Shown in pieces: positions 1 to 64,000 of a stretch of 64,000 nt of DNA. The first letter of the stretch is position 1. Each line of letters starts with the position of its first letter. The notes beneath the pieces are model-generated. The model searched no databases. It saw only the letters and a list, made by a program, of their open reading frames with translations, and was not told the origin of the DNA. The position numbers and the translations under genes are program-made. This DNA is from Geovibrio thiophilus (lineage in GTDB: Bacteria; Chrysiogenota; Deferribacteres; Deferribacterales; Geovibrionaceae): the NCBI RefSeq assembly GCF_004087915.1, contig NZ_CP035108.1:2542001-2606000 (forward strand). Reading direction: 5' to 3'.

Positions 1-882
1 GCGGTGGGTGACGCTTTTCAGCATCCGCATCCACTCTTCCCTTGCCTCGTACCCGTCAGGATCAGCCATAGCCCAGTCCAGCGCCTGCCTGTATGCGCCC
101 GTAACCAGCGCCACATACATTACGCTCTTCATCCTGCCTTCTATCTTGATGCTCTTCACGCCGGACTTCACAAGCTCGCCGATATATTCTATGAGACATA
201 AATCCTTGCTGTTATAAAAATATGTGCCCCGTTCGTCTTCAACCACAGGGAAATATTCCCCGGGTCTGGTCTCCTCCACAAGCGAATACTTCCACCTGCA
301 CGGATGAGTGCACATTCCGGCGTTGGCATCCCTGCCAGTCATATAATTGCTTATCAGACACCTGCCGGACATGGATATGCACATAGCCCCATGCACAAAG
401 ACCTCGATCTCCGCCTTGGCATTTTTACAGATATAGGCTATCTCCTCAGCGGAAAGCTCACGGGCAAGAATAACCCTCTCTGCGCCAAGCTCCGCCCAGA
501 AATCCACAGCGGCGAGATTAGTCACATTCGACTGTGTGCTGATATGCACTGGAGTCTTAAGCTTCATATCTCTGATAACCTTAAACACTCCCGGATCGGA
601 AACAATCATCGCATCCGGTCTCACAGACTCAAGGTTGTACAAATACTCCCTCAGCCCGTCAAACTCTGCGTTACGGAGATAAGCATTGACAGTGACATAA
701 CCCCGCTTTCCCTGACTGTGCAGAAAGCTCAGAGCCTCACCCAAGTCGTCCATACCAAAGTTGCCTGCCTTCGCGCGCAAACCGTAACCCGTTCCGGCAA
801 GATACACAGCATCCGCACCGTAACGGACAGCATACTTTAACTTCTCAAAATTCCCCGCAGGGCTTAAAAGCTCAACTGACAT
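1..882 (-). CDS. Peptidase U32 family protein (5' part; runs off the window)
   Basis: The reverse-strand frame is open from an ATG at 882 to the window edge, so 294 residues are seen and the C-terminus is missing. The protein starts MSVELLSPAGNFEKLKYAV, typical of U32 proteins. It carries a perfect U32 signature around residues 155-175: EVFVHGAMC, then a Gly-x-Cys-x-Ile-Ser pair (GRCLIS). Family members are either collagenase-like peptidases or, more often in bacteria, tRNA/rRNA hydroxylation factors (TrhP/RlhA type); the sequence seen does not separate these. It lies downstream of the flagellar operon in the same direction but is separated by 350 bases of hairpin-rich DNA, so it is probably transcribed independently. 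Confidence 0.93.
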   Translation of the reverse strand, partial: MSVELLSPAGNFEKLKYAVRYGADAVYLAGTGYGLRAKAGNFGMDDLGEALSFLHSQGKRGYVTVNAYLRNAEFDGLREYLYNLESVRPDAMIVSDPGVFKVIRDMKLKTPVHISTQSNVTNLAAVDFWAELGAERVILARELSAEEIAYICKNAKAEIEVFVHGAMCISMSGRCLISNYMTGRDANAGMCTHPCRWKYSLVEETRPGEYFPVVEDERGTYFYNSKDLCLIEYIGELVKSGVKSIKIEGRMKSVMYVALVTGAYRQALDWAMADPDGYEAREEWMRMLKSVTHR

Positions 883-954
883 TGTTTTTATTTTTTCCTT
901 TTTTGAGTTTTTAAATACTTAAATTTAAAAGATTCGGTTTTTGGGGAAGAGTTT

Positions 955-990
955 GAGAAACATTTTTTTTCCGTTAAAAAAGGGTTTCTC
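955..990. terminator. Inverted repeat, likely terminator
   Basis: GAGAAAC (955-961) pairs with GTTTCTC (984-990), and the stem continues inward through a T-run (963-970) against an A-run (976-981). The symmetric A/T flanks would let it act as an intrinsic terminator on either strand; it would end transcripts from the flagellar/methyltransferase operon. Confidence 0.5.
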
Positions 991-1003
991 ATGTTTATGT
1001 CTC

Positions 1004-1032
1004 GGGGAAACTTTTTATAAAAAACTTTCCCC
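1004..1032. terminator. Inverted repeat, likely terminator
   Basis: GGGGAAA (1004-1010) pairs with TTTCCCC (1026-1032), with an inner T5-AT-A5-type palindrome. It sits next to the 955-990 hairpin and looks like a second bidirectional terminator or a copy of a dispersed hairpin. Confidence 0.5.
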
Positions 1033-1086
1033 AAACCCCTTCAAAAATTTTTAACTGCTTTGCATTATTAAAAATTAACCAAAAGC

Positions 1087-1130
1087 ACGCCGGAGCCAAC
1101 AGGTAATAACGTAGACGAAGCTGGCATATC
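1087..1130 (-). repeat. Vestigial duplicate of the methyltransferase gene 3' end
   Basis: These 44 bases are identical to 1252-1295, inside the methyltransferase gene. Read on the minus strand and continued to about 1068, the vestige encodes the same C-terminal peptide (PASSTLLPVGSGVLLVNF then stop) as the live gene. The last codons differ synonymously: GTG CTT TTG GTT AAT TTT TAA here against GTT TTG CTG GTG AAT TTT TGA in the live gene. A structured repeat element (1141-1233) lies between the two copies. This looks like a displaced gene end left after insertion or recombination. Confidence 0.85.
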
Positions 1131-1140
1131 TGACTTACCG

Positions 1141-1233
1141 ATTAAAATTTCCTTCCGTGGAAATTTTAATACACGCTCGCGCCGTGGTAAACACGGCTTC
1201 GCTGCGCACGGCGGGATTTCCGTCCATGGAAAT
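1141..1233 (-). repeat. Three-hairpin dispersed repeat, copy A
   Basis: On the minus strand the order is hairpin 1 (1233-1216, ATTTCC/GGAAAT), conserved block GCCGTGCGCAGCGAAG (ending 1197), hairpin 2 (15 nt, 1196-1182, CCGTG/CACGG), conserved block CGCGAGCGTGT (1181-1171), and hairpin 3 (1170-1141, a long palindrome with TTTCC/GGAAA). Hairpin 1 abuts the stop codon of the methyltransferase gene. The same architecture recurs at 8006-8097, 15228-15426 (twice) and 38140-38236. The flanking 44-bp direct repeats (1087-1130 and 1252-1295) suggest insertion with target duplication. Confidence 0.85.
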
Positions 1234-1859
1234 CAAAAATTCACCAGCAAAACGCCGGAGCCAACAGGTAATAACGTAGACGAAGCTGGCATATCATTTT
1301 TTATTTCCTCGATGAAATTGAGGAGTTCGTCACGTCCTTGGCGGTATTTTTTGGAGACTTCCGCTGTTTCCATGGCGAGCATTCCGAAGAGGAGCACATC
1401 ATCGAATATTACAAGTCCGCCTTTATTGACTCTGCTTTTGACAGTCTGCCACATCAGCGGGTAGATTCTTTTTACGGAGTCGATAAACACCATGTCATAG
1501 GTTTCTGCTGTGCGGTTAAGGTACGCGACTGCGGATTCGCTTATGAATTCCACATTTTCCAGCTCAATGCAGAGGGTTTTCGCCACGGCTATGCGGTTGG
1601 GATTGTGGTCAATTCCGGTTATTTTCGCACTGGGAAAGCCCTGTTTTATATACGTGGTGGATGTACCTATGCCGCTGCCGATTTCAAGAACTGAGGCGGG
1701 TTTAAGCACGGATGCGAGCAGGCGGAGGAGCTCTCCTGTTTCCGGTTCGACGGAAGGAACATCGTGTTTTTTGGCATAGTCGTGCATATCTTCATTTTTC
1801 GCTCTGACTGTAGAACGGATGTATTCGAGAATACCGGGGATTAATATATCGTTTTTCAT
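1233..1859 (-). CDS. Class I SAM-dependent O-methyltransferase
   Basis: This 208-residue protein is of the catechol/caffeoyl-CoA O-methyltransferase-like family (COG4122). It has the SAM-binding motif VLEIGSGIGTSTTYI around residues 57-71, an acidic motif after strand 2 (ITGIDHNP), and FIDSVKRIYPL followed by VIFDDVLLFG, where the family places metal-binding acidic residues. The substrate cannot be told. It begins directly after the stop of the MotE-like gene (1860), so it is the last gene of the flagellar operon, a position that may mean only co-transcription. Its 3' end is duplicated outside the gene (1087-1130) and a structured repeat follows its stop codon at once. Confidence 0.88.
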   Translation of the reverse strand: MKNDILIPGILEYIRSTVRAKNEDMHDYAKKHDVPSVEPETGELLRLLASVLKPASVLEIGSGIGTSTTYIKQGFPSAKITGIDHNPNRIAVAKTLCIELENVEFISESAVAYLNRTAETYDMVFIDSVKRIYPLMWQTVKSRVNKGGLVIFDDVLLFGMLAMETAEVSKKYRQGRDELLNFIEEIKNDMPASSTLLPVGSGVLLVNF

Positions 1860-2342
1860 TTACTGACCGAGATTTACCTTTTCAGGAGTGAGTTTTTCCG
1901 TTATCTGCGATGCTTTTTCAGCATCAATTTTACCGAGAGCCGCCATGATCTTGCCTGCGTTCATGGGGGGAATCTTTCTGATAAGCTGAACGGCTTTATC
2001 TGTGTCCATTTTCACGAAGATTTCCGCCGCTGACTTGGGCTTGGTGGATGAGTATATTCTGGCAAGAGCCTCAAGGTTTTTGTCCTCGCTGGACTGAACC
2101 TCATTCAGTCTTTTGGTGATAGTGTCCTTGATTGCGTTGAGCTCGTTTTCCTTGGCGATGAGCTCTTCCTCAAGGGCTTTCAGACGCTTTTCCTTGTCTG
2201 ACAGCTCTGTTTCCTTTTTCCTGAGCTCCTGCTCCTTAGCCTCAAGCCTTGCAGCTAGGCTCTGAATATCCACAATGCTCTGCGCCTGTGCGGTAAGCAC
2301 AGTCAGGCACATAAAAAGTGCCGAGAGAATAAGTTTATTCAT
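1860..2342 (-). CDS. MotE-like flagellar stator chaperone (MgtE-N-like domain)
   Basis: The 160-residue protein has an N-terminal signal peptide (cleavage near AQA at residue 20), a long charged coiled coil (about residues 25-85), and a C-terminal MgtE-intracellular-domain-like bundle (SAAEIFVKMDTDKAVQLIRKIPPMNAGKIMAAL). That layout matches MotE-type proteins, which in epsilon-proteobacteria help the stator protein MotB; the domain is also related to FliG. The start overlaps the end of fliJ by 8 bases, supporting translational coupling in the flagellar operon. The function is inferred from architecture and position. Confidence 0.75.
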   Translation of the reverse strand: MNKLILSALFMCLTVLTAQAQSIVDIQSLAARLEAKEQELRKKETELSDKEKRLKALEEELIAKENELNAIKDTITKRLNEVQSSEDKNLEALARIYSSTKPKSAAEIFVKMDTDKAVQLIRKIPPMNAGKIMAALGKIDAEKASQITEKLTPEKVNLGQ

Positions 2343-2772
2343 TTCTGCCGCTCCTTGAAACTATGAGTTCATCTATCATTTTCATTTCTTCCTTGTCCAG
2401 ATACGCCATATAGTCTTTAACATGCTTTTCCTTGAGCTTCAGCATAATTTTGTGATTATTCATAGCCTGCACGGTTTTTTTCTTCTGCCGTTCAACCGCA
2501 ATGCGGGCATCATGCGCCATACGCTCCATGGTTTTTCTGTGCCCTTCAAGCTTGAGGATATATTCATCGTACATGCGCACAAACTGCATCTGTCCGCTGA
2601 GCTTGGCTTCTTCCTTTTCGGCGTGCTTCTGTTTTTCGGTCTCAAGCATCTCCATAAGCTGTGCGGTGATGGTGCGGAGCTTGGTTTCGAGCTCACGGAG
2701 TTTGTTCTTCTCCAACTCGTAAAGCCGCTCTCTGTGCTCCAGAACCTTTTCCAGCTTGAATTTGGCGTTCAT
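2335..2772 (-). CDS. fliJ: Flagellar export protein FliJ
   Basis: The 145-residue, highly charged, almost fully coiled-coil protein has the usual FliJ opening (MNAKFKLEKVLEHRERLYELEKNKL). FliJ is the central stalk-like subunit that links the FliI ATPase ring to FlhA and helps release export chaperones. The gene starts 2 bases after the fliI stop and overlaps the motE-like start. Sequence conservation in the family is low, so the call rests on coiled-coil form, length and position after fliI. Confidence 0.9.
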   Translation of the reverse strand: MNAKFKLEKVLEHRERLYELEKNKLRELETKLRTITAQLMEMLETEKQKHAEKEEAKLSGQMQFVRMYDEYILKLEGHRKTMERMAHDARIAVERQKKKTVQAMNNHKIMLKLKEKHVKDYMAYLDKEEMKMIDELIVSRSGRNE

Positions 2773-2773
2773 A

Positions 2774-4081
2774 TCATCCCGCCGTTATTTCATTAAGCTT
2801 TGTACGGGCTTCCTCATGGGTGAAACTTTCGTCTATCCCCTGACGGAGAAACTCATTTATGCGATTAATTTTAGCCATTGCCTCATCGATTCTGGGGTTA
2901 CTGCCCCTCACATACGCGCCGATGTTGATCAGGTCTTCCGCCTCACGGTATGCGCTGAGGAGATCCCGAAAACGCCCTGCGGAGGCGAAGTCCTCTTTTG
3001 TTATTATCTCCTTCATCAGCCTGCTGGCGCTCATGAGAATATCTATTGCCGGATAGTGGTTGCGGGCTGCGAGCAGCCTGTCCAGAACTATGTGGCCGTC
3101 AATGATCGAACGCACGGAATCCGCTATGGGATCGTTCATGTCGTCACCCTCCACAAGAACGGTGTAAAGACCTGTGACAGCCCCTTCGCCTCTCTTTGTG
3201 CCCGCTCTTTCCAGCAGCTTGGGCAGAAGTGCGAAAACCGACGGAGTGTAACCCTTTGAGGTGGGCGGCTCACCCACTGTGAGTCCTATTTCCCTCTGCG
3301 CCATTGCGAACCTTGTCACTGAATCCATCATAAACATGACGTTTTTGCCCTTTGCCCTGAAATATTCGGCTACGGCGGTGGCGACAAATGCTCCGAGCTT
3401 GCGTACAAGGGCGGACTGGTCGCTGGTGGCGACTATTACAACGCTTCTTGCAAGTCCTTCTGTTCCCAAGTCCCTCTCCACGAACTCGCGCACTTCTCTG
3501 CCGCGTTCGCCGATAAGGGCTATGACGTTGACATCCGCTTCTGTGTTTCTGGCTATCATGCCGAGAAGGACAGACTTGCCGACGCCGGAACCGGCAAAGA
3601 TGCCAACCCTCTGCCCTGAACCGCAGGTCATGAGAGCGTCTATGGCTTTCACTCCGGTGGAGATTGATTCACGTATGATTTCCCTTTCAAGGGGCAGCGG
3701 TGGCGAGGAATAGACCTTTACCAGCTCATAGTCCTGTATGGGACCTTTACCGTCTATGGGTTCGCCGAGACCGTTGAGTATGCGCCCCAGCATGTTTTCG
3801 GAGACTCTTACGGTGTTGCCCAGCGCTGTATTGTGCACCCTGCTTCCGGGGGCTATGCCTTCGCTGTCTCCGTAGGGCATAAGGATTATTCTGTTGTCGT
3901 TGAAGCCGATTATCTCCGCCAGAACAGTTCTGCCGTCGCTGCCTTCTATGGCGCATCTGGTGCCGATTCCCAGCAGGGGTCCGTCAGCCTCTATGGTGAG
4001 TCCGATTATCTTCGTCACCCTGCCGGAGATCACAATCTCTTCCTTAGCGTTTATCTGTCTGAGTCGATTCAAGTTCTTCAT
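2774..4081 (-). CDS. fliI: Flagellum-specific ATP synthase FliI
   Basis: FliI is the 435-residue ATPase of the flagellar type III export apparatus. The Walker A motif GIFAGSGVGKSVLLG lies at about residue 165, followed by ALIGERGREVREFVE and a Walker B-like FMMDSVTRFAMAQREIGL, all typical of the FliI/F1-beta family. The start (MKNLNRLRQINAKEEI) overlaps the end of fliH by 38 bases. Length is normal for FliI and no key residue is missing. Confidence 0.97.
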   Translation of the reverse strand: MKNLNRLRQINAKEEIVISGRVTKIIGLTIEADGPLLGIGTRCAIEGSDGRTVLAEIIGFNDNRIILMPYGDSEGIAPGSRVHNTALGNTVRVSENMLGRILNGLGEPIDGKGPIQDYELVKVYSSPPLPLEREIIRESISTGVKAIDALMTCGSGQRVGIFAGSGVGKSVLLGMIARNTEADVNVIALIGERGREVREFVERDLGTEGLARSVVIVATSDQSALVRKLGAFVATAVAEYFRAKGKNVMFMMDSVTRFAMAQREIGLTVGEPPTSKGYTPSVFALLPKLLERAGTKRGEGAVTGLYTVLVEGDDMNDPIADSVRSIIDGHIVLDRLLAARNHYPAIDILMSASRLMKEIITKEDFASAGRFRDLLSAYREAEDLINIGAYVRGSNPRIDEAMAKINRINEFLRQGIDESFTHEEARTKLNEITAG

Positions 4082-4922
4082 AGATCAGCTTCTTAAAGTT
4101 CTCCAACATGGTTTCGATGGTGTAGTCCATCTCCCCTATGCTTGTTTCTATCTTCAGTCCGCCCTGAGTAACGGACGGATCTGCGACCGAGTCGTAATCA
4201 GGATAAGCCTTCTGAACCGTCTCCAGATCATCCGGATTAACCCTGAACACCACTCGGCTGAGTTCATGCAGGCTTGCCAGACTCTTTTTAATGACAGAGA
4301 CGATCAGGCGCCCGTTCACTTTTCTTTCCGCGCCTATGAGGGTTTCAAGGAAATGAGTAAGCATTTCCGGCAGGGCGCTGTCCAGCTCCTTTACTGCGGA
4401 GGAGAACACACCCGAGCGGGATATAACCTCTTTGTAGGCACCCTGAAGCATTTCTATGTAGTCACTTTTCTCTTTATTATACTGCTTTCTGGAATTTTCC
4501 GCCGCTTCCAGCATCCCTTTCTTGTAGCCGTCATTGAAAGCCCTGTCATATTCGGCTTTCAGGAGCTCCTGCAATTTCTTCTCATCCATCGCAGGGGGCT
4601 CTTCCTTTATTTCAGCTTCCTTGAAGACTGCTTCGGCGAACTCTTTAGGCTGCTCCTTCTTCATCTCGGGCTTGGGGTCAGGTTCAGACTTGCCCGCCTT
4701 ATCCACAAAAACAGAGGAATCACCCACTATGCGGGCTTTGCCGAGATTTACTGCTGTATCGAAGCTGGCAAAAAGAAACGGGATCTCCCCGCCGACAGCA
4801 ACGGTATCCTTAAGCTTTTCAAGCGTAAAGCTTTTCTCTCCGCGCTCCACATCTCCGAAACTGGTAATATCCATTTCTTTGAGCTGTTTTTGTCTGTTTT
4901 TGCCGATGATTTTTCTGGACAT
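4044..4922 (-). CDS. fliH: Flagellar assembly protein FliH
   Basis: The 292-residue protein has a divergent, charged N-terminal half and a C-terminal FliH/HrpE-like domain (about residues 140-285) with the family's EKSDYIEMLQGAYKEV helix and VRVNPDDLETVQ-like strand. FliH binds and regulates FliI and anchors it to the export gate and C-ring. It lies between fliG and fliI, as in most flagellar operons. Its 3' end overlaps fliI by 38 bases, longer than usual, so the true fliI start could be slightly downstream. Confidence 0.9.
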   Translation of the reverse strand: MSRKIIGKNRQKQLKEMDITSFGDVERGEKSFTLEKLKDTVAVGGEIPFLFASFDTAVNLGKARIVGDSSVFVDKAGKSEPDPKPEMKKEQPKEFAEAVFKEAEIKEEPPAMDEKKLQELLKAEYDRAFNDGYKKGMLEAAENSRKQYNKEKSDYIEMLQGAYKEVISRSGVFSSAVKELDSALPEMLTHFLETLIGAERKVNGRLIVSVIKKSLASLHELSRVVFRVNPDDLETVQKAYPDYDSVADPSVTQGGLKIETSIGEMDYTIETMLENFKKLIYEELESTQTDKR

Positions 4923-4943
4923 AATTCAATCCGGTGGGGTTTG

Positions 4944-5945
4944 TTAAACGTACTGCTCTTCCTCTCCGCCGCCGAGGTTGATAACCCCTTCTTCGTCGAG
5001 TTCGCGTACAATGGCGACAATCTCGTGCTGAGCCTTCTCCACCTCTTTGAGCTTGACGGGACCCATGTAGTCCATCTCTTCGCGCATTGTTTCCACCGCG
5101 CGTTTGGACATGTTTCTGAAGAAACGTTCCTTGGTATCCTCGTCTGCGCCCTTGAGGGCAAGAGTAAGAGCTTTTTTATCCGCTTTCTTAAGTATTTCCT
5201 GAATAGCCACATCATTAAGTTCTTTGATGTCTTCAAAAACGAACATCATGTCACGTATGGCGGCAACAAGCTCCGGCGCTTCCTTCTCCAGTTTTTCCAG
5301 AGTAGCCTTGCTTGTCACTCTGTCCATACGGTTGAATATCTCAGCGACAGACTTAACGCCGCCCACTTCGACATTGTATGAGGACAGGGATTCAAACCTT
5401 TCCTCAAGGACTCGGGAAAGGGTTTTTACCACCGTCGGTGATATATCCTGAAGATTTGCTATTCTCAGCGTTATCTCAGCCTTAAGCTCCTCGGGGAGCT
5501 GCGCCAGTGACTCCGCCGCGTGGCTGGGGTCAAGGTGGGCAAGTATGAGAGCAATTGTCTGCGGGTGCTCTGTCTGGATGAATTTAGCAAGCTGCTTGGG
5601 GTCTATTTTGGTAAGGAATTCAAAGCCGCTTGACTGCTCCATCATTTTAGTGAGGCGATCTATAATCTTCCTTGCGCGCTCAGGACCAAGAGACTTAACA
5701 AGAACGCTTTTCGCGTACTCCAGACCGCCTTTGGCGATGAATTTCTTCGCAAGCATCATGTTGTAGAATTCTTCTATCGTTTCATCCATCTCCTCAGGAG
5801 GGATGATCTTGGTCATGGCGATCTCTTTTGAGATCTCCTGCACCTCGTCATCATCAAGATGAGCGAAAATAGAAGAGGAAATTTCCTCGCCGAGGGCGAT
5901 GAGCACCGCTGCGGCCTTTTTGATGCCTGAACTGGAAAGACTCAT
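4944..5945 (-). CDS. fliG: Flagellar motor switch protein FliG
   Basis: FliG (333 residues) forms the upper C-ring, contacting FliF through its N-domain and stator MotA through its C-domain. Visible hallmarks are the N-terminal KKAAAVLIALGEE, the middle-domain EHPQT motif (IQTEHPQTIALILAHL, about residue 127), and the charged C-terminal helix region (RDMMFVFEDIKELNDVAIQE) that bears the torque residues. The start codon lies 2 bases after the fliF stop. Length and motifs are normal. Confidence 0.98.
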   Translation of the reverse strand: MSLSSSGIKKAAAVLIALGEEISSSIFAHLDDDEVQEISKEIAMTKIIPPEEMDETIEEFYNMMLAKKFIAKGGLEYAKSVLVKSLGPERARKIIDRLTKMMEQSSGFEFLTKIDPKQLAKFIQTEHPQTIALILAHLDPSHAAESLAQLPEELKAEITLRIANLQDISPTVVKTLSRVLEERFESLSSYNVEVGGVKSVAEIFNRMDRVTSKATLEKLEKEAPELVAAIRDMMFVFEDIKELNDVAIQEILKKADKKALTLALKGADEDTKERFFRNMSKRAVETMREEMDYMGPVKLKEVEKAQHEIVAIVRELDEEGVINLGGGEEEQYV

Positions 5946-5946
5946 A

Positions 5947-7611
5947 TTAACCTTTCAACATTGATTTTATGATATTCGCCGCGCCTTCGGGATCCTCTTC
6001 GCAGAATTCTTCTATCTTCTTAAGCATTACCTTGGACTTAACGGCGTCAGTGTTCATTGGTATGCTTTCGTCAAGCTCCTGCTCGACTTCTCTTTCAAGT
6101 TCTTCAAGAGTTTTGGGGAATCCGGAGCTGTCCTTAAGAGTTACATCCACGGAATCAAGCGCTGAGGACACGGTAATCGTTCCGTCGTCGTTGTAGGTGA
6201 CGGTTTTGTCCAGTTTCTTGAGGATTCGCCTGACCACGGCAAAATAAAACAGAAGCAGAATAATAACCGCAAGGGCATATTTGGATGCTATAGTTATGAG
6301 TTCCACTGTTTTCTCTCTCTGGAGCAGAAGCTGCTCCTGCTGCTGTGAAGATGTATCAAACGATATGTTTGTCACTTCCACCTGATCACCCCTTGTCTGA
6401 TCAAAGCCTACGGCTGTGGCGACAAGGTTTCGGATGGATGTGAGCTCTTCAGGCGTCCGCGGCACGCTCTCGGTTACCTGATCCCCTGTGGCGTTGTCTC
6501 TGCGGAAAATATTTTTATTGTCCACAACAACGGCGACAGAGATTTTCTTAATTGTCCCGAAGGCCTTTACTTCCTTGGTAACTGTTTTATCTATTTCAAA
6601 GTTCGATCTTTCTTCCGTGTGTTCGTAGGATGAGTTTGAATTGCCGCCGAGCACCTGCGGCTCGGCTAGGTTTGATTCAACCCCCGGAACTCCCTGAGGT
6701 CCTTCCGGCGAGTTTGAGCTTATTGTCTCTATGTTTTCGGATGAGCGGATTACAGGTTCACGTCCGAACTCTTCCCTGCTGGTTTCCCTTTTGGAGAAAT
6801 CTATTTCGGCTGTGACCTTTGCCACAGCGCCGGTTTCTCCGATGGCTCTGCCGAGAATGCCGTAAAGCTTGGACTCAAGTTCACGCTCTATCCTTTTCTG
6901 ATATTCAAGCTGGGTCTGGGTCATCATAACAGGGGAATTTTCTTCGTCCATAAATTCGCTGAGAAGCCTGCCCGTGGTATCCACAATCTGCACGCTGTCT
7001 GTAGTCAGCCCTTTTACGGAACCGGAAACGAGAGAGCCTATAGCTTTAACCTGCTCACGGTTCAGTTCGGCTCCTCTCCTGAGTTTGAGCACCACAGCCG
7101 CCTTGGCTGATTCCTCTTCGGATATGAAAAGCCTGTTTTTGGGGATGGTAAGGTGTACCCTCGCCTCTTCTATCTCATTGAGACTGCTTATTGTTCTGGC
7201 GAGTTCGCCCTGAAGGGCTCTCTGATAGTTGACATCCTGAAGAAACTCGGTCATTCCGTAGGATGATTTATCGAAAAGCTCAAACCCTGCTCCGCCGCCC
7301 TTGGGCAAACCTTCACGGGCGAGTTCCAGCCTCGTGTCATAAACCAGCTCCTGCGGAACTTCCACCGTGCCCCCGCCTTCTTTAAGCCTGTATGGAACGT
7401 TACCTTCCTTGAGTTTTTCTATAACCAAAGGGGCATCGTCCGCATTCATGTTGGCATAAAGGGTTTTGTAGACGGGTCTGTTTGCCCAGACGAGAAGGAC
7501 ACCCAGAGTAACAAGCACCGCAGTAAGCGCGGCGCCGATGGAAATTTTCTGAACAAGAGTCAGTTTCTCAAAAATATCTTTAAACTGAGTTACGACGTCT
7601 TGAAGTGCCAT
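5947..7611 (-). CDS. fliF: Flagellar MS-ring protein FliF
   Basis: FliF (554 residues) builds the MS-ring in the inner membrane. It has a first membrane helix (about residues 24-44), a large periplasmic part with the YscJ/FliF-like ring-building domains (LYANMNADDAPLVIEKLKEGNVPYRL, then EARVHLTIPKNRLF), a second membrane helix (about residues 436-456, YALAVIILLLFYFAVV) and a C-terminal tail that binds FliG. It lies 12 bases downstream of fliE and 1 base upstream of fliG, the standard order. Confidence 0.98.
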   Translation of the reverse strand: MALQDVVTQFKDIFEKLTLVQKISIGAALTAVLVTLGVLLVWANRPVYKTLYANMNADDAPLVIEKLKEGNVPYRLKEGGGTVEVPQELVYDTRLELAREGLPKGGGAGFELFDKSSYGMTEFLQDVNYQRALQGELARTISSLNEIEEARVHLTIPKNRLFISEEESAKAAVVLKLRRGAELNREQVKAIGSLVSGSVKGLTTDSVQIVDTTGRLLSEFMDEENSPVMMTQTQLEYQKRIERELESKLYGILGRAIGETGAVAKVTAEIDFSKRETSREEFGREPVIRSSENIETISSNSPEGPQGVPGVESNLAEPQVLGGNSNSSYEHTEERSNFEIDKTVTKEVKAFGTIKKISVAVVVDNKNIFRRDNATGDQVTESVPRTPEELTSIRNLVATAVGFDQTRGDQVEVTNISFDTSSQQQEQLLLQREKTVELITIASKYALAVIILLLFYFAVVRRILKKLDKTVTYNDDGTITVSSALDSVDVTLKDSSGFPKTLEELEREVEQELDESIPMNTDAVKSKVMLKKIEEFCEEDPEGAANIIKSMLKG

Positions 7612-7623
7612 TTGCCCCTAATA

Positions 7624-7935
7624 CTATACTTGAGTTCTCATAACCTCTTGGTAAGCTTCAACGATTTTATTCTTAACCTCGAGCATGAGTTTGAGGGAAA
7701 CATCTGCTTTCTGGAGAGCAATCATAGTGGAATGAATGTCCTTCGTTTCGCCGCTGAGTACTTTCTGCACAGCCTCATTCGCCTCAAGCTGAGCGTCGTT
7801 AACGCTGCTGAGGGCATCCTTGAGCAGGGCGGAAAAGTCTGCGCCCGATTCGCTCTGTGTGCCCGCAGGCTTGGAGGAGGAACTGTCTTCAAGCTTATTC
7901 GGCAAAAGGAAATTAATGTTATTGATCTCTGCCAT
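7624..7935 (-). CDS. fliE: Flagellar hook-basal body complex protein FliE
   Basis: FliE (103 residues) links the MS-ring to the rod. The conserved C-terminal part is clear: FSALLKDALSSVNDAQLEANEAVQKVLSGE, then IHSTMIALQKADVSLKLMLEVKNKIVEAYQEVMRTQV. The N-terminus is variable, as in the family. It normally follows flgC directly; here a 338-base gap holding a dispersed repeat separates them. Confidence 0.96.
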   Translation of the reverse strand: MAEINNINFLLPNKLEDSSSSKPAGTQSESGADFSALLKDALSSVNDAQLEANEAVQKVLSGETKDIHSTMIALQKADVSLKLMLEVKNKIVEAYQEVMRTQV

Positions 7936-8005
7936 ATTTAGTGTCTCCCTAACTGAATATATAGTATATCAGGGGTATTTTACAACCTTTATCTAACTTT
8001 ATAAG

Positions 8006-8097
8006 AACAATCCGCGCATCATGCCGGATTGTTCCACACGCTCGCGGTTTGCAAAGCAAACCTTCGCTTCGCACGGCGCGGTTCCTTCCGTGGAACC
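8006..8097 (-). repeat. Three-hairpin dispersed repeat, copy B
   Basis: On the minus strand: hairpin 1 (8097-8080, GGTTCC/GGAACC around ACGGAA), block GCGCCGTGCGAAGCGAAG (8079-8062), hairpin 2 (8061-8047, GTTTGC-ttt-GCAAAC), block CGCGAGCGTGT (8046-8036), and hairpin 3 (8033-8006, AACAATCCG/CGGATTGTT). The conserved blocks match the other copies while the stems of all three hairpins differ in sequence but keep pairing. It lies in the flgC-fliE spacer and reads in the direction of the operon. Confidence 0.85.
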
Positions 8098-8148
8098 GTC
8101 TGGGCTCCAAATTCAAAGGGCATAATAATTCTTTAAATCTCCCCTGCC

Positions 8149-8205
8149 CCTCTTTATTAAAGAGGAGTGCTCTTCCCGCAACAACCTCCCCCTTTTCAAA
8201 GGGGG
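8149..8205. repeat. Double hairpin (CCTCTTT and CCCCCTTT palindromes)
   Basis: CCTCTTT (8149-8155) pairs with AAAGAGG (8159-8165), and CCCCCTTT (8188-8195) pairs with AAAGGGGG (8198-8205). The second hairpin is followed by GGGGGATTT, forming the kind of C/G-run palindrome that I recall as a dispersed intergenic sequence in many bacterial genomes. Role unknown. Confidence 0.6.
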
Positions 8206-8273
8206 AATGAGGGGGATTTATCCTTCCTGAGACTGCCAAATTGCCCTGAGTCCGGCAAAATGCTATCTCAAAC

Positions 8274-8678
8274 TTAAGCCCTGCCTATCTCCAGCGCTCT
8301 CAGAGCCAGCTGCTTGGCTGTTTCAAAGACTGTGGCGTTTGCTTCGTAGCTCTTGGAAGCTTCGAGCATATTCACCATCTCTTCGATGGGGTTAACGTTC
8401 GGGTATGCCACGTAGCCTTCCTCATTTGCGTCAGGATGGTCGGGCTCATATTTCAGAGTGGGCGGTTTTTCGTCGTCTATAACTCTCTGGACGCGCACGC
8501 CGCCTGCGTATTCGCCCTTCATAACCTGTTCAAACACAACGTCTTTACGCTGGTAGGGACCGCCGTCCGCAGTTCTTGTGGTCTGGGCGTTTGCAAGGTT
8601 TGAGGATATGGCGCCTATTCTTATTCTCTGCGCGGAAAGCCCCGTCGCGGAAACATCCATTACATGTGTAAAGCTCAT
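8274..8678 (-). CDS. flgC: Flagellar basal-body rod protein FlgC
   Basis: FlgC (134 residues) is a proximal rod subunit. The N-terminal rod motif (MDVSATGLSAQRIRIGAISSNLANAQTTRT) and the C-terminal signature (YPNVNPIEEMVNMLEASKSYEANATVFETAKQLALRALEIGR) are complete. It lies 7 bases after flgB. Confidence 0.98.
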   Translation of the reverse strand: MSFTHVMDVSATGLSAQRIRIGAISSNLANAQTTRTADGGPYQRKDVVFEQVMKGEYAGGVRVQRVIDDEKPPTLKYEPDHPDANEEGYVAYPNVNPIEEMVNMLEASKSYEANATVFETAKQLALRALEIGRA

Positions 8679-8685
8679 CTATCCG

Positions 8686-9093
8686 TTACCTGCCCTGTAT
8701 AGCTGTTTTAAGTTTGGTGAAAGTGCCTGCCGTTATCTGGCTGAGTTCCTGATAAAGCACCGAGTTTGCCGCCATTTCACTCATTTCATAGTCGAGATTC
8801 ACATCGTTGCCGTCATTGCGGAGAGAGGGGTTGTTCTGAAACCGTACATAATCGGCGGGAACTCCGCTGAAACCGCCTGTTGAGAAATGCTTTGCATGAG
8901 TTTGAGCGAGTGGAAGTTTTTTCCCTGTTCCGAGAAAATCCTGCATAACCTCGTCAAATTCCAGCTTGCTTGCCTTGTATGTCGGGGTATCGACATTGGC
9001 TATGTTTTCCGCTATCACGTTATTCTTAACGGACGCGGTGTCCATGCCGTAGGAAAGCTTATCAACGTTAGACATGCTGAAAATATTTCTCAT
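8686..9093 (-). CDS. flgB: Flagellar basal-body rod protein FlgB
   Basis: FlgB (135 residues) is a proximal rod subunit and first gene of the operon. It has the rod N-terminus (MDTASVKNNVIAENIANVDTPTYKASKLEFDEVM) and a central NDVNLDYEMSEMAANSVLYQEL segment. The ATG at 9093 has a good ribosome binding site (AGAGGTGG, spacing about 3-6) and a sigma-54 promoter begins 25 bases upstream. Confidence 0.97.
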   Translation of the reverse strand: MRNIFSMSNVDKLSYGMDTASVKNNVIAENIANVDTPTYKASKLEFDEVMQDFLGTGKKLPLAQTHAKHFSTGGFSGVPADYVRFQNNPSLRNDGNDVNLDYEMSEMAANSVLYQELSQITAGTFTKLKTAIQGR

Positions 9094-9117
9094 GCGCCAC
9101 CTCTTGCGTTTACTAAT

Positions 9118-9133
9118 AACAAAGACGGTGCCA
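9118..9133 (-). promoter_or_regulatory. Sigma-54 (-24/-12) promoter of the flgB operon
   Basis: On the minus strand the sequence TGGCAC-CGTCT-TTGTT matches the sigma-54 consensus TGGCAC-N5-TTGCW with one deviation; the GG and the -12 G are 10 bases apart as required. The start of transcription would fall about 12-15 bases before the flgB ATG. Sigma-54 control of rod/basal-body genes is well known in several phyla. No activator site was identified. Confidence 0.75.
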
Positions 9134-9168
9134 GTTTAAGGGGAAGATTTTGCTGACAGAACGAATGT

Positions 9169-9933
9169 TCAGATATATTTGCGCGCGCCCATATAAGTGC
9201 GGACAAAGTATGAATCATTGAGGTCCGCGACGGTGACATTACGCCCCCGTCCGGGTGCGTGTATGAATTTGCCCGAGCCTATGTAGATACCAACGTGAGA
9301 AACCCTTTTCGCCCTGCCTGTAGCGAAGAATACTAAGTCGCCGGGCTTAAGTTCGCTCTTGAGGACGAATTTTCCATGGTCAAACTGAGCTCTGGAATTG
9401 CGGGGAAGATTCAGTCCGTTGAGCTTGTAGACAACCATGGTGAGCCCTGAGCAGTCAAACCCGCCGGAAGCGCTTTCACCGCCCCATCTGTAAGGCACGC
9501 CGATGTATTTGTGGGCGGTTTTCACAAGGTTTGTCCTGATTCCCTTCCGTTCAAGGTCTTCCGGGCGGAAGTTGTAGTCATAGTCTTCGGGACGGATAAT
9601 GAAGTAATCGTCTATCTGGTTTCTGGTGCGCAGGTTTACGGCGTATCTCACCGCCCTGTCATATGAGGGAAAATCACCAATGCGGACTTTGTAAAGTCCT
9701 GAATCATCGAGGAAGAAATAAGCATCCACACCGGCGGCATTGAGCTTATCCGTATAGTTTGCCGCGTTGGTCACGCTTCCGAAAGCACCGACCTGAATGG
9801 AGTACTTCATCCTCTCAATGTCCGATGCGTCAACACGTCCGCCGCCGCTGTAGGGCGCGGGGCGTCCGCCGAGACACCCCGTTATCACAAACACCAGTAA
9901 AAGCAGTAGAAAATGCTTTTTCTTCATCATCAC
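9169..9933 (-). CDS. SPOR-NlpC/P60 lipoprotein (cell-wall endopeptidase)
   Basis: The 254-residue precursor has a lipoprotein signal with lipobox VITGC (Cys20). A SPOR domain (about residues 43-115, YSIQVGAFGSVTNA) binds denuded glycan at division sites. A C-terminal NlpC/P60 cysteine peptidase domain (about 133-254) carries the catalytic Cys161 (GGFDCSG), His213 (VSHVGIYIG) and His225 (FIHAPG). It would cut the stem peptide of peptidoglycan in the periplasm, attached to a membrane. The gene lies just downstream of livF on the same strand, 6 bases apart, so it may be the last gene of the liv transcript. All catalytic residues appear present. Confidence 0.93.
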   Translation of the reverse strand: MMMKKKHFLLLLLVFVITGCLGGRPAPYSGGGRVDASDIERMKYSIQVGAFGSVTNAANYTDKLNAAGVDAYFFLDDSGLYKVRIGDFPSYDRAVRYAVNLRTRNQIDDYFIIRPEDYDYNFRPEDLERKGIRTNLVKTAHKYIGVPYRWGGESASGGFDCSGLTMVVYKLNGLNLPRNSRAQFDHGKFVLKSELKPGDLVFFATGRAKRVSHVGIYIGSGKFIHAPGRGRNVTVADLNDSYFVRTYMGARKYI

Positions 9934-9939
9934 CTTATA

Positions 9940-10647
9940 TCAGATCCCAAGATAGGCTTTTTTAACGTCTTCGTTGGAAAGCAGGTTAGATGCCTTGTCT
10001 TCCATTGTCACCCTGCCCGTCTCCATAACATAGCCTCTGTCGGCTACCTTGAGGGCAAGGTTAGCGTTCTGCTCAACAAGGAAGATTGTCGTCCCGCTTT
10101 CCTCTTTTATTTTCCTGATAATCTCAAAAATCTGCTGAACTATCAGCGGAGCAAGCCCCAGCGAGGGTTCATCCAGAAGCAGAAGACGGGGTCTTGCCAT
10201 AAGCGCGCGGGAGATGGCGAGCATCTGCTGTTCACCGCCGCTGAGGGTTCCGCCCTGCTGGTGTCTTCTTTCCGCCAGTCTGGGGAAAAGGTCGTACACC
10301 TGTTCAAGATCCTTCTTTATCCCTTCCCTGTCTTTTCTGAGAAAAGCACCGAGGTCAAGGTTTTCAGACACCGTGAGGTAGGGGAAAATATGTCTTCCCT
10401 CAGGAACCTGACAGATGCCCATTTTAACGATTTTATCCGGCTTCATCCTGTGTATCGGCTCACCCTTGAAAAGGATTTCGCCCGACTTGGGCTGAACTAT
10501 ACCGCTTACAGAGAGAAGAGTGGTGGTCTTCCCTGCTCCGTTCGCTCCGATAAGCGTTATGATCTCGCCTTCGTTTATTTTAAGCGAAACATCATGGAGC
10601 GCCTGAATATTGCCGTAGTAAGTGCTTATGCCGTTAATCTCAAGCAT
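9940..10647 (-). CDS. livF: Branched-chain amino acid ABC transporter ATP-binding protein LivF
   Basis: The 235-residue ATPase has Walker A (IGANGAGKTTTLLSV), the signature TLSGGEQQMLAISRALMARP and Walker B (LLLLDEPSLGLAP), with the LivF-type C-terminus ending KKAYLGI. The ATG at 10647 is preferred over an upstream TTG at 10662: it gives the family N-terminus MLEINGISTYYG and has a strong ribosome binding site (GGGGAGGA, spacing 5-6). It overlaps the livG stop by 8 bases. Confidence 0.95.
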   Translation of the reverse strand: MLEINGISTYYGNIQALHDVSLKINEGEIITLIGANGAGKTTTLLSVSGIVQPKSGEILFKGEPIHRMKPDKIVKMGICQVPEGRHIFPYLTVSENLDLGAFLRKDREGIKKDLEQVYDLFPRLAERRHQQGGTLSGGEQQMLAISRALMARPRLLLLDEPSLGLAPLIVQQIFEIIRKIKEESGTTIFLVEQNANLALKVADRGYVMETGRVTMEDKASNLLSNEDVKKAYLGI

Positions 10648-11443
10648 CGGCGTCCTCCCCAAGATAGGCTTTGATGACTTCGGGATTGTTCTTTATCTCA
10701 AGAGGAGTTCCTGCGGCAATTCTCTGCCCGTGATCCATGACATATATCCTGTCGGAAAGGTTCATGACCAGTTTCATGTCATGTTCTATAAGCAGAATAG
10801 ATATTTTATCCTTATCCCTGATCTCTCGGATGAGTCCTGTGAGATCTTCGGTTTCCTGCGGGTTCATGCCGGCTGCCGGTTCATCAAGAAGAAGAAGAAC
10901 AGGATCGGTGGCAAGTGCGCGGGCAATCTCAAGCCTGCGCTGAGCGCCGTAGGGAAGATTGCTCGCCATTTCGTTGGCGAGACTTGTGAGACCTATTTTC
11001 TCCAGAATAGCATAGCTTACCGACGCAGCGTTCTTTTCCTCCCTTCTGGTGCGGGGATCGCGCAGGAGTGCGCCTATTACTTTCGCCTTTGTGCGGCAGT
11101 GTCTGCCGATCATGACGTTCTCAAGAACGGTCATATTAGGAAAAAGTCTGATGTTCTGGAAGGTTCTCGCAAGCCCCAGCTCAGTTACCTGATTGGGTTT
11201 CTTACCGTTTACTCTTTTTTCGCCGAACTTGGTGTGGACGACTATATCCCCGTCAGAGGGGTTGTATATACCTGTAATGCAGTTGAAAAAAGTGGTTTTT
11301 CCGGCTCCGTTGGGACCGATGAGAGCGACTATCTCACCGTTCTGTATCTCCATATCAACATGGTCAACGGCTCTTAAACCGCCGAAATCCATGGTAAGCC
11401 CCTTCACCTCAAGAACGGGAAGGCTGGTGTTATTTTGCTTCAT
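10640..11443 (-). CDS. livG: Branched-chain amino acid ABC transporter ATP-binding protein LivG
   Basis: The 267-residue ATPase has Walker A (LIGPNGAGKTTFFNCITG), a signature-like LPYGAQRRLEIARALATDP and Walker B (LLLLDEPAAGMNPQE). LPYGAQRRLEIARAL in place of LSGGQ is characteristic of LivG. It pairs with LivF to drive uptake of leucine, isoleucine and valine (or a related substrate). It overlaps livM by 14 bases. Confidence 0.96.
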   Translation of the reverse strand: MKQNNTSLPVLEVKGLTMDFGGLRAVDHVDMEIQNGEIVALIGPNGAGKTTFFNCITGIYNPSDGDIVVHTKFGEKRVNGKKPNQVTELGLARTFQNIRLFPNMTVLENVMIGRHCRTKAKVIGALLRDPRTRREEKNAASVSYAILEKIGLTSLANEMASNLPYGAQRRLEIARALATDPVLLLLDEPAAGMNPQETEDLTGLIREIRDKDKISILLIEHDMKLVMNLSDRIYVMDHGQRIAAGTPLEIKNNPEVIKAYLGEDADA

Positions 11444-12659
11444 TTGCTTTCTCCCCCCCGAAATTCATTTTGTCGAATAAATATTTCCGCCGCACGTTGC
11501 TGATGAGTCCCTGAGGTCTGAACACCATCATGAGCACCATCGACCCGCCGAAAATAAGCATACGCAGCTCGGAAAACGCCCTGAGATACTCAGGAAGGAG
11601 TATGAGTATAAGCGCTGCAAGAATTACGCCGAGGATTGAGCCCATACCGCCGAGAACAACAATGGCGAGAATGATCGCAGACTCAAGAAAGGTGAAGCTC
11701 GCAGGGTTGACGAATGTGGTCTTCGCCGCGAACACAACGCCCATGAAGCCCGCCCACGTTGCGCCGAGGGCAAAAGCGGTGAGCTTTGTCTTTGTTTTGT
11801 CTATGCCCATAGCCTGACAAGCTATCTCATCCTCACGGAGAGCAAGCCATGCCCTGCCTATACGGGAGTTCTGGAGTCTGCTGACACAGAAAATAGTGAT
11901 CACCGCCAGAACAAGAACAAGATAGTAAAGCGCTGTCATTGACTGGGAGAGATTAAGTTTAAGCCCGAAGAATGCCGGTCTGTCTATGCCTGCTATGCCG
12001 CTGGGACCGAAAGAGAAGTCGTTCCAGTTTTCAAGCACGAGGCGGATAATCTCTCCGAAGCCCAGAGTAACTATCGCCAGATAATCGCCCCTGAGCCTGA
12101 GCACAGGGAAGCCGAGGACTATCCCGAACATCATGGCAAGGGCTCCGCCTATGGGCAGCACCGCCCAGAAGCCCAGACCGAAGTGATGGTTCAGAAGGGC
12201 GTAGCTGTAAGCTCCCACGGCGTAAAACGCCACATAGCCTAGGTCAAGAAGACCGGCAAGCCCGACGACTATGTTAAGACCGAGACCGAGAACAACGTAC
12301 ATAAGCGCCGTGGTCATGATATTGACCTGATACGTGTTGGACATATGAGGGAATGCGAAGGTAAACACCACCGCGGCGGCAATCAGAGGATACAGAACCT
12401 TCTTGTTGTCCACAAGGGTGTTCTGGAGTCCGTTTTTCAGCCTTGCCCTGATGTTTCTTTCGCTGATGTGGGTCTTTTTATAATGCAGCCAGCGCCACAG
12501 CATGGAACCGAAAAATGCGCCTATTCCTATATAGAGCAGATTGTTCCAGCGCCAGACAATGGTATTATGAACAGTGTTAACCTTAATCACCATTATGGGG
12601 AATGTGAGAAACATGAACCATAAGGCGGTTACAAACGATTTTTTCAGCTCATTCAGCAT
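11430..12659 (-). CDS. livM: Branched-chain amino acid ABC transporter permease LivM
   Basis: The 409-residue multi-spanning protein has two to three N-terminal helices plus the conserved permease core (LNIVVGLAGLLDLGYVAFYAVGAYSYALL, FPVLRLRGDYLAIVTLGFGEIIRLVLENW, and LGGMGSILGVILAAL). The long N-terminal extension (about 110 residues) is typical of the E. coli-type LivM rather than short forms. It sits 1 base after livH and overlaps livG. Confidence 0.95.
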   Translation of the reverse strand: MLNELKKSFVTALWFMFLTFPIMVIKVNTVHNTIVWRWNNLLYIGIGAFFGSMLWRWLHYKKTHISERNIRARLKNGLQNTLVDNKKVLYPLIAAAVVFTFAFPHMSNTYQVNIMTTALMYVVLGLGLNIVVGLAGLLDLGYVAFYAVGAYSYALLNHHFGLGFWAVLPIGGALAMMFGIVLGFPVLRLRGDYLAIVTLGFGEIIRLVLENWNDFSFGPSGIAGIDRPAFFGLKLNLSQSMTALYYLVLVLAVITIFCVSRLQNSRIGRAWLALREDEIACQAMGIDKTKTKLTAFALGATWAGFMGVVFAAKTTFVNPASFTFLESAIILAIVVLGGMGSILGVILAALILILLPEYLRAFSELRMLIFGGSMVLMMVFRPQGLISNVRRKYLFDKMNFGGEKANEAK

Positions 12660-12660
12660 G

Positions 12661-13563
12661 CTACACCTTCTGAGCCGTGGATTTGCCGAGAATGCCCGCA
12701 GGTCTGAAAATAAGGATCAGAACAAGCAGGGCGAAAGCGAAAACATCTTCATAGTCGCTGGAAACGTAGCCTGTTGCGAAGCTCTCCGTCCAGCCGAGGA
12801 TAAGAGCGCCGAGAACCGCGCCCGGAATGCTGCCTATGCCGCCGAGAACTGCCGCGGTAAACGCCTTGATCCCCGCAATGAAGCCTATGTAAAAGTTTAT
12901 CTGCCCTATGTGGGAGGCGATGAGGATTCCGCCTAACGCCGCAAGGGAGGAGCCTATGATGAATGTCATGGAAATGACCTTATCAACGTCTATTCCCACA
13001 AGAAGCGCCATTTTTTTGTCCTGAGCCGTGGCTCTCATTGCTTTGCCCATTCTGGTAAACTTTATGAACAGAGTCAGCAGAACCATTATCACCGCACTGC
13101 TGAGGATGATAACAAGCTCCGCGGAACTCATTATATGCGATACAGGTTTGATAAATTCAAATTCCGGTATAAGCGCCGGAAAGGGGAGGAAGTCTGATGT
13201 CTGTGCAAGAAGTACATAGTTCTGGAGGAATATAGACATTCCTATCGCGCTGATCAGAGGGGAAAGCCTCGGTGCATTTCTCAGAGGTCTGTAAGCGATC
13301 TTTTCCATAGTGTAACCGTAGGCGGATGAATAAATAACCGCCGCTATTCCCGCCAGAATGAGTATGCTGAGACCGCTGAAGCCCATGATACCCAAAACGC
13401 TGGCGACAATAAGTGCCGTGAACGCGCCTATCATATAAATTTCCCCGTGGGCGAAGTTTATCAGCTGGATGATGCCGTAAACCATGGTGTAGCCCAAAGC
13501 GATAAGCGCATAGATGCTGCCTCTTGTGAGGCCGCTTAAAAATAGCTGAAGAAAATAATCCAT
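12661..13563 (-). CDS. livH: Branched-chain amino acid ABC transporter permease LivH
   Basis: The 300-residue membrane protein begins MDYFLQLFLSGLTRGSIYALIALGYTMVYGIIQLINFAHGE, the hallmark of LivH, and has the cytoplasmic coupling segment RMGKAMRATAQDKKMALLVGID and AAVLGGIGSIPGAVLGAL. It forms the permease pair with LivM. A hairpin (13602-13628) separates it from the binding-protein gene. Confidence 0.96.
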   Translation of the reverse strand: MDYFLQLFLSGLTRGSIYALIALGYTMVYGIIQLINFAHGEIYMIGAFTALIVASVLGIMGFSGLSILILAGIAAVIYSSAYGYTMEKIAYRPLRNAPRLSPLISAIGMSIFLQNYVLLAQTSDFLPFPALIPEFEFIKPVSHIMSSAELVIILSSAVIMVLLTLFIKFTRMGKAMRATAQDKKMALLVGIDVDKVISMTFIIGSSLAALGGILIASHIGQINFYIGFIAGIKAFTAAVLGGIGSIPGAVLGALILGWTESFATGYVSSDYEDVFAFALLVLILIFRPAGILGKSTAQKV

Positions 13564-13601
13564 TATCCGTGACTGCTCCTGTTATTTGCCCTGAAATGGA
13601 A

Positions 13602-13628
13602 AGGGGGCGCTGAAAGAAAGCACCCCCT
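13602..13628 (-). promoter_or_regulatory. Intercistronic hairpin between livJ and livH
   Basis: AGGGGG (13602-13607) pairs with CCCCCT (13623-13628), with an inner GC pair and a 9-nt A-rich loop; one C/A mismatch lies in the stem. Stable hairpins after binding-protein genes commonly protect that mRNA or cause partial termination, which keeps the binding protein in excess of the permease. There is no clear T-run. Confidence 0.55.
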
Positions 13629-13647
13629 GAATGTGTATTTGGAAATG

Positions 13648-14838
13648 TTATTTAAGTTCGACGTAAGCGCCGTTCTGAACCTGATACATGGAGAAACCAA
13701 CGCCTATCGCGTCGCCTCTTTCGTCAAAGCTTATGCTTCCGAGGGGAGTTTCAACATACTCAGTTCTGAGAGCCTTGCTTACTGCCTCATAGTCTGTGGA
13801 ATCAGCCTTGTCGATGGCGTTGAGAATAGCCATGGCAGCAGAGTATCCGTTGATGAAGAAAGCGCCGGGGTCAGCCTGAAAAGCAGCTTTATGCTCTTCG
13901 ACAGCTTTTATGTTGAGGGGATTTGTTGAAGTGTCTCTGGGACCTGTGGCGTAAACGCCTTCGGCAAATTCGCCCGCAACTTTTATGAATGTGTCATCTT
14001 TCACGCCGTCATCAGAGATGAAGGGAATGTTGATCTGTTTTTTGCGCATCTGAGTAACGATTTTGGAAGCTTCGGGGTGGTATCCGCCGAAGATAACCGC
14101 CTCTGCGCCTGAACGGGCGATTTTCTGAACCACTGCGGAGTAGTCAACCGCGCCGGGGGTCACGCCTTCGTAAAGGACAACGCTGACACCCTCAACGGAG
14201 GAATTGTCAAGGAAGGATTTTGCGAACTCTGCAAGACCTTTGCCGTAGTCGCCTTTATCGTGAAGAACTGCGAATTTTTTAATATTAAGAGTGTTGAGAG
14301 CGAAATCAACCTCAAGTCTTGCCTGAGCGTCATCGGGAGCGATGGTGCGGAGGAAGTTAGGGTATTCGCCGCTCTGAGTGAGCGCGGGGTTTGTAGCTGA
14401 GGGTGATATAACAAGGATGTTTGCATCTTTATATATACCGAGAGCCGCTTTTGTGGCACCTGAGCATATGTGGCCGATAACGGCTACAACTTTGTCGGAA
14501 ACAAGCTTGCTTGCTGTGTTTGTCGCAACTTCAGGTTTGCAAACATCATCTTCGATGTAAAGCTCGACCTGTCTTCCGTCGATACCGCCGTTTTTGTTGA
14601 CTTCGTCAACATAAAGCTTAACAGCGTTGACAGTGGGAAGACCATAGGACGCGAGGTCACCGGAATGTGCGCCGGCAACACCTATTTTGATCGGCTCTGT
14701 TGAAGCAGCGGGAGCCGCAGCCTCAGTTGCGTTTTCCGCGGGAGCTTCCGCCGCTTTTTCTTCAGCCTTCTGGCTGCAAGCGGTCATAAGGAAGACTGCG
14801 GAGACCATGACAAGCAGGAACGTAAGGAACTTCTTCAT
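13648..14838 (-). CDS. livJ: Branched-chain amino acid ABC transporter substrate-binding lipoprotein
   Basis: The 396-residue precursor has a lipobox (LMTAC, Cys21), an Ala/Glu-rich linker, and a type I periplasmic binding-protein fold: IKIGVAGAHSGDLASYGLPTVNAVKLYVDEVNKNGGIDGRQVEL, VIGHICSGATKAALGIYKDANILVISPSATNP, and AVLHDKGDYGKGLAEFAKSFL, all typical of Leu/Ile/Val-binding proteins. It is first in the transporter operon and has its own strong promoter. The exact amino acid specificity cannot be read from sequence. Confidence 0.94.
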   Translation of the reverse strand: MKKFLTFLLVMVSAVFLMTACSQKAEEKAAEAPAENATEAAAPAASTEPIKIGVAGAHSGDLASYGLPTVNAVKLYVDEVNKNGGIDGRQVELYIEDDVCKPEVATNTASKLVSDKVVAVIGHICSGATKAALGIYKDANILVISPSATNPALTQSGEYPNFLRTIAPDDAQARLEVDFALNTLNIKKFAVLHDKGDYGKGLAEFAKSFLDNSSVEGVSVVLYEGVTPGAVDYSAVVQKIARSGAEAVIFGGYHPEASKIVTQMRKKQINIPFISDDGVKDDTFIKVAGEFAEGVYATGPRDTSTNPLNIKAVEEHKAAFQADPGAFFINGYSAAMAILNAIDKADSTDYEAVSKALRTEYVETPLGSISFDERGDAIGVGFSMYQVQNGAYVELK

Positions 14839-14914
14839 AAACCCTCTCCGTTTAAAAAATTTTCTTGTTCATTCATCCGGAAAAGGGCACAAGCCGATTC
14901 CCGAATAAATTTAA

Positions 14915-14943
14915 ATACTAACTAAGGACTAGGGCTTAGTCAA
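14915..14943 (-). promoter_or_regulatory. Sigma-70 promoter of the liv operon with embedded inverted repeat
   Basis: On the minus strand TTGACT (14943-14938), a 17-base spacer and TAGTAT (14920-14915) form a near-consensus promoter 77 bases before the livJ ATG. The inverted repeat ACTAAG-N8-CTTAGT (14921-14940) exactly fills the spacer and touches the -35 element, which is where a repressor dimer would block RNA polymerase. The regulator is not identifiable here. Confidence 0.75.
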
Positions 14944-15227
14944 GATAAAAGGAAATCATCGGTTAACTGCGATCATGAGACTGAATAAAGTTAAATATTA
15001 CTAAACATTAGGCGTGTTTTCAACGATCTTTTATTGTTAAAAACCTTACAAAAGTTAACTTAGGGAAAAAGCTGTTTTTAATCAAGTTTTTTGTATGAAA
15101 AGACACAAAATTGAGAATTTTTAAGGAGGAAAACGGATTTCTTCACTCATGTCCGCAATGGAAGCAAGTTATGTCACCGCGATGAACAAGAGGAATATTA
15201 ATGTGATTATCTAAGAATCAGTCTCAA
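14944..15227. other. A/T-rich gene-free stretch
   Basis: This lies between the liv promoter and repeat copy C. No coding frame, tRNA or convincing hairpin is visible. It holds several TTAAC/GTTAA words (around 14961, 14993 and 15055), but these are not arranged in a clear operator. Confidence 0.5.
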
Positions 15228-15426
15228 GCAACTCCACGGATGGAGTTGCGCCGTGCGAAGCGAAGCCGTGTTCACCACGGCGCGAGCGTGTATCCGAAAT
15301 TTCCATGGATGGTAAATTTTGGATTATAAAGACGAGACATGCGCCGTGCGAAGCGAAGACGAACGAAGTTCGGCGCGAGCCTGTATCCGAAATTTCCATG
15401 GATGGTAAATTTTGGATTATAAAGAC
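15228..15426 (+). repeat. Three-hairpin dispersed repeat, copies C1 and C2 in tandem
   Basis: C1: hairpin 1 (15228-15249, CAACTCCA/TGGAGTTG), block GCGCCGTGCGAAGCGAAG (15248-15265), hairpin 2 (15266-15280, CCGTG/CACGG), block CGCGAGCGTGT (15281-15291), hairpin 3 (about 15297-15320, AAATTTCC/GGTAAATTT). C2 repeats the block, hairpin 2 (15359-15373, CGAAC-gaa-GTTCG), block CGCGAGCCTGT and hairpin 3 at a period of exactly 93 bases. Apart from one base in the second block, only the middle hairpin differs between C1 and C2 over the repeated unit. It reads opposite to the neighbouring genes. Confidence 0.88.
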
Positions 15427-15441
15427 GAAACCTGTGAAGCT

Positions 15442-16431
15442 TCAATATACGGCAATCTTGCTGAGGCGAACTATGTCTCCTTTCATTATCTCCATGCCGG
15501 AACCCACAAGATACATTGTGGAGTATTTGCCGTTGACGATGATTAACTGCCCTTCGCCCACAGGTTCGGTTTTGACCACTCCGTTCTCCTCAAGCCTGCG
15601 GAAGATCCGGAATTTGTCACCTTCCTTGACAGGCAGCGGGTGACCAATATTAACTATCACGGAGTAGCCTTCGGCGGAGAAAGTATGATTTTCAGCCAGA
15701 TAGACCACCTCTCCTGAGATGTCGGAGTCTATGCTTCTGAAGCCTTTGGGTCTCTTAACAGTCATTTCTTTGCTTACAGCCGCTTTAAAGCCTGTACTCA
15801 CGGAGCTGAACGATTTATATATCTCAGCCTTGGATGTCTCATCCCCTGCTTTTACAATTCTCGCGTAGCCCACGCAGGAGTAGACCGCCCTGTTCTTCTC
15901 CACCCTGCTTCTTTTTTCATAAAGAATCACGGTGTCGCCAGTGTTGAGCCCTTTTTCAGTGCCTGCGTCTATGGTTATAAAGTCACCGGTGGAGACCATC
16001 TCCCTTTTCTGCTCGGTTGAGATGACTGTAAATTCAGGTTCCTCATCCAGAACGGAGTCAAAGGCATTGAGACTGTCATGCCCGAAGCTGTTGAGACCGT
16101 CTGCCGCTTCCATTCCTGAACCGGCGGAAGTGCTTTCGGAGGCTGCGGTACCGGCTTCAAGCTTAAAAAGCCCGCCTTCGCCTATGCGTATCGCTTCTCC
16201 GCCCTCGGGAAAACCGGGAATGAAAAGCTTCTCCTTGGGGTAAATAAGGTCGGGGTTGTTTATGAACACGTTACCTTGCCATATAATGGGCCACTTCCAG
16301 TTGTCGCCGTAGTATTGGCGGGAAATATCCCAGAGGGTGTCCCCCTTTTTGACCTCATGCGTGCTCTCCGCTCCGGTGGTGACAGCGGTCAGCAGCAGAG
16401 CGGAAAGAATGATACCCCCGGTACGTTTCAA
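15442..16431 (-). CDS. LysM-domain exported protein
   Basis: The product has a signal peptide (KRTGGIILSALLLTAVTTGAES) and one LysM domain right after it (about residues 25-75, HEVKKGDTLWDISRQYYGDNWKWPIIWQGN), the form found in cell-wall-binding proteins. The remaining roughly 250 residues (FITIDAGTEKGLNTGDTVILYEKR, YSVIVNIGHPLPVKEGDKFRIFRR) are beta-rich and of unknown function. I prefer the TTG at 16431, which sits after GGGGGAATAG and gives a clean signal peptide, over the TTG at 16467, which would overlap the upstream gene by 35 bases. The gene follows a CpoB-like gene, suggesting envelope work. Confidence 0.8.
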   Translation of the reverse strand: MKRTGGIILSALLLTAVTTGAESTHEVKKGDTLWDISRQYYGDNWKWPIIWQGNVFINNPDLIYPKEKLFIPGFPEGGEAIRIGEGGLFKLEAGTAASESTSAGSGMEAADGLNSFGHDSLNAFDSVLDEEPEFTVISTEQKREMVSTGDFITIDAGTEKGLNTGDTVILYEKRSRVEKNRAVYSCVGYARIVKAGDETSKAEIYKSFSSVSTGFKAAVSKEMTVKRPKGFRSIDSDISGEVVYLAENHTFSAEGYSVIVNIGHPLPVKEGDKFRIFRRLEENGVVKTEPVGEGQLIIVNGKYSTMYLVGSGMEIMKGDIVRLSKIAVY

Positions 16432-16432
16432 A

Positions 16433-17179
16433 CTATTCCCCCATTGAGGCAAGTTTCTTTTTGGCAAGATTATATGCGCGTGTGCCCGGATGTTCGTTCA
16501 CAATCTTCTTTAATGTAACCACAGATTCGGCTTTTTTTCCCACATTTCCGTAGGAGTATGCCATCTTAAGCAGTCCGTCGGAGACCTTGTTCCCGTCCGG
16601 ATAATCAGTAACGAGTCTGTGAAAAAGCTTGATCGCCCCTTCGTAATCCTTCAGGGCGTACTGGATCTCACCGAGCCAGTACACGGCGTTGTCGGAAAGC
16701 TCATCAGCGGGATATTTCGCGAGAAACTCATTAAACTTCGCCTGACTTTCGGGGTATTTGCCGTTTTTATAAAGCTCATAAGCATAGCTGTAAAGGCTGC
16801 TTTTATCTGTGAAGGCGTCTTCTATTATTATAAGGTTTTCCCCGTTCTCTGCCTGAGCGCCTGATTCTGACATCTCAGTCATTCCGGCTGCCGCAGCGGG
16901 TGCTTTCTGCTTATCTTTGAGCAGCGTGACCTCACTGCCGAGGAAGCTCATCTCGGAGCGGATTTCGGCAAGAGCGTTCGAGTTGGCGTTAATGCTTTCC
17001 TTGTTTGCTTCGGTTTTGCGGTCAACATCCTCAATGGAGATTTTCATCTCAGCCATTTCGGACTGCATGCTGACCATTTCGTCTTTAATATTGTTGATAC
17101 TCTGCTTTATGACCTGAGTTTCATCCGAGCAAGCGAATGCAAGAAAAGAGAGCGTAATTACCGCCATTGTTTTTTTCAT
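16433..17179 (-). CDS. CpoB/YbgF-like TPR lipoprotein
   Basis: The 248-residue precursor has a lipobox-like LAFAC (Cys17), an N-terminal coiled coil (about 25-95, rich in Glu/Lys/Ser) and three C-terminal TPR units (SYAYELYKNGKYPESQAKFNEFLAKYP; AVYWLGEIQYALKDYEGAIKLFHRLVTDYP; LLKMAYSYGNVGKKAESVVTLKKIVNEHP). This is the layout of CpoB, which coordinates peptidoglycan synthesis with Tol-Pal. No tol genes are nearby; instead it lies 14 bases downstream of cheV. The lipid anchor differs from the soluble E. coli protein. Confidence 0.85.
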   Translation of the reverse strand: MKKTMAVITLSFLAFACSDETQVIKQSINNIKDEMVSMQSEMAEMKISIEDVDRKTEANKESINANSNALAEIRSEMSFLGSEVTLLKDKQKAPAAAAGMTEMSESGAQAENGENLIIIEDAFTDKSSLYSYAYELYKNGKYPESQAKFNEFLAKYPADELSDNAVYWLGEIQYALKDYEGAIKLFHRLVTDYPDGNKVSDGLLKMAYSYGNVGKKAESVVTLKKIVNEHPGTRAYNLAKKKLASMGE

Positions 17180-17193
17180 CGTTTCAAGACTCC

Positions 17194-18081
17194 TTATAAC
17201 ACGTATTCGTCAATGCTGTTTATGAGAATGTCCGTATCGGGCTTACCCACAAACATATTCGCGCCTATGCTGAGCACTTTTCTCTCGTTCTCCTCACTGG
17301 CGAGGGAGGAGAAAACCAGAATGGGCAGATTCGCCATTTCCGGCTGGCTTCTGAGTGTACGCACAACAAACGCTCCGTCCGCCACGGGCATCTCAAGGTC
17401 GGTTATGATTATGTCCGGCTTTTCAAGGGCAGTTGCATTCAGAAGAAGCTTGCCGTTCTCAAAAGCCTTAATTCTGTAACCGGCGTTCTCAAGATTGCTT
17501 GTGAGAAAGCGCCTTATAACCGTTGAGTCCTCAGCGAGATAAACAAGCTTTTTGCTGCGCGCAGCGCTTCTGGAATAATCTATAACCATTTCTTTGAGCG
17601 CTGTGGCGGGATTAAGTTCCGAAACAATCTTTTCAAAATCGAGAAGCTGTATAAGGTTTCCGCCTATATCCACAACGCCGAGAACAGTCTCCGCAAGACT
17701 GAAATCGGTTATCGCTGAATAATCTTTAATGTCGGCCCATGTAATTCTGTGGATTCGCACAACTTCATCGACAATGAAGCCGTTGTACTGGTGATTGAAG
17801 AAGGTGACTATGATCTTTTTCGCAGGATAATCCTGCTCAAATTTAAGGTCGAGCCAGCTTCCCAGATCTATCAGGGGCACAAGCTTCTGTCTTATGTTAG
17901 CCGTTCCGATAACCGCGGGGTGGGCGTCGGGAACCTTGACAATTTCGGGGAATCTGATTACTTCCCGTACCTTTGCAACGTTGATGCCGAAATGATGCTC
18001 CTTTTCGGCGCGGACAATAAATTCGACTATTTCAAATTCGTTTGTTCCTGTCTCAAGCAGGATACCGTGATCAAGGGCCAT
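17194..18081 (-). CDS. cheV: Chemotaxis protein CheV (CheW-receiver fusion)
   Basis: The 295-residue protein has an N-terminal CheW domain (about 12-160; HHFGINVAKVREVIRFPEIVKVPDAHPAVIGTANIRQKLVPLIDL) and a C-terminal receiver (about 175-295; LVYLAEDSTVIRRFL, phosphoacceptor in IIITDLEMPV, Thr/Ser and Lys in LVFSSLASEENERKVLSIGANMFVGKPD). CheV couples receptors to CheA and adjusts signalling by phosphorylation. The start has a strong ribosome binding site (CCGGAGGAGAT). Upstream, two GTTAAC words (18144-18149, 18156-18161) and a GCCGATAT (18172-18165) are seen; the latter resembles a sigma-28 -10 but lacks a good -35. Confidence 0.93.
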   Translation of the reverse strand: MALDHGILLETGTNEFEIVEFIVRAEKEHHFGINVAKVREVIRFPEIVKVPDAHPAVIGTANIRQKLVPLIDLGSWLDLKFEQDYPAKKIIVTFFNHQYNGFIVDEVVRIHRITWADIKDYSAITDFSLAETVLGVVDIGGNLIQLLDFEKIVSELNPATALKEMVIDYSRSAARSKKLVYLAEDSTVIRRFLTSNLENAGYRIKAFENGKLLLNATALEKPDIIITDLEMPVADGAFVVRTLRSQPEMANLPILVFSSLASEENERKVLSIGANMFVGKPDTDILINSIDEYVL

Positions 18082-18207
18082 ATCTCCTCCGGTTATCTAA
18101 AAACTAACACGCTTTACAATGTACTTCAAGAGATATTACCTTTGTTAACAGGGAGGTTAACTTAATATCGGCAATACTCACACCCTGCCTTCACAGTACG
18201 CGGCATA

Positions 18208-19152
18208 TCACACCCCGGCAAATCGGAAAGCGAACTCAAGCCACACAGGCATTGACACCAGCGCCGCGGCAGTGGTGAAAACTATCACCGCAGAGGTAAC
18301 TCTTGATTCCCCCATGAAATATTTCACAACTGCAAGGTTCATCATCCCCGCGGGCATGGCGGACTGAGCGGCAAATATTATTTTGAGTCCCCTGTCGTCC
18401 ACGGCATACCTCGCCGCAAGCAGAAACACAAACGCCATCACCACCATCCGCAGGAGAATGCCCGCAAAGCCTATTTTCATCGATCCGCCGAGACTTGAGC
18501 CTCTTAAGCCCTCACCCAGAGCAAGCCCGCTGACGAACAGACCCAACGGCATGGTAAGAAAGGATATTACATCAAGGATCTTCCCCGCCGCTCCGCCGAA
18601 AGGCTCCGGAGAGAACACTGCGTTGACCGCGACAGACAAAAACAGAGCGTAAAAGGGCGTACTGGTCGCAAGCCTGATGATTCCGGTTCTGTATGAGCCG
18701 GTCAGGATAACTATCCCCGCTGTCCAGTAGATAAAATCTATACCGAAGTTGAAGAGCAGAAGCTGCCCCGCCGAATCCCTTCCGAAGAGGTGCGCCACAA
18801 CGGGAAGAGTAAAAAAGCCGTAGTTGTAAACTCCTATGGAAAAAGCGAAAGCCCGCCTTTCTCTGGAATCTTTCAGCCCGATGAACGGAGCCAGAAAATA
18901 CGCCGCTGCAAAACCTGAGGCAACCGAAGCCATTCCCCACAGAGGAAGGGACAGGGAGGATGTTATATCTCTGAGATTTTCGTTTCCTGTGATGAAGTTA
19001 ACCACAAGACACGGGAAAAAGAAGTGTATAAAAAGCCTGAATAGAAACTTATCCGCCTGAGGCGGCAGACCGAAGCCCCGTTTGAGCACGAAGCCCGCCG
19101 CAAATACGCCGAAATACGGCATTACTGTTTTAAATATGTCTATGTAGCCCAA
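18208..19152 (-). CDS. AEC (auxin efflux carrier) family transporter
   Basis: The 314-residue integral membrane protein has about ten hydrophobic helices and family features (YFGVFAAGFVLKRGFGLPPQADKFLFRLFIHFFFPCLVVNFI near the N-terminus; FAAQSAMPAGMMNLAVVKYFMGESRVTSAVIVFTTAAALVSMPVWL near the C-terminus). AEC proteins export or import small carboxylates such as malate, malonate or amino-acid-derived acids; substrate unknown. It lies 5 bases downstream of the DUF523 gene on the same strand, so the three genes 20095-18208 are probably one transcript. Confidence 0.88.
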   Translation of the reverse strand: MGYIDIFKTVMPYFGVFAAGFVLKRGFGLPPQADKFLFRLFIHFFFPCLVVNFITGNENLRDITSSLSLPLWGMASVASGFAAAYFLAPFIGLKDSRERRAFAFSIGVYNYGFFTLPVVAHLFGRDSAGQLLLFNFGIDFIYWTAGIVILTGSYRTGIIRLATSTPFYALFLSVAVNAVFSPEPFGGAAGKILDVISFLTMPLGLFVSGLALGEGLRGSSLGGSMKIGFAGILLRMVVMAFVFLLAARYAVDDRGLKIIFAAQSAMPAGMMNLAVVKYFMGESRVTSAVIVFTTAAALVSMPVWLEFAFRFAGV

Positions 19153-19157
19153 ATAAC

Positions 19158-19643
19158 CTACTCTTCCATATATTTAAGGAATTCTTCCAGAGTTTCCTCA
19201 CTGAACAGCCTTATGCCGTTTGCCGCCAGAAGAGCGGCGGTGACTCCCTTACCGATTATCTTCACGCCGCTGAAAGTTCCGTCATAAATGAGGGTTGAGC
19301 CGCAGGATGGGCTTCTGTGCTTCAGCAGTGCGGCAGCGCAGCCGTTTTCCCGAGCTTTTGCAAGGGTCATATGCGCACCCTTTACAAAGGGTTCGGTGAG
19401 GTGTTGCCCGTCATCTCCGTAAACTTCCGCCCTGCCTTCCAGAACAGCGCATCCGCCGCCTTCCCCTTTTATCTCACAGGGTCTGCGCGGCGCGGACAGT
19501 CCGGCGTCAACCTCCGGACAGGCAGTAACAGCAAGCCCCGCATCGACAAGCCTCTGAAAAGCGGCATTCTCTATCTTATTATTACCGCCGTCATAGCGTA
19601 CATTCTCACCCGCAAGGCAGGTGCTGAGCAAAAACTTTTTCAA
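19158..19643 (-). CDS. DUF523 family protein
   Basis: The 161-residue protein starts LLSTCLAGENVRYDGGNNK and continues AVTACPEVDAGLSAPRRPCEI, then ENGCAAALLKHRSPSCGSTLIYDGTFSG, the conserved cysteine-containing blocks of DUF523. Members include 2-thiouracil desulfurase-type proteins that bind an iron-sulfur cluster through three cysteines; Cys9, Cys42 and the Cys of SPSCGS are candidates. Function here is not known. It overlaps the upstream gene by 4 bases (ATGA), implying coupled translation. Confidence 0.88.
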   Translation of the reverse strand: MKKFLLSTCLAGENVRYDGGNNKIENAAFQRLVDAGLAVTACPEVDAGLSAPRRPCEIKGEGGGCAVLEGRAEVYGDDGQHLTEPFVKGAHMTLAKARENGCAAALLKHRSPSCGSTLIYDGTFSGVKIIGKGVTAALLAANGIRLFSEETLEEFLKYMEE

Positions 19644-20095
19644 ATCATATCCTCCAGAATCACCGCGGCATAACCGACAAACTCCTTACATCGTTCCAGT
19701 TTTCCTTCCTCTCTTGCCTTGGAGCGTTCTTCATGATCCGCCATATTCACACCCACAAGCTCCGAACAACGCAATGTGCCGAACCTGTCGGTAAATTTTT
19801 TGCGGAACTCAGCCATGAGAGCGTAAACCTTCTCTTTCGCTTCCGTATCCTCCAGAGAGCATCTGCCGTGTTTAAGCCCTATGACCATATAGGCGCCGGA
19901 TACTGCTCCGCATGTTTCCCCGCAGCCGCCCACACCGCCTCCGAAAGGGGTTGAGAGCATCAGCGCCGTTTCTTCATCCAGACCGTTTTCAGAAGCGAAG
20001 GCTGTGAAAACCCCCTGAGAACAGTTGAAGCCGCTCCTGAAAATTTCAACGGCTTTCTCTTTTTTGTCTTCCAATCCGCACCTCCGGCAGCGCAT
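19640..20095 (-). CDS. C_GCAxxG_C_C family protein
   Basis: The 151-residue protein has the family's cysteine pattern: FNCSQGVFTAFASENGLDEETAL, GGGVGGCGETCGAVSGAYMVIGLKHGR and a distal pair in LRCSELVG and ERCKEFVGYA. There is an additional N-terminal CRRC motif. The family is thought to be redox active or metal binding, and often sits beside oxidoreductases or transporters. Here it is followed by a DUF523 gene and an AEC transporter. A GTG or ATG inside the frame could give a shorter start lacking MRCRRCG. Confidence 0.85.
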   Translation of the reverse strand: MRCRRCGLEDKKEKAVEIFRSGFNCSQGVFTAFASENGLDEETALMLSTPFGGGVGGCGETCGAVSGAYMVIGLKHGRCSLEDTEAKEKVYALMAEFRKKFTDRFGTLRCSELVGVNMADHEERSKAREEGKLERCKEFVGYAAVILEDMI

Positions 20096-20179
20096 TCTTT
20101 TGAAAAAATTGCATTCGGTGATAATTTTTTCTATACTATGGTATTATCAAATACATTTTTTCTCAAAAGGAATTTGATT

Positions 20180-20899
20180 ATGATGAGGATTCTCCTTGCA
20201 GAGGACAACCCTGTCAACCAGATGATTACCCGGAAGATAGTGGAAAAGCTGGGAACAAAAGTTGACGTGGCTAACAACGGGCGTGAAGCCGTGGATATGG
20301 TGCTTAAGGAAAGCTACACACTTATCCTCATGGATGTGAACATGCCTGTTATGAACGGAGCTGACGCAGCGGCGGAAATACGCAGGCTCGGTTTCGGCAT
20401 GCCCATTGTGGCACTCACCGCCGATTCGGAAAATATGACGGATGAGCTTGAAAACTGCGGAATGACCGACTTTATATCGAAACCCGTCAATATATCCAAA
20501 ATAGAAGCGATCATAAACGGATGCAGAAAGCCGGAGAAAACATCTGAGCGCAGAATAAACACCGACAGCGTGGAAGGCTGCATAAGTTATGTTTTCACCC
20601 AGCTCGGGCTTGAACGGGATATAGTGACTGAACTGCTCGGCGAGTTTGTGGAGGATTCCAAAATCCATCTGGAATACCTGCATGAAGCCGTCACGGAGAA
20701 AGACATGCCCAGAGCATCTTCCGAGGCGCACTACATCAAGGGCGCAGCAAGAAACATGGGCTTGAGAAATATAGCGGCGGCGGCGGAGGCGATAGAGAAA
20801 AACGCACGCTCAAACGCCGTAAGCGACTATGAACTGCTTTATAATGACATTAAGGAAAAACTTACAGTTTTCGCCGCAGAGTTCAGCAGGCTTTCCTGA
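20180..20899 (+). CDS. Receiver-HPt two-domain signalling protein
   Basis: Start chosen at ATG 20180 (MMRILLAEDN) because AAAAGG lies 10 bases upstream and the protein then begins as a normal receiver; an upstream frame to 20138 adds a non-conserved 14 residues. Residues 3-120 form a receiver (acidic pair E8/D9, phosphoacceptor D52 in LILMDVNMPV, Thr in VALTADSE, Lys in FISKPVN). Residues about 145-235 form an HPt domain with the His motif EAHYIKGAARNMGL. Such receiver-HPt proteins are middle links of phosphorelays. The nearby 1094-residue histidine kinase lacks its own receiver and could be the donor. Confidence 0.9.
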   Translation: MMRILLAEDNPVNQMITRKIVEKLGTKVDVANNGREAVDMVLKESYTLILMDVNMPVMNGADAAAEIRRLGFGMPIVALTADSENMTDELENCGMTDFISKPVNISKIEAIINGCRKPEKTSERRINTDSVEGCISYVFTQLGLERDIVTELLGEFVEDSKIHLEYLHEAVTEKDMPRASSEAHYIKGAARNMGLRNIAAAAEAIEKNARSNAVSDYELLYNDIKEKLTVFAAEFSRLS

Positions 20900-20908
20900 G
20901 ATTAGAGC

Positions 20909-20935
20909 TCAACTTTTTCAACATTCTGCCGATAA
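20909..20935 (+). promoter_or_regulatory. Sigma-28 (FliA) promoter
   Basis: GCCGATAA (20928-20935) is a perfect match to the sigma-28 -10 consensus. TCAA (20909-20912) lies exactly 15 bases upstream, where TAAA is expected. The promoter precedes the unknown gene at 20957 and predicts that it is a late flagellar or chemotaxis-class gene. Confidence 0.75.
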
Positions 20936-20956
20936 TATATTCATGGAGAAGACCCC

Positions 20957-21979
20957 ATGAATACTGTCGGAATCAATAAAACTCTGGTGATTAACTATTC
21001 CTCTCAAGCCTCCTTTACCGTAAGAGGCAATGCGCCCTCCGACGGAGCCTTCGCAGACAGAGCAGATTTCTCGGAACTGTCAGTTAAATTACAGAAAGCT
21101 ATAGAAAAACTCTCCTCCCCCGCTCCGTCTGCTGTGGAAACTGAGACGGACAACGCGTCCCTTGAAAAGAAAATACAGGAATACATAGAAACAGGTAAGC
21201 AGGTTAAACGTCCGGACGGCTTTGAGGATGTTGACGACTTCCGCTGGGGCGTTCTTGTCGCCTTAAGCGAGTCAACAGGACTGTCGTTTGACAAGCTCCG
21301 TCAGACAACAGTGCAGGACATGCAGGACTATGAGCACGAGTTCCTTTTCAAAACTCAGGAATGGGTGCAGGATTTGGCTCCGGAGGACATGGACATAACA
21401 AGTTTCTCAAACTCAGCTGATTTCTGGAACGCGAAATTTATAACCGACAGCACAGGCAGTGTGACAAGAAACGAAGATTTCAAAATGCTCAAAATAGGCG
21501 CCGCACTTGAGGAAATGTCCGGTGTTTCCATAAACGGTGCGAAAAGCAGGCTCCCCGTTTCATCCTCATATTACAGCAAACACAAGCTGACGGAAGCTGA
21601 TACGGTTTCCCTGATGTACATGGCGGAAGGCTTCAGTGAACGGGACGGAAACAAGCTCGCTTACGCCTTCAGCAGAGCGGGCAAGGTGTCCGAATCCGAG
21701 TTGAAAAACGTCTCAAAAATGAATCGGGAAACCATGACGGACTATTACACGGAAAAAATGACGGAGCACGACCTGTTTTTCCGTGAAAACTACCCGAACC
21801 CTGCGGAAACCAAAAAACAATTCGGTCAGCTGAACTATCCGTTTCTTAACCGTGAGATTCTGGAGGCAACAGGCATCAGCATATTCAAAACCGGCATAAG
21901 CGGCAGCGCGATGATGTACAGCCCGCAGAACGATTACCGTAATGCCGCGGACATGATCTACTCATCGCTGAAAGCCTGA
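20957..21979 (+). CDS. Uncharacterised protein, predicted late-flagellar regulon
   Basis: I do not recognise this 340-residue soluble protein. It has no signal peptide or membrane helix. The first 70 residues are Ser/Ala-rich and probably disordered; a globular, mostly helical part follows (from about 75: IQEYIETGKQVKRPDGFEDVDDFRWGVLVALSESTGLSFDKLRQTTVQDMQDY). The last 60 residues (LNREILEATGISIFKTGISGSAMMYSPQNDYR) are less regular. A near-perfect sigma-28 promoter lies 22 bases upstream, which links it to motility. Its end overlaps the convergent kinase gene by 22 bases. Confidence 0.8.
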   Translation: MNTVGINKTLVINYSSQASFTVRGNAPSDGAFADRADFSELSVKLQKAIEKLSSPAPSAVETETDNASLEKKIQEYIETGKQVKRPDGFEDVDDFRWGVLVALSESTGLSFDKLRQTTVQDMQDYEHEFLFKTQEWVQDLAPEDMDITSFSNSADFWNAKFITDSTGSVTRNEDFKMLKIGAALEEMSGVSINGAKSRLPVSSSYYSKHKLTEADTVSLMYMAEGFSERDGNKLAYAFSRAGKVSESELKNVSKMNRETMTDYYTEKMTEHDLFFRENYPNPAETKKQFGQLNYPFLNREILEATGISIFKTGISGSAMMYSPQNDYRNAADMIYSSLKA

Positions 21980-24900
21980 ATATTCCCGTACTCCGGCAGA
22001 TAAACTGTGAAGCACGCCCCATCGCCGATATTGCAGGCGGTTATGCTGCCGTCCATCTTCTCTTCTATGATGGTTTTGGCGGTACTGAGTCCGATTCCAG
22101 TTCCCTGTTCCCCTTTTGAGGATACATAAGGCTTGAACACGTCCTCAAGAATGTCTATGCCTATTCCGCCGCCGTTATCACAGACGGTGAGAGTCACCTT
22201 GTTTCCGTCACGCCTTATGTCGATGCGTATTCTGCCGCTGAGAGAGCTTCCAAATACCGTGCGGCGGCTCATTACGGCGTCTCTGGCGTTGGAGATTATA
22301 TTCATTATCACCTGCTTGAACTCGTTTCTGAAACCCCTCACCGTATATTCGCCCTCGCAGATCACTCTGGCGTCAATATCGCTCTGACGGAGCTGCGGCG
22401 TGAGCATGCTGACTATCTCCTCCACTGCCAGCCCCACATTGAAGATCTCCGGTTCCTTGCCCTGTTTGAAAAAGCTGCGGAAATCATTCATGGTTTCGTT
22501 CATGAACTCCACCTGTCTCATTATCCCTTCCGAGATTTCGGGCAGCTCCTTACGCTTCTCAGCCTCACTCTCCTCCTCAAGCTCGGAAAGGTACTGTGCA
22601 AGGATATAAATAACGTTCAGCGGCTGTTTCCACTGGTGAGCTATCACACCTATCATCTCACCCATAGCCGCCATCTTGGACTGCTGAATCAGCATCTGCT
22701 CCTGCACCTCGCGTATCTCCTCAAGACGCTTGAGGTCTGTTATATCCTGCACGCTGGTAACAAACATCATCTTCCCGTCAAGGCGTATCTTGGAGACAGA
22801 TACCGAAACGGTTAACTCTCTTCCGGAGGATGTTTCGCCTGTATGCTCGCTGCTGAAATGATCAGCCGTTCCGTGAGCGAACGCCCTTATCTCCTCCACA
22901 ATCCTTCCCCTGCAAGCTTCAGACAGAAGCATTTCATATCTGCGCCCGATCAGCTCATCCGCCCTGTATTCGTGCATATTGGCAAAGGTATCGTTAACCT
23001 TGCAGAAAATGCCGTACTCATCACAAAGACAGATCCCTATGCCCGCTGCGTTGAATGTTGCCTCTGTGAGGGCTTCGCTGTCTTTTTTCTCCTTCACCAG
23101 TCTGATAAGGCTGTCTATATCACGCATGGAAACGATGCAGAGCGGTGTGCCGTTTATTTCGACGAATGAGCTGCTCACCTCAACGGTTACATGCCCCCCC
23201 GCGACTGTTTTCAGCCTGCTTTCGTACACAAAGTGCTTCCCTTCGGAAACAAGATCCGCCACATTCAGCTCAGGCTGAAGCTCCTGCGCATCGTAAAGAT
23301 CCTCGGGTCTCATTGTGTGCACCTCGTGACGGGAAAAGCCCGTCAGGTAAAGCAGCCTGTTGTTCGCGTCTATTATCCTGCCCGGAGTGCCTTTCGGGGA
23401 AACAGGAAAAATTATCATGGCATCATTGATACTGTTGAAAATCCCCTTGAGCTTCATCTCATTGCCCAGCCGGACAGCAAGCTCCTTTTCAACCGATTCC
23501 GACAGATATTCGTTTATTCTCCGCAGCTCTTTCTCAAGACTTTTCTGACTTGTCATATCAGTGGCGATACATATAAGCCCGTTGTTCAGACCGGACGGGC
23601 ACATCACCCTAACTTTGGTCACACTGAGAAAATGTGTTTTCCCGTCCGCCAGACGCACCTCATGCTCCTTCACGGAGAAGCCTTTATTAAGCAATGTGTC
23701 CATGTCGTCCGCTGTAAGCTGCCCGAATCCTACGGGCATTTTATCGTAATAGCGCCTCAGCCCGCACACCTCGCTTTCGTCCAGTCCGGTCGCGCGGCAG
23801 AAGGCGTCATTGGCTATTTTCAGGCTTCCGTCAGCCGATACGAACCAAATCCATGCCGGAGCGTTTTTCAGCACAGCCCGCAGAAGCTCGGTTCTCTGCT
23901 CCAGCTCCCTTTCCATGAGCTTCCTGTCCGAAATGTCAGTAATAATGGAGAAAAGATATTCCCTCCCCTCTATCTGGACGGGACTTGAAAACACGCTGAC
24001 ATCCTTAACCTCCCCGTTTGAGAGCCTGTGCCGGAACTCGAATGAATTACACTCTCCCGTAAGCGCCTGCTGCATTTTGCACTCAACCGCGTCATCAATA
24101 TTTATATCGCAGATTCTCAGAGTCTTCAGTTTCTCCAGCCCGTAGCCGTAGAAGTTCACCGCTGCGGCGTTAGCGTCGCAGATCCTCTTTGAGGCAGGAT
24201 CCACAAGGAGCATCACGGCGCTGTGTCCGTTGAAAAGGACTCTGAATTTGCTTTCGCTCTCCTTGAGGAACAGGCGTACTTTCTCTATCTCTGTTATATC
24301 GGTGAATGTGACGGCGAGAGTGCTCTCGGCAGCGTCAAATTCGCTGTAGTTAATCAGCAGAACCCGCATACAGCCCGTTGAGGAATCCCGCATTTTCACC
24401 TTGCTTTCATGTCCTTCCCTGTGGTTTTCGAGAACCTGCTCCAGCCAAGGATTGTCCTCCCTGTGGAAAATGTAGCCCGGTTCTTCAGAAAAAAACTCGC
24501 AGAGGCAGGAGTGCTCCTTCAGAAAAGCTTCCACTGAGCTGTAGCCAGCGAAATCCAGAACACGCCTGTTGCAGATGATCATCCTCTTTCCGTCCGTAAC
24601 GCTCACCATGGTGGGAAGCATATCCAGAAGCCTGTATTTGAACGCGCGCTCTTTTTTAAACTTCCTGAGATTTTGCGAGTTAGCCGTGTACAGCCATAGA
24701 ACAGAAATGAAAAAGAAGCTTATTACAATGGAAAAAACGACCATAAGCCTGTCGGCTTTTGTGTGCTCGGCTTTTATATCCGCCATGTAGGAGAGAATGC
24801 CTGACCATCCGGTTATTTCCGTCTGTTCGAGGCATCTTGAAGAAAATGATGAGAAACGACCTATTTCCGACGCAAAATCATCCGTGAGCAGGTTTGTTCC

Positions 24901-25242
24901 GCCGTAAAAGCTGCTCAGGTATCTTTCAAGCCCGTCGGTGACGGACACCAAGCAATTGTCCGTCCCTTCGCCTGCGTCCTTAAGATAGTAAAGAGCGTTG
25001 TCAAAGCTTTTTACCGCCTTGTCCAGAGCCGATGTATCCTTCTGATGATAAGCCTTCTGGTAAAAACCGCAGCCGTCCGCCACCAAAACGGACGCCCGCA
25101 GGATATTCCTTGAGCTGTTGAACTCATCCATATCCGGCTCAATTTTTCGTATTCGCAGATAATCCAGCATTATCAGTGTTATAAACACCACTGAAAGAAC
25201 TGACACCAGCATAAAAAGCCTGTTGCCCGAAATAAAACCCAT
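21958..25242 (-). CDS. Membrane multi-PAS sensor histidine kinase
   Basis: The 1094-residue kinase has a membrane helix at about 9-27, a periplasmic stretch of some 145 residues, a second helix at about 176-196 (VFSIVISFFFISVLWLYT), then a chain of about five PAS/PAC units (for example FRVLFNGHSAVMLLVDPASKRICDANAAAVNFYG; GIGICLCDEYGIFCKVNDTFANMHEYRADELIGRRYEMLL). The phosphoacceptor is His869 in IAHQWKQPLNVIY, a HisKA type usual for such kinases, followed by N-box NIISNARDAV, DNGGGIG and GTGIGLSTAK. It carries no receiver domain. A separate receiver-HPt gene lies 1 kb away on the other strand. The ligand is unknown. Confidence 0.93.
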   Translation of the reverse strand: MGFISGNRLFMLVSVLSVVFITLIMLDYLRIRKIEPDMDEFNSSRNILRASVLVADGCGFYQKAYHQKDTSALDKAVKSFDNALYYLKDAGEGTDNCLVSVTDGLERYLSSFYGGTNLLTDDFASEIGRFSSFSSRCLEQTEITGWSGILSYMADIKAEHTKADRLMVVFSIVISFFFISVLWLYTANSQNLRKFKKERAFKYRLLDMLPTMVSVTDGKRMIICNRRVLDFAGYSSVEAFLKEHSCLCEFFSEEPGYIFHREDNPWLEQVLENHREGHESKVKMRDSSTGCMRVLLINYSEFDAAESTLAVTFTDITEIEKVRLFLKESESKFRVLFNGHSAVMLLVDPASKRICDANAAAVNFYGYGLEKLKTLRICDINIDDAVECKMQQALTGECNSFEFRHRLSNGEVKDVSVFSSPVQIEGREYLFSIITDISDRKLMERELEQRTELLRAVLKNAPAWIWFVSADGSLKIANDAFCRATGLDESEVCGLRRYYDKMPVGFGQLTADDMDTLLNKGFSVKEHEVRLADGKTHFLSVTKVRVMCPSGLNNGLICIATDMTSQKSLEKELRRINEYLSESVEKELAVRLGNEMKLKGIFNSINDAMIIFPVSPKGTPGRIIDANNRLLYLTGFSRHEVHTMRPEDLYDAQELQPELNVADLVSEGKHFVYESRLKTVAGGHVTVEVSSSFVEINGTPLCIVSMRDIDSLIRLVKEKKDSEALTEATFNAAGIGICLCDEYGIFCKVNDTFANMHEYRADELIGRRYEMLLSEACRGRIVEEIRAFAHGTADHFSSEHTGETSSGRELTVSVSVSKIRLDGKMMFVTSVQDITDLKRLEEIREVQEQMLIQQSKMAAMGEMIGVIAHQWKQPLNVIYILAQYLSELEEESEAEKRKELPEISEGIMRQVEFMNETMNDFRSFFKQGKEPEIFNVGLAVEEIVSMLTPQLRQSDIDARVICEGEYTVRGFRNEFKQVIMNIISNARDAVMSRRTVFGSSLSGRIRIDIRRDGNKVTLTVCDNGGGIGIDILEDVFKPYVSSKGEQGTGIGLSTAKTIIEEKMDGSITACNIGDGACFTVYLPEYGNIQAFSDE

Positions 25243-25530
25243 AAATGACCCTTAAATGAAAATATGTTTGTATGTCTTGTCTTTATCTAGTATTGACTTT
25301 AGTATCGGGTGTTTCAAGATATTTATAACTGAACGCACATCTATTAAACGGTTGTACCGCACGACCGCCGCGGAACAAGGGCATTTCGCCTTCACGAAAA
25401 AAACAGGGTTAACATCTGGTAAAGCATAATATTGCGTCCATGTTTTATCCCGTTGATTTTTAGGGGCGGCTGCTTTAATATTTACTATTATTTAAGCAGT
25501 GATTTTTTACACAGGCGGAGCCGTTATTTT

Positions 25531-26313
25531 ATGAGCATCAATTTTGACAGACTTGTGGAAACCGTCCGTAAGCTCCGAAGCCCGGAGGGCTGCCCTTGGG
25601 ACAGAGAGCAGAACCTGTACTCCATAAAGGAACACTTTATGGAAGAAGCGTACGAGCTGCTGGACGCGCTTGACAATAAAGACATGGAAAACATCCGCGA
25701 GGAGCTGGGTGACATTGTATTTCATACGGTTTTTCACTCCGTAATGGCGGAGGATGAAAAACAGTTCAGCATTGACGATGTGCTGAAAGAGATAAACGAC
25801 AAGCTGATAAGACGCCATCCGCACGTATTCGGAACCGAAACGGTCAACGGCACTGAGGACGTGATCGTCAACTGGGACAAAATAAAGGCGGAGGAAAAGA
25901 AAAACCTCTCCCGTTCATTTTTTGACGGGATTCCCGTCTCCTTTCCACCTCTGCGCAGAGCAGAGAAGCTTCAGAAAAAAGCACGCAAGGTCGGTTTTGA
26001 CTGGGCAAACCTTGACGACTGCATGGGCAAAGTCAGGGAAGAGTTCGCTGAATTTGAAGAAGCTGTGAATGAAGGGGAAAAAGAGCACATAGAGCATGAA
26101 CTCGGTGATATACTGTTCGCCCTTGTGAATGTTTCCAGATTTCTGGATGTCAGCCCTGACGAAGCCTTGAGAAAATGCAACAAACGTTTCACCGCACGGT
26201 TTGAGTATATAGGCAGAAAACTTGCTGAAAAAGGTCTTTCCTATGAGGACGCCACTCTTGAGGAGATGGACGTGCTCTGGAATGAGGCAAAAACGGCGGA
26301 AAACAACATCTGA
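25531..26313 (+). CDS. mazG: Nucleoside triphosphate pyrophosphohydrolase MazG
   Basis: MazG hydrolyses NTPs to NMP and pyrophosphate. Start placed at ATG 25531 (MSINFDRLVETVRKLRSPEGCPWDREQ), with GGCGGAG upstream; a longer frame from 25432 adds a non-family leader. Two MazG units are present: the first with CPWDREQNLYSIKEHFMEEAYELLDAL and EELGDIVFHTVF (metal-binding acidic residues), the second with KVREEFAEFEEAVNEGEKEHIEHELGDILFALVNVSRFL. Length (260) is normal for full-length two-domain MazG. Confidence 0.95.
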   Translation: MSINFDRLVETVRKLRSPEGCPWDREQNLYSIKEHFMEEAYELLDALDNKDMENIREELGDIVFHTVFHSVMAEDEKQFSIDDVLKEINDKLIRRHPHVFGTETVNGTEDVIVNWDKIKAEEKKNLSRSFFDGIPVSFPPLRRAEKLQKKARKVGFDWANLDDCMGKVREEFAEFEEAVNEGEKEHIEHELGDILFALVNVSRFLDVSPDEALRKCNKRFTARFEYIGRKLAEKGLSYEDATLEEMDVLWNEAKTAENNI

Positions 26314-26345
26314 ATCAATCCCTTAATTTTTCGGCAGGTAGCTAA

Positions 26346-27449
26346 ATGAACAAAGAAGTCAGCACATTCCACGCAGGCAGATTCTTATTTAACGCAGGCG
26401 GCGGAGCAAACCGCTCGAAACTCGCGGAAGCGGAAGGAACGCTCTTCCTCGCAGGCAGACTGCCCGTATTCCCCGACACGGCAGGCGGCATATTCCTTAA
26501 CCTTGAGAAACGCGCTCTCTACGCCGCTTCCGAGCTTGCGGGGAACGCATTGAGCCTGTCTGAAACAGAAAGCATAGTCAACAGCGACGAATCGCTGTTC
26601 GGTGAAGACTCCCGCGCGGTGAGGCTGTTTAATTTCGGCAGGGCATACGCCGCCCTCTCAGCGCAGGAAAAATGCGAAAACTTCCTGATAGATGAAAACT
26701 TTATCACCTCTCTCAACTCCGTTCTCGAAAAAAAGCTCAGCAATGAGCCGGCTAACTACCGTAATCATCCCGTCAGCGCTTTTGAAAAGCAGTTTTCAAA
26801 ACCTTACAGCCCGCCGGAAACTAAGCTTGATATAAATCTTCTGATGAAGTCATTTTACGAATGGATAAACTCACCTGAAATTATCTCCTGCGGCATTGTG
26901 ACGAGAGCTTCACTCGCTCATCTCTGCCTTATCCGGATATACCCCTTCGCAGGGTCGTCCGAGGCTCTGGCGAGGCTGACGGAAAGCTTCGTTTACAAGG
27001 CGGCGGGAATAGGCTATGTGCCGTATCTGCTCAGCACCGTCTACAAAGAGTCAACGGATTATTTCCCTATCCTTGAGAGATACACCGAAACAGGCGACCC
27101 TTCGGAATTCATCGATTTCGTATGCGGTATAATTGTTGACAGTCTGGGCGAAATTCAAAAGAAAAGCTTGGACATAGTAGCGGAGGAAATGTTCGGAAGC
27201 TACATCCGCAGGCTGCTTGAGACAAAAGAAATAAGCGAGCGCCTGTCGGGACTGATAAACATACTGAAAAAACGGGGTTCCTTCCGTCAGAGCGAGCTCC
27301 AGCTGATGAAGGAGTTCACCGCACTCTACGGAGGAGTGAGCCGCACCACCGTGAGAAGGGATATTGTAAGGCTTTCCGAACTCGGACTGATAAAGGACAA
27401 AGGAAACGAAGAGTACACCCTCAATCGGGACATACTCTTCGGAAGATAA
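26346..27449 (+). CDS. Fic-fold protein with degenerate active site and C-terminal winged helix
   Basis: The 367-residue protein follows the Fic plan: an N-terminal helix ELAGNALSLSETE (residues 63-75) where active Fic proteins have the inhibitory S-x-x-x-E-G/N motif, a YRNHPV segment (138-143) like the family's G-x-Y-R turn, and the loop YPFAGSSEALAR (199-210) at the place of HPFxDGNGRxxR. Catalytic His is Tyr199, and the Asp, Asn, Gly and first Arg are gone, so it should not transfer AMP. The inhibitory Glu is also lost (Ala65). The C-terminal part (about 300-360, SRTTVRRDIVRLSELGLIKDKG) is a winged-helix DNA-binding domain. It may be a transcription regulator derived from Fic. Confidence 0.75.
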   Translation: MNKEVSTFHAGRFLFNAGGGANRSKLAEAEGTLFLAGRLPVFPDTAGGIFLNLEKRALYAASELAGNALSLSETESIVNSDESLFGEDSRAVRLFNFGRAYAALSAQEKCENFLIDENFITSLNSVLEKKLSNEPANYRNHPVSAFEKQFSKPYSPPETKLDINLLMKSFYEWINSPEIISCGIVTRASLAHLCLIRIYPFAGSSEALARLTESFVYKAAGIGYVPYLLSTVYKESTDYFPILERYTETGDPSEFIDFVCGIIVDSLGEIQKKSLDIVAEEMFGSYIRRLLETKEISERLSGLINILKKRGSFRQSELQLMKEFTALYGGVSRTTVRRDIVRLSELGLIKDKGNEEYTLNRDILFGR

Positions 27450-27453
27450 TTTT

Positions 27454-28176
27454 TTACGCCCTGAAAAACCCGAGGGCATTTGTCTGCGTGCCGTCCGACA
27501 CGGAAAAGACGCAGTCCGCGCCCTTTCGCTCTATTTTAACGAGAGCCTCCTTCGTGCCCAAAGGCAGTTCGTGGGAAAATTCTATGCAGAACTCGCTGAA
27601 ATCTTTCTTAGCGCCGTTTATCTCCGCAAAAGCCTGAAATATATATGCGGAGTAAACAGTGTTGTTCAGGTGGGAGTTGATGTCAAAATCGCTCAGACGT
27701 GTCTGTATCCGGCAGCTTTCAGCCGTTTCTGACGGTTTTTCCGGCTGCCAGTCCTCTATAGCCGTTCCGCTTGTCGTTTCATCCACAGGCTTGTAAGCCT
27801 CCGGTATCTCAGGCTCAATTTTAGCGGGGCGTTTCTTCGCCGTGTCAATGAACAGCCATACGGAAGAAGCGGTGCAGACCCTTTGTCCGTTCCTTGAAAG
27901 CTCATATTCCCTGAATCCACGGAAACGCTGCATGCCCCTTGACCATGTTTCGGTCTTCAGTGTGTCATACAGATTTATCCCGCTGTGCAGCCTGTAGGAA
28001 AGCCTGTGGAGCATCCAAAGCCTGTTCATTTCCATGTATTTCCCATGGGTAAATCCAACACTGTCCGAATGTTTTATAGCAGCTTCCTGAAAAATACGGA
28101 AAAGAGCATCCGGCAGAATATGTCCGTCCGTTCCTGCGTCATTAATTTTGATGGAGTCGGTTGTGCAGTATTTCAT
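27454..28176 (-). CDS. Acyl-ACP thioesterase family protein
   Basis: The 240-residue protein has two tandem hot-dog halves as in FatA/FatB-type thioesterases: DSIKINDAGTDGHILPDALFRIFQEAAIKHSDSVGF, the WSRGMQRFRGFREYELSRNGQRVCTASSVWLFID segment, and a second hot dog with TRLSDFDINSHLNNTVYSAYIFQAF containing the Asn/His residues used in catalysis (DINSHLNN). It would free fatty acids from acyl carrier protein. Start set at ATG 28176 (MKYCTTDS), with AAAGGTG 5 bases upstream, rather than 28227. It ends 4 bases from the end of the convergent Fic-like gene. Confidence 0.87.
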   Translation of the reverse strand: MKYCTTDSIKINDAGTDGHILPDALFRIFQEAAIKHSDSVGFTHGKYMEMNRLWMLHRLSYRLHSGINLYDTLKTETWSRGMQRFRGFREYELSRNGQRVCTASSVWLFIDTAKKRPAKIEPEIPEAYKPVDETTSGTAIEDWQPEKPSETAESCRIQTRLSDFDINSHLNNTVYSAYIFQAFAEINGAKKDFSEFCIEFSHELPLGTKEALVKIERKGADCVFSVSDGTQTNALGFFRA

Positions 28177-28313
28177 TTTTTCACCTTTGATAAAGCCTAT
28201 CATATTCCATATGAACATATTTTCCAAGTTTACAGTTCAGCGTACACCTCATTTTTTTGTTTGCCTGCTGACTATTTTTTGAGGTTCACATACGCCCTGA
28301 ACGTGAAAATTAC

Positions 28314-28342
28314 CTGAAAGCCTTAATTGAACAGGCTTTCAG
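28314..28342 (+). terminator. Hairpin upstream of the mraZ promoter
   Basis: CTGAAAGCC (28314-28322) pairs perfectly with GGCTTTCAG (28334-28342) around an 11-nt loop; a run of seven T follows at 28352-28358. It could shield the dcw promoter from upstream transcription. The T-run is offset by 9 bases, so termination is likely but not certain. Confidence 0.5.
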
Positions 28343-28366
28343 CCAGTAAAGTTTTTTTAATTTCCC

Positions 28367-28395
28367 TTGACGCATATATATGGTTCTGCTAAAGT
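28367..28395 (+). promoter_or_regulatory. Sigma-70 promoter of the dcw cluster (PmraZ)
   Basis: TTGACG (28367-28372), a 17-base spacer and TAAAGT (28390-28395) lie 56 bases before the mraZ start. The MraZ-box-like repeats begin at the last base of the -10 element, so MraZ binding would block initiation. Confidence 0.8.
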
Positions 28396-28440
28396 TTGGC
28401 ATGGTTTGGATCGATATGATCATAAATTGGTTTAATTTGG
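28395..28440 (+). promoter_or_regulatory. Putative MraZ operator (four TTTGG-type repeats)
   Basis: TTTGG at 28395 and 28405, ATTGG at 28426 and TTTGG at 28436 form two pairs, each with a 10-base period (5-base word, 5-base spacer); the pairs are 21 bases apart, two helical turns. E. coli MraZ binds TGGGN words separated by 5-base spacers upstream of its own gene, so position and spacing fit an autoregulatory operator although the word differs. Confidence 0.65.
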
Positions 28441-28450
28441 CATAAGAGAT

Positions 28451-28891
28451 ATGGGAAGCTTCAAAGGGAAATACGAACATAAAATCAGCGAGACGGGCAG
28501 AATAAGCGTTCCGTCCAAGTTCAGAGACATACTCCGCTCCAAGTATGAGAGTGATGATCTCGTTCTGCTCTCAATGGGAAGCCATCTCAGAGTCTACCCC
28601 GCCTCCGAGTGGGAAAAACAGGAAGCCCGCTGGGAACAGGAACAGGCGGGCAACCCCGAATTAAACGAATTTCTCCGCCGTCTGTACTCGATGATGGATG
28701 AATGCTCCATCGATAAAAACGGACGCATCGTAATAACACAGGACGTAAGAAAATATAACTCCCTCGAAGGGGACTGCATTATAAACGGCTTCCGCAACCG
28801 TATGGAAATATGGGACAGGGCGGCTTGGGAATCCGCAACGGGAGGCGAAAAGGTAGAAGCTCTGTTTGCCAAGTTCGCGGACAGCTTCTAA
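28451..28891 (+). CDS. mraZ: Transcriptional regulator MraZ
   Basis: MraZ (146 residues) has two SpoVT/AbrB-like swapped-hairpin domains: MGSFKGKYEHKISETGRISVPSKFRDIL and the second DECSIDKNGRIVITQDVRKYNSLEGDCIINGFRNRMEIWDR, with the conserved K/R-GR-I/V-PxxFR pattern in the first. It is a DNA-binding regulator of its own operon and heads the division and cell-wall cluster. The end is 12 bases before rsmH. Confidence 0.97.
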   Translation: MGSFKGKYEHKISETGRISVPSKFRDILRSKYESDDLVLLSMGSHLRVYPASEWEKQEARWEQEQAGNPELNEFLRRLYSMMDECSIDKNGRIVITQDVRKYNSLEGDCIINGFRNRMEIWDRAAWESATGGEKVEALFAKFADSF

Positions 28892-28903
28892 GGGGGACGG
28901 AAA

Positions 28904-29836
28904 ATGCACAAGCCCGTTCTGCTTAACGAGGTGCTCTCGTTTCTTCCCGCTAAGGAGGACGGAGTGCTTCTGGATCTCACCGGCGGCTTCGGCGGTCACT
29001 CCGCCGCCATGAACGAAAAGCTTAAGCCGGAAGCGAGACACATAATTCTGGACAGAGATCCGGAATCCGTGGACAGACTCAGGGAAAGATTTAAAGACCG
29101 TGCCAATGTGCAGGTTTTTCATAAAAACTTCGGAGACTTTGACGAAGTGCTCGATGAGCTGGGCATAGACAAGGTCGACGGAATACTGGCGGACTTCGGC
29201 GTTTCCACCATGCAGGTGAGAGACGGCGCAAGAGGCTTCTCCTTCCGTGAGGACGGTCCGCTGGATATGAGAATGGACAACTCAAAAGGCATAACCGCCG
29301 CCGAGGTTGTCAACACATTCTCAAGAGAGGAGATTTCCTCCATCATCGATAAGTACGGAGAGGAGCGTTTCGCGTGGAGAATCGCAGGGGCGATTGTAAA
29401 CGCCAGAGACGAAAAACCCTTCTCCACAACAAAAGAGCTTGCCGACACGGTGTTTAAGGCTGTTCCGGCAAAGTTCCACAAAAAAGGTTTTCATCCCGCC
29501 ACACAGACTTTTCAGGCGGTCAGGATATATGTTAACGGAGAGCTGGAGGAGATAGAATCCATGCTCTCCAAGCTTGAGGACAGGGTGCAGACGGGCGGAG
29601 CAGCTGCCTTTATTTCGTTTCACTCTCTGGAAGACAGACTGGTGAAAGAAAAATTCCGCTATTTTGAAAAAGAGTGCGTCTGCCCCATTGAACAGCTTAT
29701 ATGCCGCTGCGGGAAGAAAAGAACCTTCCGCCAGTTAACGAGAAAACCTCTGATTCCGTCGGAAGCCGAAGTGGCTGAAAATCCGTTAAGCAGAAGCGCG
29801 AAGCTCAGAGCAGCACAAAGGGTGTCATCCTCTTGA
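28904..29836 (+). CDS. rsmH: 16S rRNA (cytosine(1402)-N(4))-methyltransferase RsmH
   Basis: RsmH (310 residues; also MraW) methylates C1402 of 16S rRNA. Motifs: HKPVLLNEVLSFL, SAM loop DLTGGFGGHSAAM (usually D-x-T-x-G-x-GGHS), DRDPESVDRL, DGILADFGVSTMQVRDGARGFSFREDGPLDMRMD, and the C-terminal FISFHSLEDRLVKEKFRYFEKECVCPIEQLICRCGKKRTFRQLTRKPLIPSEAEVAENPLSRSAKLRAAQR. Length is normal and the ribosome binding site AAGGGGG lies 6 bases upstream. Confidence 0.98.
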   Translation: MHKPVLLNEVLSFLPAKEDGVLLDLTGGFGGHSAAMNEKLKPEARHIILDRDPESVDRLRERFKDRANVQVFHKNFGDFDEVLDELGIDKVDGILADFGVSTMQVRDGARGFSFREDGPLDMRMDNSKGITAAEVVNTFSREEISSIIDKYGEERFAWRIAGAIVNARDEKPFSTTKELADTVFKAVPAKFHKKGFHPATQTFQAVRIYVNGELEEIESMLSKLEDRVQTGGAAAFISFHSLEDRLVKEKFRYFEKECVCPIEQLICRCGKKRTFRQLTRKPLIPSEAEVAENPLSRSAKLRAAQRVSSS

Positions 29837-29850
29837 ATTTTAAAGAGGCA

Positions 29851-29885
29851 GGTTTCTCCGGACGGGGTACGCCGTCCGGGAAACC
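29851..29885 (+). promoter_or_regulatory. Stable hairpin between rsmH and ftsL
   Basis: GGTTT (29851-29855) pairs with AAACC (29881-29885), and CCGGACGG (29858-29865) with CCGTCCGG (29872-29879), with a small internal bulge. No T-run follows, so it is unlikely to be a terminator; it may be an RNA-processing or attenuation site within the dcw transcript. It contains neither conserved block of the dispersed repeat family. Confidence 0.55.
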
Positions 29886-29915
29886 TTAATAAATTAAACG
29901 CATGGGAAGGAACCT

Positions 29916-30227
29916 ATGAGAGCTAAAACGATTTACTGGGACAAGGCTTATGAATCAAACGGCGAAAACGCCCTCAGCACCGGAAAGGTTCTTTTATGGG
30001 CTTTGCTCGTTATTTCCGTTTTCCTCGTAGTTTACATGAGACACCTCTGCGTACGTGAGGGCTATGCCATAAGCAGGCTGGCGGCAGACCTGAACGAAAT
30101 GGAAATCCAGTACCAGCTCATGCAGGAAAAGCAGTCCGAAATGCGCGACACCGCAAGCCTCTACAAAATGGGGGAGAGCATGGGTCTCGTGCTGCCGGAC
30201 ATGGACAGGACATTTAATGTTCAGTGA
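29916..30227 (+). CDS. ftsL: FtsL-like cell division protein
   Basis: The 103-residue bitopic protein has a short cytoplasmic N-terminus, one membrane helix (about residues 24-42, VLLWALLVISVFLVVYM) and a periplasmic coiled coil (AISRLAADLNEMEIQYQLMQEKQSEMRD), ending with a beta-like tail. FtsL joins FtsQ and FtsB in the divisome and activates FtsWI. Sequence is poorly conserved in the family; the call rests on topology, size and place between rsmH and ftsI. It overlaps ftsI by 11 bases. Confidence 0.85.
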   Translation: MRAKTIYWDKAYESNGENALSTGKVLLWALLVISVFLVVYMRHLCVREGYAISRLAADLNEMEIQYQLMQEKQSEMRDTASLYKMGESMGLVLPDMDRTFNVQ

Positions 30228-31896
30228 AAGAAGCAGGATAAGATTTTTCATATATCTTTCCATAGTCCTCGGGGTGATAATCTCGGGGCGTCTTTTTTTT
30301 CTGCAAGTGGTTAAAGGCGACTTTTTCGCCGAAATCGCAGGCTCACAGGCGGAAAGCGAATACGCCGCCTTCAAAGGAAGGGGCACAATATACGACCGCA
30401 ACGGCAAGCCCCTTGCCGTAAACAAGAAAGTTGCTTCCCTTTATGTTTTCGCATCAAACCTCAAAAACAGAAGGGATTTCATAAACAGGCTGAACAAGGC
30501 GGGCGTAAAGCTTTCCAAAACCACCAGAACCAGACTCCTTAAAAACGAAGGCTTCGTCTGGGTTGAAAGGAATGTGAGCATAGGTCTCGCCAGAAAGGTT
30601 AAGCAGACTGTACCCGAAATAGAGTATACCCTGAACGAAAACAGGTTTTATCCCGAACGCCACCTCGCCGCTTCCATAATCGGCTTCACAGGAGTCGATA
30701 ATCAGGGGCTCTGGGGGCTTGAAAACAGATATGATGATGTGCTCAAGGGCGAAAAAATAAACCTTGTGACGCTCAAGGACAATAAGGGACACCTGATCCT
30801 TTTTGAGGACAACAAGGCTAAAACCCATGCGGAAAGCGCACTCTACGTCACAATAGACACTTATCTTCAGGGAACGGCGGAATACCTTCTCCGCAAGGGC
30901 GTGGAAGAGTTCAACGCAGAGCGCGGCATAGCCGTGGGGATAGATATAAAAACCGGCGGAATAGTATTCGCCGCATCGAGCGACAACTACGATCCGAACA
31001 ACTACAGTCGCTACAGTGATAAAACATGGAAAAACGATGTAACCACTTTCCTCTTTGAACCGGGCTCAATATACAAACCCGTTGCATTCTCCTACCTTCT
31101 GGAGAAGCAGGGGCTTGATCTTCAAAAAATGATCAACTGTGAAAACGGACATTTCCGCATTCACGGGCACACCGTCAGTGACGTAAAGCCGATGGGCATG
31201 GCAACGGCAAGGGAAGTGCTGGTAAAGTCCAGCAACATCGGGATGATAAAGCTTACCGACAAGGTTGACCGGAAGGATTTTTACGAATACATGCGAAACT
31301 CCGGCTTCGGACAGAAAACCGGAATAAGCGGAATAAGCGAAGAGGACGGGCTTCTGCGAAGCTACAAGCAATGGTCAGGACTATCCAGACCATCCCTGTC
31401 CATGGGGCAGGAGATACTTGTGACACCTCTTCAGATGGCAAGATTTTACGCCGCCGTGGCTAACGGCGGTTTTCTCGTTACCCCTTCCATAGTTGGGAAG
31501 GTTGAAAAAAACGGACGGAGCGAATCTCCGGAGCCGCAGAAAACACCCATTATGTCTGAGACCACCGCAAACACTCTGAGAGCTTTGCTCACAGATGTCG
31601 TCAAGGAAGGAACCGGACAGAAGGCTAAATCCGACTTCGTGGAGATAGCCGGCAAAACAGGCACGGGGCAGAAGTTTGATAAAGCCTCGGGAGCGTACAG
31701 CAGCAGGGAATATGTGGCGAGCTTCGCCGGATTTTATCCTGCGCAAAACCCGGGAGTAGCGATGGTGGTCGTTTACGACAGCCCTAAGCTCAGCATATAC
31801 GGCGGCTCAACGGCCGCAATAACCTTCAAAAGGCTTGCAGAGCTCACTTCGCTTTATCTCGGCTTACAGAGGAAAGATGTCGATGAAAGCATTTAA
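30217..31896 (+). CDS. ftsI: Peptidoglycan transpeptidase FtsI (PBP3)
   Basis: The 559-residue class B penicillin-binding protein has one N-terminal membrane helix (about 9-28), a pedestal domain beginning RGTIYDRNGKPLA (56-67), and a transpeptidase domain with Ser284-x-x-Lys287 (EPGSIYKP), Ser338-x-Asn340 (KSSN) and Lys480-Thr-Gly (AGKTGTGQ). It crosslinks septal peptidoglycan with FtsW. No PASTA domains are seen. It overlaps the start of murE by about 14 bases. Confidence 0.96.
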   Translation: MFSERSRIRFFIYLSIVLGVIISGRLFFLQVVKGDFFAEIAGSQAESEYAAFKGRGTIYDRNGKPLAVNKKVASLYVFASNLKNRRDFINRLNKAGVKLSKTTRTRLLKNEGFVWVERNVSIGLARKVKQTVPEIEYTLNENRFYPERHLAASIIGFTGVDNQGLWGLENRYDDVLKGEKINLVTLKDNKGHLILFEDNKAKTHAESALYVTIDTYLQGTAEYLLRKGVEEFNAERGIAVGIDIKTGGIVFAASSDNYDPNNYSRYSDKTWKNDVTTFLFEPGSIYKPVAFSYLLEKQGLDLQKMINCENGHFRIHGHTVSDVKPMGMATAREVLVKSSNIGMIKLTDKVDRKDFYEYMRNSGFGQKTGISGISEEDGLLRSYKQWSGLSRPSLSMGQEILVTPLQMARFYAAVANGGFLVTPSIVGKVEKNGRSESPEPQKTPIMSETTANTLRALLTDVVKEGTGQKAKSDFVEIAGKTGTGQKFDKASGAYSSREYVASFAGFYPAQNPGVAMVVVYDSPKLSIYGGSTAAITFKRLAELTSLYLGLQRKDVDESI

Positions 31897-33328
31897 CCTG
31901 TTTGACGGAATACCGATAACCGGCTTTGACGCCGATGTGGATTTTGAGACGGATGTTAAGGCGGTATGCTTCGACAGCAGAGATATAAAGGAAGGCTGTG
32001 TGTTCTTCGCATATGCCGGCTCCGCTTTTGACTCCCACAGTGTGGCGGAAAAGGTATACGAAACCGGCAAGGTGCTGTTCATAGCCGCCGAGAGAAAGCT
32101 TGAGAACATCCCCACGGTAATAGTGGAGGACGGACGCAAGGCGCTTGCGCTGGCATGCAGAAACTTCTTCGGCAAGCCTGACGTGAAGATGGAGAAGGTC
32201 GGCGTAACCGGAACAAACGGCAAGACGACTGTGACCTATCTGCTTGAATCCATAATGGCTGCGGCGGGCAAAAAACCCTTAAGAATGGGCACAACCGGAC
32301 ACAGATACGCAGGCAAGGACGTTCCTTCAAACGTTACCACGCCTTCATCATATGACTATTACAAAGTTCTGGCAGATGCCGCCGCTGACGGCTGTGACTC
32401 TCTGGCTGTGGAGGTTTCCTCCCACGCCCTTGACCAGCAGAGACTTTACGGAACCAAGTTTGATGTCGCCCTGTTTACCAATCTCTCGGGCGATCATCTG
32501 GATTACCACCACACAATGGAAGAGTATTTCACCGCCAAGCGCAGGCTGTTTCAGGAAGACTATGCAAATATAGCCGTGGTGAACATGGATAACGACTACG
32601 GCGCAAGACTTATAAAAGAGAAGAGCATAGACACCATCAAATACGGCATCAGCGAAAGAGCGGAAATCTCCGCTGAGGAGATAGCCTTCACGCTGAACGG
32701 CATAACAGCCAGAGTGCGCTACCCGGGCAACACATTTAACATAACCACAACCCTTGTGGGGCTGCACAACCTTGAGAACATACTCTCAGCCGTTTCCGCC
32801 GCAATTGCTCTCGGCGTAAATGACGAAGCCATAGCAAAAGGGATAGAGAGTCTGAAAAACGTGCCCGGCAGGCTGGAAAAGTTTGAAGTGAACGGAGCCT
32901 TCGTGTTCGTTGACTACGCCCACACGGACGATGCGCTGATAAACGTGCTTGAGGCGCTCACACCTTTTAAGAAGACGAAGATAACTACAATCTTCGGCTG
33001 CGGCGGAGACCGAGACAGAACAAAAAGACCGAGAATGGCAAAAGCAGCCGAAAACTACTCGGACGAAATAATAGTAACCAGCGACAACCCCAGAACGGAA
33101 AATCCTCAGCAGATTATTGAGGATATACTCAGAGGCTTTGTGAACGCGGAAAAGGTAGTTATCTGTCCTGACAGGGGCGAGGCTATAAAAACCGCTCTCT
33201 CAAAGGCGGAGCCGAACGACATAATCCTTATAGCCGGAAAAGGACATGAGGATTATATGGTTATAGGAAAAGAGAAAATTCATTTTGACGACAGGGAAGA
33301 AGTCAGAAAGTTCCTTAAACAGGATTAA
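31883..33328 (+). CDS. murE: UDP-MurNAc-tripeptide synthetase MurE (meso-diaminopimelate type)
   Basis: The 481-residue Mur ligase adds the third stem-peptide residue. Motifs are CFDSRDIKEGCVFFAYAG (N-domain), VTGTNGKTTVTYLLESI (ATP), TTPSSYDYY, LAVEVSSHALDQQR, FTNLSGDHLDYHHTMEEYF and the C-terminal TSDNPRTENPQQI. The DNPR motif marks meso-diaminopimelate as substrate. Start ATG 31883 (MKAFNLFDG) sits 9 bases after AGAGGA; an in-frame ATG at 31877 is also possible but too near the ribosome binding site. It overlaps the ftsI end. Confidence 0.95.
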   Translation: MKAFNLFDGIPITGFDADVDFETDVKAVCFDSRDIKEGCVFFAYAGSAFDSHSVAEKVYETGKVLFIAAERKLENIPTVIVEDGRKALALACRNFFGKPDVKMEKVGVTGTNGKTTVTYLLESIMAAAGKKPLRMGTTGHRYAGKDVPSNVTTPSSYDYYKVLADAAADGCDSLAVEVSSHALDQQRLYGTKFDVALFTNLSGDHLDYHHTMEEYFTAKRRLFQEDYANIAVVNMDNDYGARLIKEKSIDTIKYGISERAEISAEEIAFTLNGITARVRYPGNTFNITTTLVGLHNLENILSAVSAAIALGVNDEAIAKGIESLKNVPGRLEKFEVNGAFVFVDYAHTDDALINVLEALTPFKKTKITTIFGCGGDRDRTKRPRMAKAAENYSDEIIVTSDNPRTENPQQIIEDILRGFVNAEKVVICPDRGEAIKTALSKAEPNDIILIAGKGHEDYMVIGKEKIHFDDREEVRKFLKQD

Positions 33329-33348
33329 GACAGACCCGGAGGAAATGG

Positions 33349-34704
33349 ATGAAGCTGAAAGAGATCGTAAACGCCCTCGGCGGCGTAATCAAGGCGGACA
33401 CACCATTTGATCTGCCCGTGAAAAAACTTGTTATCGACAGCAGAAAGGTCGAGGAAGGCGATATTTTTACGGCTCTTTCCGGCGAAAACACCGACGGAAA
33501 CCTGTATGCGCAGAAGGCTCTGGATTCAGGGGCTTCACTGGTCATAGTTGATGACAGCGTAATATACGAAGCGCTGAAAGGGAACAGAGTGCTTGTCCGT
33601 GACGGACTCAGCGCCATAAAAACCCTTGGGGCATATAAGCTTAAAAACTATAAAGGAACAAAAATAGCTATTACCGGCAGTATGGGCAAAACCAGTACCA
33701 AGGAACTTATAAGCTCTGTTCTGCGCACCCGTAAAAAGGTTTACACTGCCTACGGCAATTATAACAACGAACTCGGTGTCGCCATATGCGCCGCCAACCT
33801 AAATATGAGAACAAGCTGCGCCGTGTTTGAATTCGGCACAAACTCTCCGGGTGAAATAGAGCAGCTCTCCCTTTACCTCAAGCCCGATGTGGCAGTTCTC
33901 ACGGGCATAGGACACGCCCACATCGGCAGAATGGGGAGCATGGAGAAGCTGGCAGAGGAAAAGCTCTCAATTATAAAAGGGATGAACGGCGGAACACTCT
34001 GGGTGAACGAATCATGCCGCATGTATCTGGACGAGAGGGTCATGGGCGCCGTTGACGTGAAATACTTCGGAAACGGGATGAACGATGATGTGATCCTAGC
34101 GGACGCAGGACGCAACAACAGAGAGCAGTTTTACTTCACAGCGGTTTACAAAGGGATACCCTACTGCTTTCTGCTGAACCATCCCTATGACCACTTCATA
34201 GCCAACTCACTGGCGGCTATAGGCATAGGCTTTGAAGCCGGGCTTGACTATCAGGATGTGATGACCGGCATACTCGCCTTTAAACCCGTAACGGGCAGAG
34301 GGGCTATGGTAAATGTCGGCAGGATAAAGGTTATAGACGATACCTACAACGCAGGGTTCGAGTCGATTATGAGCGCGGTTAAAAATCTCGGCGAGATCAA
34401 CGCGTCGAGGAAATACGCCGTAATCGGCGAAATGGGCGAGATAGAAGGCTTTGAGGATATGCTTTACCTCAAGCTTTACAAGCTGGCAAAAAGCCGGACA
34501 GATATAAACTTCATATTCGTGGGGCAGAACTACTGCAAATTCGCCGAAACAGCGAACATAACAATAGCTCCCACAAAGGAAAAAGCTAACGAAACCGTGG
34601 CTCTCATTGAAGAGGGACTGGTTCTTATAAAAGCTTCCAGAGCGAGGAAGTTTGAAGACTTCATAAGCTTCATGGAACAGGAGAGAAAGAAGCGTGCTGT
34701 ATAA
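33349..34704 (+). CDS. murF: UDP-MurNAc-tripeptide D-Ala-D-Ala ligase MurF
   Basis: The 451-residue ligase adds D-Ala-D-Ala to complete the pentapeptide. It shows VIDSRKVEEGDIFTALSGENTDGN, ATP loop AITGSMGKTSTKELISSVL, YNNELGVAICAANL, EFGTNSPGEIEQL, TGIGHAHIGRMGSMEKLAEEK and VIDDTYNAG. TGSMGKTSTK is the MurF version of the Mur loop. The end overlaps mraY by 11 bases. Confidence 0.96.
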   Translation: MKLKEIVNALGGVIKADTPFDLPVKKLVIDSRKVEEGDIFTALSGENTDGNLYAQKALDSGASLVIVDDSVIYEALKGNRVLVRDGLSAIKTLGAYKLKNYKGTKIAITGSMGKTSTKELISSVLRTRKKVYTAYGNYNNELGVAICAANLNMRTSCAVFEFGTNSPGEIEQLSLYLKPDVAVLTGIGHAHIGRMGSMEKLAEEKLSIIKGMNGGTLWVNESCRMYLDERVMGAVDVKYFGNGMNDDVILADAGRNNREQFYFTAVYKGIPYCFLLNHPYDHFIANSLAAIGIGFEAGLDYQDVMTGILAFKPVTGRGAMVNVGRIKVIDDTYNAGFESIMSAVKNLGEINASRKYAVIGEMGEIEGFEDMLYLKLYKLAKSRTDINFIFVGQNYCKFAETANITIAPTKEKANETVALIEEGLVLIKASRARKFEDFISFMEQERKKRAV

Positions 34705-35779
34705 TCTGCTGGTTCCCCTTTCTGATGTGTGGGGAATATTAAACGTTTTCCGTTACATAACTTTCCGCACGGCGTATGCGACCCTTACCGCTCTGGTCAT
34801 TACGCTCATTATCGCTCCGTTCGTAATCAGAAAGCTTAAGGAAATGGCTTTCTCCATGAAGTCAAAGGGCTTTGAGCCCGCCACCCACAAGGTCAAGGAA
34901 GGCACACCGACAATGGGCGGCATAATGATAGTCATAGCGGGCACTGTCTCCACCCTGCTCTGGGCGGATCTTACAAATCCGTATATATGGATCACTATTT
35001 TCACCTTTGTCTCCTATGGCGTCATTGGCTTTGTGGATGACTACATTAAAACAGTTAAAAGAAACCCCAAGGGGCTCAAGGCAAGGGCAAAGTTCTGGGG
35101 TCAGGTTTTTACCGGAGTGATAGCCATCGCGCTTATCATATATGTGGATAAAGGAAAAACGGCAACGGTAGTTGCCCTGCCCTTTCTGAAAACCGCGGTT
35201 ATAGATCTTTCAATATTCTATTTCGTGTTTGCTCTGTTTGTCATAGTGGGCACGTCAAACGCGGTGAACATCACGGACGGGCTGGACGGACTCGCCATTG
35301 CGCCTTCGGTTATATCATTCGGCACACTGTGCTTTTTTGTTTATTTCACAGGACACAGCGAATTTTCGCATTATCTGAATATCATTTATGTAAAGGGTTC
35401 GGGGGAGCTTGCGGTATTCTGCGGCGCGATGGTCGGCGCAGGACTGGGCTTTCTCTGGTACAACGCCTTTCCCGCAAGCGTGTTCATGGGGGATGTGGGA
35501 AGCCTCTCCATAGGCGGAGCGATGGGCATAGTGTCCGTTATCTCCAAGCATGAGGTTGTGCTTGCCATAGTCGGAGGCGTGTTTGTTATCGAAACGGTAA
35601 GCGTTATCCTTCAGGTGGGCTTCTATAAGGCGACTCACGGAAAGCGCCTTTTCAGAATGGCGCCCATACACCACCACTTTGAGCTCAAAGGGTGGAGCGA
35701 AACTAAGATTACCGTGCGGTTCTGGATTATTTCCTTCGTGCTGGCGCTCATTGCGCTAAGTACGCTTAAACTGAGGTAA
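34694..35779 (+). CDS. mraY: Phospho-MurNAc-pentapeptide transferase MraY
   Basis: MraY (361 residues, about 10 membrane helices) transfers phospho-MurNAc-pentapeptide to undecaprenyl phosphate, giving lipid I. The HKVKEGTPTMGGIMIV segment, FVDDYIKTVKRNPKGL (catalytic Asp pair), NAVNITDGLDGLAIAP, FMGDVGSLSIGGAMG and the loop MAPIHHHFELKGWSETKITVRFWI are all present. Translation likely begins at GTG 34694, inside the murF end. Confidence 0.97.
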   Translation: MLYNLLVPLSDVWGILNVFRYITFRTAYATLTALVITLIIAPFVIRKLKEMAFSMKSKGFEPATHKVKEGTPTMGGIMIVIAGTVSTLLWADLTNPYIWITIFTFVSYGVIGFVDDYIKTVKRNPKGLKARAKFWGQVFTGVIAIALIIYVDKGKTATVVALPFLKTAVIDLSIFYFVFALFVIVGTSNAVNITDGLDGLAIAPSVISFGTLCFFVYFTGHSEFSHYLNIIYVKGSGELAVFCGAMVGAGLGFLWYNAFPASVFMGDVGSLSIGGAMGIVSVISKHEVVLAIVGGVFVIETVSVILQVGFYKATHGKRLFRMAPIHHHFELKGWSETKITVRFWIISFVLALIALSTLKLR

Positions 35780-35785
35780 CTGATT

Positions 35786-37045
35786 ATGAAAGCGGCAGTA
35801 CTCGGCTACGGAAAAAGCGGCAGGGCAGCTGAGACCCTTCTCAGGCATGCGGGCGCAGTGCAGGTTGATATTTTTGAGGATAAAAACAACGCATACCCCT
35901 CCATATCCGAATTCAGAAACGGATACGACAGGGTTGCTGTGAGCCCCGGCATAGACATAATCAAGCGCGGGCTGAAAATAGACAACCTTACCAGCGAAAT
36001 AGAGCTCGCTTACGAAGCTCTCGCCGGAAAAGGAAAAATAATGGTGATGACAGGCACAAACGGCAAATCCACCGTAACCTATCTCACCTCGCAGATACTG
36101 GAAAACGCCGGAATTAAAGCTGTCGCATGCGGCAATATCGGCGTTCCCTTCGGCGAAGTTGTACTGAAGGGCGGCTGCGATGTGTTCGTTCTGGAGCTCT
36201 CAAGCTTCCAGATAGAGCTGCTGCGCAATTTTAAGGCGGATATGGCGGCAATTACCAATCTCGCGCCGGATCATCTGGACAGGTATCCGAGCTACGAGGC
36301 TTACATAAAAGCGAAGATGGATGTGCTGAAGTTTGTTAAAGAGGACGGTTTCGCCGTTCTGCCCGATGAAAAGGAACTTCTGAGGCACGCTGAATACTAT
36401 AAAGGCAAAAGAGTGATCATAAACGAAGCGATGAACGGTTTTCCGAAGCTCACAGGGAAAACCATGGATTTCGGGGCATACAGTCTTGATACTGCGAGGT
36501 TTCCGCTTTTCGGAACCCACAATCTGCTGAATCTCGCCTTCTCCCTTGCTTCGGCTGACAGCCTGCTGAACTTCAAAGGAGATATAACCCCGCAGGCGGA
36601 AAGCCTTAAAGGTCTCCCGCACAGGTGCGAATATGCAGGCACGGTTGACGGAGTGAGCTTCATAAACGACTCCAAGGCAACAAACGTTTACTCCACACTT
36701 GCCTGCCTTAAGGGCGCAAAGGCGGGTAACGTGATAATTCTCGGCGGACGTGACAAAAACGGAGACTTCAGTCTTCTGGCGGATGAACTGAACAGAGCGG
36801 CAAGCACCGTAATAGCATACGGCGAAGCGGCAAGAATTATAAAAGAGAAGCTCAAGGGACTTCTCATATGCGATTTTGTAACCTCCCCCACAATGGAGCA
36901 GGCAATCAAAACCGGACTGAACGTAGCTCCCAAGGGGAGCAACGTAATACTTACACCTGCATGCTCAAGCTACGACAGCTTCAATAACTTTGAAGAGCGC
37001 GGCGAAAGATTCATGCAGATAGTAAAGGAACTCGGCGGAAAATAA
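35786..37045 (+). CDS. murD: UDP-MurNAc-L-Ala D-Glu ligase MurD
   Basis: The 419-residue ligase adds D-glutamate. It has an N-terminal Rossmann-like start (MKAAVLGYGKSGRAAETLL), VSPGIDI, the ATP loop VMTGTNGKSTVTYLTSQIL, VLELSSFQIE, ITNLAPDHLDRYPSYEAYIKAK, SFINDSKATNVYSTLACL and ILGGRDKNGDF. These are the standard MurD blocks. It lies 6 bases after mraY. Confidence 0.97.
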   Translation: MKAAVLGYGKSGRAAETLLRHAGAVQVDIFEDKNNAYPSISEFRNGYDRVAVSPGIDIIKRGLKIDNLTSEIELAYEALAGKGKIMVMTGTNGKSTVTYLTSQILENAGIKAVACGNIGVPFGEVVLKGGCDVFVLELSSFQIELLRNFKADMAAITNLAPDHLDRYPSYEAYIKAKMDVLKFVKEDGFAVLPDEKELLRHAEYYKGKRVIINEAMNGFPKLTGKTMDFGAYSLDTARFPLFGTHNLLNLAFSLASADSLLNFKGDITPQAESLKGLPHRCEYAGTVDGVSFINDSKATNVYSTLACLKGAKAGNVIILGGRDKNGDFSLLADELNRAASTVIAYGEAARIIKEKLKGLLICDFVTSPTMEQAIKTGLNVAPKGSNVILTPACSSYDSFNNFEERGERFMQIVKELGGK

Positions 37046-37046
37046 A

Positions 37047-38132
37047 GTGTTTGAGATTAAAGACGAACGGCTGCAAATTCTGATACTCGCGTCCATCCTC
37101 ATCGCAACGGGGCTGATATTCGTGTTCTCGGCGGGCTCCATACAGGCACTGAGGCTTGACAAGGGAGAGCTTTACTTCTTCAACAAGCAGCTTTTGGCAG
37201 TCTTCATAGGTCTCGGACTCATGTACGGCGCCTACAGCATACCTCTGAAAACGTGGCGCAGGTTTGTGCCCGCGCTTTATTTTCTCACTCTGATACTGCT
37301 GATAACCGTATTCTTTTTCCCGAAGCTCAACGGCTCACACAGATGGATTCTTCTGCCCGGATTCAGCCTTCAGCCCTCGGAACTGGCAAAATTTACCTGC
37401 ATACTTTATCTCGCCCACTATCTGGACAAGAAGGAAGGCAGGCTGAACGACTTTACCTCCGGTTTCCTTCCGGCGTCGATAATGCTGGGAATAATCGGAG
37501 CGCTTATATTAAGCGAACCGGATTACGGAACAACACTGCTTATAATCTGCGTGTCTTTCACGCTGTTTCTGATAGGCGGTGCCCATATGCGCCATATGAT
37601 AGGCGTTATAGGGTTCATCGCTCCTATTATAACCGCAGGGCTTCTCATGGGTTACAGGAGGGGCAGGATAATGAGCTTCCTTGACCCATGGGAAGATCGC
37701 TACGGAACAGGCTACCAGCTTGTGCAGTCGCTCACCGCGGTGGGCAGCGGCGGCATATTCGGCAAGGGTGTCGGCAACTCATCCCAGAAGCTGTATTTCC
37801 TCCCCGAGGCTCATACGGACTTCATCTACGCCATAATCGCCGAGGAGACAGGGCTCATTGGCTCTCTGGCTGTCCTTGTGATAGTTACGGCATTTTTTAT
37901 AATAAGCGTGAAAGTTGCTCTTAAACATAAGGAACTTTTTTATAAACTGCTCACCTTCGGGCTGGCGTTCAGCCTGTTTGTTCAGGCACTGCTGCACATC
38001 TCGGTGGTTACCGGACTCCTGCCCACAAAGGGCATAGGGCTCCCTTTGGTCAGCTACGGCGGCTCGAACATGATGGTATCCCTCTTTATGGTAGGCGTGC
38101 TTCTGCGCAGCGCGGAGGAGGCGGGCTCATGA
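37047..38132 (+). CDS. ftsW: Peptidoglycan glycosyltransferase FtsW (SEDS family)
   Basis: FtsW (361 residues, 10 membrane helices) polymerises septal glycan from lipid II with FtsI. Features include SLQPSELAKFTCILYLAHYLDKKEGR, EPDYGTTLLIICVSFTLFLIGG, LDPWEDRYGTGYQLVQSLTAVGSGGIFGKGVGNS, LPEAHTDFIYAIIAEETGLIGSL and LPLVSYGGSNM, with the SEDS catalytic Asp in PEAHTDFI. It starts with GTG 37047, one base after the murD stop. The stop TGA lies inside a 16-bp sequence (38118-38133) that is repeated at 38249-38264 over the murG start; a structured repeat sits between them. Confidence 0.96.
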   Translation: MFEIKDERLQILILASILIATGLIFVFSAGSIQALRLDKGELYFFNKQLLAVFIGLGLMYGAYSIPLKTWRRFVPALYFLTLILLITVFFFPKLNGSHRWILLPGFSLQPSELAKFTCILYLAHYLDKKEGRLNDFTSGFLPASIMLGIIGALILSEPDYGTTLLIICVSFTLFLIGGAHMRHMIGVIGFIAPIITAGLLMGYRRGRIMSFLDPWEDRYGTGYQLVQSLTAVGSGGIFGKGVGNSSQKLYFLPEAHTDFIYAIIAEETGLIGSLAVLVIVTAFFIISVKVALKHKELFYKLLTFGLAFSLFVQALLHISVVTGLLPTKGIGLPLVSYGGSNMMVSLFMVGVLLRSAEEAGS

Positions 38133-38133
38133 A
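38118..38133 (+). repeat. Direct repeat flanking element D (left)
   Basis: GAGGCGGGCTCATGAA holds the end of ftsW (stop TGA 38130-38132) and is repeated exactly at 38249-38264, where the same bases supply the ribosome binding site and ATG of murG. The original genes probably overlapped by ATGA at this sequence. Confidence 0.85.
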
Positions 38134-38139
38134 TGAGGA

Positions 38140-38236
38140 AAAACTCCACAGAGGGAGATTCGCCGTGCGCAGCGAAGGGAAGCTTGCTGACCGCGAGCGT
38201 GTACAGTTTTCGGACAGGACGTACCGAAAACTGTTA
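38140..38236 (+). repeat. Three-hairpin dispersed repeat, copy D
   Basis: Order on the plus strand: hairpin 1 (CTCC 38144-38147 / GGAG 38154-38157), block CGCCGTGCGCAGCGAAG (38161-38177), middle hairpin of 14 nt (38178-38191, inner AGC-tt-GCT), block CGCGAGCGTGT (38192-38202), hairpin 3 (ACAGTTTTCGG 38203-38213 / CCGAAAACTGT 38224-38234, an 11-bp perfect stem). It lies between ftsW and murG and between two 16-bp direct repeats, so it will be part of the dcw transcript. Confidence 0.85.
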
Positions 38237-38248
38237 TCAGGACAGACT

Positions 38249-38264
38249 GAGGCGGGCTCATGAA
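38249..38264 (+). repeat. Direct repeat flanking element D (right), carrying the murG start
   Basis: Second copy of GAGGCGGGCTCATGAA. The GAGGCGGG acts as ribosome binding site and the ATG at 38260 starts murG, so duplication kept murG translatable after the insertion. Confidence 0.85.
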
Positions 38265-39297
38265 AAGAGAGAACACAAGGTTGGTAATCGCCGGCGGCGG
38301 AACGGGCGGACACCTCTACCCGGGAATCGCCGTTGCTGATTATCTCAAAGAAAAAAATATTGAAGTGTTTTTCATGGTTTCCGACAGAGGAATCGAAAGA
38401 AAAATACTTTCATCAAAGGGATATGACTTTTACGAACAGCCGCAGACACCCCTCAAGGGAATAGGCACGGCGGGCAGAATACGCTCCGTCATGCTCCTTG
38501 CAAAGGAAGTCTTCGGGATGCTTAAAAAAATAAAGAAGACCGATACAGTGCTCCTCACAGGCGGCTTTGCCGCCGCTGCCCCCGCCATAGCCGCAGTTCT
38601 CAAAGGGGCAAGACTGTATCTGCATGAGCAGAACAGCGTGATGGGGCTCACAAACAGAATATTTGCCGTTTTCAGCAAAAAGGTTTTTCTCTCCTTCGAG
38701 GGAACGCTGAAAGCGAAAGGGAACACAGTGCATGCGGGCAATCCCGTGAGGGCTGAATTCGCCTCCTGCACGCCGAAGACGGAAGAGACCAAGCGGATTC
38801 TTGTTCTCGGCGGAAGTCAGGGGAGCAGGTTTCTCAACAGGCTCATGGCGAAATCGGCAAAGGCGCTGACGGACGCCGGATGGACAATAACCCATCAGAC
38901 AGGCGCCAAGCTTTATGACGAAGCCCTTGAGGACTACACCAGAGAAGGCGCAGAGGCGGATGTGCGAAGCTACATAGAAAATGTGGCGGCGGAATATGAA
39001 AAAGCGGATGTTGTTATAGCCCGCTCAGGCTCAGGTACGGTTTTTGAAACAATGTACGCGCGCCGCCCGGCGGTTTTCGTTCCATTTGCGCAGGCAACAG
39101 ACGAGCACCAGCTTTATAACGCCCTTTTCGCCGAAAAACTCGGCATAGCAAAGGTTATGACCGAAAGCGGAGCAAGCCCGGAGAGGCTTAAGGAACTGAT
39201 TGAGTGGTCACGGAAACAGGAAGTAAAAGACAGGCTGGCGGGTATAAAATATCTGAACAGCCCTGAAATAATAGCAAGAGGTATGGAACTTGACTGA
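38260..39297 (+). CDS. murG: Lipid II synthase MurG
   Basis: MurG (345 residues) transfers GlcNAc to lipid I on the inner face of the membrane. The N-terminal GGGTGGHLYPGIAVADYL loop, LTGGFAAAAPAIAAVLKGARLYLHEQNSVMGLTNRI, VLGGSQGSRFLNRLM, and the donor-binding ARSGSGTVFETMYARRPAVFVPFAQATDEHQLYNA are complete. Its start lies in the right copy of the direct repeat that flanks element D. It overlaps the murC start by 8 bases. Confidence 0.97.
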   Translation: MKRENTRLVIAGGGTGGHLYPGIAVADYLKEKNIEVFFMVSDRGIERKILSSKGYDFYEQPQTPLKGIGTAGRIRSVMLLAKEVFGMLKKIKKTDTVLLTGGFAAAAPAIAAVLKGARLYLHEQNSVMGLTNRIFAVFSKKVFLSFEGTLKAKGNTVHAGNPVRAEFASCTPKTEETKRILVLGGSQGSRFLNRLMAKSAKALTDAGWTITHQTGAKLYDEALEDYTREGAEADVRSYIENVAAEYEKADVVIARSGSGTVFETMYARRPAVFVPFAQATDEHQLYNALFAEKLGIAKVMTESGASPERLKELIEWSRKQEVKDRLAGIKYLNSPEIIARGMELD

Positions 39298-40684
39298 GGC
39301 ATTCGGGAAAGTACGGAATATACATTTTGTCGGCATAGGCGGAATCGGCATGAGCGGTCTTGCCGAGATTCTCCACTCCATGGGCTTTAAGATAACAGGC
39401 TCAGACATAGCCGACAGCGCTAACTGCAAGCGCCTCCGTGCCATGGGCATAGGCGTTTTCATCGGGCATCTGGCGGAGAACGCCGCCGGAGCCGATGCCG
39501 TTGTGTACTCCTCTGCGGTACGCAGCAGCAACCCCGAGCTGACTTACGCCAGAGAAAACTTCATCCCCGTTATAAAACGGGGCGAGATGCTGGCAGAGCT
39601 GATGAGGATGAAATACTCCATAGCGGTCGCAGGAAGCCATGGAAAAACCACGACAACATCAATGGTAGCGGAGATTTTCAACAAGGCGGAGCTTGACCCC
39701 ACGGTGGTTGTGGGCGGCATACTCAACAGAAGGGATTCCAATGCCCTCAAGGGCAACAGCAATATAATGATCGCCGAAGCTGATGAATCGGACAAAAGCT
39801 TCCTTATGCTTCAGCCCACAGTGGCGGTGATCACCAACATAGACTTTGAGCACACGGACACCTACGCCACAATGGACGAGGTTAAGGACAGCTTCCGTGA
39901 CTTCGCTTCCCGTGTTCCTTTTTACGGGCTCAACGTCCTTTGCTTGGATGACGCTAACACGGCGGAGCTGATCAAGCGCATAGACAGACGCTTTGTCACC
40001 TATGGTCTTTCCGCTCAGGCGGATGTCCACAGCGCCGACATAGTGAAGAACGGCTTTGCCGTCTCCTTCGGTGTGGTCATACACGGCAAGCACATGGGGC
40101 ACATAAATCTGAGTTTCCCCGGGGAACACAATGTTCAGAACGCTCTGGCGGCAATAGCCGTGGCGGCCGAGTTTGATATACCGTTCCGTGTATGCAAGAA
40201 AGCCCTTGAGGAGTTTGAAGGCGTTCAGAGAAGGCTTACAATACGTTACGACGGTAACTGCTGCACTGTGCTTGACGACTACGGGCACCACCCAACGGAG
40301 ATAAAAACCACTCTGAAGGCGATCAGGGAAGCGTACGGCAGCAGGAAAATAGTCGCTGTCTTCCAGCCGCACAGATACACCAGAACACAGACATTGATGA
40401 ACGAGTTTTCCACATGCTTTTTTGATGCAGACAGGCTGTTCATAACGGATATATACGCAGCCAGCGAGGAGCCCATAGAGGGCGTGACCGCACAGGTGCT
40501 TGTGAAGGAAATAAAGGAGAGAGGCTTCAAGGACGTGCACTATCTCCCCTCCTTCGATGACATTTACAAATACCTTGAGGAAGCGGGCTGCGACAACAGC
40601 CTGATACTCACTCAGGGAGCGGGAAGCATAACGAGATTCTCGGGCGAGCTTGCCGCGTGGCTGGAGAAAAAACATGAAAAGTAA
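39290..40684 (+). CDS. murC: UDP-MurNAc L-Ala ligase MurC
   Basis: The 464-residue ligase adds L-alanine to UDP-MurNAc. It shows IHFVGIGGIGMSGLAEIL, YSSAVRSSNPEL, the ATP loop VAGSHGKTTTTSMVAEIF, AEADESDKSF, ITNIDFEHTDTYATM, LDDYGHHPTEIKTTLKAI and FQPHRYTRTQTLM. The start is a TTG at 39290 with AGAGG 8 bases upstream; no ATG occurs before the conserved Rossmann motif, so a non-ATG start is required. Confidence 0.96.
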   Translation: MTEAFGKVRNIHFVGIGGIGMSGLAEILHSMGFKITGSDIADSANCKRLRAMGIGVFIGHLAENAAGADAVVYSSAVRSSNPELTYARENFIPVIKRGEMLAELMRMKYSIAVAGSHGKTTTTSMVAEIFNKAELDPTVVVGGILNRRDSNALKGNSNIMIAEADESDKSFLMLQPTVAVITNIDFEHTDTYATMDEVKDSFRDFASRVPFYGLNVLCLDDANTAELIKRIDRRFVTYGLSAQADVHSADIVKNGFAVSFGVVIHGKHMGHINLSFPGEHNVQNALAAIAVAAEFDIPFRVCKKALEEFEGVQRRLTIRYDGNCCTVLDDYGHHPTEIKTTLKAIREAYGSRKIVAVFQPHRYTRTQTLMNEFSTCFFDADRLFITDIYAASEEPIEGVTAQVLVKEIKERGFKDVHYLPSFDDIYKYLEEAGCDNSLILTQGAGSITRFSGELAAWLEKKHEK

Positions 40685-41561
40685 AAAGGTTGCCGTGCTC
40701 TACGGCGGGCTGTCCGCAGAAAGGGAAGTTTCCTTAAGAAGCGGAACGGCAGCGGCAAAAGCGCTTACTGAAGCAGGGTTTACGGATGTTACCCTCATAG
40801 ACGCCGGACACGACCTGCCCGCGCGCCTGCTTGAGCTTAAACCGGATGTATGCTTCAACAGCCTTCACGGAACCTTCGGCGAAGACGGACGCATTCAGGG
40901 AATGCTTGAGCTCATGGACATACCCTGTACAGGTTCGGGCAGTCAGTCAAGCACCATCGCCTTTGACAAGCTCCTGAGCAAGGTGATATTCGCGCTGAAC
41001 AATGTGCCCACGCCTGAGTATGTGCAGCTCACGAGGGAGAGCAGAGCGCCCTTTCTCCCCTGCGTGATAAAGCCGTGCAGACAGGGCTCCACCATAGGCA
41101 TTACCGTTGCTAAAACAGAAGAAGAGTTCGTAAAAGGGAAAAAAGAGGCGTTTGAATATGACGAAAGAGTCATAGCGGAACGGTTTATAAACGGAAAAGA
41201 ACTCACTATAGGCATATTGTCTTCTAAAGTATTGCCGATAATATGGATAAGACCAAAATCCGGTTTTTATGACTATCAGTCCAAATACACCAAAGGGGCA
41301 ACCGCGTATGTATTTGAGACTGAGCTTACGGAAGATGAGGACAAACTGATAAAAAGCACGGCGTTGCAGGCATTTGAGAGTCTGGGATGCGCCTCCTACG
41401 GACGGGTGGACATAATGTATGACGGTAAAACACCATGGGTTCTGGAGATTAACACCCTCCCCGGACTCACGGAGACCAGTCTGCTCCCGCAGGCGGCGGC
41501 AAAAACAGGAATAAGCTTCCCCGAGCTCGTCACCGCAATGATAAGCGATGCGCTGAGGTAA
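40674..41561 (+). CDS. ddl: D-alanine-D-alanine ligase Ddl
   Basis: Ddl (295 residues, ATP-grasp) makes D-Ala-D-Ala for MurF. Conserved parts are KVAVLYGGLSAEREVSLRSGTAAAKAL, FNSLHGTFGEDGRIQGMLELMDIPCTGSGSQSSTIAFDKLLSK, VIKPCRQGSTIGITVAKTEEEF and WVLEINTLPGLTETSLLPQAA. Start set at ATG 40674, inside the murC end; a frame from 40650 adds 8 non-family residues. In many bacteria murB precedes ddl here; it is absent. Confidence 0.96.
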   Translation: MKSKKVAVLYGGLSAEREVSLRSGTAAAKALTEAGFTDVTLIDAGHDLPARLLELKPDVCFNSLHGTFGEDGRIQGMLELMDIPCTGSGSQSSTIAFDKLLSKVIFALNNVPTPEYVQLTRESRAPFLPCVIKPCRQGSTIGITVAKTEEEFVKGKKEAFEYDERVIAERFINGKELTIGILSSKVLPIIWIRPKSGFYDYQSKYTKGATAYVFETELTEDEDKLIKSTALQAFESLGCASYGRVDIMYDGKTPWVLEINTLPGLTETSLLPQAAAKTGISFPELVTAMISDALR

Positions 41562-42253
41562 TGATGAAAAAGAGCGGTTTTCTCAAAATAGCCCTTGTTA
41601 CAGCAATTTTCGCGCTCCTCACAGGCGGTGTCGTGTGGGCGGCGGCGGGAATCGTTAAGATGACCGGCGGAAGCAAGTATTTTTTGGTGAAGACCGTTAA
41701 TATTCAGGGTGTTATCCGCACGGACAGGGCAAAGGTCGATGCCTTCGCCAGAAGTCTCGCCGGAAGCAATATGTTTGATCTTGAGGAAAAAAAGCTCCCC
41801 CGCATAGATGATATATGGGTGGAAAAAATTGAAATAAAGAAGATCTTCCCCGATACGGTGAAAGTTATAATCTTTGAAGAAAGACCGATCGCCGCGGTGA
41901 GGATAGGAAAGGAATGCTTCATAGCCGCGGCAAGCGGAACTCTGGTGCCTGATAAATGCACCGGAGGCGAAACAGTAATGCACAAGGGAACCGAAAAAGA
42001 GCAGCTTGTAAGTTTCCTGAAAATATACGACAAAACACCGGAAATGCACGGCAGCCGTGCCCTGCTTAAACCCATGCACTTTGAGCTTGTGGTGGACGGA
42101 GTTCTGTACAAATGCGGATATGACGAAAGCGTCACCGAAATGTTCAGAATCTACAGCAGCAGGATAAGCGGCAGATACGCAAGGGTGGACTATGTCGACA
42201 TGAGGCTGCGTGGAAAAATTTACGTGAACGGGGTGAAAAATGTCTCAGGATAA
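41561..42253 (+). CDS. ftsQ: Cell division protein FtsQ
   Basis: The 230-residue bitopic protein has a short cytoplasmic tail, a membrane helix (about residues 8-30), a POTRA domain (FLVKTVNIQGVIRTDRAKVDAFARSLAGSNMFDLEEKKLPRIDDIWVEKIEIKKIFPDTVKVIIFEERPIAAV) and a FtsQ beta domain ending YARVDYVDMRLRGKIYVNG. It links FtsK/FtsA-side proteins to FtsLB in the periplasm. The start overlaps the ddl stop (TAATG) and the end overlaps ftsA by 14 bases. Confidence 0.93.
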   Translation: MMKKSGFLKIALVTAIFALLTGGVVWAAAGIVKMTGGSKYFLVKTVNIQGVIRTDRAKVDAFARSLAGSNMFDLEEKKLPRIDDIWVEKIEIKKIFPDTVKVIIFEERPIAAVRIGKECFIAAASGTLVPDKCTGGETVMHKGTEKEQLVSFLKIYDKTPEMHGSRALLKPMHFELVVDGVLYKCGYDESVTEMFRIYSSRISGRYARVDYVDMRLRGKIYVNGVKNVSG

Positions 42254-43478
42254 CAACAATATTTATGTCGGGCTTGACCTTGGAACAACGAAGGTCTGCA
42301 TAGTCGTTGCCAGAAAAAACGCTGACAGAAGTATAGACATTCTGGGCATAGGCAGTGTTCCCTCCAAAGGCGTGCGCAAAGGCGTAGTGGTCAATATAGA
42401 AGAAACCGTCGCCTGCATCCAGAAAGCCAAGGAAGAGGCTGAAAGGATGTCCGGCATGGAGATAAAAAGCGTAACAGCCGGACTCGCCAGCGGTCACATT
42501 AAAAGCTTCAACACCAGAGGCACCATTGCGGTTAAGAGCAGGGAAGTAACTCAGCAGGACGTGGACAGAGTCATAGAATCCGCCTCTGCGTACAATATGC
42601 AGCTCGGCGAGGAGATACTGGATGTTATCCCGCAGCAGTACATACTGGACGGACAGACAGAGATAAAATACCCCGTTGGAATGAGCGGCGTCCGCCTTGA
42701 GGTGGATGTTCATATAGTTACCGGACAGGTTTCCTCAGCCACAAACATTGTAAAATGCTGCGAAAAAGCAGGGCTGGTGGTTGATGATATAATACTTGAG
42801 CAGTTCGCCTCCGCCAAGGCTGTCCTCAGCGAGGACGAGATGGAAATAGGCGTATGCCTCATAGACGGCGGCGGCGGTACATGCGACATGGCGGTCTACA
42901 AACAGGGCGCGGTTTACCACACGGCGATCCTCCAGATAGGCGGCAACCATTTTACAAAGGATCTCTCAATAGGCTTAAGCACTCCGGAATCCGAGGCTGA
43001 AAGGCTTAAGATTAAGCACGGCTGCGTGTGGATGCCGCTGGTTTCGGATGATGAAATGGTAAACGTGACCACAGTGGGCGGCAGACCGCCCCGCAAGATA
43101 AGCAAGCCTGTTCTCACGCAGATTCTTCAGGCGAGAGGCGAGGAAATTTTTCAGATGTTCAAGGGCGAGCTCCAGAAGCACAAGCTCCTTGAGCTCATGG
43201 GCGCAGGAATAGTAGTTACTGGCGGCTTAAGCAACTTTGAAGGAATTGAAGAGCTTGCCACAAGTGTTTTTAATACGCCCGTAAGGGTCGGAAGACCCAT
43301 AAATATAGGCGGACTGACGGATCTTGTTTCGGATCCCAGATACGCCACTGCCGTTGGGCTTGCCATTTACGCCACCAGAAAAGGGAAGGCGGGGGCAAAG
43401 CTCTCAAGAGGCAGCGAGGACAAAGTTTTCGGAAGCATATTCCAAAGAATGAAAGGATGGTTAAAAGAGTTCTTTTAA
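42240..43478 (+). CDS. ftsA: Cell division protein FtsA
   Basis: FtsA (412 residues) is an actin-like protein that anchors FtsZ to the membrane. The phosphate-1 loop VGLDLGTTKVCIVVA, SHS2-type subdomain (SVPSKGVRKGVVVNIEETVACIQKAKEEAERMSGMEI), LIDGGGGTCDMAVY, IVVTGGLSNFEGIEELA and the C-terminal amphipathic membrane-targeting helix (FQRMKGWLKEFF) are present. It ends 18 bases before ftsZ. Confidence 0.97.
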   Translation: MSQDNNNIYVGLDLGTTKVCIVVARKNADRSIDILGIGSVPSKGVRKGVVVNIEETVACIQKAKEEAERMSGMEIKSVTAGLASGHIKSFNTRGTIAVKSREVTQQDVDRVIESASAYNMQLGEEILDVIPQQYILDGQTEIKYPVGMSGVRLEVDVHIVTGQVSSATNIVKCCEKAGLVVDDIILEQFASAKAVLSEDEMEIGVCLIDGGGGTCDMAVYKQGAVYHTAILQIGGNHFTKDLSIGLSTPESEAERLKIKHGCVWMPLVSDDEMVNVTTVGGRPPRKISKPVLTQILQARGEEIFQMFKGELQKHKLLELMGAGIVVTGGLSNFEGIEELATSVFNTPVRVGRPINIGGLTDLVSDPRYATAVGLAIYATRKGKAGAKLSRGSEDKVFGSIFQRMKGWLKEFF

Positions 43479-43496
43479 GCATATCAGGGGGTTTGT

Positions 43497-44633
43497 ATGT
43501 TTGAATTCGTAGATGTCAAGCAGGGCGCGTGCATCAAGGTGATCGGCGTCGGCGGAGCAGGCGGAAACGCAATCAACAACATGATCGAACATGGTATCGA
43601 GGGCGTGGAATTTATCGCTGCAAATACGGATCAGCAAGCGCTGAGAACGAATAAAGCACCGAATAAAATCCAGCTCGGTACAACGCTGACCAAAGGGCTC
43701 GGCGCGGGCGGAGTGCCCGAACAAGGCAAAAAAGCCGCCATTGAGGATCTTGAGGCTATAGAGGCTCAGCTCAAAGGAGCCGATCTCGTTTTCATAGCCG
43801 CAGGAATGGGCGGCGGAACGGGAACAGGAGCCGCTCCGGTTATAGCCAGCGTGGCTAAAGAGCTCGGCGCGCTTACTGTCGCGGTTGTCTCAAAACCCTT
43901 CTCTTGGGAAGGCAAAAAGAGAAACGGCAACGCCGAACAGGGCTTGGAGTTCCTGAAAAATCACGTGGATACCTATATTGTGGTTCCCAACGACAGAATC
44001 ACGGCGGAATGCAAGGACAACACCCTCTTTGAGGATGCGTTCAGAATGGCTGATGATATTCTCCGTCAGGGCGTACAGGGTATCAGCGACTCCATCAACG
44101 GAAACGGTTACATCAACGTGGACTTCGCGGATATACGCTCAATCATGGAGTCAAAAGGCATGGCTCTCATGGGCATAGGCGAAGCCTCAGGCGAAAACAG
44201 GGACATTGAGGCGGCGGAACGCGCGCTTAAGTCTCCCCTTCTCGCCGATGTCAGCATACACGGGGCTGAAGGTCTGCTTGTCAACATAGCATGCGGAAAA
44301 GACCTTAAAATGCACGAGGTGCAGAACATCGCCACCAAGATACATGACAGCGCCGGAGACAACGCCAATATTTACGAAGGCGTGGTCATTGACCCCAACT
44401 TCAACGGCTCCATAAGAGTTACCGTTGTTGCCACCGGTCTCGGCAAAAGAGAAAAGAAGCAGGCAAAAAGCCCTGAGCTTGAAAGCTTCCTGAATAAACA
44501 GCCTAAGAATGTTTCCACTTTTAAAGAAAAAGTGGCAAAAATAACAGAAAGGGATCATTCCCTTAAAACAGTGAGCGATGCCAAGGAAGAGGAATTTGAT
44601 ATTCCGGCTTATCTCAGGTATCAGCAGGACTAA
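43497..44633 (+). CDS. ftsZ: Cell division protein FtsZ
   Basis: FtsZ (378 residues) is the tubulin-like GTPase of the division ring. Visible are IKVIGVGGAGGNAINNMI, the GTP-binding GGGTGTGAAPVIA tubulin signature, the T7 synergy-loop region (NVDFADIRSIM) and the C-terminal conserved peptide DIPAYLRYQ that binds FtsA. The linker between core and tail is short (about 50 residues). A strong ribosome binding site (AGGGGG) precedes it. It closes the dcw cluster. Confidence 0.98.
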   Translation: MFEFVDVKQGACIKVIGVGGAGGNAINNMIEHGIEGVEFIAANTDQQALRTNKAPNKIQLGTTLTKGLGAGGVPEQGKKAAIEDLEAIEAQLKGADLVFIAAGMGGGTGTGAAPVIASVAKELGALTVAVVSKPFSWEGKKRNGNAEQGLEFLKNHVDTYIVVPNDRITAECKDNTLFEDAFRMADDILRQGVQGISDSINGNGYINVDFADIRSIMESKGMALMGIGEASGENRDIEAAERALKSPLLADVSIHGAEGLLVNIACGKDLKMHEVQNIATKIHDSAGDNANIYEGVVIDPNFNGSIRVTVVATGLGKREKKQAKSPELESFLNKQPKNVSTFKEKVAKITERDHSLKTVSDAKEEEFDIPAYLRYQQD

Positions 44634-44648
44634 GGATAGATCCGGCTG

Positions 44649-45701
44649 ATGAAAGTTCTGAACATCATAAATGTGAGGTGGTACAACGCCACCGCGTGGT
44701 ACGGTCACATGCTGTCTCTGGGGCTTGAGGCTCTGGGGCATAAGACAGCGGTAATGGGACTGCCCGGCACGCCTCCGGTAATTAAGGCTAAAGAGGCGGG
44801 GCTTCAAACCTATGAAGCGGAGCTGAACAGCCTGAACCCGCTTAAGCTTATTAAGTCTGCGGCGGTTTTCGGTAAAGCTGTTAAGGAATTTAAGCCCGAT
44901 GTGGTTGTGTGCCACAGAGGTGAGTTTTTCTTCTACTTCACCCATGTGCGTTTCTGGGAAAAACCGGAGTGGAAGCTGGTCAGGGTGAGGGGCGACCGCA
45001 GACCCCCCAAGGCGGATGCCCTCTCCCGCTGGCTTTATCATAACGCAGTGGATAAGGTTGTAACATCCTCCGAATCCATGCGCAGGTTTCATCTGGATAA
45101 TCTCAAACTCCCTCCTAATAAAGTTGTAACCCTGTACGGCGGCGTGGAGACGGAGCTTTTCAGCCGGAACGAAGACGGCAGACAAAGAGTCAGACACGAA
45201 TTCGGCTTTTCGGACAATGACTTTGTTCTGGGTATACTCGGCAGATACGACACCGTAAAGGGGCATGAATCCCTTTTCCGTGCCGTGGAAGAACTCAGAA
45301 ACGAAGGCATGGACAAAATCCGCCTTCTGATAGCCGGTGTTGACGCGTGCATGAATGAAAAAGACATCAAACTGATGCTGGAAAACCGCGGTATACAAGG
45401 CATAACAGCTGTAACAGGCAAAAGAGACGACATTGCCGATGTTATCAGCGCCATGGATCTGGGTGTGATCCCCTCCCTCGGCTCCGAAGCAGTGTGCCGT
45501 GTTGGAATGGAGATGCTCTCCTGCGGTGTGCCCGTAATCGGTTCCGATATAGGAGTAATTCCTGAAATAATTCCCCCCTCAAACATTTTCATAGCCGGCG
45601 ATGTTCAGTCAATCAAAAACCGTATAAGAGACTACAAAGCTTATCATAAAAGCTATGACTACATAGATTTTGCGGAACAGTTCGCGTCTTTTTTCAATTG
45701 A
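44649..45701 (+). CDS. Glycosyltransferase family 4 protein
   Basis: The 350-residue protein has the GT-B plan: an N-terminal acceptor domain (MKVLNIINVRWYNATAWYGHMLSLGLEALGHKTAVMGLPG) and a C-terminal donor domain (FVLGILGRYDTVKGHESLFRAVEEL; VIPSLGSEAVCRVGMEMLSCGVPVIGSDIGVIPEII) with the E-x7-E-type nucleotide-sugar motif (EAVCRVGME). Such enzymes build lipopolysaccharide core or surface glycans; acceptor and sugar are unknown. It starts 15 bases after ftsZ and may be co-transcribed, but no sugar-pathway neighbours are present. Confidence 0.88.
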   Translation: MKVLNIINVRWYNATAWYGHMLSLGLEALGHKTAVMGLPGTPPVIKAKEAGLQTYEAELNSLNPLKLIKSAAVFGKAVKEFKPDVVVCHRGEFFFYFTHVRFWEKPEWKLVRVRGDRRPPKADALSRWLYHNAVDKVVTSSESMRRFHLDNLKLPPNKVVTLYGGVETELFSRNEDGRQRVRHEFGFSDNDFVLGILGRYDTVKGHESLFRAVEELRNEGMDKIRLLIAGVDACMNEKDIKLMLENRGIQGITAVTGKRDDIADVISAMDLGVIPSLGSEAVCRVGMEMLSCGVPVIGSDIGVIPEIIPPSNIFIAGDVQSIKNRIRDYKAYHKSYDYIDFAEQFASFFN

Positions 45702-45903
45702 CAAAGATTATGAATAGGAATAACAATTAAATATATATATAATCCCGATAGGATTAAATCATTTAGCAAAACATATCAACTAGTTATGTTGCGATAAAAA
45801 GGAATCGGGAGTTAATTTAATTCGTCTTTAAAAAGATGTAAGAACAATCTGAACAGACTGGAGTTATTTATCAGCTTTTGCAGATTATTCGGGGGTCAAT
45901 CTT

Positions 45904-47541
45904 ATGCGCCTTTCTATCAAAACCGTCATAATAATTATCATTACTGCCGTGCCCGGCATAACGGCAGGGTTCATCGGTATCAAAAACTACTTTTTCTTCA
46001 GGCAGATAATGCCCGGCGATGAAGCCAGCACCCACGCGCTGGAACTGGCTTCCACAGGGCTTACAGTCTCCATAATATGTATTCTCACTTCTGTTGTTCT
46101 GGCATTTGTGATCCCATTTACGGCTTTCAGAAGAGTGAGCTGCGGAGTCAGGGAATTCGGACTTACGCTCAAGGCGGCTCTCAGCGGCGACCTCACCAGA
46201 AGGGTTCCCGTCTCCGAGTGCGCAGGAGAAATGAAGGAACTGGGAGCCGGACTCAACGAGCTGCTGGACAAACTGGACAATACAATCTCCGAGTTCTACC
46301 ACGCCGCAAACAACATCAGAAGCCTCGCCGACAACCTCTCCTCTGTGAATGCCGAAGTCAACGGGCAGATCAACATTATCAATGACAATGTTAGCAATGT
46401 TTCCAGCGCCGCAGAAGAACTAACCTCCACGGGACAAAGCGTTCTCTCCACATGCAAGGTATCCTTCGAGCTTGTTGAGGATTGCAGCGGCAGGGTTAAA
46501 ACAGGCATAAACATAATCACCAGCAACCGCAAAAGTATGGAGAACATATCCTCCAGCATCTCATCAATATCCGCCGTGGTTGAGGAGTTTCTCAAGCAGT
46601 CCGAGAAAATAGAAAACATAGTAGTCTCCATAAAAGAAATCGCCGATCAGACAAACCTTCTGGCGCTCAATGCAGCAATCGAAGCCGCCAGAGCGGGCGA
46701 ACACGGACGCGGTTTCGCCGTTGTTGCAGACGAGGTGCGCAAGCTTGCCGGAAAAACCACCGACTCCACAGAGCAGATCGGCACGGTTATCAGAGAGCTT
46801 CAGTACAAAATAAACGATGTTTTCGGCAAGGTTCAGGAAGGTGTTGAAAACGTTGAGAAAGGCATTGAGTTCTCAGGAGAATCAGTAAACTCCATCAACA
46901 TCATTGCGGGCAGCATCAACGAACTCACAAGCCAGCTTAACGGAATTGTACGCGCTATGGAGGAAGAAAACCTCGCTCTCGGCGAAGTATCAAACAGCAC
47001 AGTCGAAATATCCGATATGTCTTCAAACATTCTCCACATGGCAAACGAGTCCGTAATAGCGGGCAGCAACCTTCTGGATGTCACCAAAGGACTGACGGAA
47101 AGTGTTTCCGGATTCAAAACATCCGGCGGGGACGAGTTCATAAAATGGTCTTCAGTCCTTGAAACAGGCGTTCACCAGTTTGACGACCAGCACAAAAAGC
47201 TCGTCAGCATAATCAACAACCTCTACAACGCCATCAGAGAAAATAAAGGCAGGCAGATGCTTGAGCGCACGCTGAACGAGCTTGTGGAATATACTGTCTA
47301 TCACTTTGACTCAGAAGAAAAAGCATTTCAGAAATACGGCTTCCCCATGAGCGCAAACCACATAAAATCCCATGAGAAACTTAAGGCTGCCGTCGGGCAG
47401 TTCCTTGACAACTATAAGAAAGGAAAAGAGGTAATAGGCTTTAACCTTATGAGCTTTCTTCAGGATTGGCTGAAAAACCACATAATGCACGAAGACAAGG
47501 AATACGGCAAGCATCTTGCCGCGAAAATGAACGGAAGATAA
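45904..47541 (+). CDS. Methyl-accepting chemotaxis protein with C-terminal hemerythrin domain
   Basis: The 545-residue receptor has a membrane helix at about 7-24, a very short periplasmic loop (about 30 residues), a second helix (about 52-74), a HAMP-like segment ([26 protein letters not shown]), the signalling hairpin with [37 protein letters not shown], and at residues about 415-545 a bacteriohemerythrin domain ([49 protein letters not shown]). All expected His and acidic diiron ligands are visible. With almost no periplasmic domain, the input is probably cytoplasmic oxygen (or NO) bound by the diiron site. Confidence 0.93.
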
Positions 47542-47580
47542 ACCCTGCATCCCGTTTTTAAAGCGTGGTTTTTTATTAAG

Positions 47581-47592
47581 TCTGTTAACAGA
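47581..47592. promoter_or_regulatory. Perfect 12-bp palindrome TCTGTTAACAGA
   Basis: A 12-bp perfect palindrome lies between the MCP gene and the tRNA promoter, about 43 bases before the -35 element. It may be a regulator site or chance; no second copy was found nearby. Confidence 0.35.
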
Positions 47593-47634
47593 AAAGACGG
47601 TTTAAATATTTGAAAAGTTTTTTAAATTTTATTG

Positions 47635-47663
47635 TTGACACGAAAGGATAAAGCTGATAAAAA
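47635..47663 (+). promoter_or_regulatory. Sigma-70 promoter of tRNA-Leu
   Basis: TTGACA (47635-47640), a 17-base spacer and TAAAAA (47658-47663) lie 29 bases before the tRNA. The -35 is a perfect consensus. Confidence 0.75.
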
Positions 47664-47691
47664 TTCGTTCTCGCTTGAGAGATTATAACTC

Positions 47692-47776
47692 GCCGAGGTG
47701 GTGGAATTGGTAGACACGCAGGACTAAGGATCCTGTGGGAGTTAATCCTGTGGGGGTTCGAGTCCCCCCCCCGGCA
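47692..47776 (+). tRNA. tRNA-Leu, anticodon apparently AAG
   Basis: This is a class II tRNA: acceptor start GCCGAGG, D-arm with GGAATTGGTAGACAC, anticodon stem CAGGA/TCCTG with loop CTAAGGA (anticodon AAG at 47726-47728), a long variable arm (GGGA/TCCT), T-arm GGGGG-TTCGAGT-CCCCC and acceptor end CCCCGGC plus discriminator A. CCA is not encoded. Two oddities: A34 in a bacterial leucine tRNA (GAG is usual for CUY codons), and an A5-C68 mismatch in the acceptor stem. Confidence 0.9.
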
Positions 47777-47786
47777 CTAGGTTTCA

Positions 47787-47817
47787 GAGCCCCGCACATT
47801 TGCGGGGCTCTTTTTTT
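47787..47817 (+). terminator. Intrinsic terminator after tRNA-Leu
   Basis: GAGCCCCGCA (47787-47796) pairs perfectly with TGCGGGGCTC (47801-47810) around a 4-nt loop, followed by seven T (47811-47817). It ends the tRNA transcript. The phage genes run toward it from the other side, and their transcript must stop at or before it. Confidence 0.92.
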
Positions 47818-47836
47818 ACACTCGTATTACACTTAC

Positions 47837-47942
47837 TACAGCGTTCAATTACAGCGTTCAATCAATTTTGCGACCAAATTCAATATAATCTGCGACCATC
47901 TTAAAGGCAGAATCAGCCGAAAATTCAGCCAATTCTGCGACC
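47837..47942. repeat. Short repeats between tRNA-Leu and the phage cassette
   Basis: A perfect 13-bp tandem duplication (TACAGCGTTCAAT at 47837-47849 and 47850-47862) is followed by three copies of TGCGACC at 47869, 47891 and 47936. The spacings of 22 and 45 bases are close to two and four helical turns. No gene is visible. It may be a phage end, an integration scar or a protein-binding array. Confidence 0.6.
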
Positions 47943-47945
47943 TTT

Positions 47946-48221
47946 TTACATTTTCCCGAACCTCGCCTTCACTTCCGCCACGTGGCTTTCCCAAGTTCCG
48001 GCATACTGCTTATCAAGCTGCTGTTGCCAGCTTCCGTATGCCCCTCTGCGGAGCGCGGCATAATGCTCAATGCGCACAGCCTCCACAGCCTCCGCTGTCG
48101 GTTCGTAAGTAACGTTCCCGTCATCGTCATATTCAGTCAAATGCGCTGCTACCGCCCCATTTATCTTTTCATCCGTCATTGACGCCGCAAGACTCTCAAA
48201 CCATTTTTCAAAAGCTTCCAT
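47946..48221 (-). CDS. Small phage protein, distal gene of the cassette
   Basis: The 91-residue acidic protein (EDDGNVTYEPTAEAVEAVRIEHYAALRRGAYGSWQQQLDKQYAGTWESHVAEVKARFGKM) has a C-terminal pattern (R-x-x-AYGSxxxQLD then W) reminiscent of small tail-associated proteins found after fibre genes in many phages. Its role is not known; a fibre-assembly helper is a guess from position. It starts 9 bases after the fibre gene stop. Confidence 0.7.
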   Translation of the reverse strand: MEAFEKWFESLAASMTDEKINGAVAAHLTEYDDDGNVTYEPTAEAVEAVRIEHYAALRRGAYGSWQQQLDKQYAGTWESHVAEVKARFGKM

Positions 48222-48230
48222 ATCTCCTCC

Positions 48231-49400
48231 CTACAGTTTGTTGGTGTATGCGCTCAGTGCCCACCACTGCGCACCGTGCGCACCATGCCGAACAGCCAGT
48301 ACCTTTTCATGGTTGTTCGGCACACCAAGAACAACTCCGTTCGGAGCCAATACGCAGCCCCACCATTTTGCACTGCCGCTGAAACTGCCCATGATCTCGG
48401 TAGAGTTGTCTGTCGGATTGATAACCAAAATCTGCTCTGCATTATAAGGCACACAATATATCTTTCCGTCAGGAGCGAGTACCCCGCCGAACCACCTTGC
48501 TGAACCGCTGAAACTGCCGAAAAGCTCGGTGGTGTTGTCCGACGGATCAATGACCAGAATTTGAGAAGCCCCGCCCGGGACACAGTATATCTTTCCGCTC
48601 GGGGCGAGAACGCATCCGTACCACTTCGCCGTGCCGCTGAAACTGCCGATGATTTCGGCGGAGTTGTCTGTCGGGTCGATAACCAAAATCTGTGCTGAGT
48701 TCAGCGGAGCGCAGTATATTTTCCCGTTCGGTGCTAAGGCTCCTCCGAACCACTTAGCACCACCTTCAAAACTGCCGATAAGTTCAGTTGAGTTATCTGC
48801 CGGATTTATAACAAGTATCTGCGCTGCATCGTAAGGAATGCAGTATATCTTCCCGTTCGGAGCAAGCACCGCACCAGCCCATTTTTTTGTACCGCCGAAA
48901 CTGCCGATAAGCTCAGTTGAGTTATCTGCCGGATTTATAACAAGAATCTGCGTGGAGTTATAAGGCGCACAGTAAATCTTCCCGTTAGGCGCAAGCACTC
49001 CGCCGAACCACCTTGCTGAACCGCCGAAACTGCCGATAAGCTCGGTGGTGTTGTCTGTGGGATTGATAGCAAGAATCTGCGTGGAGCTATAAGGCGCACA
49101 GTACACTTTTCCGTTCGGAGCCAATACCCCCCCTCTCCATTTCCCCGTGCCGCTGAAATCCCCGAAAAGCAGCCCGCCGCTCAATGCACCCGCCGGATCC
49201 GTTGATGCGTATGCTTCGAGAGGGTTAGAATGCGGCGCACCGCCGACAGCCCCTTCCAGATTAACCTTAAGCCTGCCGGACTGCTGATCAAAAACAAGGT
49301 TCAGCACCTCATCCTCTGTTTTATATTTTGCTTTAAGGCGGGAATCAGCCGAGTCGAAAACGCTGTTCAGTATCTCCGCCGATGTTTTTCTTTTTGACAT
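48231..49400 (-). CDS. Phage tail fibre-like protein with seven propeller repeats
   Basis: The 389-residue protein has an N-terminal anchor with two short repeats (EILNSVFDSADSRLKAKY, EVLNLVFDQQSGRLKVNL), then, from about residue 78, seven repeats of roughly 43 residues: F-x-G-x-x-K/R-W-x-G-x-VLAPNGKIYC-x-P-x-x-x-x-QILVINP-x-DN-S/T-T-E-L-I-G-S. The seventh is truncated and ends in a basic, Trp-containing tail. Seven repeats suggest one complete seven-bladed beta-propeller, probably binding a surface ligand. The DNA shows the same 129-base periodicity, so repeat number could change by recombination. Confidence 0.85.
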   Translation of the reverse strand: MSKRKTSAEILNSVFDSADSRLKAKYKTEDEVLNLVFDQQSGRLKVNLEGAVGGAPHSNPLEAYASTDPAGALSGGLLFGDFSGTGKWRGGVLAPNGKVYCAPYSSTQILAINPTDNTTELIGSFGGSARWFGGVLAPNGKIYCAPYNSTQILVINPADNSTELIGSFGGTKKWAGAVLAPNGKIYCIPYDAAQILVINPADNSTELIGSFEGGAKWFGGALAPNGKIYCAPLNSAQILVIDPTDNSAEIIGSFSGTAKWYGCVLAPSGKIYCVPGGASQILVIDPSDNTTELFGSFSGSARWFGGVLAPDGKIYCVPYNAEQILVINPTDNSTEIMGSFSGSAKWWGCVLAPNGVVLGVPNNHEKVLAVRHGAHGAQWWALSAYTNKL

Positions 49401-49409
49401 ATCTTCCCC

Positions 49410-49619
49410 CTAGAGCTTCTTTTTCACTTCGCCGAGATCCACCATACCAAGCGAGGCGGCAACCTCGTTAACTATGCGGTCGTCTATCGCTGTTTTTGTG
49501 GATGCGGCAAGCTCCTTGAGCACTCCGATCACAACCATGGTAATTATCTTTTCCGTCAAAAAAGCCTTCGCGACGCCGAGCATTGCGCCCGAAAACATCT
49601 TAACCAGTATCGAAATCAT
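49410..49619 (-). CDS. Small phage membrane protein, possible holin
   Basis: The 69-residue protein has a hydrophobic N-terminal half (MISILVKMFSGAMLGVAKAFLTEKIITMVVIGVLKELAAS), with one clear and one weak membrane-like helix, and a charged tail ending KKKL. It sits next to the endolysin gene with a 4-base overlap, so a holin role is plausible, but no family match is recognised. Confidence 0.6.
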   Translation of the reverse strand: MISILVKMFSGAMLGVAKAFLTEKIITMVVIGVLKELAASTKTAIDDRIVNEVAASLGMVDLGEVKKKL

Positions 49620-50047
49620 TTTCCCTCTCCCGCGTGTTTATACGCTTTTTCAAAACTCACATACTCACCGCCTATCCTTCCCCAGCGGGCACTGTAGCCT
49701 CTTATGTCCAGATGAAAGCCCGGCGTGTTCCAGTCCGGGTAGATCCCAAGCCCAACGTACGCCGCACTGACCTGCCCCAGAAACTCAGTCTCATGCAGCG
49801 CCCTGAGCAGGCAGTCCACCGCCTCAGGGAAGCTCATTCCATCTATATGGAAGTCCGCCGCGTCTCCTCTGTAATGCCTGCTGCCTGAGGCATGCCCGCC
49901 CTCTTCATAGCCGCAGTGGATGGTAAACGGTTTTCCCGTCTTTTCTCTCAGTTTGTCCAAGAGCAGCAGCAGTGCAGGGTTCATCCTGCCCGCGTCCCCC
50001 CATTTTTCGTTTTCGGTAAAATATTTAAGGTTTTTCCAGATCATCAC
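49616..50047 (-). CDS. Phage M15-type peptidase (endolysin)
   Basis: The 143-residue protein has the M15 zinc-binding pattern S-x-H-x-x-G-x-A-x-D at residues 56-65 (SRHYRGDAAD) and a second zinc ligand in FHLDI. M15 peptidases cut peptidoglycan stem peptides; as the only lysis enzyme visible it would open the cell wall. It lacks a signal peptide, so export would need a holin-like neighbour. It starts within the end of the upstream gene. Confidence 0.87.
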   Translation of the reverse strand: MMIWKNLKYFTENEKWGDAGRMNPALLLLLDKLREKTGKPFTIHCGYEEGGHASGSRHYRGDAADFHIDGMSFPEAVDCLLRALHETEFLGQVSAAYVGLGIYPDWNTPGFHLDIRGYSARWGRIGGEYVSFEKAYKHAGEGK

Positions 50048-51038
50048 TCCCTCCCCCGTTTCTCACCTTTATCAGAACAGCCGAAGCCGAAGCCTCACCT
50101 ATGCCAAAATCAGCCCTGCCGTCCGAGCAGGGAAACACCTGTTTCTGAAGTCCGTTTCTGCCGTACATATAAACGGTAAAACCAGTATCCTCCGTGTTTG
50201 TTCCGGTGACGCAGGAAGTGAGGAGAAACTCCCCACCGCTGTTTCTGCCGCCGTAAAAGCCGCTGAATGAGCGGATCTTCTCACCGCTGTAGACAGGATA
50301 TACGAACCAGTCCTCCCGCAGATGCGCCGTTTCGTCATAGTCAGACCCGAAACCGAGGCGGTATGAACGCTCCACAATCCATCTGTCGCCGTCTATGATT
50401 TCCTGAGCAGTATGCTCGTAAATACAGGCGCTCAGTCCCGCATAGCCTCCCTGACTGCTGAGAGTAAGCCGCCCTCCCCATGTATCAAGCACGCAGAAGT
50501 CGTAATACTCCTGCTCCTCTGTCAGAACAGTTCCGTTCAGGATGAGTTTGTGCGAGGTAATGCTGAGGCAGGCGTCAACCTCTGTTTTTACAGATTCAGT
50601 TGCGTATCCGCCGCTGTCGGCAAGGGGTTCAGCCCTTGTATAACCGCTTTCAAAGTCCTCATCCGAAACAAACTCATCGGGAATAATCTCCCCGTCCTTT
50701 GCTATGTACCAGCCGCCGTCAGCCTGATATGCCGTCCGGTACGTGAAGCAGGGTCTGGCGCCTCCGGTGAAGCCGATTACAAGAGGAATACCTCTTATAA
50801 AGCAGACAATGACATCATCCCCCGCTGTAAAAACCGCAGCAGAGCCCCTTACCGAGCCGTCAGGATATGCTTCCTCAATGCCGGTGCATTTATAGAATAC
50901 CGGCACCGAAGTATATATATCTCCGTCCACATCAACTTCAGCCTTATCCGTTTCAGTATTTACTGAGAGAACCACTCCTTTTCTGAACTCTGTGCCCGAA
51001 ACTGCGGCGCCTATGTTTTCCAAAGGATATTTTTCCAT
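50025..51038 (-). CDS. Phage structural protein, possible baseplate/spike
   Basis: The 337-residue protein begins with a beta-rich segment (GVVLSVNTETDKAEVDVDGDIYTSVPVFYKCTGIEEAYPDGSVRGSAAVFTAGDDVIVCFIRGIPLVIGF) that looks like the OB-fold of gpV/gp5-type baseplate spikes, followed by about 240 residues of acidic beta-rich sequence without recognisable motifs. It overlaps the endolysin gene by 23 bases and abuts the upstream gene. The spike assignment is an inference from the N-terminal pattern. Confidence 0.6.
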   Translation of the reverse strand: MEKYPLENIGAAVSGTEFRKGVVLSVNTETDKAEVDVDGDIYTSVPVFYKCTGIEEAYPDGSVRGSAAVFTAGDDVIVCFIRGIPLVIGFTGGARPCFTYRTAYQADGGWYIAKDGEIIPDEFVSDEDFESGYTRAEPLADSGGYATESVKTEVDACLSITSHKLILNGTVLTEEQEYYDFCVLDTWGGRLTLSSQGGYAGLSACIYEHTAQEIIDGDRWIVERSYRLGFGSDYDETAHLREDWFVYPVYSGEKIRSFSGFYGGRNSGGEFLLTSCVTGTNTEDTGFTVYMYGRNGLQKQVFPCSDGRADFGIGEASASAVLIKVRNGGGSDDLEKP

Positions 51039-51910
51039 CAGACCCCCCCGTAAAAGACGAAAGGAACTATCATGTCCCCCTCCTCCAGCACATCTCTCAC
51101 GGAACCGGAAGATGCCTTGCCCGTGGTCGGGGCGCTTCCGCCCAGACCGTTTTTCACCACCGCCGCCCGTTCGTTCATGACAAAACGGGTGAAATCGGCG
51201 GCTTTCAGTGCATACGGCATGCCCCTGAACTCCACTGCCCAGCGGAAATCCTCATGGGTGAACCTTTCCCCGTCAAACTCCGCACCCTCTCCCCCTTCGT
51301 AGAAGGCATCGTCTTTATAAAGCCCGCAGCCTGTAATCTTTGCAGAAGTCCAGACGGATGTTTCAAATACTGACGATCTGTACATGAGCTCCTCTCCGCC
51401 TCCAAGAAGCGTGAATGAAACAGAGGCGGTTTCACCCGGAGCTATGCCTGTGTCCGTGAACCTCAGAGTGAGCGTTTCGGGGCTTGAGCCTGTGAAGCCG
51501 GGCGCTGTTCCCGTTATCTCTCCGATGCGGGCGGGTGTGAGATAGCTTACGGAAGCCGCACCGAAACGGATTACATATCTGCTGAGCCCGCTGAATGCCA
51601 GCCTCGGAAAACTGAAAACAAGCTCGCCGTCCTCCGCCGCGTAGCTCAGAGAGCCTTTACGGACAGGCGATTTGGCGCATGGCGGATTATGCAGAAGAAA
51701 CTCGTCACTCTCCGTTCCGTCAGAAAGGAGAACACTCATCGAATCCGCATGGGCAGTGCCGTCAGAGTCCAGATAGACATCCAGAATTTTCGGCAGTGCA
51801 AGACTCCCTTCCGCTTCACTGAACTCCGTTCCGTCGCTGCGTCCTCTGACAGTGCAGAGCCCTTCCGGCTGCCAGTTTTCCCTGCTGAGATAGACATTAA
51901 GCTCCATCAC
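51038..51910 (-). CDS. Uncharacterised phage tail-region protein
   Basis: This 290-residue acidic, Gly/Ser-rich, beta-type protein (FRHEDF-like VFETSVWTSAKITGCGLYKDDAFYEGGEGAEF; TARIGEITGTAPGFTGSSPETLTL) has no signal peptide or helix. I do not recognise it. It overlaps the upstream gene by 4 bases and the downstream gene by 1 base, which indicates a coordinated structural module. Confidence 0.7.
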   Translation of the reverse strand: MMELNVYLSRENWQPEGLCTVRGRSDGTEFSEAEGSLALPKILDVYLDSDGTAHADSMSVLLSDGTESDEFLLHNPPCAKSPVRKGSLSYAAEDGELVFSFPRLAFSGLSRYVIRFGAASVSYLTPARIGEITGTAPGFTGSSPETLTLRFTDTGIAPGETASVSFTLLGGGEELMYRSSVFETSVWTSAKITGCGLYKDDAFYEGGEGAEFDGERFTHEDFRWAVEFRGMPYALKAADFTRFVMNERAAVVKNGLGGSAPTTGKASSGSVRDVLEEGDMIVPFVFYGGV

Positions 51911-52623
51911 TCCACCCTGAAACTGTCGTTTTTCAGATTGTCCTTATCCGTGTCCAGATAACCGTCCCTGCGCACAAAAAGACTGTATAATCCTTTTTTC
52001 AGTCTGCCGAGATTCAGCATCCCGCCGCCGTCTGTAACCCCTCTGAATGTACCGTTGAGAAAAACCTGAGCATAGGGAATGATCTCCCTTGAGGCTGCGT
52101 CTCTGGCGGTAAGTATCACCATGCGGGAGGAGAGATCCGTCTCGTCACCCGTATAATCCAGTTCAAGGTAATCCGTTCCTGCGGCGCTGACTGCCTTAAC
52201 AATCACATAACCTGCCGAAAGACCTGTTACCTCTATGAGATCGTAGAGCGTTTCATACTCCACGGACACGCAGTCCAGCCTGCTTTCCCTGAACCTCACA
52301 GAACGTCCGCCGACAAACGGTGCCGTGCCGTCCGCCGCACGGGATACGCTGATCACTCTCACCACCGGATATTTCAGCTTGCCTGCGGACTGATCGGCAA
52401 AGGGGATGTATTCCCTGTGAGTCTCGCTTATGCCCCTTGCGGCGTATTTCCATGTTCCGCCGGAGACGGTGACTTCCACGTCCGCACCCGCCGGATACAC
52501 CCGCACGTAGGATTTTTCCCCTGCGGCATAAAGGCTTTTGTTCCCGCCGCGCTCGTAATCCTCCGCAAGCATGAGCGTTTCTTCCCCGCTGCCTGTGCCG
52601 AAACTTACTGAAAGCAAAGCCAT
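51907..52623 (-). CDS. Phage tail-region protein with carboxypeptidase-regulatory-like end
   Basis: The 238-residue protein has an N-terminal module (residues about 25-150; YVRVYPAG, EYIPFADQ, KYPVVRVISVSRAADG) that recurs in the next two proteins of the operon (52628-53131 and 53124-54803). Its C-terminal part (YAQVFLNGTFRGVTDGGGMLNLGRLKKGLYSLFVRRDGY) is like the PEGA/carboxypeptidase regulatory beta-sandwich. Such folds decorate tail proteins and bind partners or surfaces. Function is unknown. Confidence 0.7.
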   Translation of the reverse strand: MALLSVSFGTGSGEETLMLAEDYERGGNKSLYAAGEKSYVRVYPAGADVEVTVSGGTWKYAARGISETHREYIPFADQSAGKLKYPVVRVISVSRAADGTAPFVGGRSVRFRESRLDCVSVEYETLYDLIEVTGLSAGYVIVKAVSAAGTDYLELDYTGDETDLSSRMVILTARDAASREIIPYAQVFLNGTFRGVTDGGGMLNLGRLKKGLYSLFVRRDGYLDTDKDNLKNDSFRVE

Positions 52624-52627
52624 GACT

Positions 52628-53131
52628 CTATTCCTGAAAAACGTAGATAAGCACTGGATATTCCGCCCTGCTTTTCTTGGGCAGGGTTATCCCGAACCGT
52701 TTGAAGCCCGATGAATACGACAGCTCAAGCAGCCCGACCCCGCTCTCTCCCGCAGCGTCCGGCACAATTTCGCAGGATACGGAGTAAGCGCCGCTCTTCT
52801 TCACGTTGCCCAGACTTTTCCCCAGCCAGACAGCGGAGACTATGTCCCGCACAGGGTACTTTGTTCCCGCCTCATTTGACTCCGTGAAGGGAATGAACTC
52901 CACGTCCGGAGCCGCCGTTCCGAGACCGTGCTCGGTGACGACCCCGTCGGACGATACAGCCCGCACTGAGGCAGGCAGAGGGGAATATACCCTGAAATAC
53001 GCAGTTTCACCGTACCGGAAAAACTTCTTCGCGCTGCCGGAGGAATCAAGGTTCATTTCATCGTCCAGTTCTATTACCGTCTTCTCCCCGCCCCTTGCGG
53101 GTGTGACAAAACTAACTGTAACTTCAGCCAT
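52628..53131 (-). CDS. Uncharacterised phage protein sharing the YIPF-KYPV module
   Basis: The 167-residue protein shows YFRVYSPLPASV, EFIPFTESNEAG and TKYPVRDIVSAVWLGKSLG, aligned in the same order as YVRVYPAG, EYIPFADQ and KYPVVRVISVSR of the downstream product. It is thus a shorter paralogue without the C-terminal sandwich. It overlaps the upstream gene by 8 bases. Role unknown. Confidence 0.7.
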   Translation of the reverse strand: MAEVTVSFVTPARGGEKTVIELDDEMNLDSSGSAKKFFRYGETAYFRVYSPLPASVRAVSSDGVVTEHGLGTAAPDVEFIPFTESNEAGTKYPVRDIVSAVWLGKSLGNVKKSGAYSVSCEIVPDAAGESGVGLLELSYSSGFKRFGITLPKKSRAEYPVLIYVFQE

Positions 53132-54803
53132 TTATCTTCTCCCTGATATGAAGTTTCGTTTTCTGGATTATTTTCAGCGGGCTTGAGGTTATTTCCACGG
53201 AAGATGCTATGCAGTGTCCGTCTCCCGCTGGCGTGCGCATGAACAGGGCATCCCCTGAAGCAGCCGCAGGGCTGAACAGATGCGTTATCTCCAGATAAGA
53301 ACCGCCGCCATATGTCCGGTGAAGGTTTTCCGCCCTCAAAGCCGCGGCGGACGGATCATCGGTTAAGCTCTGCCCAAATTCCCTGATTGCGGTTCCCGAA
53401 CCTGCGCAGTGGAGTGTCTTAACCGCTTCCGCCCTCAGAACGGAGTCCCCTTCAGTGCCTTCATAAAGGAGGCAGTCATGCCTTACGGTTTCATATCTGA
53501 CAGTGCGTACAAAGCCAGCTGTATCACGGACATAAACACTGCGCCCTTCCGCTGCGTCCGCTCCGCTGATAACCCTGAAAACAGGATAAGAGGTTTTCCC
53601 CGCACCGTCTGAAAAACGGACTTTTTCTTCCGTTTCAATCACTCTGCCTCCGGCTGATTTAAGCAGGGAGGCGTCCGAGCTGATACTCACACTGCCGTTC
53701 ACATAAACGTGAGCGGAGGCGAAGCTGCCTTTTGCAACCTTCTTCTCCTCAAGCTCAAGCACAGGCTCCGCAGAGAAACCGGACAAGACTCTGATCCCGC
53801 TGTATTTAGGCGCCTCAGATGTTTTCACAGCCTCAAAAAAAGTGTTAAGAGTCATGGTGTTCTCCGCTGAATAAGGATTCACCGCACGGGTTATTCCGTC
53901 TGCGCAGATGCGGACGGAAGCTCCGCACTCCTCAGCAAGCTTTTTCAGAATCCCGGTTTCTGACCAGCTTCCACGTATCAGCGGCACGGAGTAGTCCCGC
54001 AAACCCCAGAGGGCATCCCCCGCCAGAGCCGAGGCTGTGGTATCTGTCTCAAAAACGGTCATCTGTCCCGCGTACGGCGATTCATAAAGCGCCTGAACCG
54101 CCCGTCCGCTGATTTTCACGGTGCTTCCGCTCCTCTTTGTCTTTTCAGTTACGAAAATGTATGAACGACCCTCAATGACAAATTCAGCCTTTGACCCGCG
54201 CACGGCGGGCTCCGCAATAACTGCGCTGAACGACGAAAACGATTCCTTGCCGTAGAAACTGATTGCGGCACTTGCGAGTCTGTCTGTAAGATCCTTTCCG
54301 TTCAGGAGAAATCTGAGAGAGCATTGAATGACTCCTGTTTCCTCATCCGCTGACGATTTCAGAAAAACAGAGCCGCAGAGAGCATTTAAAGAGATTTCAC
54401 CCCGAAGGGCGATCCCGTCGGCAAGTCCCGAATCACCCACTGTATTCACGGATTTGAGAGCCCCCGAATAACCGCCTGAGATACTCAGCACAGCCACCAG
54501 AGCGCCATCAGAGGACACGGAGCCTGCCGATTTCAGATTTCCGGCAGCCATGTCAGTAATTGCGCCTGAAAAGATGATCTCATTTCTCAGTTCTGCGCTG
54601 TATTGAGCTGATACATAACAGTAATCATCAAATCCGCCGGAATTGACCGCATCCACGGAAGCGCTTATAGACAATGAACCGCCCAGCAGCCGGAATGAGC
54701 CGCAGCCCAGTGCCAACCCCAGAGAAACCCCGCCGCTTACACCCGCTGCCGATGCTGAAAAGCCGTCCGTTCCGGGAACAAGAGCCCCCGCCACCCTGTA
54801 CAT
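53124..54803 (-). CDS. Large phage tail-region protein
   Basis: The 559-residue protein has a Gly/Ser/Ala-rich N-terminal third (ASAAGVSGGVSLGLALGCGSFRLLGGSLSISASVDAV), a middle part with ISGRAVQALYESPYAGQM and DYSVPLIRGSWSETGILKKLAEECGASVRICADG, reminiscent of baseplate hub or late-control proteins in which a peptide such as ILKKLA leads the hub fold, and a later SYPVFRVISGADAAEGRSVYVR segment matching the repeated module of the next two proteins. A hub role is a guess; no tape measure or tail tube is present. Confidence 0.65.
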   Translation of the reverse strand: MYRVAGALVPGTDGFSASAAGVSGGVSLGLALGCGSFRLLGGSLSISASVDAVNSGGFDDYCYVSAQYSAELRNEIIFSGAITDMAAGNLKSAGSVSSDGALVAVLSISGGYSGALKSVNTVGDSGLADGIALRGEISLNALCGSVFLKSSADEETGVIQCSLRFLLNGKDLTDRLASAAISFYGKESFSSFSAVIAEPAVRGSKAEFVIEGRSYIFVTEKTKRSGSTVKISGRAVQALYESPYAGQMTVFETDTTASALAGDALWGLRDYSVPLIRGSWSETGILKKLAEECGASVRICADGITRAVNPYSAENTMTLNTFFEAVKTSEAPKYSGIRVLSGFSAEPVLELEEKKVAKGSFASAHVYVNGSVSISSDASLLKSAGGRVIETEEKVRFSDGAGKTSYPVFRVISGADAAEGRSVYVRDTAGFVRTVRYETVRHDCLLYEGTEGDSVLRAEAVKTLHCAGSGTAIREFGQSLTDDPSAAALRAENLHRTYGGGSYLEITHLFSPAAASGDALFMRTPAGDGHCIASSVEITSSPLKIIQKTKLHIREKING

Positions 54804-54806
54804 GGC

Positions 54807-55769
54807 TTAGTCCGTCATCCAGTCAAGGCGGATGAAGTTGTCCGCCTCACGTTCGGTTCCCGCTGGCACAACCTCTTTCAGCCAGAAGCCCTTTGCGGAG
54901 GCACGGGTGCTGAACGTTAGCCTGTCCCCTGCCTGCCACGATCCGCCCCAGCTCTGGTAGGTTATGGCGAAATAATAATCCCCTGCGGCGGTGTTCATCG
55001 CCTGATAATTGGCGGACGTGCTCCCCGCCGGAAGGCTGCCTGTGAACGCCCCTGAGACAGTGAACGCTGACGGGGATATGAATATTACTGTCCAGTCATC
55101 CTCTGCCGCTCCTGCGTTGGAAATGATCAAGCCGTCCGCCGAGAAGGTTCCCGCTGCGGAGGTAAGGCTTATGTTTTCCGCTTTTGCTTCCAGATTCCCA
55201 AGCTCAACACATATCCCCGCATGGGTTTCTGATGCGGCAAAATTGTCCGACGCCTGTGAGGAAAGTTCTATCTCCGCCACATTCCCCGTCCACTGCACAC
55301 CTGCTGTCCTTGCGGAAAACATCGCCCCCGAATCCGCCTTGACCATGAGAAGCGCGCCCTCCGGCACCTCATAGTCGATGCCCTCAAAAAGCACCTGCAC
55401 GGAGGTGTCTCCGGCTGTTATGTCCGCATACAGCCTGCCGCCCCCTGTCCATCCGTCTGAAGTAAGCTCTCCTTCGGTCTCGGCGTGGCTTGAGGCAGCT
55501 TTTATGTAAAACCTGTCGCCGCCCGTGCTTGGAACTGTGAGAGCGACCGCCGCATCAAAAGCAGGCTCCGCTCCCGCCGCCCTGTTCGCCATGTATGCCT
55601 TGCGCAGGCGTGTCTTGCCGTTTGTCCGCTCAAAAGATGTAACTCTGGGGAAAAGATTAAACTTCACCCCGCTTATGATCTCTCTTGATATATCCATGTG
55701 TCCGCCGTTATCCGCCGTGTCCGTTACGGTTTTTGAGCGGTAGAATCTTATGTCCTCAGTCTGCATCAT
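54807..55769 (-). CDS. Uncharacterised phage structural protein
   Basis: The 320-residue acidic protein (MMQTEDIRFYRSKTVTDTADNGGHMDISREIISGVKFNLFPRVTSFERTNGKTRLRKAYMAN) is rich in Ala, Gly and Thr and predicted mainly beta. The opening IRFYRSKTVTDTADNGG is like that of tail-associated proteins in Mu-like phages, but I cannot name it. It lies 3 bases upstream of the large tail-region gene. Confidence 0.7.
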   Translation of the reverse strand: MMQTEDIRFYRSKTVTDTADNGGHMDISREIISGVKFNLFPRVTSFERTNGKTRLRKAYMANRAAGAEPAFDAAVALTVPSTGGDRFYIKAASSHAETEGELTSDGWTGGGRLYADITAGDTSVQVLFEGIDYEVPEGALLMVKADSGAMFSARTAGVQWTGNVAEIELSSQASDNFAASETHAGICVELGNLEAKAENISLTSAAGTFSADGLIISNAGAAEDDWTVIFISPSAFTVSGAFTGSLPAGSTSANYQAMNTAAGDYYFAITYQSWGGSWQAGDRLTFSTRASAKGFWLKEVVPAGTEREADNFIRLDWMTD

Positions 55770-55775
55770 TCCCCC

Positions 55776-56150
55776 CTAAACTGTTTTCAGCTTTATCTTT
55801 CCGTAGAAGCAGTCCTTCTCCCCGTAACCGCTTGCGGGGCGGACCGGTGTTAGAATCAGCGCTGGTTCATCCTCATGCCGAAAGCGGACCCTGTATTCTC
55901 TGTCCCTGAAAACGAACAGATATACAGCACCCGCCGCCGAAGCCGCCTCCCTGAGAAGCTGAGCCTCAGCAAGAGTAAGCCAGCCTGAGCCTTCGGCGGA
56001 TTCGAGATCAATGGCGAAGCCTTCCGCTGTCTGCGTAAAAACCACCGTGGTTCCGTCCGCACAGGGCACAGCCTCCGCAGAGGGAGCACCGGCAGAAAAT
56101 TCGTTCGTCCACACCATGCCGTCAAGGAATATGCCGTTAAGATAAATCAT
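55776..56150 (-). CDS. Small uncharacterised phage protein
   Basis: The 124-residue acidic protein starts MIYLNGIFLDGMVWTNEFSAG and ends with RVRFRHEDEPALILTPVRPASGYGEKDCFYGKIKLKTV. The ATG at 56150 is preferred because AGGTG precedes it; a 21-residue longer frame overlaps the upstream gene. Family not recognised. Confidence 0.7.
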   Translation of the reverse strand: MIYLNGIFLDGMVWTNEFSAGAPSAEAVPCADGTTVVFTQTAEGFAIDLESAEGSGWLTLAEAQLLREAASAAGAVYLFVFRDREYRVRFRHEDEPALILTPVRPASGYGEKDCFYGKIKLKTV

Positions 56151-56161
56151 CACCGCACCTC

Positions 56162-56818
56162 CTAAACCGTGTACCAGTCGGTGCCGTTTGAGATAAGCTG
56201 CACCCTGTCCCACTGAGAAGGCAGAAGAATATCCGCGCTCTGTGTATCTATGAGCTCGCCGGACTTGGCAGAAACCCGCACCTCGGCTGCGCCGGCGTCT
56301 ATGCGCTTCACGATGAAAACCCTTCCGGTGTTCGCTGCCGGCTCCGGCAGAGTTATCCTCACTGCCGATGCTCCGGCGTTGACGATCACAGCCCTTTCCG
56401 CACCGTTCATGGAATAGTCTGCGCTTTTAACGCTGACTGTGCCGATCCTCTCCGCCGATGCTGTGTCCGCTTTCAGCCCTATCTCCGCCTCAAGCTCATC
56501 GAGCTTTCCGGCGGTTATCACATGCGCTATCCTGCTGCCCGCTGCCCAGTTTCTCTTCTGTGTCCCCTCTTTGCCGCCGTAGCAGTTAAAGGTGCTCTCA
56601 AACCCCGGAAACCCGAAGGGGACAAGCTCCACTATCTCCCTTTCGGGATCGTCCAGAGGGGAAGCCGTGCCTCCGCTCCATATCACCGCCATGAATCTTC
56701 CCGATTGGGAAAAGCCCGTATAGTCAGTCACTATGAGCTGCGCAGGCTGCCCTGTCTGGTCAAGATCATATGCCAGAGCGCTCACGGCAAAGTTGGTATT
56801 TTTCAGAACAATTGACAT
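56162..56818 (-). CDS. Uncharacterised phage protein, possible tail or fibre component
   Basis: The 218-residue protein opens MSIVLKNTNFAVSALAYDLDQTGQPAQLIVTDYTGFSQSGRFMAVIW and has a short helical segment (KLDELEAEIGLKADTASAERIGTVSVKSADY) before a beta-rich end with ADILLPSQWDRVQLISNGTDWYTV. The end resembles the C-terminal trimeric domains seen in phage fibres and in proteins with an ISNGTxWY closing motif. It is assigned to the phage on position. Confidence 0.7.
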   Translation of the reverse strand: MSIVLKNTNFAVSALAYDLDQTGQPAQLIVTDYTGFSQSGRFMAVIWSGGTASPLDDPEREIVELVPFGFPGFESTFNCYGGKEGTQKRNWAAGSRIAHVITAGKLDELEAEIGLKADTASAERIGTVSVKSADYSMNGAERAVIVNAGASAVRITLPEPAANTGRVFIVKRIDAGAAEVRVSAKSGELIDTQSADILLPSQWDRVQLISNGTDWYTV

Positions 56819-56822
56819 ATCA

Positions 56823-57203
56823 TCATCCTTTCAGTCTCAGACTGAGGTCTATCCGGTACAGGCTTTCTCTCCCGCCGGAGGAGAGATCCGTCACCCGCCA
56901 GAAGGCAGGGGAGAGTCCCCTGAGCGCTTCCAGAACTCCGTCAAGAGCATCTCCCGAAGCCTTCATCGCATTCTCTCCCCTGCCCAGTGTAAGGGTTTTC
57001 AGAACCACGGAAAAAACAGGCTCACGTCTGAGCGCGCTGCCCGCAGGCTGCCCCTCCTCCCCCGTGTAGATCACGGCTGCCCCCGGTTCCCTTAAAATCT
57101 CCTCCGCCGCCTTCTCAGGCGGTCCGCCGTGAATAAACACCTGTCTGAACAGACCTGTCGCTTCCAGAAGCCCCGCTATCATCCGTGCCGTTTCGTAAAC
57201 CAT
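56823..57203 (-). CDS. Phage tail-completion/terminator-like protein
   Basis: The 126-residue protein (MVYETARMIAGLLEATGLFRQVFIHGGPPEKAAEEILREPGAAVIYTGEEG; SVVLKTLTLGRGENAMKASGDALDGVLEAL) has the alpha-beta pattern and position of Mu gp37-like or tail-terminator proteins that follow gp36. The match is structural in style rather than by signature. It sits between gp36-like and an unknown gene. Confidence 0.6.
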   Translation of the reverse strand: MVYETARMIAGLLEATGLFRQVFIHGGPPEKAAEEILREPGAAVIYTGEEGQPAGSALRREPVFSVVLKTLTLGRGENAMKASGDALDGVLEALRGLSPAFWRVTDLSSGGRESLYRIDLSLRLKG

Positions 57204-57225
57204 AGTTCCTCAACCTTTTCCTTTA

Positions 57226-57570
57226 TCAGTCAAAACCTTTCCAGCTTTCAGACCCGGCGGCGGATGCCACCTCCGGATATACTGCGGGGGCGAGAGGCTT
57301 CAACACTGACGCCGCCTCGTCACGGTAGCTTTCCGCTGTAACCCAGTCCGCCGAGTATGAATAAAGCTCGCTTAGCGCCGCTTTAATTACCGCAAGGCGT
57401 ATCACAGTGTCCGATTCGTCATACTCCACGCCGTAGCCTGTGAGCACAGCCTTCACCCTGTCTCTGCCGTTTTCAAGGAAGGTCTCAGCGGCTGTGTCAT
57501 CTCCGCCTGTCACAGCGTCGTAGTCCTCCGGCTGGATATGCTGTCTGAGTTCGTCAACCGTTATATCCAT
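57226..57570 (-). CDS. Mu gp36-like phage protein (DUF1320)
   Basis: The 114-residue protein MDITVDELRQHIQPEDYDAVTGGDDTAAETFLENGRDRVKAVLTGYGVEYDESDTVIRLAVIKAALSELYSYSADWVTAESYRDEAASVLKPLA matches gp36-like head-tail joining proteins, with RLAVIKAALSELYSYS as the family helix. Start set at ATG 57570, not 57645, which would overlap the capsid gene. It follows the capsid gene, as in Mu-like modules. Confidence 0.8.
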   Translation of the reverse strand: MDITVDELRQHIQPEDYDAVTGGDDTAAETFLENGRDRVKAVLTGYGVEYDESDTVIRLAVIKAALSELYSYSADWVTAESYRDEAASVLKPLAPAVYPEVASAAGSESWKGFD

Positions 57571-57574
57571 AGCC

Positions 57575-58561
57575 CTAACCTGTAACTGTCGCCCAGTTGA
57601 TAGCCTTTGTATAAGGCACGGGAAGCGGTTTGCTCTCCGCAACAAGCTCTATTGAGGATGTGCGCTTGTCCTCCACGGGCTTCACGAAGAAGGGCATGGA
57701 AACAAGGTTGCTGTCCAGATCATCCAGCACGGCGTAAATGAGCTCGAAGGGAGCGTCCATGGCAACTGCAAGGAGCTTTCCGTCATCCACCACCTTGATG
57801 GGACTGCCTGTTGCGGGGTCGACGTAGGCGGAGTTCATAAGCTCTATTCTGTAGCCGCCTATGAGGATCGATTTTTCATCCATGGAAGCGATAACGCTTC
57901 TGCCGTCAAATTCCTGAACAAGCTTGGAAAGTGCCATAAATGACTTTTTCCCTGCCCAGAATTTGACACCTTCGCCGTACCTGCTGGTTTCCTGAATGCC
58001 CGCTTCCATTTCGATGAGAGTTTCAAGAATGTCGTCTATCGCCACCTGAGAATCGTCCCAGAGGACTGACGGCGTGTAGGAGAGTGTGGAGCCGAAATCC
58101 ACCTCATATGTGCCGTAGCCGCCGTCCATCACCATGGGATAGCTTATCTTTCCGGTGAGGCTCTGAGCGGCGAGAGCTTCCGTGGATGCACGTATGACCC
58201 TTCTGAGTCTGTCTATCTTGTTGTTGATGAGAAGCTGAACCCCTGTCCTGTCCAGAAGCTTGAAGTTGTTCACCTCAACACCGTTAAGCCTCTCGGAAGG
58301 TCTGAACGGCTGGGGCTCTATGTGGGTTATCTGTCCGCTGTCGCCGTAGAGCGGCGTGGGGGCGGAGCCTCTTCTGCTGACCGCTATGTTTGTGATCGGC
58401 TGCTGAAGGTCGCTCACTGCCACCGTGGGCAGAGGATGGTTTCTTCTCTTATCCGTTTTATAAACGGAATCAAGCACGGGCGACTTAAGCTCAGGCATGT
58501 CCGTGAGGGTTCTGATCAGCGAATCCCTCGAAAAAAAGCTGTTTATATCAAACTGAAGCAT
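57575..58561 (-). CDS. Phage major capsid protein E family
   Basis: The 328-residue protein matches the lambda gpE-like capsid family: an N-terminal FDINSFFSRDSLIRTLTDMPELKSPVLDSVYK, IEPQPFRPSERLNGVEVNNFKLLDRTGVQLLINNKIDRLRRVIRASTEALAAQSLTGKISYP, and FGVKFWAGKKSFMALSKLV-type central parts with a KIVDDGKLLAVAMD C-domain. It would build the icosahedral shell together with the decoration protein just upstream. Length is normal and no frameshift is seen. Confidence 0.92.
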   Translation of the reverse strand: MLQFDINSFFSRDSLIRTLTDMPELKSPVLDSVYKTDKRRNHPLPTVAVSDLQQPITNIAVSRRGSAPTPLYGDSGQITHIEPQPFRPSERLNGVEVNNFKLLDRTGVQLLINNKIDRLRRVIRASTEALAAQSLTGKISYPMVMDGGYGTYEVDFGSTLSYTPSVLWDDSQVAIDDILETLIEMEAGIQETSRYGEGVKFWAGKKSFMALSKLVQEFDGRSVIASMDEKSILIGGYRIELMNSAYVDPATGSPIKVVDDGKLLAVAMDAPFELIYAVLDDLDSNLVSMPFFVKPVEDKRTSSIELVAESKPLPVPYTKAINWATVTG

Positions 58562-58573
58562 GTTTCAAACCTC

Positions 58574-58936
58574 CTAAAACGCCCATATCTGCGTATTTGT
58601 TTCCAGCACCTTAACAGCCGCCGCTTCCGCCTTTATGCCGTTGTTTTTAAGCGCGCTTCTGATAACAGTGCCGTGTACAAGGACGCTGCCGAGACTGTCC
58701 TTGCCCGTATCCACGGTGAAGATGCTCACTCCGACGGGCTCTCTGAGTGTGCCTTCGTCTTCCGCGTCATAAAAGTCAGCCTTGCCTTCGCTGTTGAGGG
58801 CGATTATCTCCCCCGCTTCGATTTTTCCGTTGTCGGGCATAAAGGGCATTACCTTCACCACCGCAGGGTGGCGTCCGTCGATTACTCCGGCGGAACCCAT
58901 GTCGCGCCTGTCGATTACTCCGTCAAACTTTGCCAT
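58574..58936 (-). CDS. Phage head decoration protein D-like
   Basis: The 120-residue protein (VKVMPFMPDNGKIEAGEIIALNSEGKADFYDAEDEGTLREPVGVSIFTVDTGKDSLGSVLVHGTVIRSALK) has the beta fold and GEIIAL/VLVHGTV pattern of lambda gpD-type or HDPD decoration proteins, which bind the capsid lattice and stabilise expanded heads. It lies 12 bases before the capsid gene. Confidence 0.87.
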   Translation of the reverse strand: MAKFDGVIDRRDMGSAGVIDGRHPAVVKVMPFMPDNGKIEAGEIIALNSEGKADFYDAEDEGTLREPVGVSIFTVDTGKDSLGSVLVHGTVIRSALKNNGIKAEAAAVKVLETNTQIWAF

Positions 58937-58948
58937 TTTCTCCTCTCC

Positions 58949-59632
58949 TTAAATTTTTCCGAAGATTCCTTTCGTATCCGCCGCCGCACGGGCTTCGGGA
59001 AGATTCATTTTCCCCGCCCTCACCGGTTCCGGCAGTGACGAAAACACGTCCTTAAGCACACTCACAGCGTCCGCTCCGTGTCCGTCGGAGAAGTTCACCG
59101 TACCCTCAAGGTTTTCCGCAAACTCCATCACAAGCTCCAGCTTTGCGGCGGGGATTCTCCCTTCGCATGCAGTTCTCAGCTCGGTGAGCCTCTTTTCCCT
59201 CTTCTCCCGACGGAGCGCCTCAAGCTCGCTGAAATAGGCGGGTATCTCGCCGGAGAAGGTAATCACACCGTCGCAGTCGCCCATTTCAACAACTTCAAGT
59301 CCCCGTATCTTGGGCGGCAGAGCGCCCAAAAACGCAAGATGATGCAGGTAAAGCCTGCCGTCGGCGTCTCTCTTCGCTCCGATTGACCAGTTGCGGTACT
59401 CACCCCTGCCGTACGCTTCCTTCAGCCAGTCACCCAGCTCTGCCTCACCCATGAGGATGCCGCTCTCCGCCCAGATATTTTTTACCCATCCGGCGGCGGG
59501 CATATCTCCGGCTATTTCGTGTCCCACAGTCACGGGAACCTTTCCGCCGAAGCTTTTCTCCATCTGCTCCAGATCCGCCTCGGTCAGGGTTACCTCGCCG
59601 TATCTTCCTGTTTTAGCCATTTCAAGAATCAT
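58949..59632 (-). CDS. Mu-like prophage I protein (head maturation protease/scaffold)
   Basis: The 227-residue protein starts MILEMAKTGRYGEVTLTEADLEQMEKSFGGKVPVTVGHEIAGDMPAAGWVKNIWAESGILMGEAEL, and its second half is an alpha-helical scaffold-like part. This is the pattern of Mu gpI-type proteins, which cut the capsid proteins and serve as scaffold. ATG 59632 has AAGGAGG 6 bases upstream; the longer frame to 59701 is rejected. It is the first gene of the cassette, so terminase and portal, normally upstream, are missing. Confidence 0.9.
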   Translation of the reverse strand: MILEMAKTGRYGEVTLTEADLEQMEKSFGGKVPVTVGHEIAGDMPAAGWVKNIWAESGILMGEAELGDWLKEAYGRGEYRNWSIGAKRDADGRLYLHHLAFLGALPPKIRGLEVVEMGDCDGVITFSGEIPAYFSELEALRREKREKRLTELRTACEGRIPAAKLELVMEFAENLEGTVNFSDGHGADAVSVLKDVFSSLPEPVRAGKMNLPEARAAADTKGIFGKI

Positions 59633-59682
59633 CACATTCCTCCTTAGCCGATGAGGGAATATAAACGTTCCACAAATATTAC

Positions 59683-59701
59683 TTGTTATTATGTGTAACA
59701 A
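59683..59701. promoter_or_regulatory. Candidate operator between divergent phage cassette and TPR gene
   Basis: TTGTTA (59683-59688) and TAACAA (59696-59701) form an inverted repeat with a 7-base loop, followed by AACATTGTTG at 59711-59720, a related near-palindrome. The 161-base region separates the phage protease gene and the divergent TPR gene. A promoter of the cassette should lie here, but I found no clear -35/-10 pair. Confidence 0.35.
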
Positions 59702-59793
59702 CTACAAAGAAACATTGTTGAATTTCTTTTAAAAAACTTCTGTTATTTGTGAACGAGGGGTAATATTATTAATGAAGCTGAATAGGAGATATT

Positions 59794-60750
59794 ATGAGAC
59801 TTTATGTATTGATCCTTGCCGCCGCTCTGGCTGCGTGCGCGCCTAAGGCGGCTCTGGAATTGCAGAAGAACGGTCGGGAGGCGCTTGCCGCCGGAAACGC
59901 GCCATTGGCGGCGGGCTATCTGGAAAAAGCCGTACAGGAGCATGACTCAGGTGAAAACAGAGCTCTTCTCGGCGATGCCTATTTCGCCATGAAGGAATAC
60001 GACAGGGCTTTCTACGAATACACCAGAGCCGTGAACAGGAATAAAAACACAGCCTACCTGCATTATAAAAGAGGCGAGATTCTCTTCATCCTAGAGAAAT
60101 ACAATGAAGCGATTATGGAGCTGGATGAAGCCCTGACGCAGAAGCCCCTGAGCTTCGCCCGCGCCAACACTCTCATTGGCTTGGCATACGCTGAGCTGGG
60201 GAACACCAAGCAGGCTTTCTTCTACCTCAACAGAGGAATAGAGGCTCAGGAAAACAGCACGGAGGCATACCTCGGCAGGTCAAAGGCATACATGAAAGCA
60301 GGCAGCCCTGAGCAGGCAATAGTGGATGTGACCCGTGCGATACAGCTTGATCCGAAAAATGCCGAAGCCTATTTTCAGCGGGCGCAGATACTGTTTGCCG
60401 TATCAAAAACCGGAGACGGCATAAAGGATCTGGAAACTGCTCTGATCCTCGATCATAACATGGAAAAAGCCTTCTCTGAGGCGGCTTGGGTTCTCTCCAC
60501 TCACCCCGATCCTTATTTCAGAGACGGAGCAAAGGCGGTAATCTACGGACGCAAGGCGTATGCCCTCAAACCGGATAACGAAAACGCTGTGCGCCTCGCC
60601 GCCGCCTTCGCCGAAAATGATCAGTTTGACAAGGCAGTCTCCGTCATTGATGAACAAATCTCCAAGGAAAAAGATCTTGTGGAGGTGGACGGACTGAGGG
60701 TCTGGAAGGAAATGTACGGTAAGGGAATAAAATACAGACGAGATAAATAG
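59794..60750 (+). CDS. TPR-repeat lipoprotein
   Basis: The 318-residue precursor has a lipobox (LAAC, Cys15) and about seven TPR units (GREALAAGNAPLAAGYLEKAVQEH; ALLGDAYFAMKEYDRAFYEYTRAVNRN; LHYKRGEILFILEKYNEAIMELDEALTQKP; AYLGRSKAYMKAGSPEQAIVDVTRAIQLDPKN; YFQRAQILFAVSKTGDGIKDLETALIL). It is an outer- or inner-membrane scaffold without a specific function. It is divergent from the phage cassette. Confidence 0.9.
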   Translation: MRLYVLILAAALAACAPKAALELQKNGREALAAGNAPLAAGYLEKAVQEHDSGENRALLGDAYFAMKEYDRAFYEYTRAVNRNKNTAYLHYKRGEILFILEKYNEAIMELDEALTQKPLSFARANTLIGLAYAELGNTKQAFFYLNRGIEAQENSTEAYLGRSKAYMKAGSPEQAIVDVTRAIQLDPKNAEAYFQRAQILFAVSKTGDGIKDLETALILDHNMEKAFSEAAWVLSTHPDPYFRDGAKAVIYGRKAYALKPDNENAVRLAAAFAENDQFDKAVSVIDEQISKEKDLVEVDGLRVWKEMYGKGIKYRRDK

Positions 60751-60838
60751 GGTTGCCCGAAAAGGCAAGGTATGTTAATTTTCAGACTGTATTATTTTCT
60801 TCCGTAAGATAATCTGCTGATAAGGAAATCTAAGCCGT

Positions 60839-61840
60839 ATGTACAATCTTTTTAAAGAAGATTTTCTGGTTACGGGCGAAAAAGCCGATGCGCTCCGGCA
60901 GAAAATGTGGGGCAAAAAGGTTTTTTACGTTAATAACCTCCATATAAACTATACTGATATATGCGTGAGCAAGTGCCGTTTCTGCGCCTTTGCGAAGGAT
61001 GAGGGCGACGAATCCGCCGTGTTCATGGATGTTGACGACATCATAAAATATGTCGCCGCCAAGGCTCCGAACGCCAGCGAGCTTCATATAGTCGGCGGTC
61101 TGCACCCCTCCAAAAAATTCAGCTACTACACAGACATGGTTAGGGGGCTTAAAACAGCCTTCCCTGAAAAAACCATCAAAGCTTTCAGCGCGGTTGAGAT
61201 AGACTATTTCGCCTCAATCTCAGGACTCTCTGTTTCAGATGCGCTGAGTGCCCTCAAAAAAGCCGGGCTTGAGATGATGCCGGGCGGCGGCGCCGAGATC
61301 TTCGAGCCGAGAGTGCGAAAAGAGATCTGCCCCGAAAAAATTCCCGCTGAAAAATGGCTTGAGGTGCACGAAACCGCCCATAAGGAAGGTATTCTTACCA
61401 ACGCCACAATGCTCTACGGTCACATAGAAACCGGAGAGGACAAGATGCGCCACCTTGAAAAAATCAGGGAGCTTCAGGAGAAAACCGGAGGGTTTCTTGC
61501 GTTTATTCCCCTCTCCTTCCACCCTCAGAACACCTTCCTCAGCCATATAAAACCCGCAACAGGCATGGATGACCTTATGACTGTTGCCGTCAGCCGCCTT
61601 GTGCTGGACAATGTGCCCCACATAAAGGCATACTGGGTTATGCTCGGCGAAAAAACAGCACAGGCTGCCCTCCGATTCGGCGCTGACGATCTGGACGGAA
61701 CAATAATTAAAGAGAATATTACCCATGCCGCCGGCGCGAAAAGCAGTGCCGGACTCACGGAGGACGAACTGAAAAATATGATAACCTCAGCGGGGCTTGA
61801 GCCTGTTAAGCGGAATGCCTTCTACGGGACTATAAACTGA
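60839..61840 (+). CDS. mqnE: Aminodeoxyfutalosine synthase MqnE (radical SAM)
   Basis: The 333-residue radical-SAM enzyme has the cluster motif C42-x3-C46-x2-C49 (ICVSKCRFCAF), with HIVGGLHPSKKFSYYTDMVRGL, MMPGGGAEIFEPRVR and LAFIPLSFHPQNTFLSHIKPATGMDDLMTVAVSRLVLDNVPHIKAYWVMLG. MMPGGGAEI in place of MqnC patterns fits MqnE, which joins SAM-derived and 3-carboxyvinyloxybenzoate parts in the futalosine route to menaquinone. Other mqn genes are not in the window. Confidence 0.92.
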   Translation: MYNLFKEDFLVTGEKADALRQKMWGKKVFYVNNLHINYTDICVSKCRFCAFAKDEGDESAVFMDVDDIIKYVAAKAPNASELHIVGGLHPSKKFSYYTDMVRGLKTAFPEKTIKAFSAVEIDYFASISGLSVSDALSALKKAGLEMMPGGGAEIFEPRVRKEICPEKIPAEKWLEVHETAHKEGILTNATMLYGHIETGEDKMRHLEKIRELQEKTGGFLAFIPLSFHPQNTFLSHIKPATGMDDLMTVAVSRLVLDNVPHIKAYWVMLGEKTAQAALRFGADDLDGTIIKENITHAAGAKSSAGLTEDELKNMITSAGLEPVKRNAFYGTIN

Positions 61841-61842
61841 TT

Positions 61843-62658
61843 ATGGCAGAGTTCATATTCCTCAACCCCACCCCGAACCTGCTGAAAGTGGCGGATTATG
61901 TGAAATTCTCCGGCAGAAGCGTGCGGATCGCCTCCAATAACCAGTTTCCGCCCATTACCTCCGCTAATCTTCATATATTCCACGGCGGAACCTACTCAAC
62001 AGCCAGAAAGAACGCAAACCCTGAGGAAGTTCCCGCCGATTTCTGCATGAAAATGAAGAAGAACATCTTCAACTTTCTCTACGGAGGGAAAATCCGGGGT
62101 GAGCTCGCGAATCTCGGAGAAAGCTTTGAGCACGGAAATATAACCGACCTCTGTCTCATGAAAACTCTGGGAATATACTCCCACGATATAAAAAGCACAC
62201 AGGATGAGTCTGTAACCCACCAGACTCTCCTGAGTGAATATCCCAAGTCGTTCATCGTCACAGGCTATATGGAATCACTGAGCGGAACCGAAAAAATGCA
62301 GATGTACGATACGGATTTCGATCTTAAGGAAGCCTTCGGGAACGATTTTTTTGTTGTTTTCACAAAAAACGACAGGCTTGAGGTCTGCGCCCACGGGAAC
62401 AGACTGATAACCATAGGCAGAAAGAACACCGAGCATATCAACACACTGGCGGAATCATTCCCCATGCTGAAACAGTTCTCTTTCAAGAGAGTTAAAGAAC
62501 TGGTAATATCAAGAAACAGGCAGCCTTGGGCATATAAGGTGATAGACAAACGTATAATCCTGCTGAACGATTTCAGCTACTTCAGCCTTTCCCTTAAGCT
62601 GCCCGATTTATGGTATGAAAAGGCGGGTAAGCTGTTATGTTCAGAAAAGCTGCGGTAA
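61843..62658 (+). CDS. Uncharacterised protein next to mqnE
   Basis: I do not recognise this 271-residue soluble protein. It begins AEFIFLNPTPNLLKVADYVKFSGRSVRIASNN and has HIFHGGTYSTARKNAN, MKTLGIYSHDIKSTQDESVTHQTLLSEYPKSFIVTGYMESLSG and an alpha-beta C-terminal half (ELVISRNRQPWAYKVIDKRIILLNDFSY). It starts 2 bases after mqnE and overlaps the Memo gene by 22 bases, so the three are co-transcribed. It is not MqnA, lacking the family opening, and has no signal peptide. A link to menaquinone synthesis is only positional. Confidence 0.8.
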   Translation: MAEFIFLNPTPNLLKVADYVKFSGRSVRIASNNQFPPITSANLHIFHGGTYSTARKNANPEEVPADFCMKMKKNIFNFLYGGKIRGELANLGESFEHGNITDLCLMKTLGIYSHDIKSTQDESVTHQTLLSEYPKSFIVTGYMESLSGTEKMQMYDTDFDLKEAFGNDFFVVFTKNDRLEVCAHGNRLITIGRKNTEHINTLAESFPMLKQFSFKRVKELVISRNRQPWAYKVIDKRIILLNDFSYFSLSLKLPDLWYEKAGKLLCSEKLR

Positions 62659-63428
62659 GAGGGCTCTTTTATCCCGCGTCGCCCGAAGAGGCGGAAGGGT
62701 TTATTTCAGAAAATATGTCCGGCGCTCCATTGTGTGAGGCTCTCGCGGTTATGCTCCCCCACGCAGGATGGATATACTCAGGCAGAACAGCGGTAAACAC
62801 CGCTTCAAGAGTGAACATCCCCGATAAAGTTATTCTTATGGGTCCCAACCATACAGGGCTGGGCGCGCGTATCTCTGTTTATCCGGAGGGAAGCTGGGAA
62901 ACTCCATTCGGCGATGCGGCTATCGACTCGGAAACTGCGTCAAAGCTCACAGCCTCGCATCTCTGCACGGCAGACACCGCGGCGCATATCAATGAACATT
63001 CTCTGGAAGTCATTGTTCCTATATTAAAATACTTAAATCCGAACGTGAGAATAACCCCGGTGACAATGATGGGGCTGAGCACCGAGACATGCAGGGCTCT
63101 TGGTGAGCTGCTCGCGTCAGTTTGCGATGATAAAACTCTTGTGGTTGTCAGCTCGGACATGAATCATTTCGAGAATGCGTCCGCAACCGAAAGAAAGGAC
63201 GGAGCCGCTCTTCAGGCTGTTCTGGCGCTTGACGAAAAAGCGCTTGCGGTAACTGTGTCAGGGATGAATATTTCTATGTGCGGGGCAGTGCCCGCCGCCG
63301 CCGCGATCAGCTACTGCAAGCTCAGGGGCTGCACAAAAGCGGAGCTCACCGAGCACACTCACAGCGGTTTCGTCAGCGGAGATTATGACAGAGTTGTCGG
63401 CTATGCCGGCGTTATTTTTCATAAATAA
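62637..63428 (+). CDS. Memo-like family protein (AmmeMemoRadiSam system B)
   Basis: The 263-residue protein has the Memo signatures RGLFYPASPEEAEGFI, MLPHAGWIYSGRTAV, VILMGPNHTGLGARISVYPEGSWETPFGDAAID, NEHSLEVIVPILKYL, VVVSSDMNHFE and the closing HTHSGFVSGDYDRVVGYAGVIF. The family resembles extradiol dioxygenases, with His in PHAGW, PNHTG and EHS as metal ligands. Usual companions AmmeMemo A and a radical SAM gene are not next to it. ATG 62637 overlaps the upstream gene by 22 bases. Confidence 0.9.
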   Translation: MFRKAAVRGLFYPASPEEAEGFISENMSGAPLCEALAVMLPHAGWIYSGRTAVNTASRVNIPDKVILMGPNHTGLGARISVYPEGSWETPFGDAAIDSETASKLTASHLCTADTAAHINEHSLEVIVPILKYLNPNVRITPVTMMGLSTETCRALGELLASVCDDKTLVVVSSDMNHFENASATERKDGAALQAVLALDEKALAVTVSGMNISMCGAVPAAAAISYCKLRGCTKAELTEHTHSGFVSGDYDRVVGYAGVIFHK

Positions 63429-63443
63429 ATCAAGGATGATGCG

Positions 63444-64000
63444 ATGAAGGTAAAAAGCGCGGTTTTCCCCGTGGCAGGCTTCGGAACAAGGCTCCTGCCG
63501 GCAACAAAGGCTATCCCCAAAGAGATGGTGACGCTTATTGACAAACCCCTGATTCAATACGGGGTGGAGGAAGCCCTGAACGGCGGCATAGAGCGGATTA
63601 TCTTCGTGACGGGGCGCACAAAAAAGTCCATGGAAGACCACTTTGACCGTGACCCGAACCTTGAGACTGCACTTGCGGAAGCCGGAAAGGAAGAACTGCT
63701 GAAAGAGGTTCGCAAGATTTCTGATATGTGCGATGTCGTGTACGTTCGTCAGAAAGAGCCCAGAGGATTGGGACACGCCGTACTCTGCGCTAAGGATATT
63801 GTCGGGCGTGAGCCCTTCGCCGTTATTCTGCCGGATGATATAATACTCGCGCGGAAATCTGTGATAGGGGAAATGACAAGGGAATTTGACAAGGTGAAGG
63901 CGCCGGTTATCTCCATAATGCAGGTCCCAATTGCCGATACCCACAAGTACGGAATAGTCAAAGTGGAACAACAGATAGATGAAAGGCTGTACAGGCTCGG
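63444..64000 (+). CDS. galU: UTP-glucose-1-phosphate uridylyltransferase GalU (5' part)
   Basis: The 185 visible residues start MKVKSAVFPVAGFGTRLLPATKAIPKEMVTLIDKPLIQYGVEEALNGGIERIIFVTGRTKKSMEDHFD, with the nucleotide-binding GFGTRLLPATKAIPKEM loop, and continue VRQKEPRGLGHAVLCAKDIVGREPFAVILPDDII. GalU makes UDP-glucose for surface polysaccharide and LPS. The frame is open to the window end; the C-terminus lies outside. It starts 15 bases after the Memo gene. Confidence 0.96.
   Translation, partial: MKVKSAVFPVAGFGTRLLPATKAIPKEMVTLIDKPLIQYGVEEALNGGIERIIFVTGRTKKSMEDHFDRDPNLETALAEAGKEELLKEVRKISDMCDVVYVRQKEPRGLGHAVLCAKDIVGREPFAVILPDDIILARKSVIGEMTREFDKVKAPVISIMQVPIADTHKYGIVKVEQQIDERLYRL

Follow-up and report, generated by a model that had tools for sequence, protein, structure and literature searches.

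A three-hairpin repeat with CsrA-type loops at the duplicated ftsW-murG junction of Geovibrio thiophilus

Results

The window analysed here, a stretch of 64,000 nucleotides from the genome of Geovibrio thiophilus (hereafter G000), contains the ftsW-murG junction on its plus strand. ftsW (37047–38132; Pfam FTSW_RODA_SPOVE, E = 2.6e-97) terminates with the TGA at 38130–38132, and murG (38260–39297) carries the N- and C-terminal domains of Pfam glycosyltransferase 28. A repeat element of ~110 nt with three hairpins sits at the ATGA overlap of these two genes, and the junction is duplicated on both sides of it. As an initial annotation of this DNA had proposed, the 16-bp sequence GAGGCGGGCTCATGAA occurs on the plus strand at both 38118–38133 and 38249–38264; no third occurrence was found in the window at two or fewer mismatches (chance expectation, 0.03). 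Copy 1 comprises the final ftsW codons, the stop and the former murG ATG (ATGA at 38129–38132), and copy 2 is the source of GAGG, a remnant of the ribosome-binding site, and of the murG ATG at 38260. Both genes are intact because the junction was duplicated, and the proposal that the insertion had left them complete is borne out by their ORFs and Pfam matches. The description of the surrounding dcw cluster as gap-free holds in part: the cluster is tight almost throughout, but the ORFs of rsmH and ftsL lie ~79 bp apart.

The element at this junction (copy D of the window; 38140–38248, plus strand) was recognised by covariance model R1 with 96.1 bits. It is divided into hairpin 1 (38141–38160), a core (38161–38177), hairpin 2 (38177–38192), a second core (38193–38202), hairpin 3 (38203–38234) and a tail (38235–38248). 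Hairpin 3 presents a CsrA-type loop, ACAGGACGT, at 38214–38222. The loop of hairpin 1 has decayed in G000 (ACAGAG) with the loss of GGA, and is intact in the relative G002 (ACGGAG); the stem of hairpin 2 has also decayed in G000.

Junctions of relatives were retrieved via MurG. The initial annotation had predicted that a relative free of the element would carry one copy of the junction sequence and an ATGA overlap, which is what we found in G001, a member of the same genus with an 86% identical MurG: a single GAGGCAGGCTCATGAA with an ATGA overlap. G002, which is nearer to G000 than G001 is, carries the element of G000 at the identical position, together with the two junction copies. The duplication in G002 is 19 bp long when counted as exact and ~25 bp when mismatches are admitted (GAGGCGGGCTCATGAGTGAaGAAAA and GAGGCGGGCTCATGAGTGAGAAAAA), so that the 16 bp in G000 are probably the minimum length of an event that copied the first murG codons as well. 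Most of the remaining family members have an ATGA or TGATG overlap between ftsW and murG and no element. The site in G001 might be empty because an exact deletion between the repeats removed the element, and not because it was never filled; whichever history G001 had, the overlap is ancestral, because the outgroups mostly keep ATGA or TGATG without the element. The ancestral ATGA overlap suggested earlier is thus supported by G001 and by most of the family. As a separate observation, CTCATGAG, present in both junction copies of G002 (L110:11395–11565), is self-complementary; in the predicted RNA fold of the G002 ftsW-murG region the two start regions pair together, and the predicted fold of G000 has no such pairing.

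A comparable arrangement was found in another genus, where a related element in G007 splits the ATGA overlap of a different gene pair. Copy 1 of the G007 duplication, GGAGTAAACAATGA, closes the upstream gene and copy 2, GGAGTAAGCAATGATTG, opens the downstream gene; the duplicated 26 bp include a ribosome-binding site and the ATG. G005 and G009, which belong to the same genus as G007, have a single ATGA overlap at that junction. To judge from these sequences, G007 is an independent recurrence of ATGA splitting by a related element.

The repeat is a high-copy family that has expanded in this genus of the Deferribacteraceae. A first DNA search of the G000 genome returned ~100 matches, many in head-to-tail arrays whose period differs by locus, and the covariance model yielded at least 124 matches in each of G000, G001 and G002, and weaker or fewer ones in other family members. 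The copies share a plan of hairpin 1, the core GCGCCGTGCGnAGCGAAG, hairpin 2, the core CGCGAGCGTGTA, hairpin 3 and a tail near TTATnAAnTCAGA. Among 45 aligned copies, 95.7% of cells were paired (63.4% after shuffling), the covariation score was 0.833 (0.217 after shuffling) and 362 double changes were counted (106 after shuffling); 24 base pairs covary strongly. Hairpin 1 types and hairpin 2 types are unlinked across loci, and hairpins appear to move between copies as complete modules, so the covariation need not stem from mutation-by-mutation change. No Rfam family matched at the gathering threshold or at E ≤ 1, and we found no published description of this repeat family in the open-access literature.

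Three related elements lie elsewhere in the window. The first (1127–1235, minus strand) follows the stop of a minus-strand gene and lies within a 64-bp duplication (1067–1130 and 1232–1295) that includes the gene end; it is present in all three members of the genus. Of the other two, one (7990–8099, minus strand) has a different hairpin 2 at the orthologous locus of G002 and is absent from G001, and one (15228–15338, plus strand), followed by a second partial unit to ~15434, is confined to G000. Arrays grow and shrink, as the array at L007 corresponds to a single copy at L095. The spacers of several arrays (L002, L015, L073, L077 and L091) often contain a second repeat resembling GAGATTGCTTCACCCTTTCAGGGTTCGCAATGACG. 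In the sister genus member G003 (L130, L255, L260 and L270), a longer variant of ~147 nt has a different core and keeps GGA in the loops of the first and last hairpins. The window also holds six tandem 129-bp units, 60–74% alike, at 48336–49238 within a minus-strand ORF (48231–49400), which are likely a protein repeat.

Duplicated flanks are not peculiar to the murG junction. In a first set, 13 of 60 loci had a flanking duplication scoring above nearly all mismatched pairs; in a second set of 60 further stretches with 62 loci, scored after the patterns had already been seen, 15 of the 62 lay at a level that 1.3% of mismatched pairs also attained. Among these raw numbers are orthologues of a single insertion, spacers of arrays and repeats of other kinds; clean, non-orthologous duplications number ~7–8 per set and are 16–64 bp long, and most loci have no detectable duplication. 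We set aside the duplications at L283, L293, L332 and on the minus strand of L073 as array spacers in which the parser had missed a further unit, and that on the plus strand of L073 as another repeat; G002 165916 was likewise discarded as a clean recent insertion, since a deleted remnant is present there in G000. Where the duplication is clean, its downstream copy starts ~7–14 nt past hairpin 3, and its upstream copy mostly stops close to hairpin 1. Several duplications carry the stop or start codon of a gene, e.g., the gene ends KEAPNYWVNP-stop at L068 and EAMQG-stop at L006; at G000 2649630, a related element lies between two copies of the smc start. Flanks of this kind also occur at related elements in G007, G006 and G011. 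At the element near 1.1 kb of the window, left and right flanks resemble each other more within a species than across species (L115, L108 and window 1067–1295), which suggests ongoing conversion between the flanks. As at other loci occupied by the family, insertion and duplication at murG likely happened together.

The loops of the first and third hairpins have a recurrent motif. In the second set, A(N)GGA occurs in the loop of hairpin 1 at 47 of 51 loci and in that of hairpin 3 at 57 of 60, and GGA is found in the loop of hairpin 2 at none of 62; the pattern is similar in the first set, where the N positions are free. The elements therefore have at least two hairpins with A(N)GGA loops, as in CsrA-binding RNAs: A(N)GGA is the consensus of CsrA/RsmA sites (PMC4066749), which usually come as paired hairpins (PMC4333381). 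The host genome has one csrA, which adjoins fliW and has a conserved VSVHRKEIF region. With genes called simply as ORFs, elements lie in sense with the upstream gene at 45 of 51 loci in the first set (p = 1.8e-8) and 46 of 57 in the second (p = 3.3e-6), or 91 of 108 together, and in both sets there was no orientation bias towards the downstream gene. With a gene end no more than 40 nt away, 50 of 51 elements are in sense. We also considered replication-strand bias as the cause of this orientation, and rejected it: assuming an origin near coordinate 0, the element follows the upstream gene at 29 of the 34 loci in G000, most lagging-strand genes among them, and so tracks the gene more than the direction of replication. 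The loops and the sense bias together fit a role in mRNA, against which weighs the lost hairpin 1 GGA at the murG copy of G000. We regard the A(N)GGA loops, with moderate confidence, as candidate CsrA-binding sites, and each element copy would add such candidate sites to the transcript of the upstream gene.

Since copy 1 at murG retains the former start codon, a reading frame opens across the insert. This predicted ORF (38129–38263, plus strand) has 44 codons, MNEEKLHRGRFAVRSEGKLADRERVQFSDRTYRKLLSGQTEAGS followed by a stop; it shares an ATGA with ftsW at its start and another with murG at its end (38260–38263), where copy 2 closes it. The frame is also open in G002 (44 codons), and a frame of 45 codons that reads the conserved core in the same phase spans the split junction of G007; in both, the stop likewise overlaps the start of the following gene. 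Coupling by termination-reinitiation reportedly requires genes that overlap or are separated by a very short gap (PMC10666635; PMC6728339, on ATGA and TGATG pairs). Given this requirement, the 44-codon frame could relay the coupling: ribosomes ending ftsW would enter the frame, which terminates on the murG start codon; termination-reinitiation would be relayed across the element and murG would stay coupled. We place moderate confidence in such a relay. Open frames through the elements are common (at least one in 40 of 57 elements), and the duplicated smc start lacks a relay ORF leading to its second copy. The conservation of the frame in G000 and G002, and its recurrence in the same phase in G007, might also be expected of a small functional protein, but the differences between G000 and G002 (five nonsynonymous, two synonymous) show no sign of protein-level selection, and the peptides of the murG junction and G007 share essentially just the residues of the conserved DNA core. 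We accordingly rejected a functional small protein as highly improbable.

Discussion

An insertion-linked duplication of the junction, an ORF relaying translation and loops of the CsrA-site type are, taken jointly, our best explanation of the ftsW-murG locus, and we consider it probable. Alternatively, a chance tandem duplication could have doubled the junction beforehand, the element having entered the spacer, or been converted into it, later. Recombination does act on these repeats, given the within-species likeness of the flanks at the 1.1-kb element and the arrays that grow and shrink; nevertheless, the spacing between the element and the duplications that adjoin it is nearly constant from locus to locus and in different genera, a regularity that independent duplications would not produce, and we find this order of events unlikely. 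The lengths of the duplications vary too much to suit a transposase with a fixed stagger. The Y1 transposase family PF01797 had no match in G000, G001 or G002, and the reverse transcriptase family RVT_1 had none in G000 or G002 and one in G001; mobilisation by RAYT or by a reverse transcriptase was therefore rejected, neither family being matched in G000.

It is attractive to speculate that the elements are a mobile family of candidate CsrA sites, which spreads in Deferribacteraceae genomes by landing in sense at transcribed gene ends, duplicates those ends or junctions and so breaks neither gene, and preserves the coupling of overlapping genes by means of a relay ORF; this proposal is tentative, and on balance we would lean against it. 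Alternatively, the family may be selfish hairpin DNA, the loops and stems serving single-strand recognition by a mobilising enzyme and the ORF being an accident of a stop-poor insert. This alternative, against which we would lean only slightly, would account for the high copy number, the head-to-tail arrays with locus-specific periods and the apparent swapping of hairpins as modules (unlinked types, and a different hairpin 2 at orthologous copies). It does not readily account for the sense bias towards the upstream gene, which the orientation tracks more than it does replication direction, nor for an A-N-GGA-N motif whose N positions are free, present in two hairpins and absent from the third, and the failure to match either mobilising family in G000 also counts against it.

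Among known systems, the REP/REPIN sequences mobilised by RAYT (PMC2817692, PMC3116915) are likewise short, high-copy, extragenic palindromes that form hairpins. They differ in depending on a Y1 transposase, of which this genus has no match, and their palindromes alternate or are inverted (BIME), whereas the elements described here form direct head-to-tail arrays, have three hairpins and are associated with target duplications of 16–64 bp. That range also separates them from classical MITEs, whose target-site duplications are short and of fixed length. The hairpin repeats of sponge mitochondria (PMC2800124) are similarly compact and invade intergenic space, but are organellar, and the cited part of that report mentions neither gene-end duplication nor CsrA-type loops. 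TwoAYGGAY and the CsrB/RsmZ-type RNAs (PMC4333381) share the paired GGA-loop hairpins and are proposed or known CsrA targets; they are, however, a few dedicated small RNAs, whereas here more than 100 copies without an Rfam match are dispersed at gene ends. The closest likeness to the relay is the E. coli iraD leader (PMC5574718), in which CsrA regulates iraD by way of a small ORF ahead of it that terminates on the iraD start codon, combining CsrA sites with translational coupling. The iraD leader is not a mobile element, and our ORF and CsrA sites are predictions from sequence.

Beyond the initial annotation, the present analysis adds the 44-codon ORF, the recurrent duplication of gene ends, the hairpin anatomy with its CsrA-type loops and a second split ATGA. 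The murG junction is one instance of a wider pattern, in which repeats of the Deferribacteraceae insert at gene ends, can rebuild them by duplication and bring hairpins of the CsrA type. It illustrates how an essential junction of overlapping genes can take up a repeat unharmed, both gene ends being rebuilt by the duplication, and the passage from one ATGA to the next is an experiment of nature in which translational coupling can be tested. Were the loops to bind CsrA, a post-transcriptional regulon would have been spread by a mobile repeat, and, should the mobile-site reading be true, hundreds of CsrA sites would have been seeded into mRNAs.
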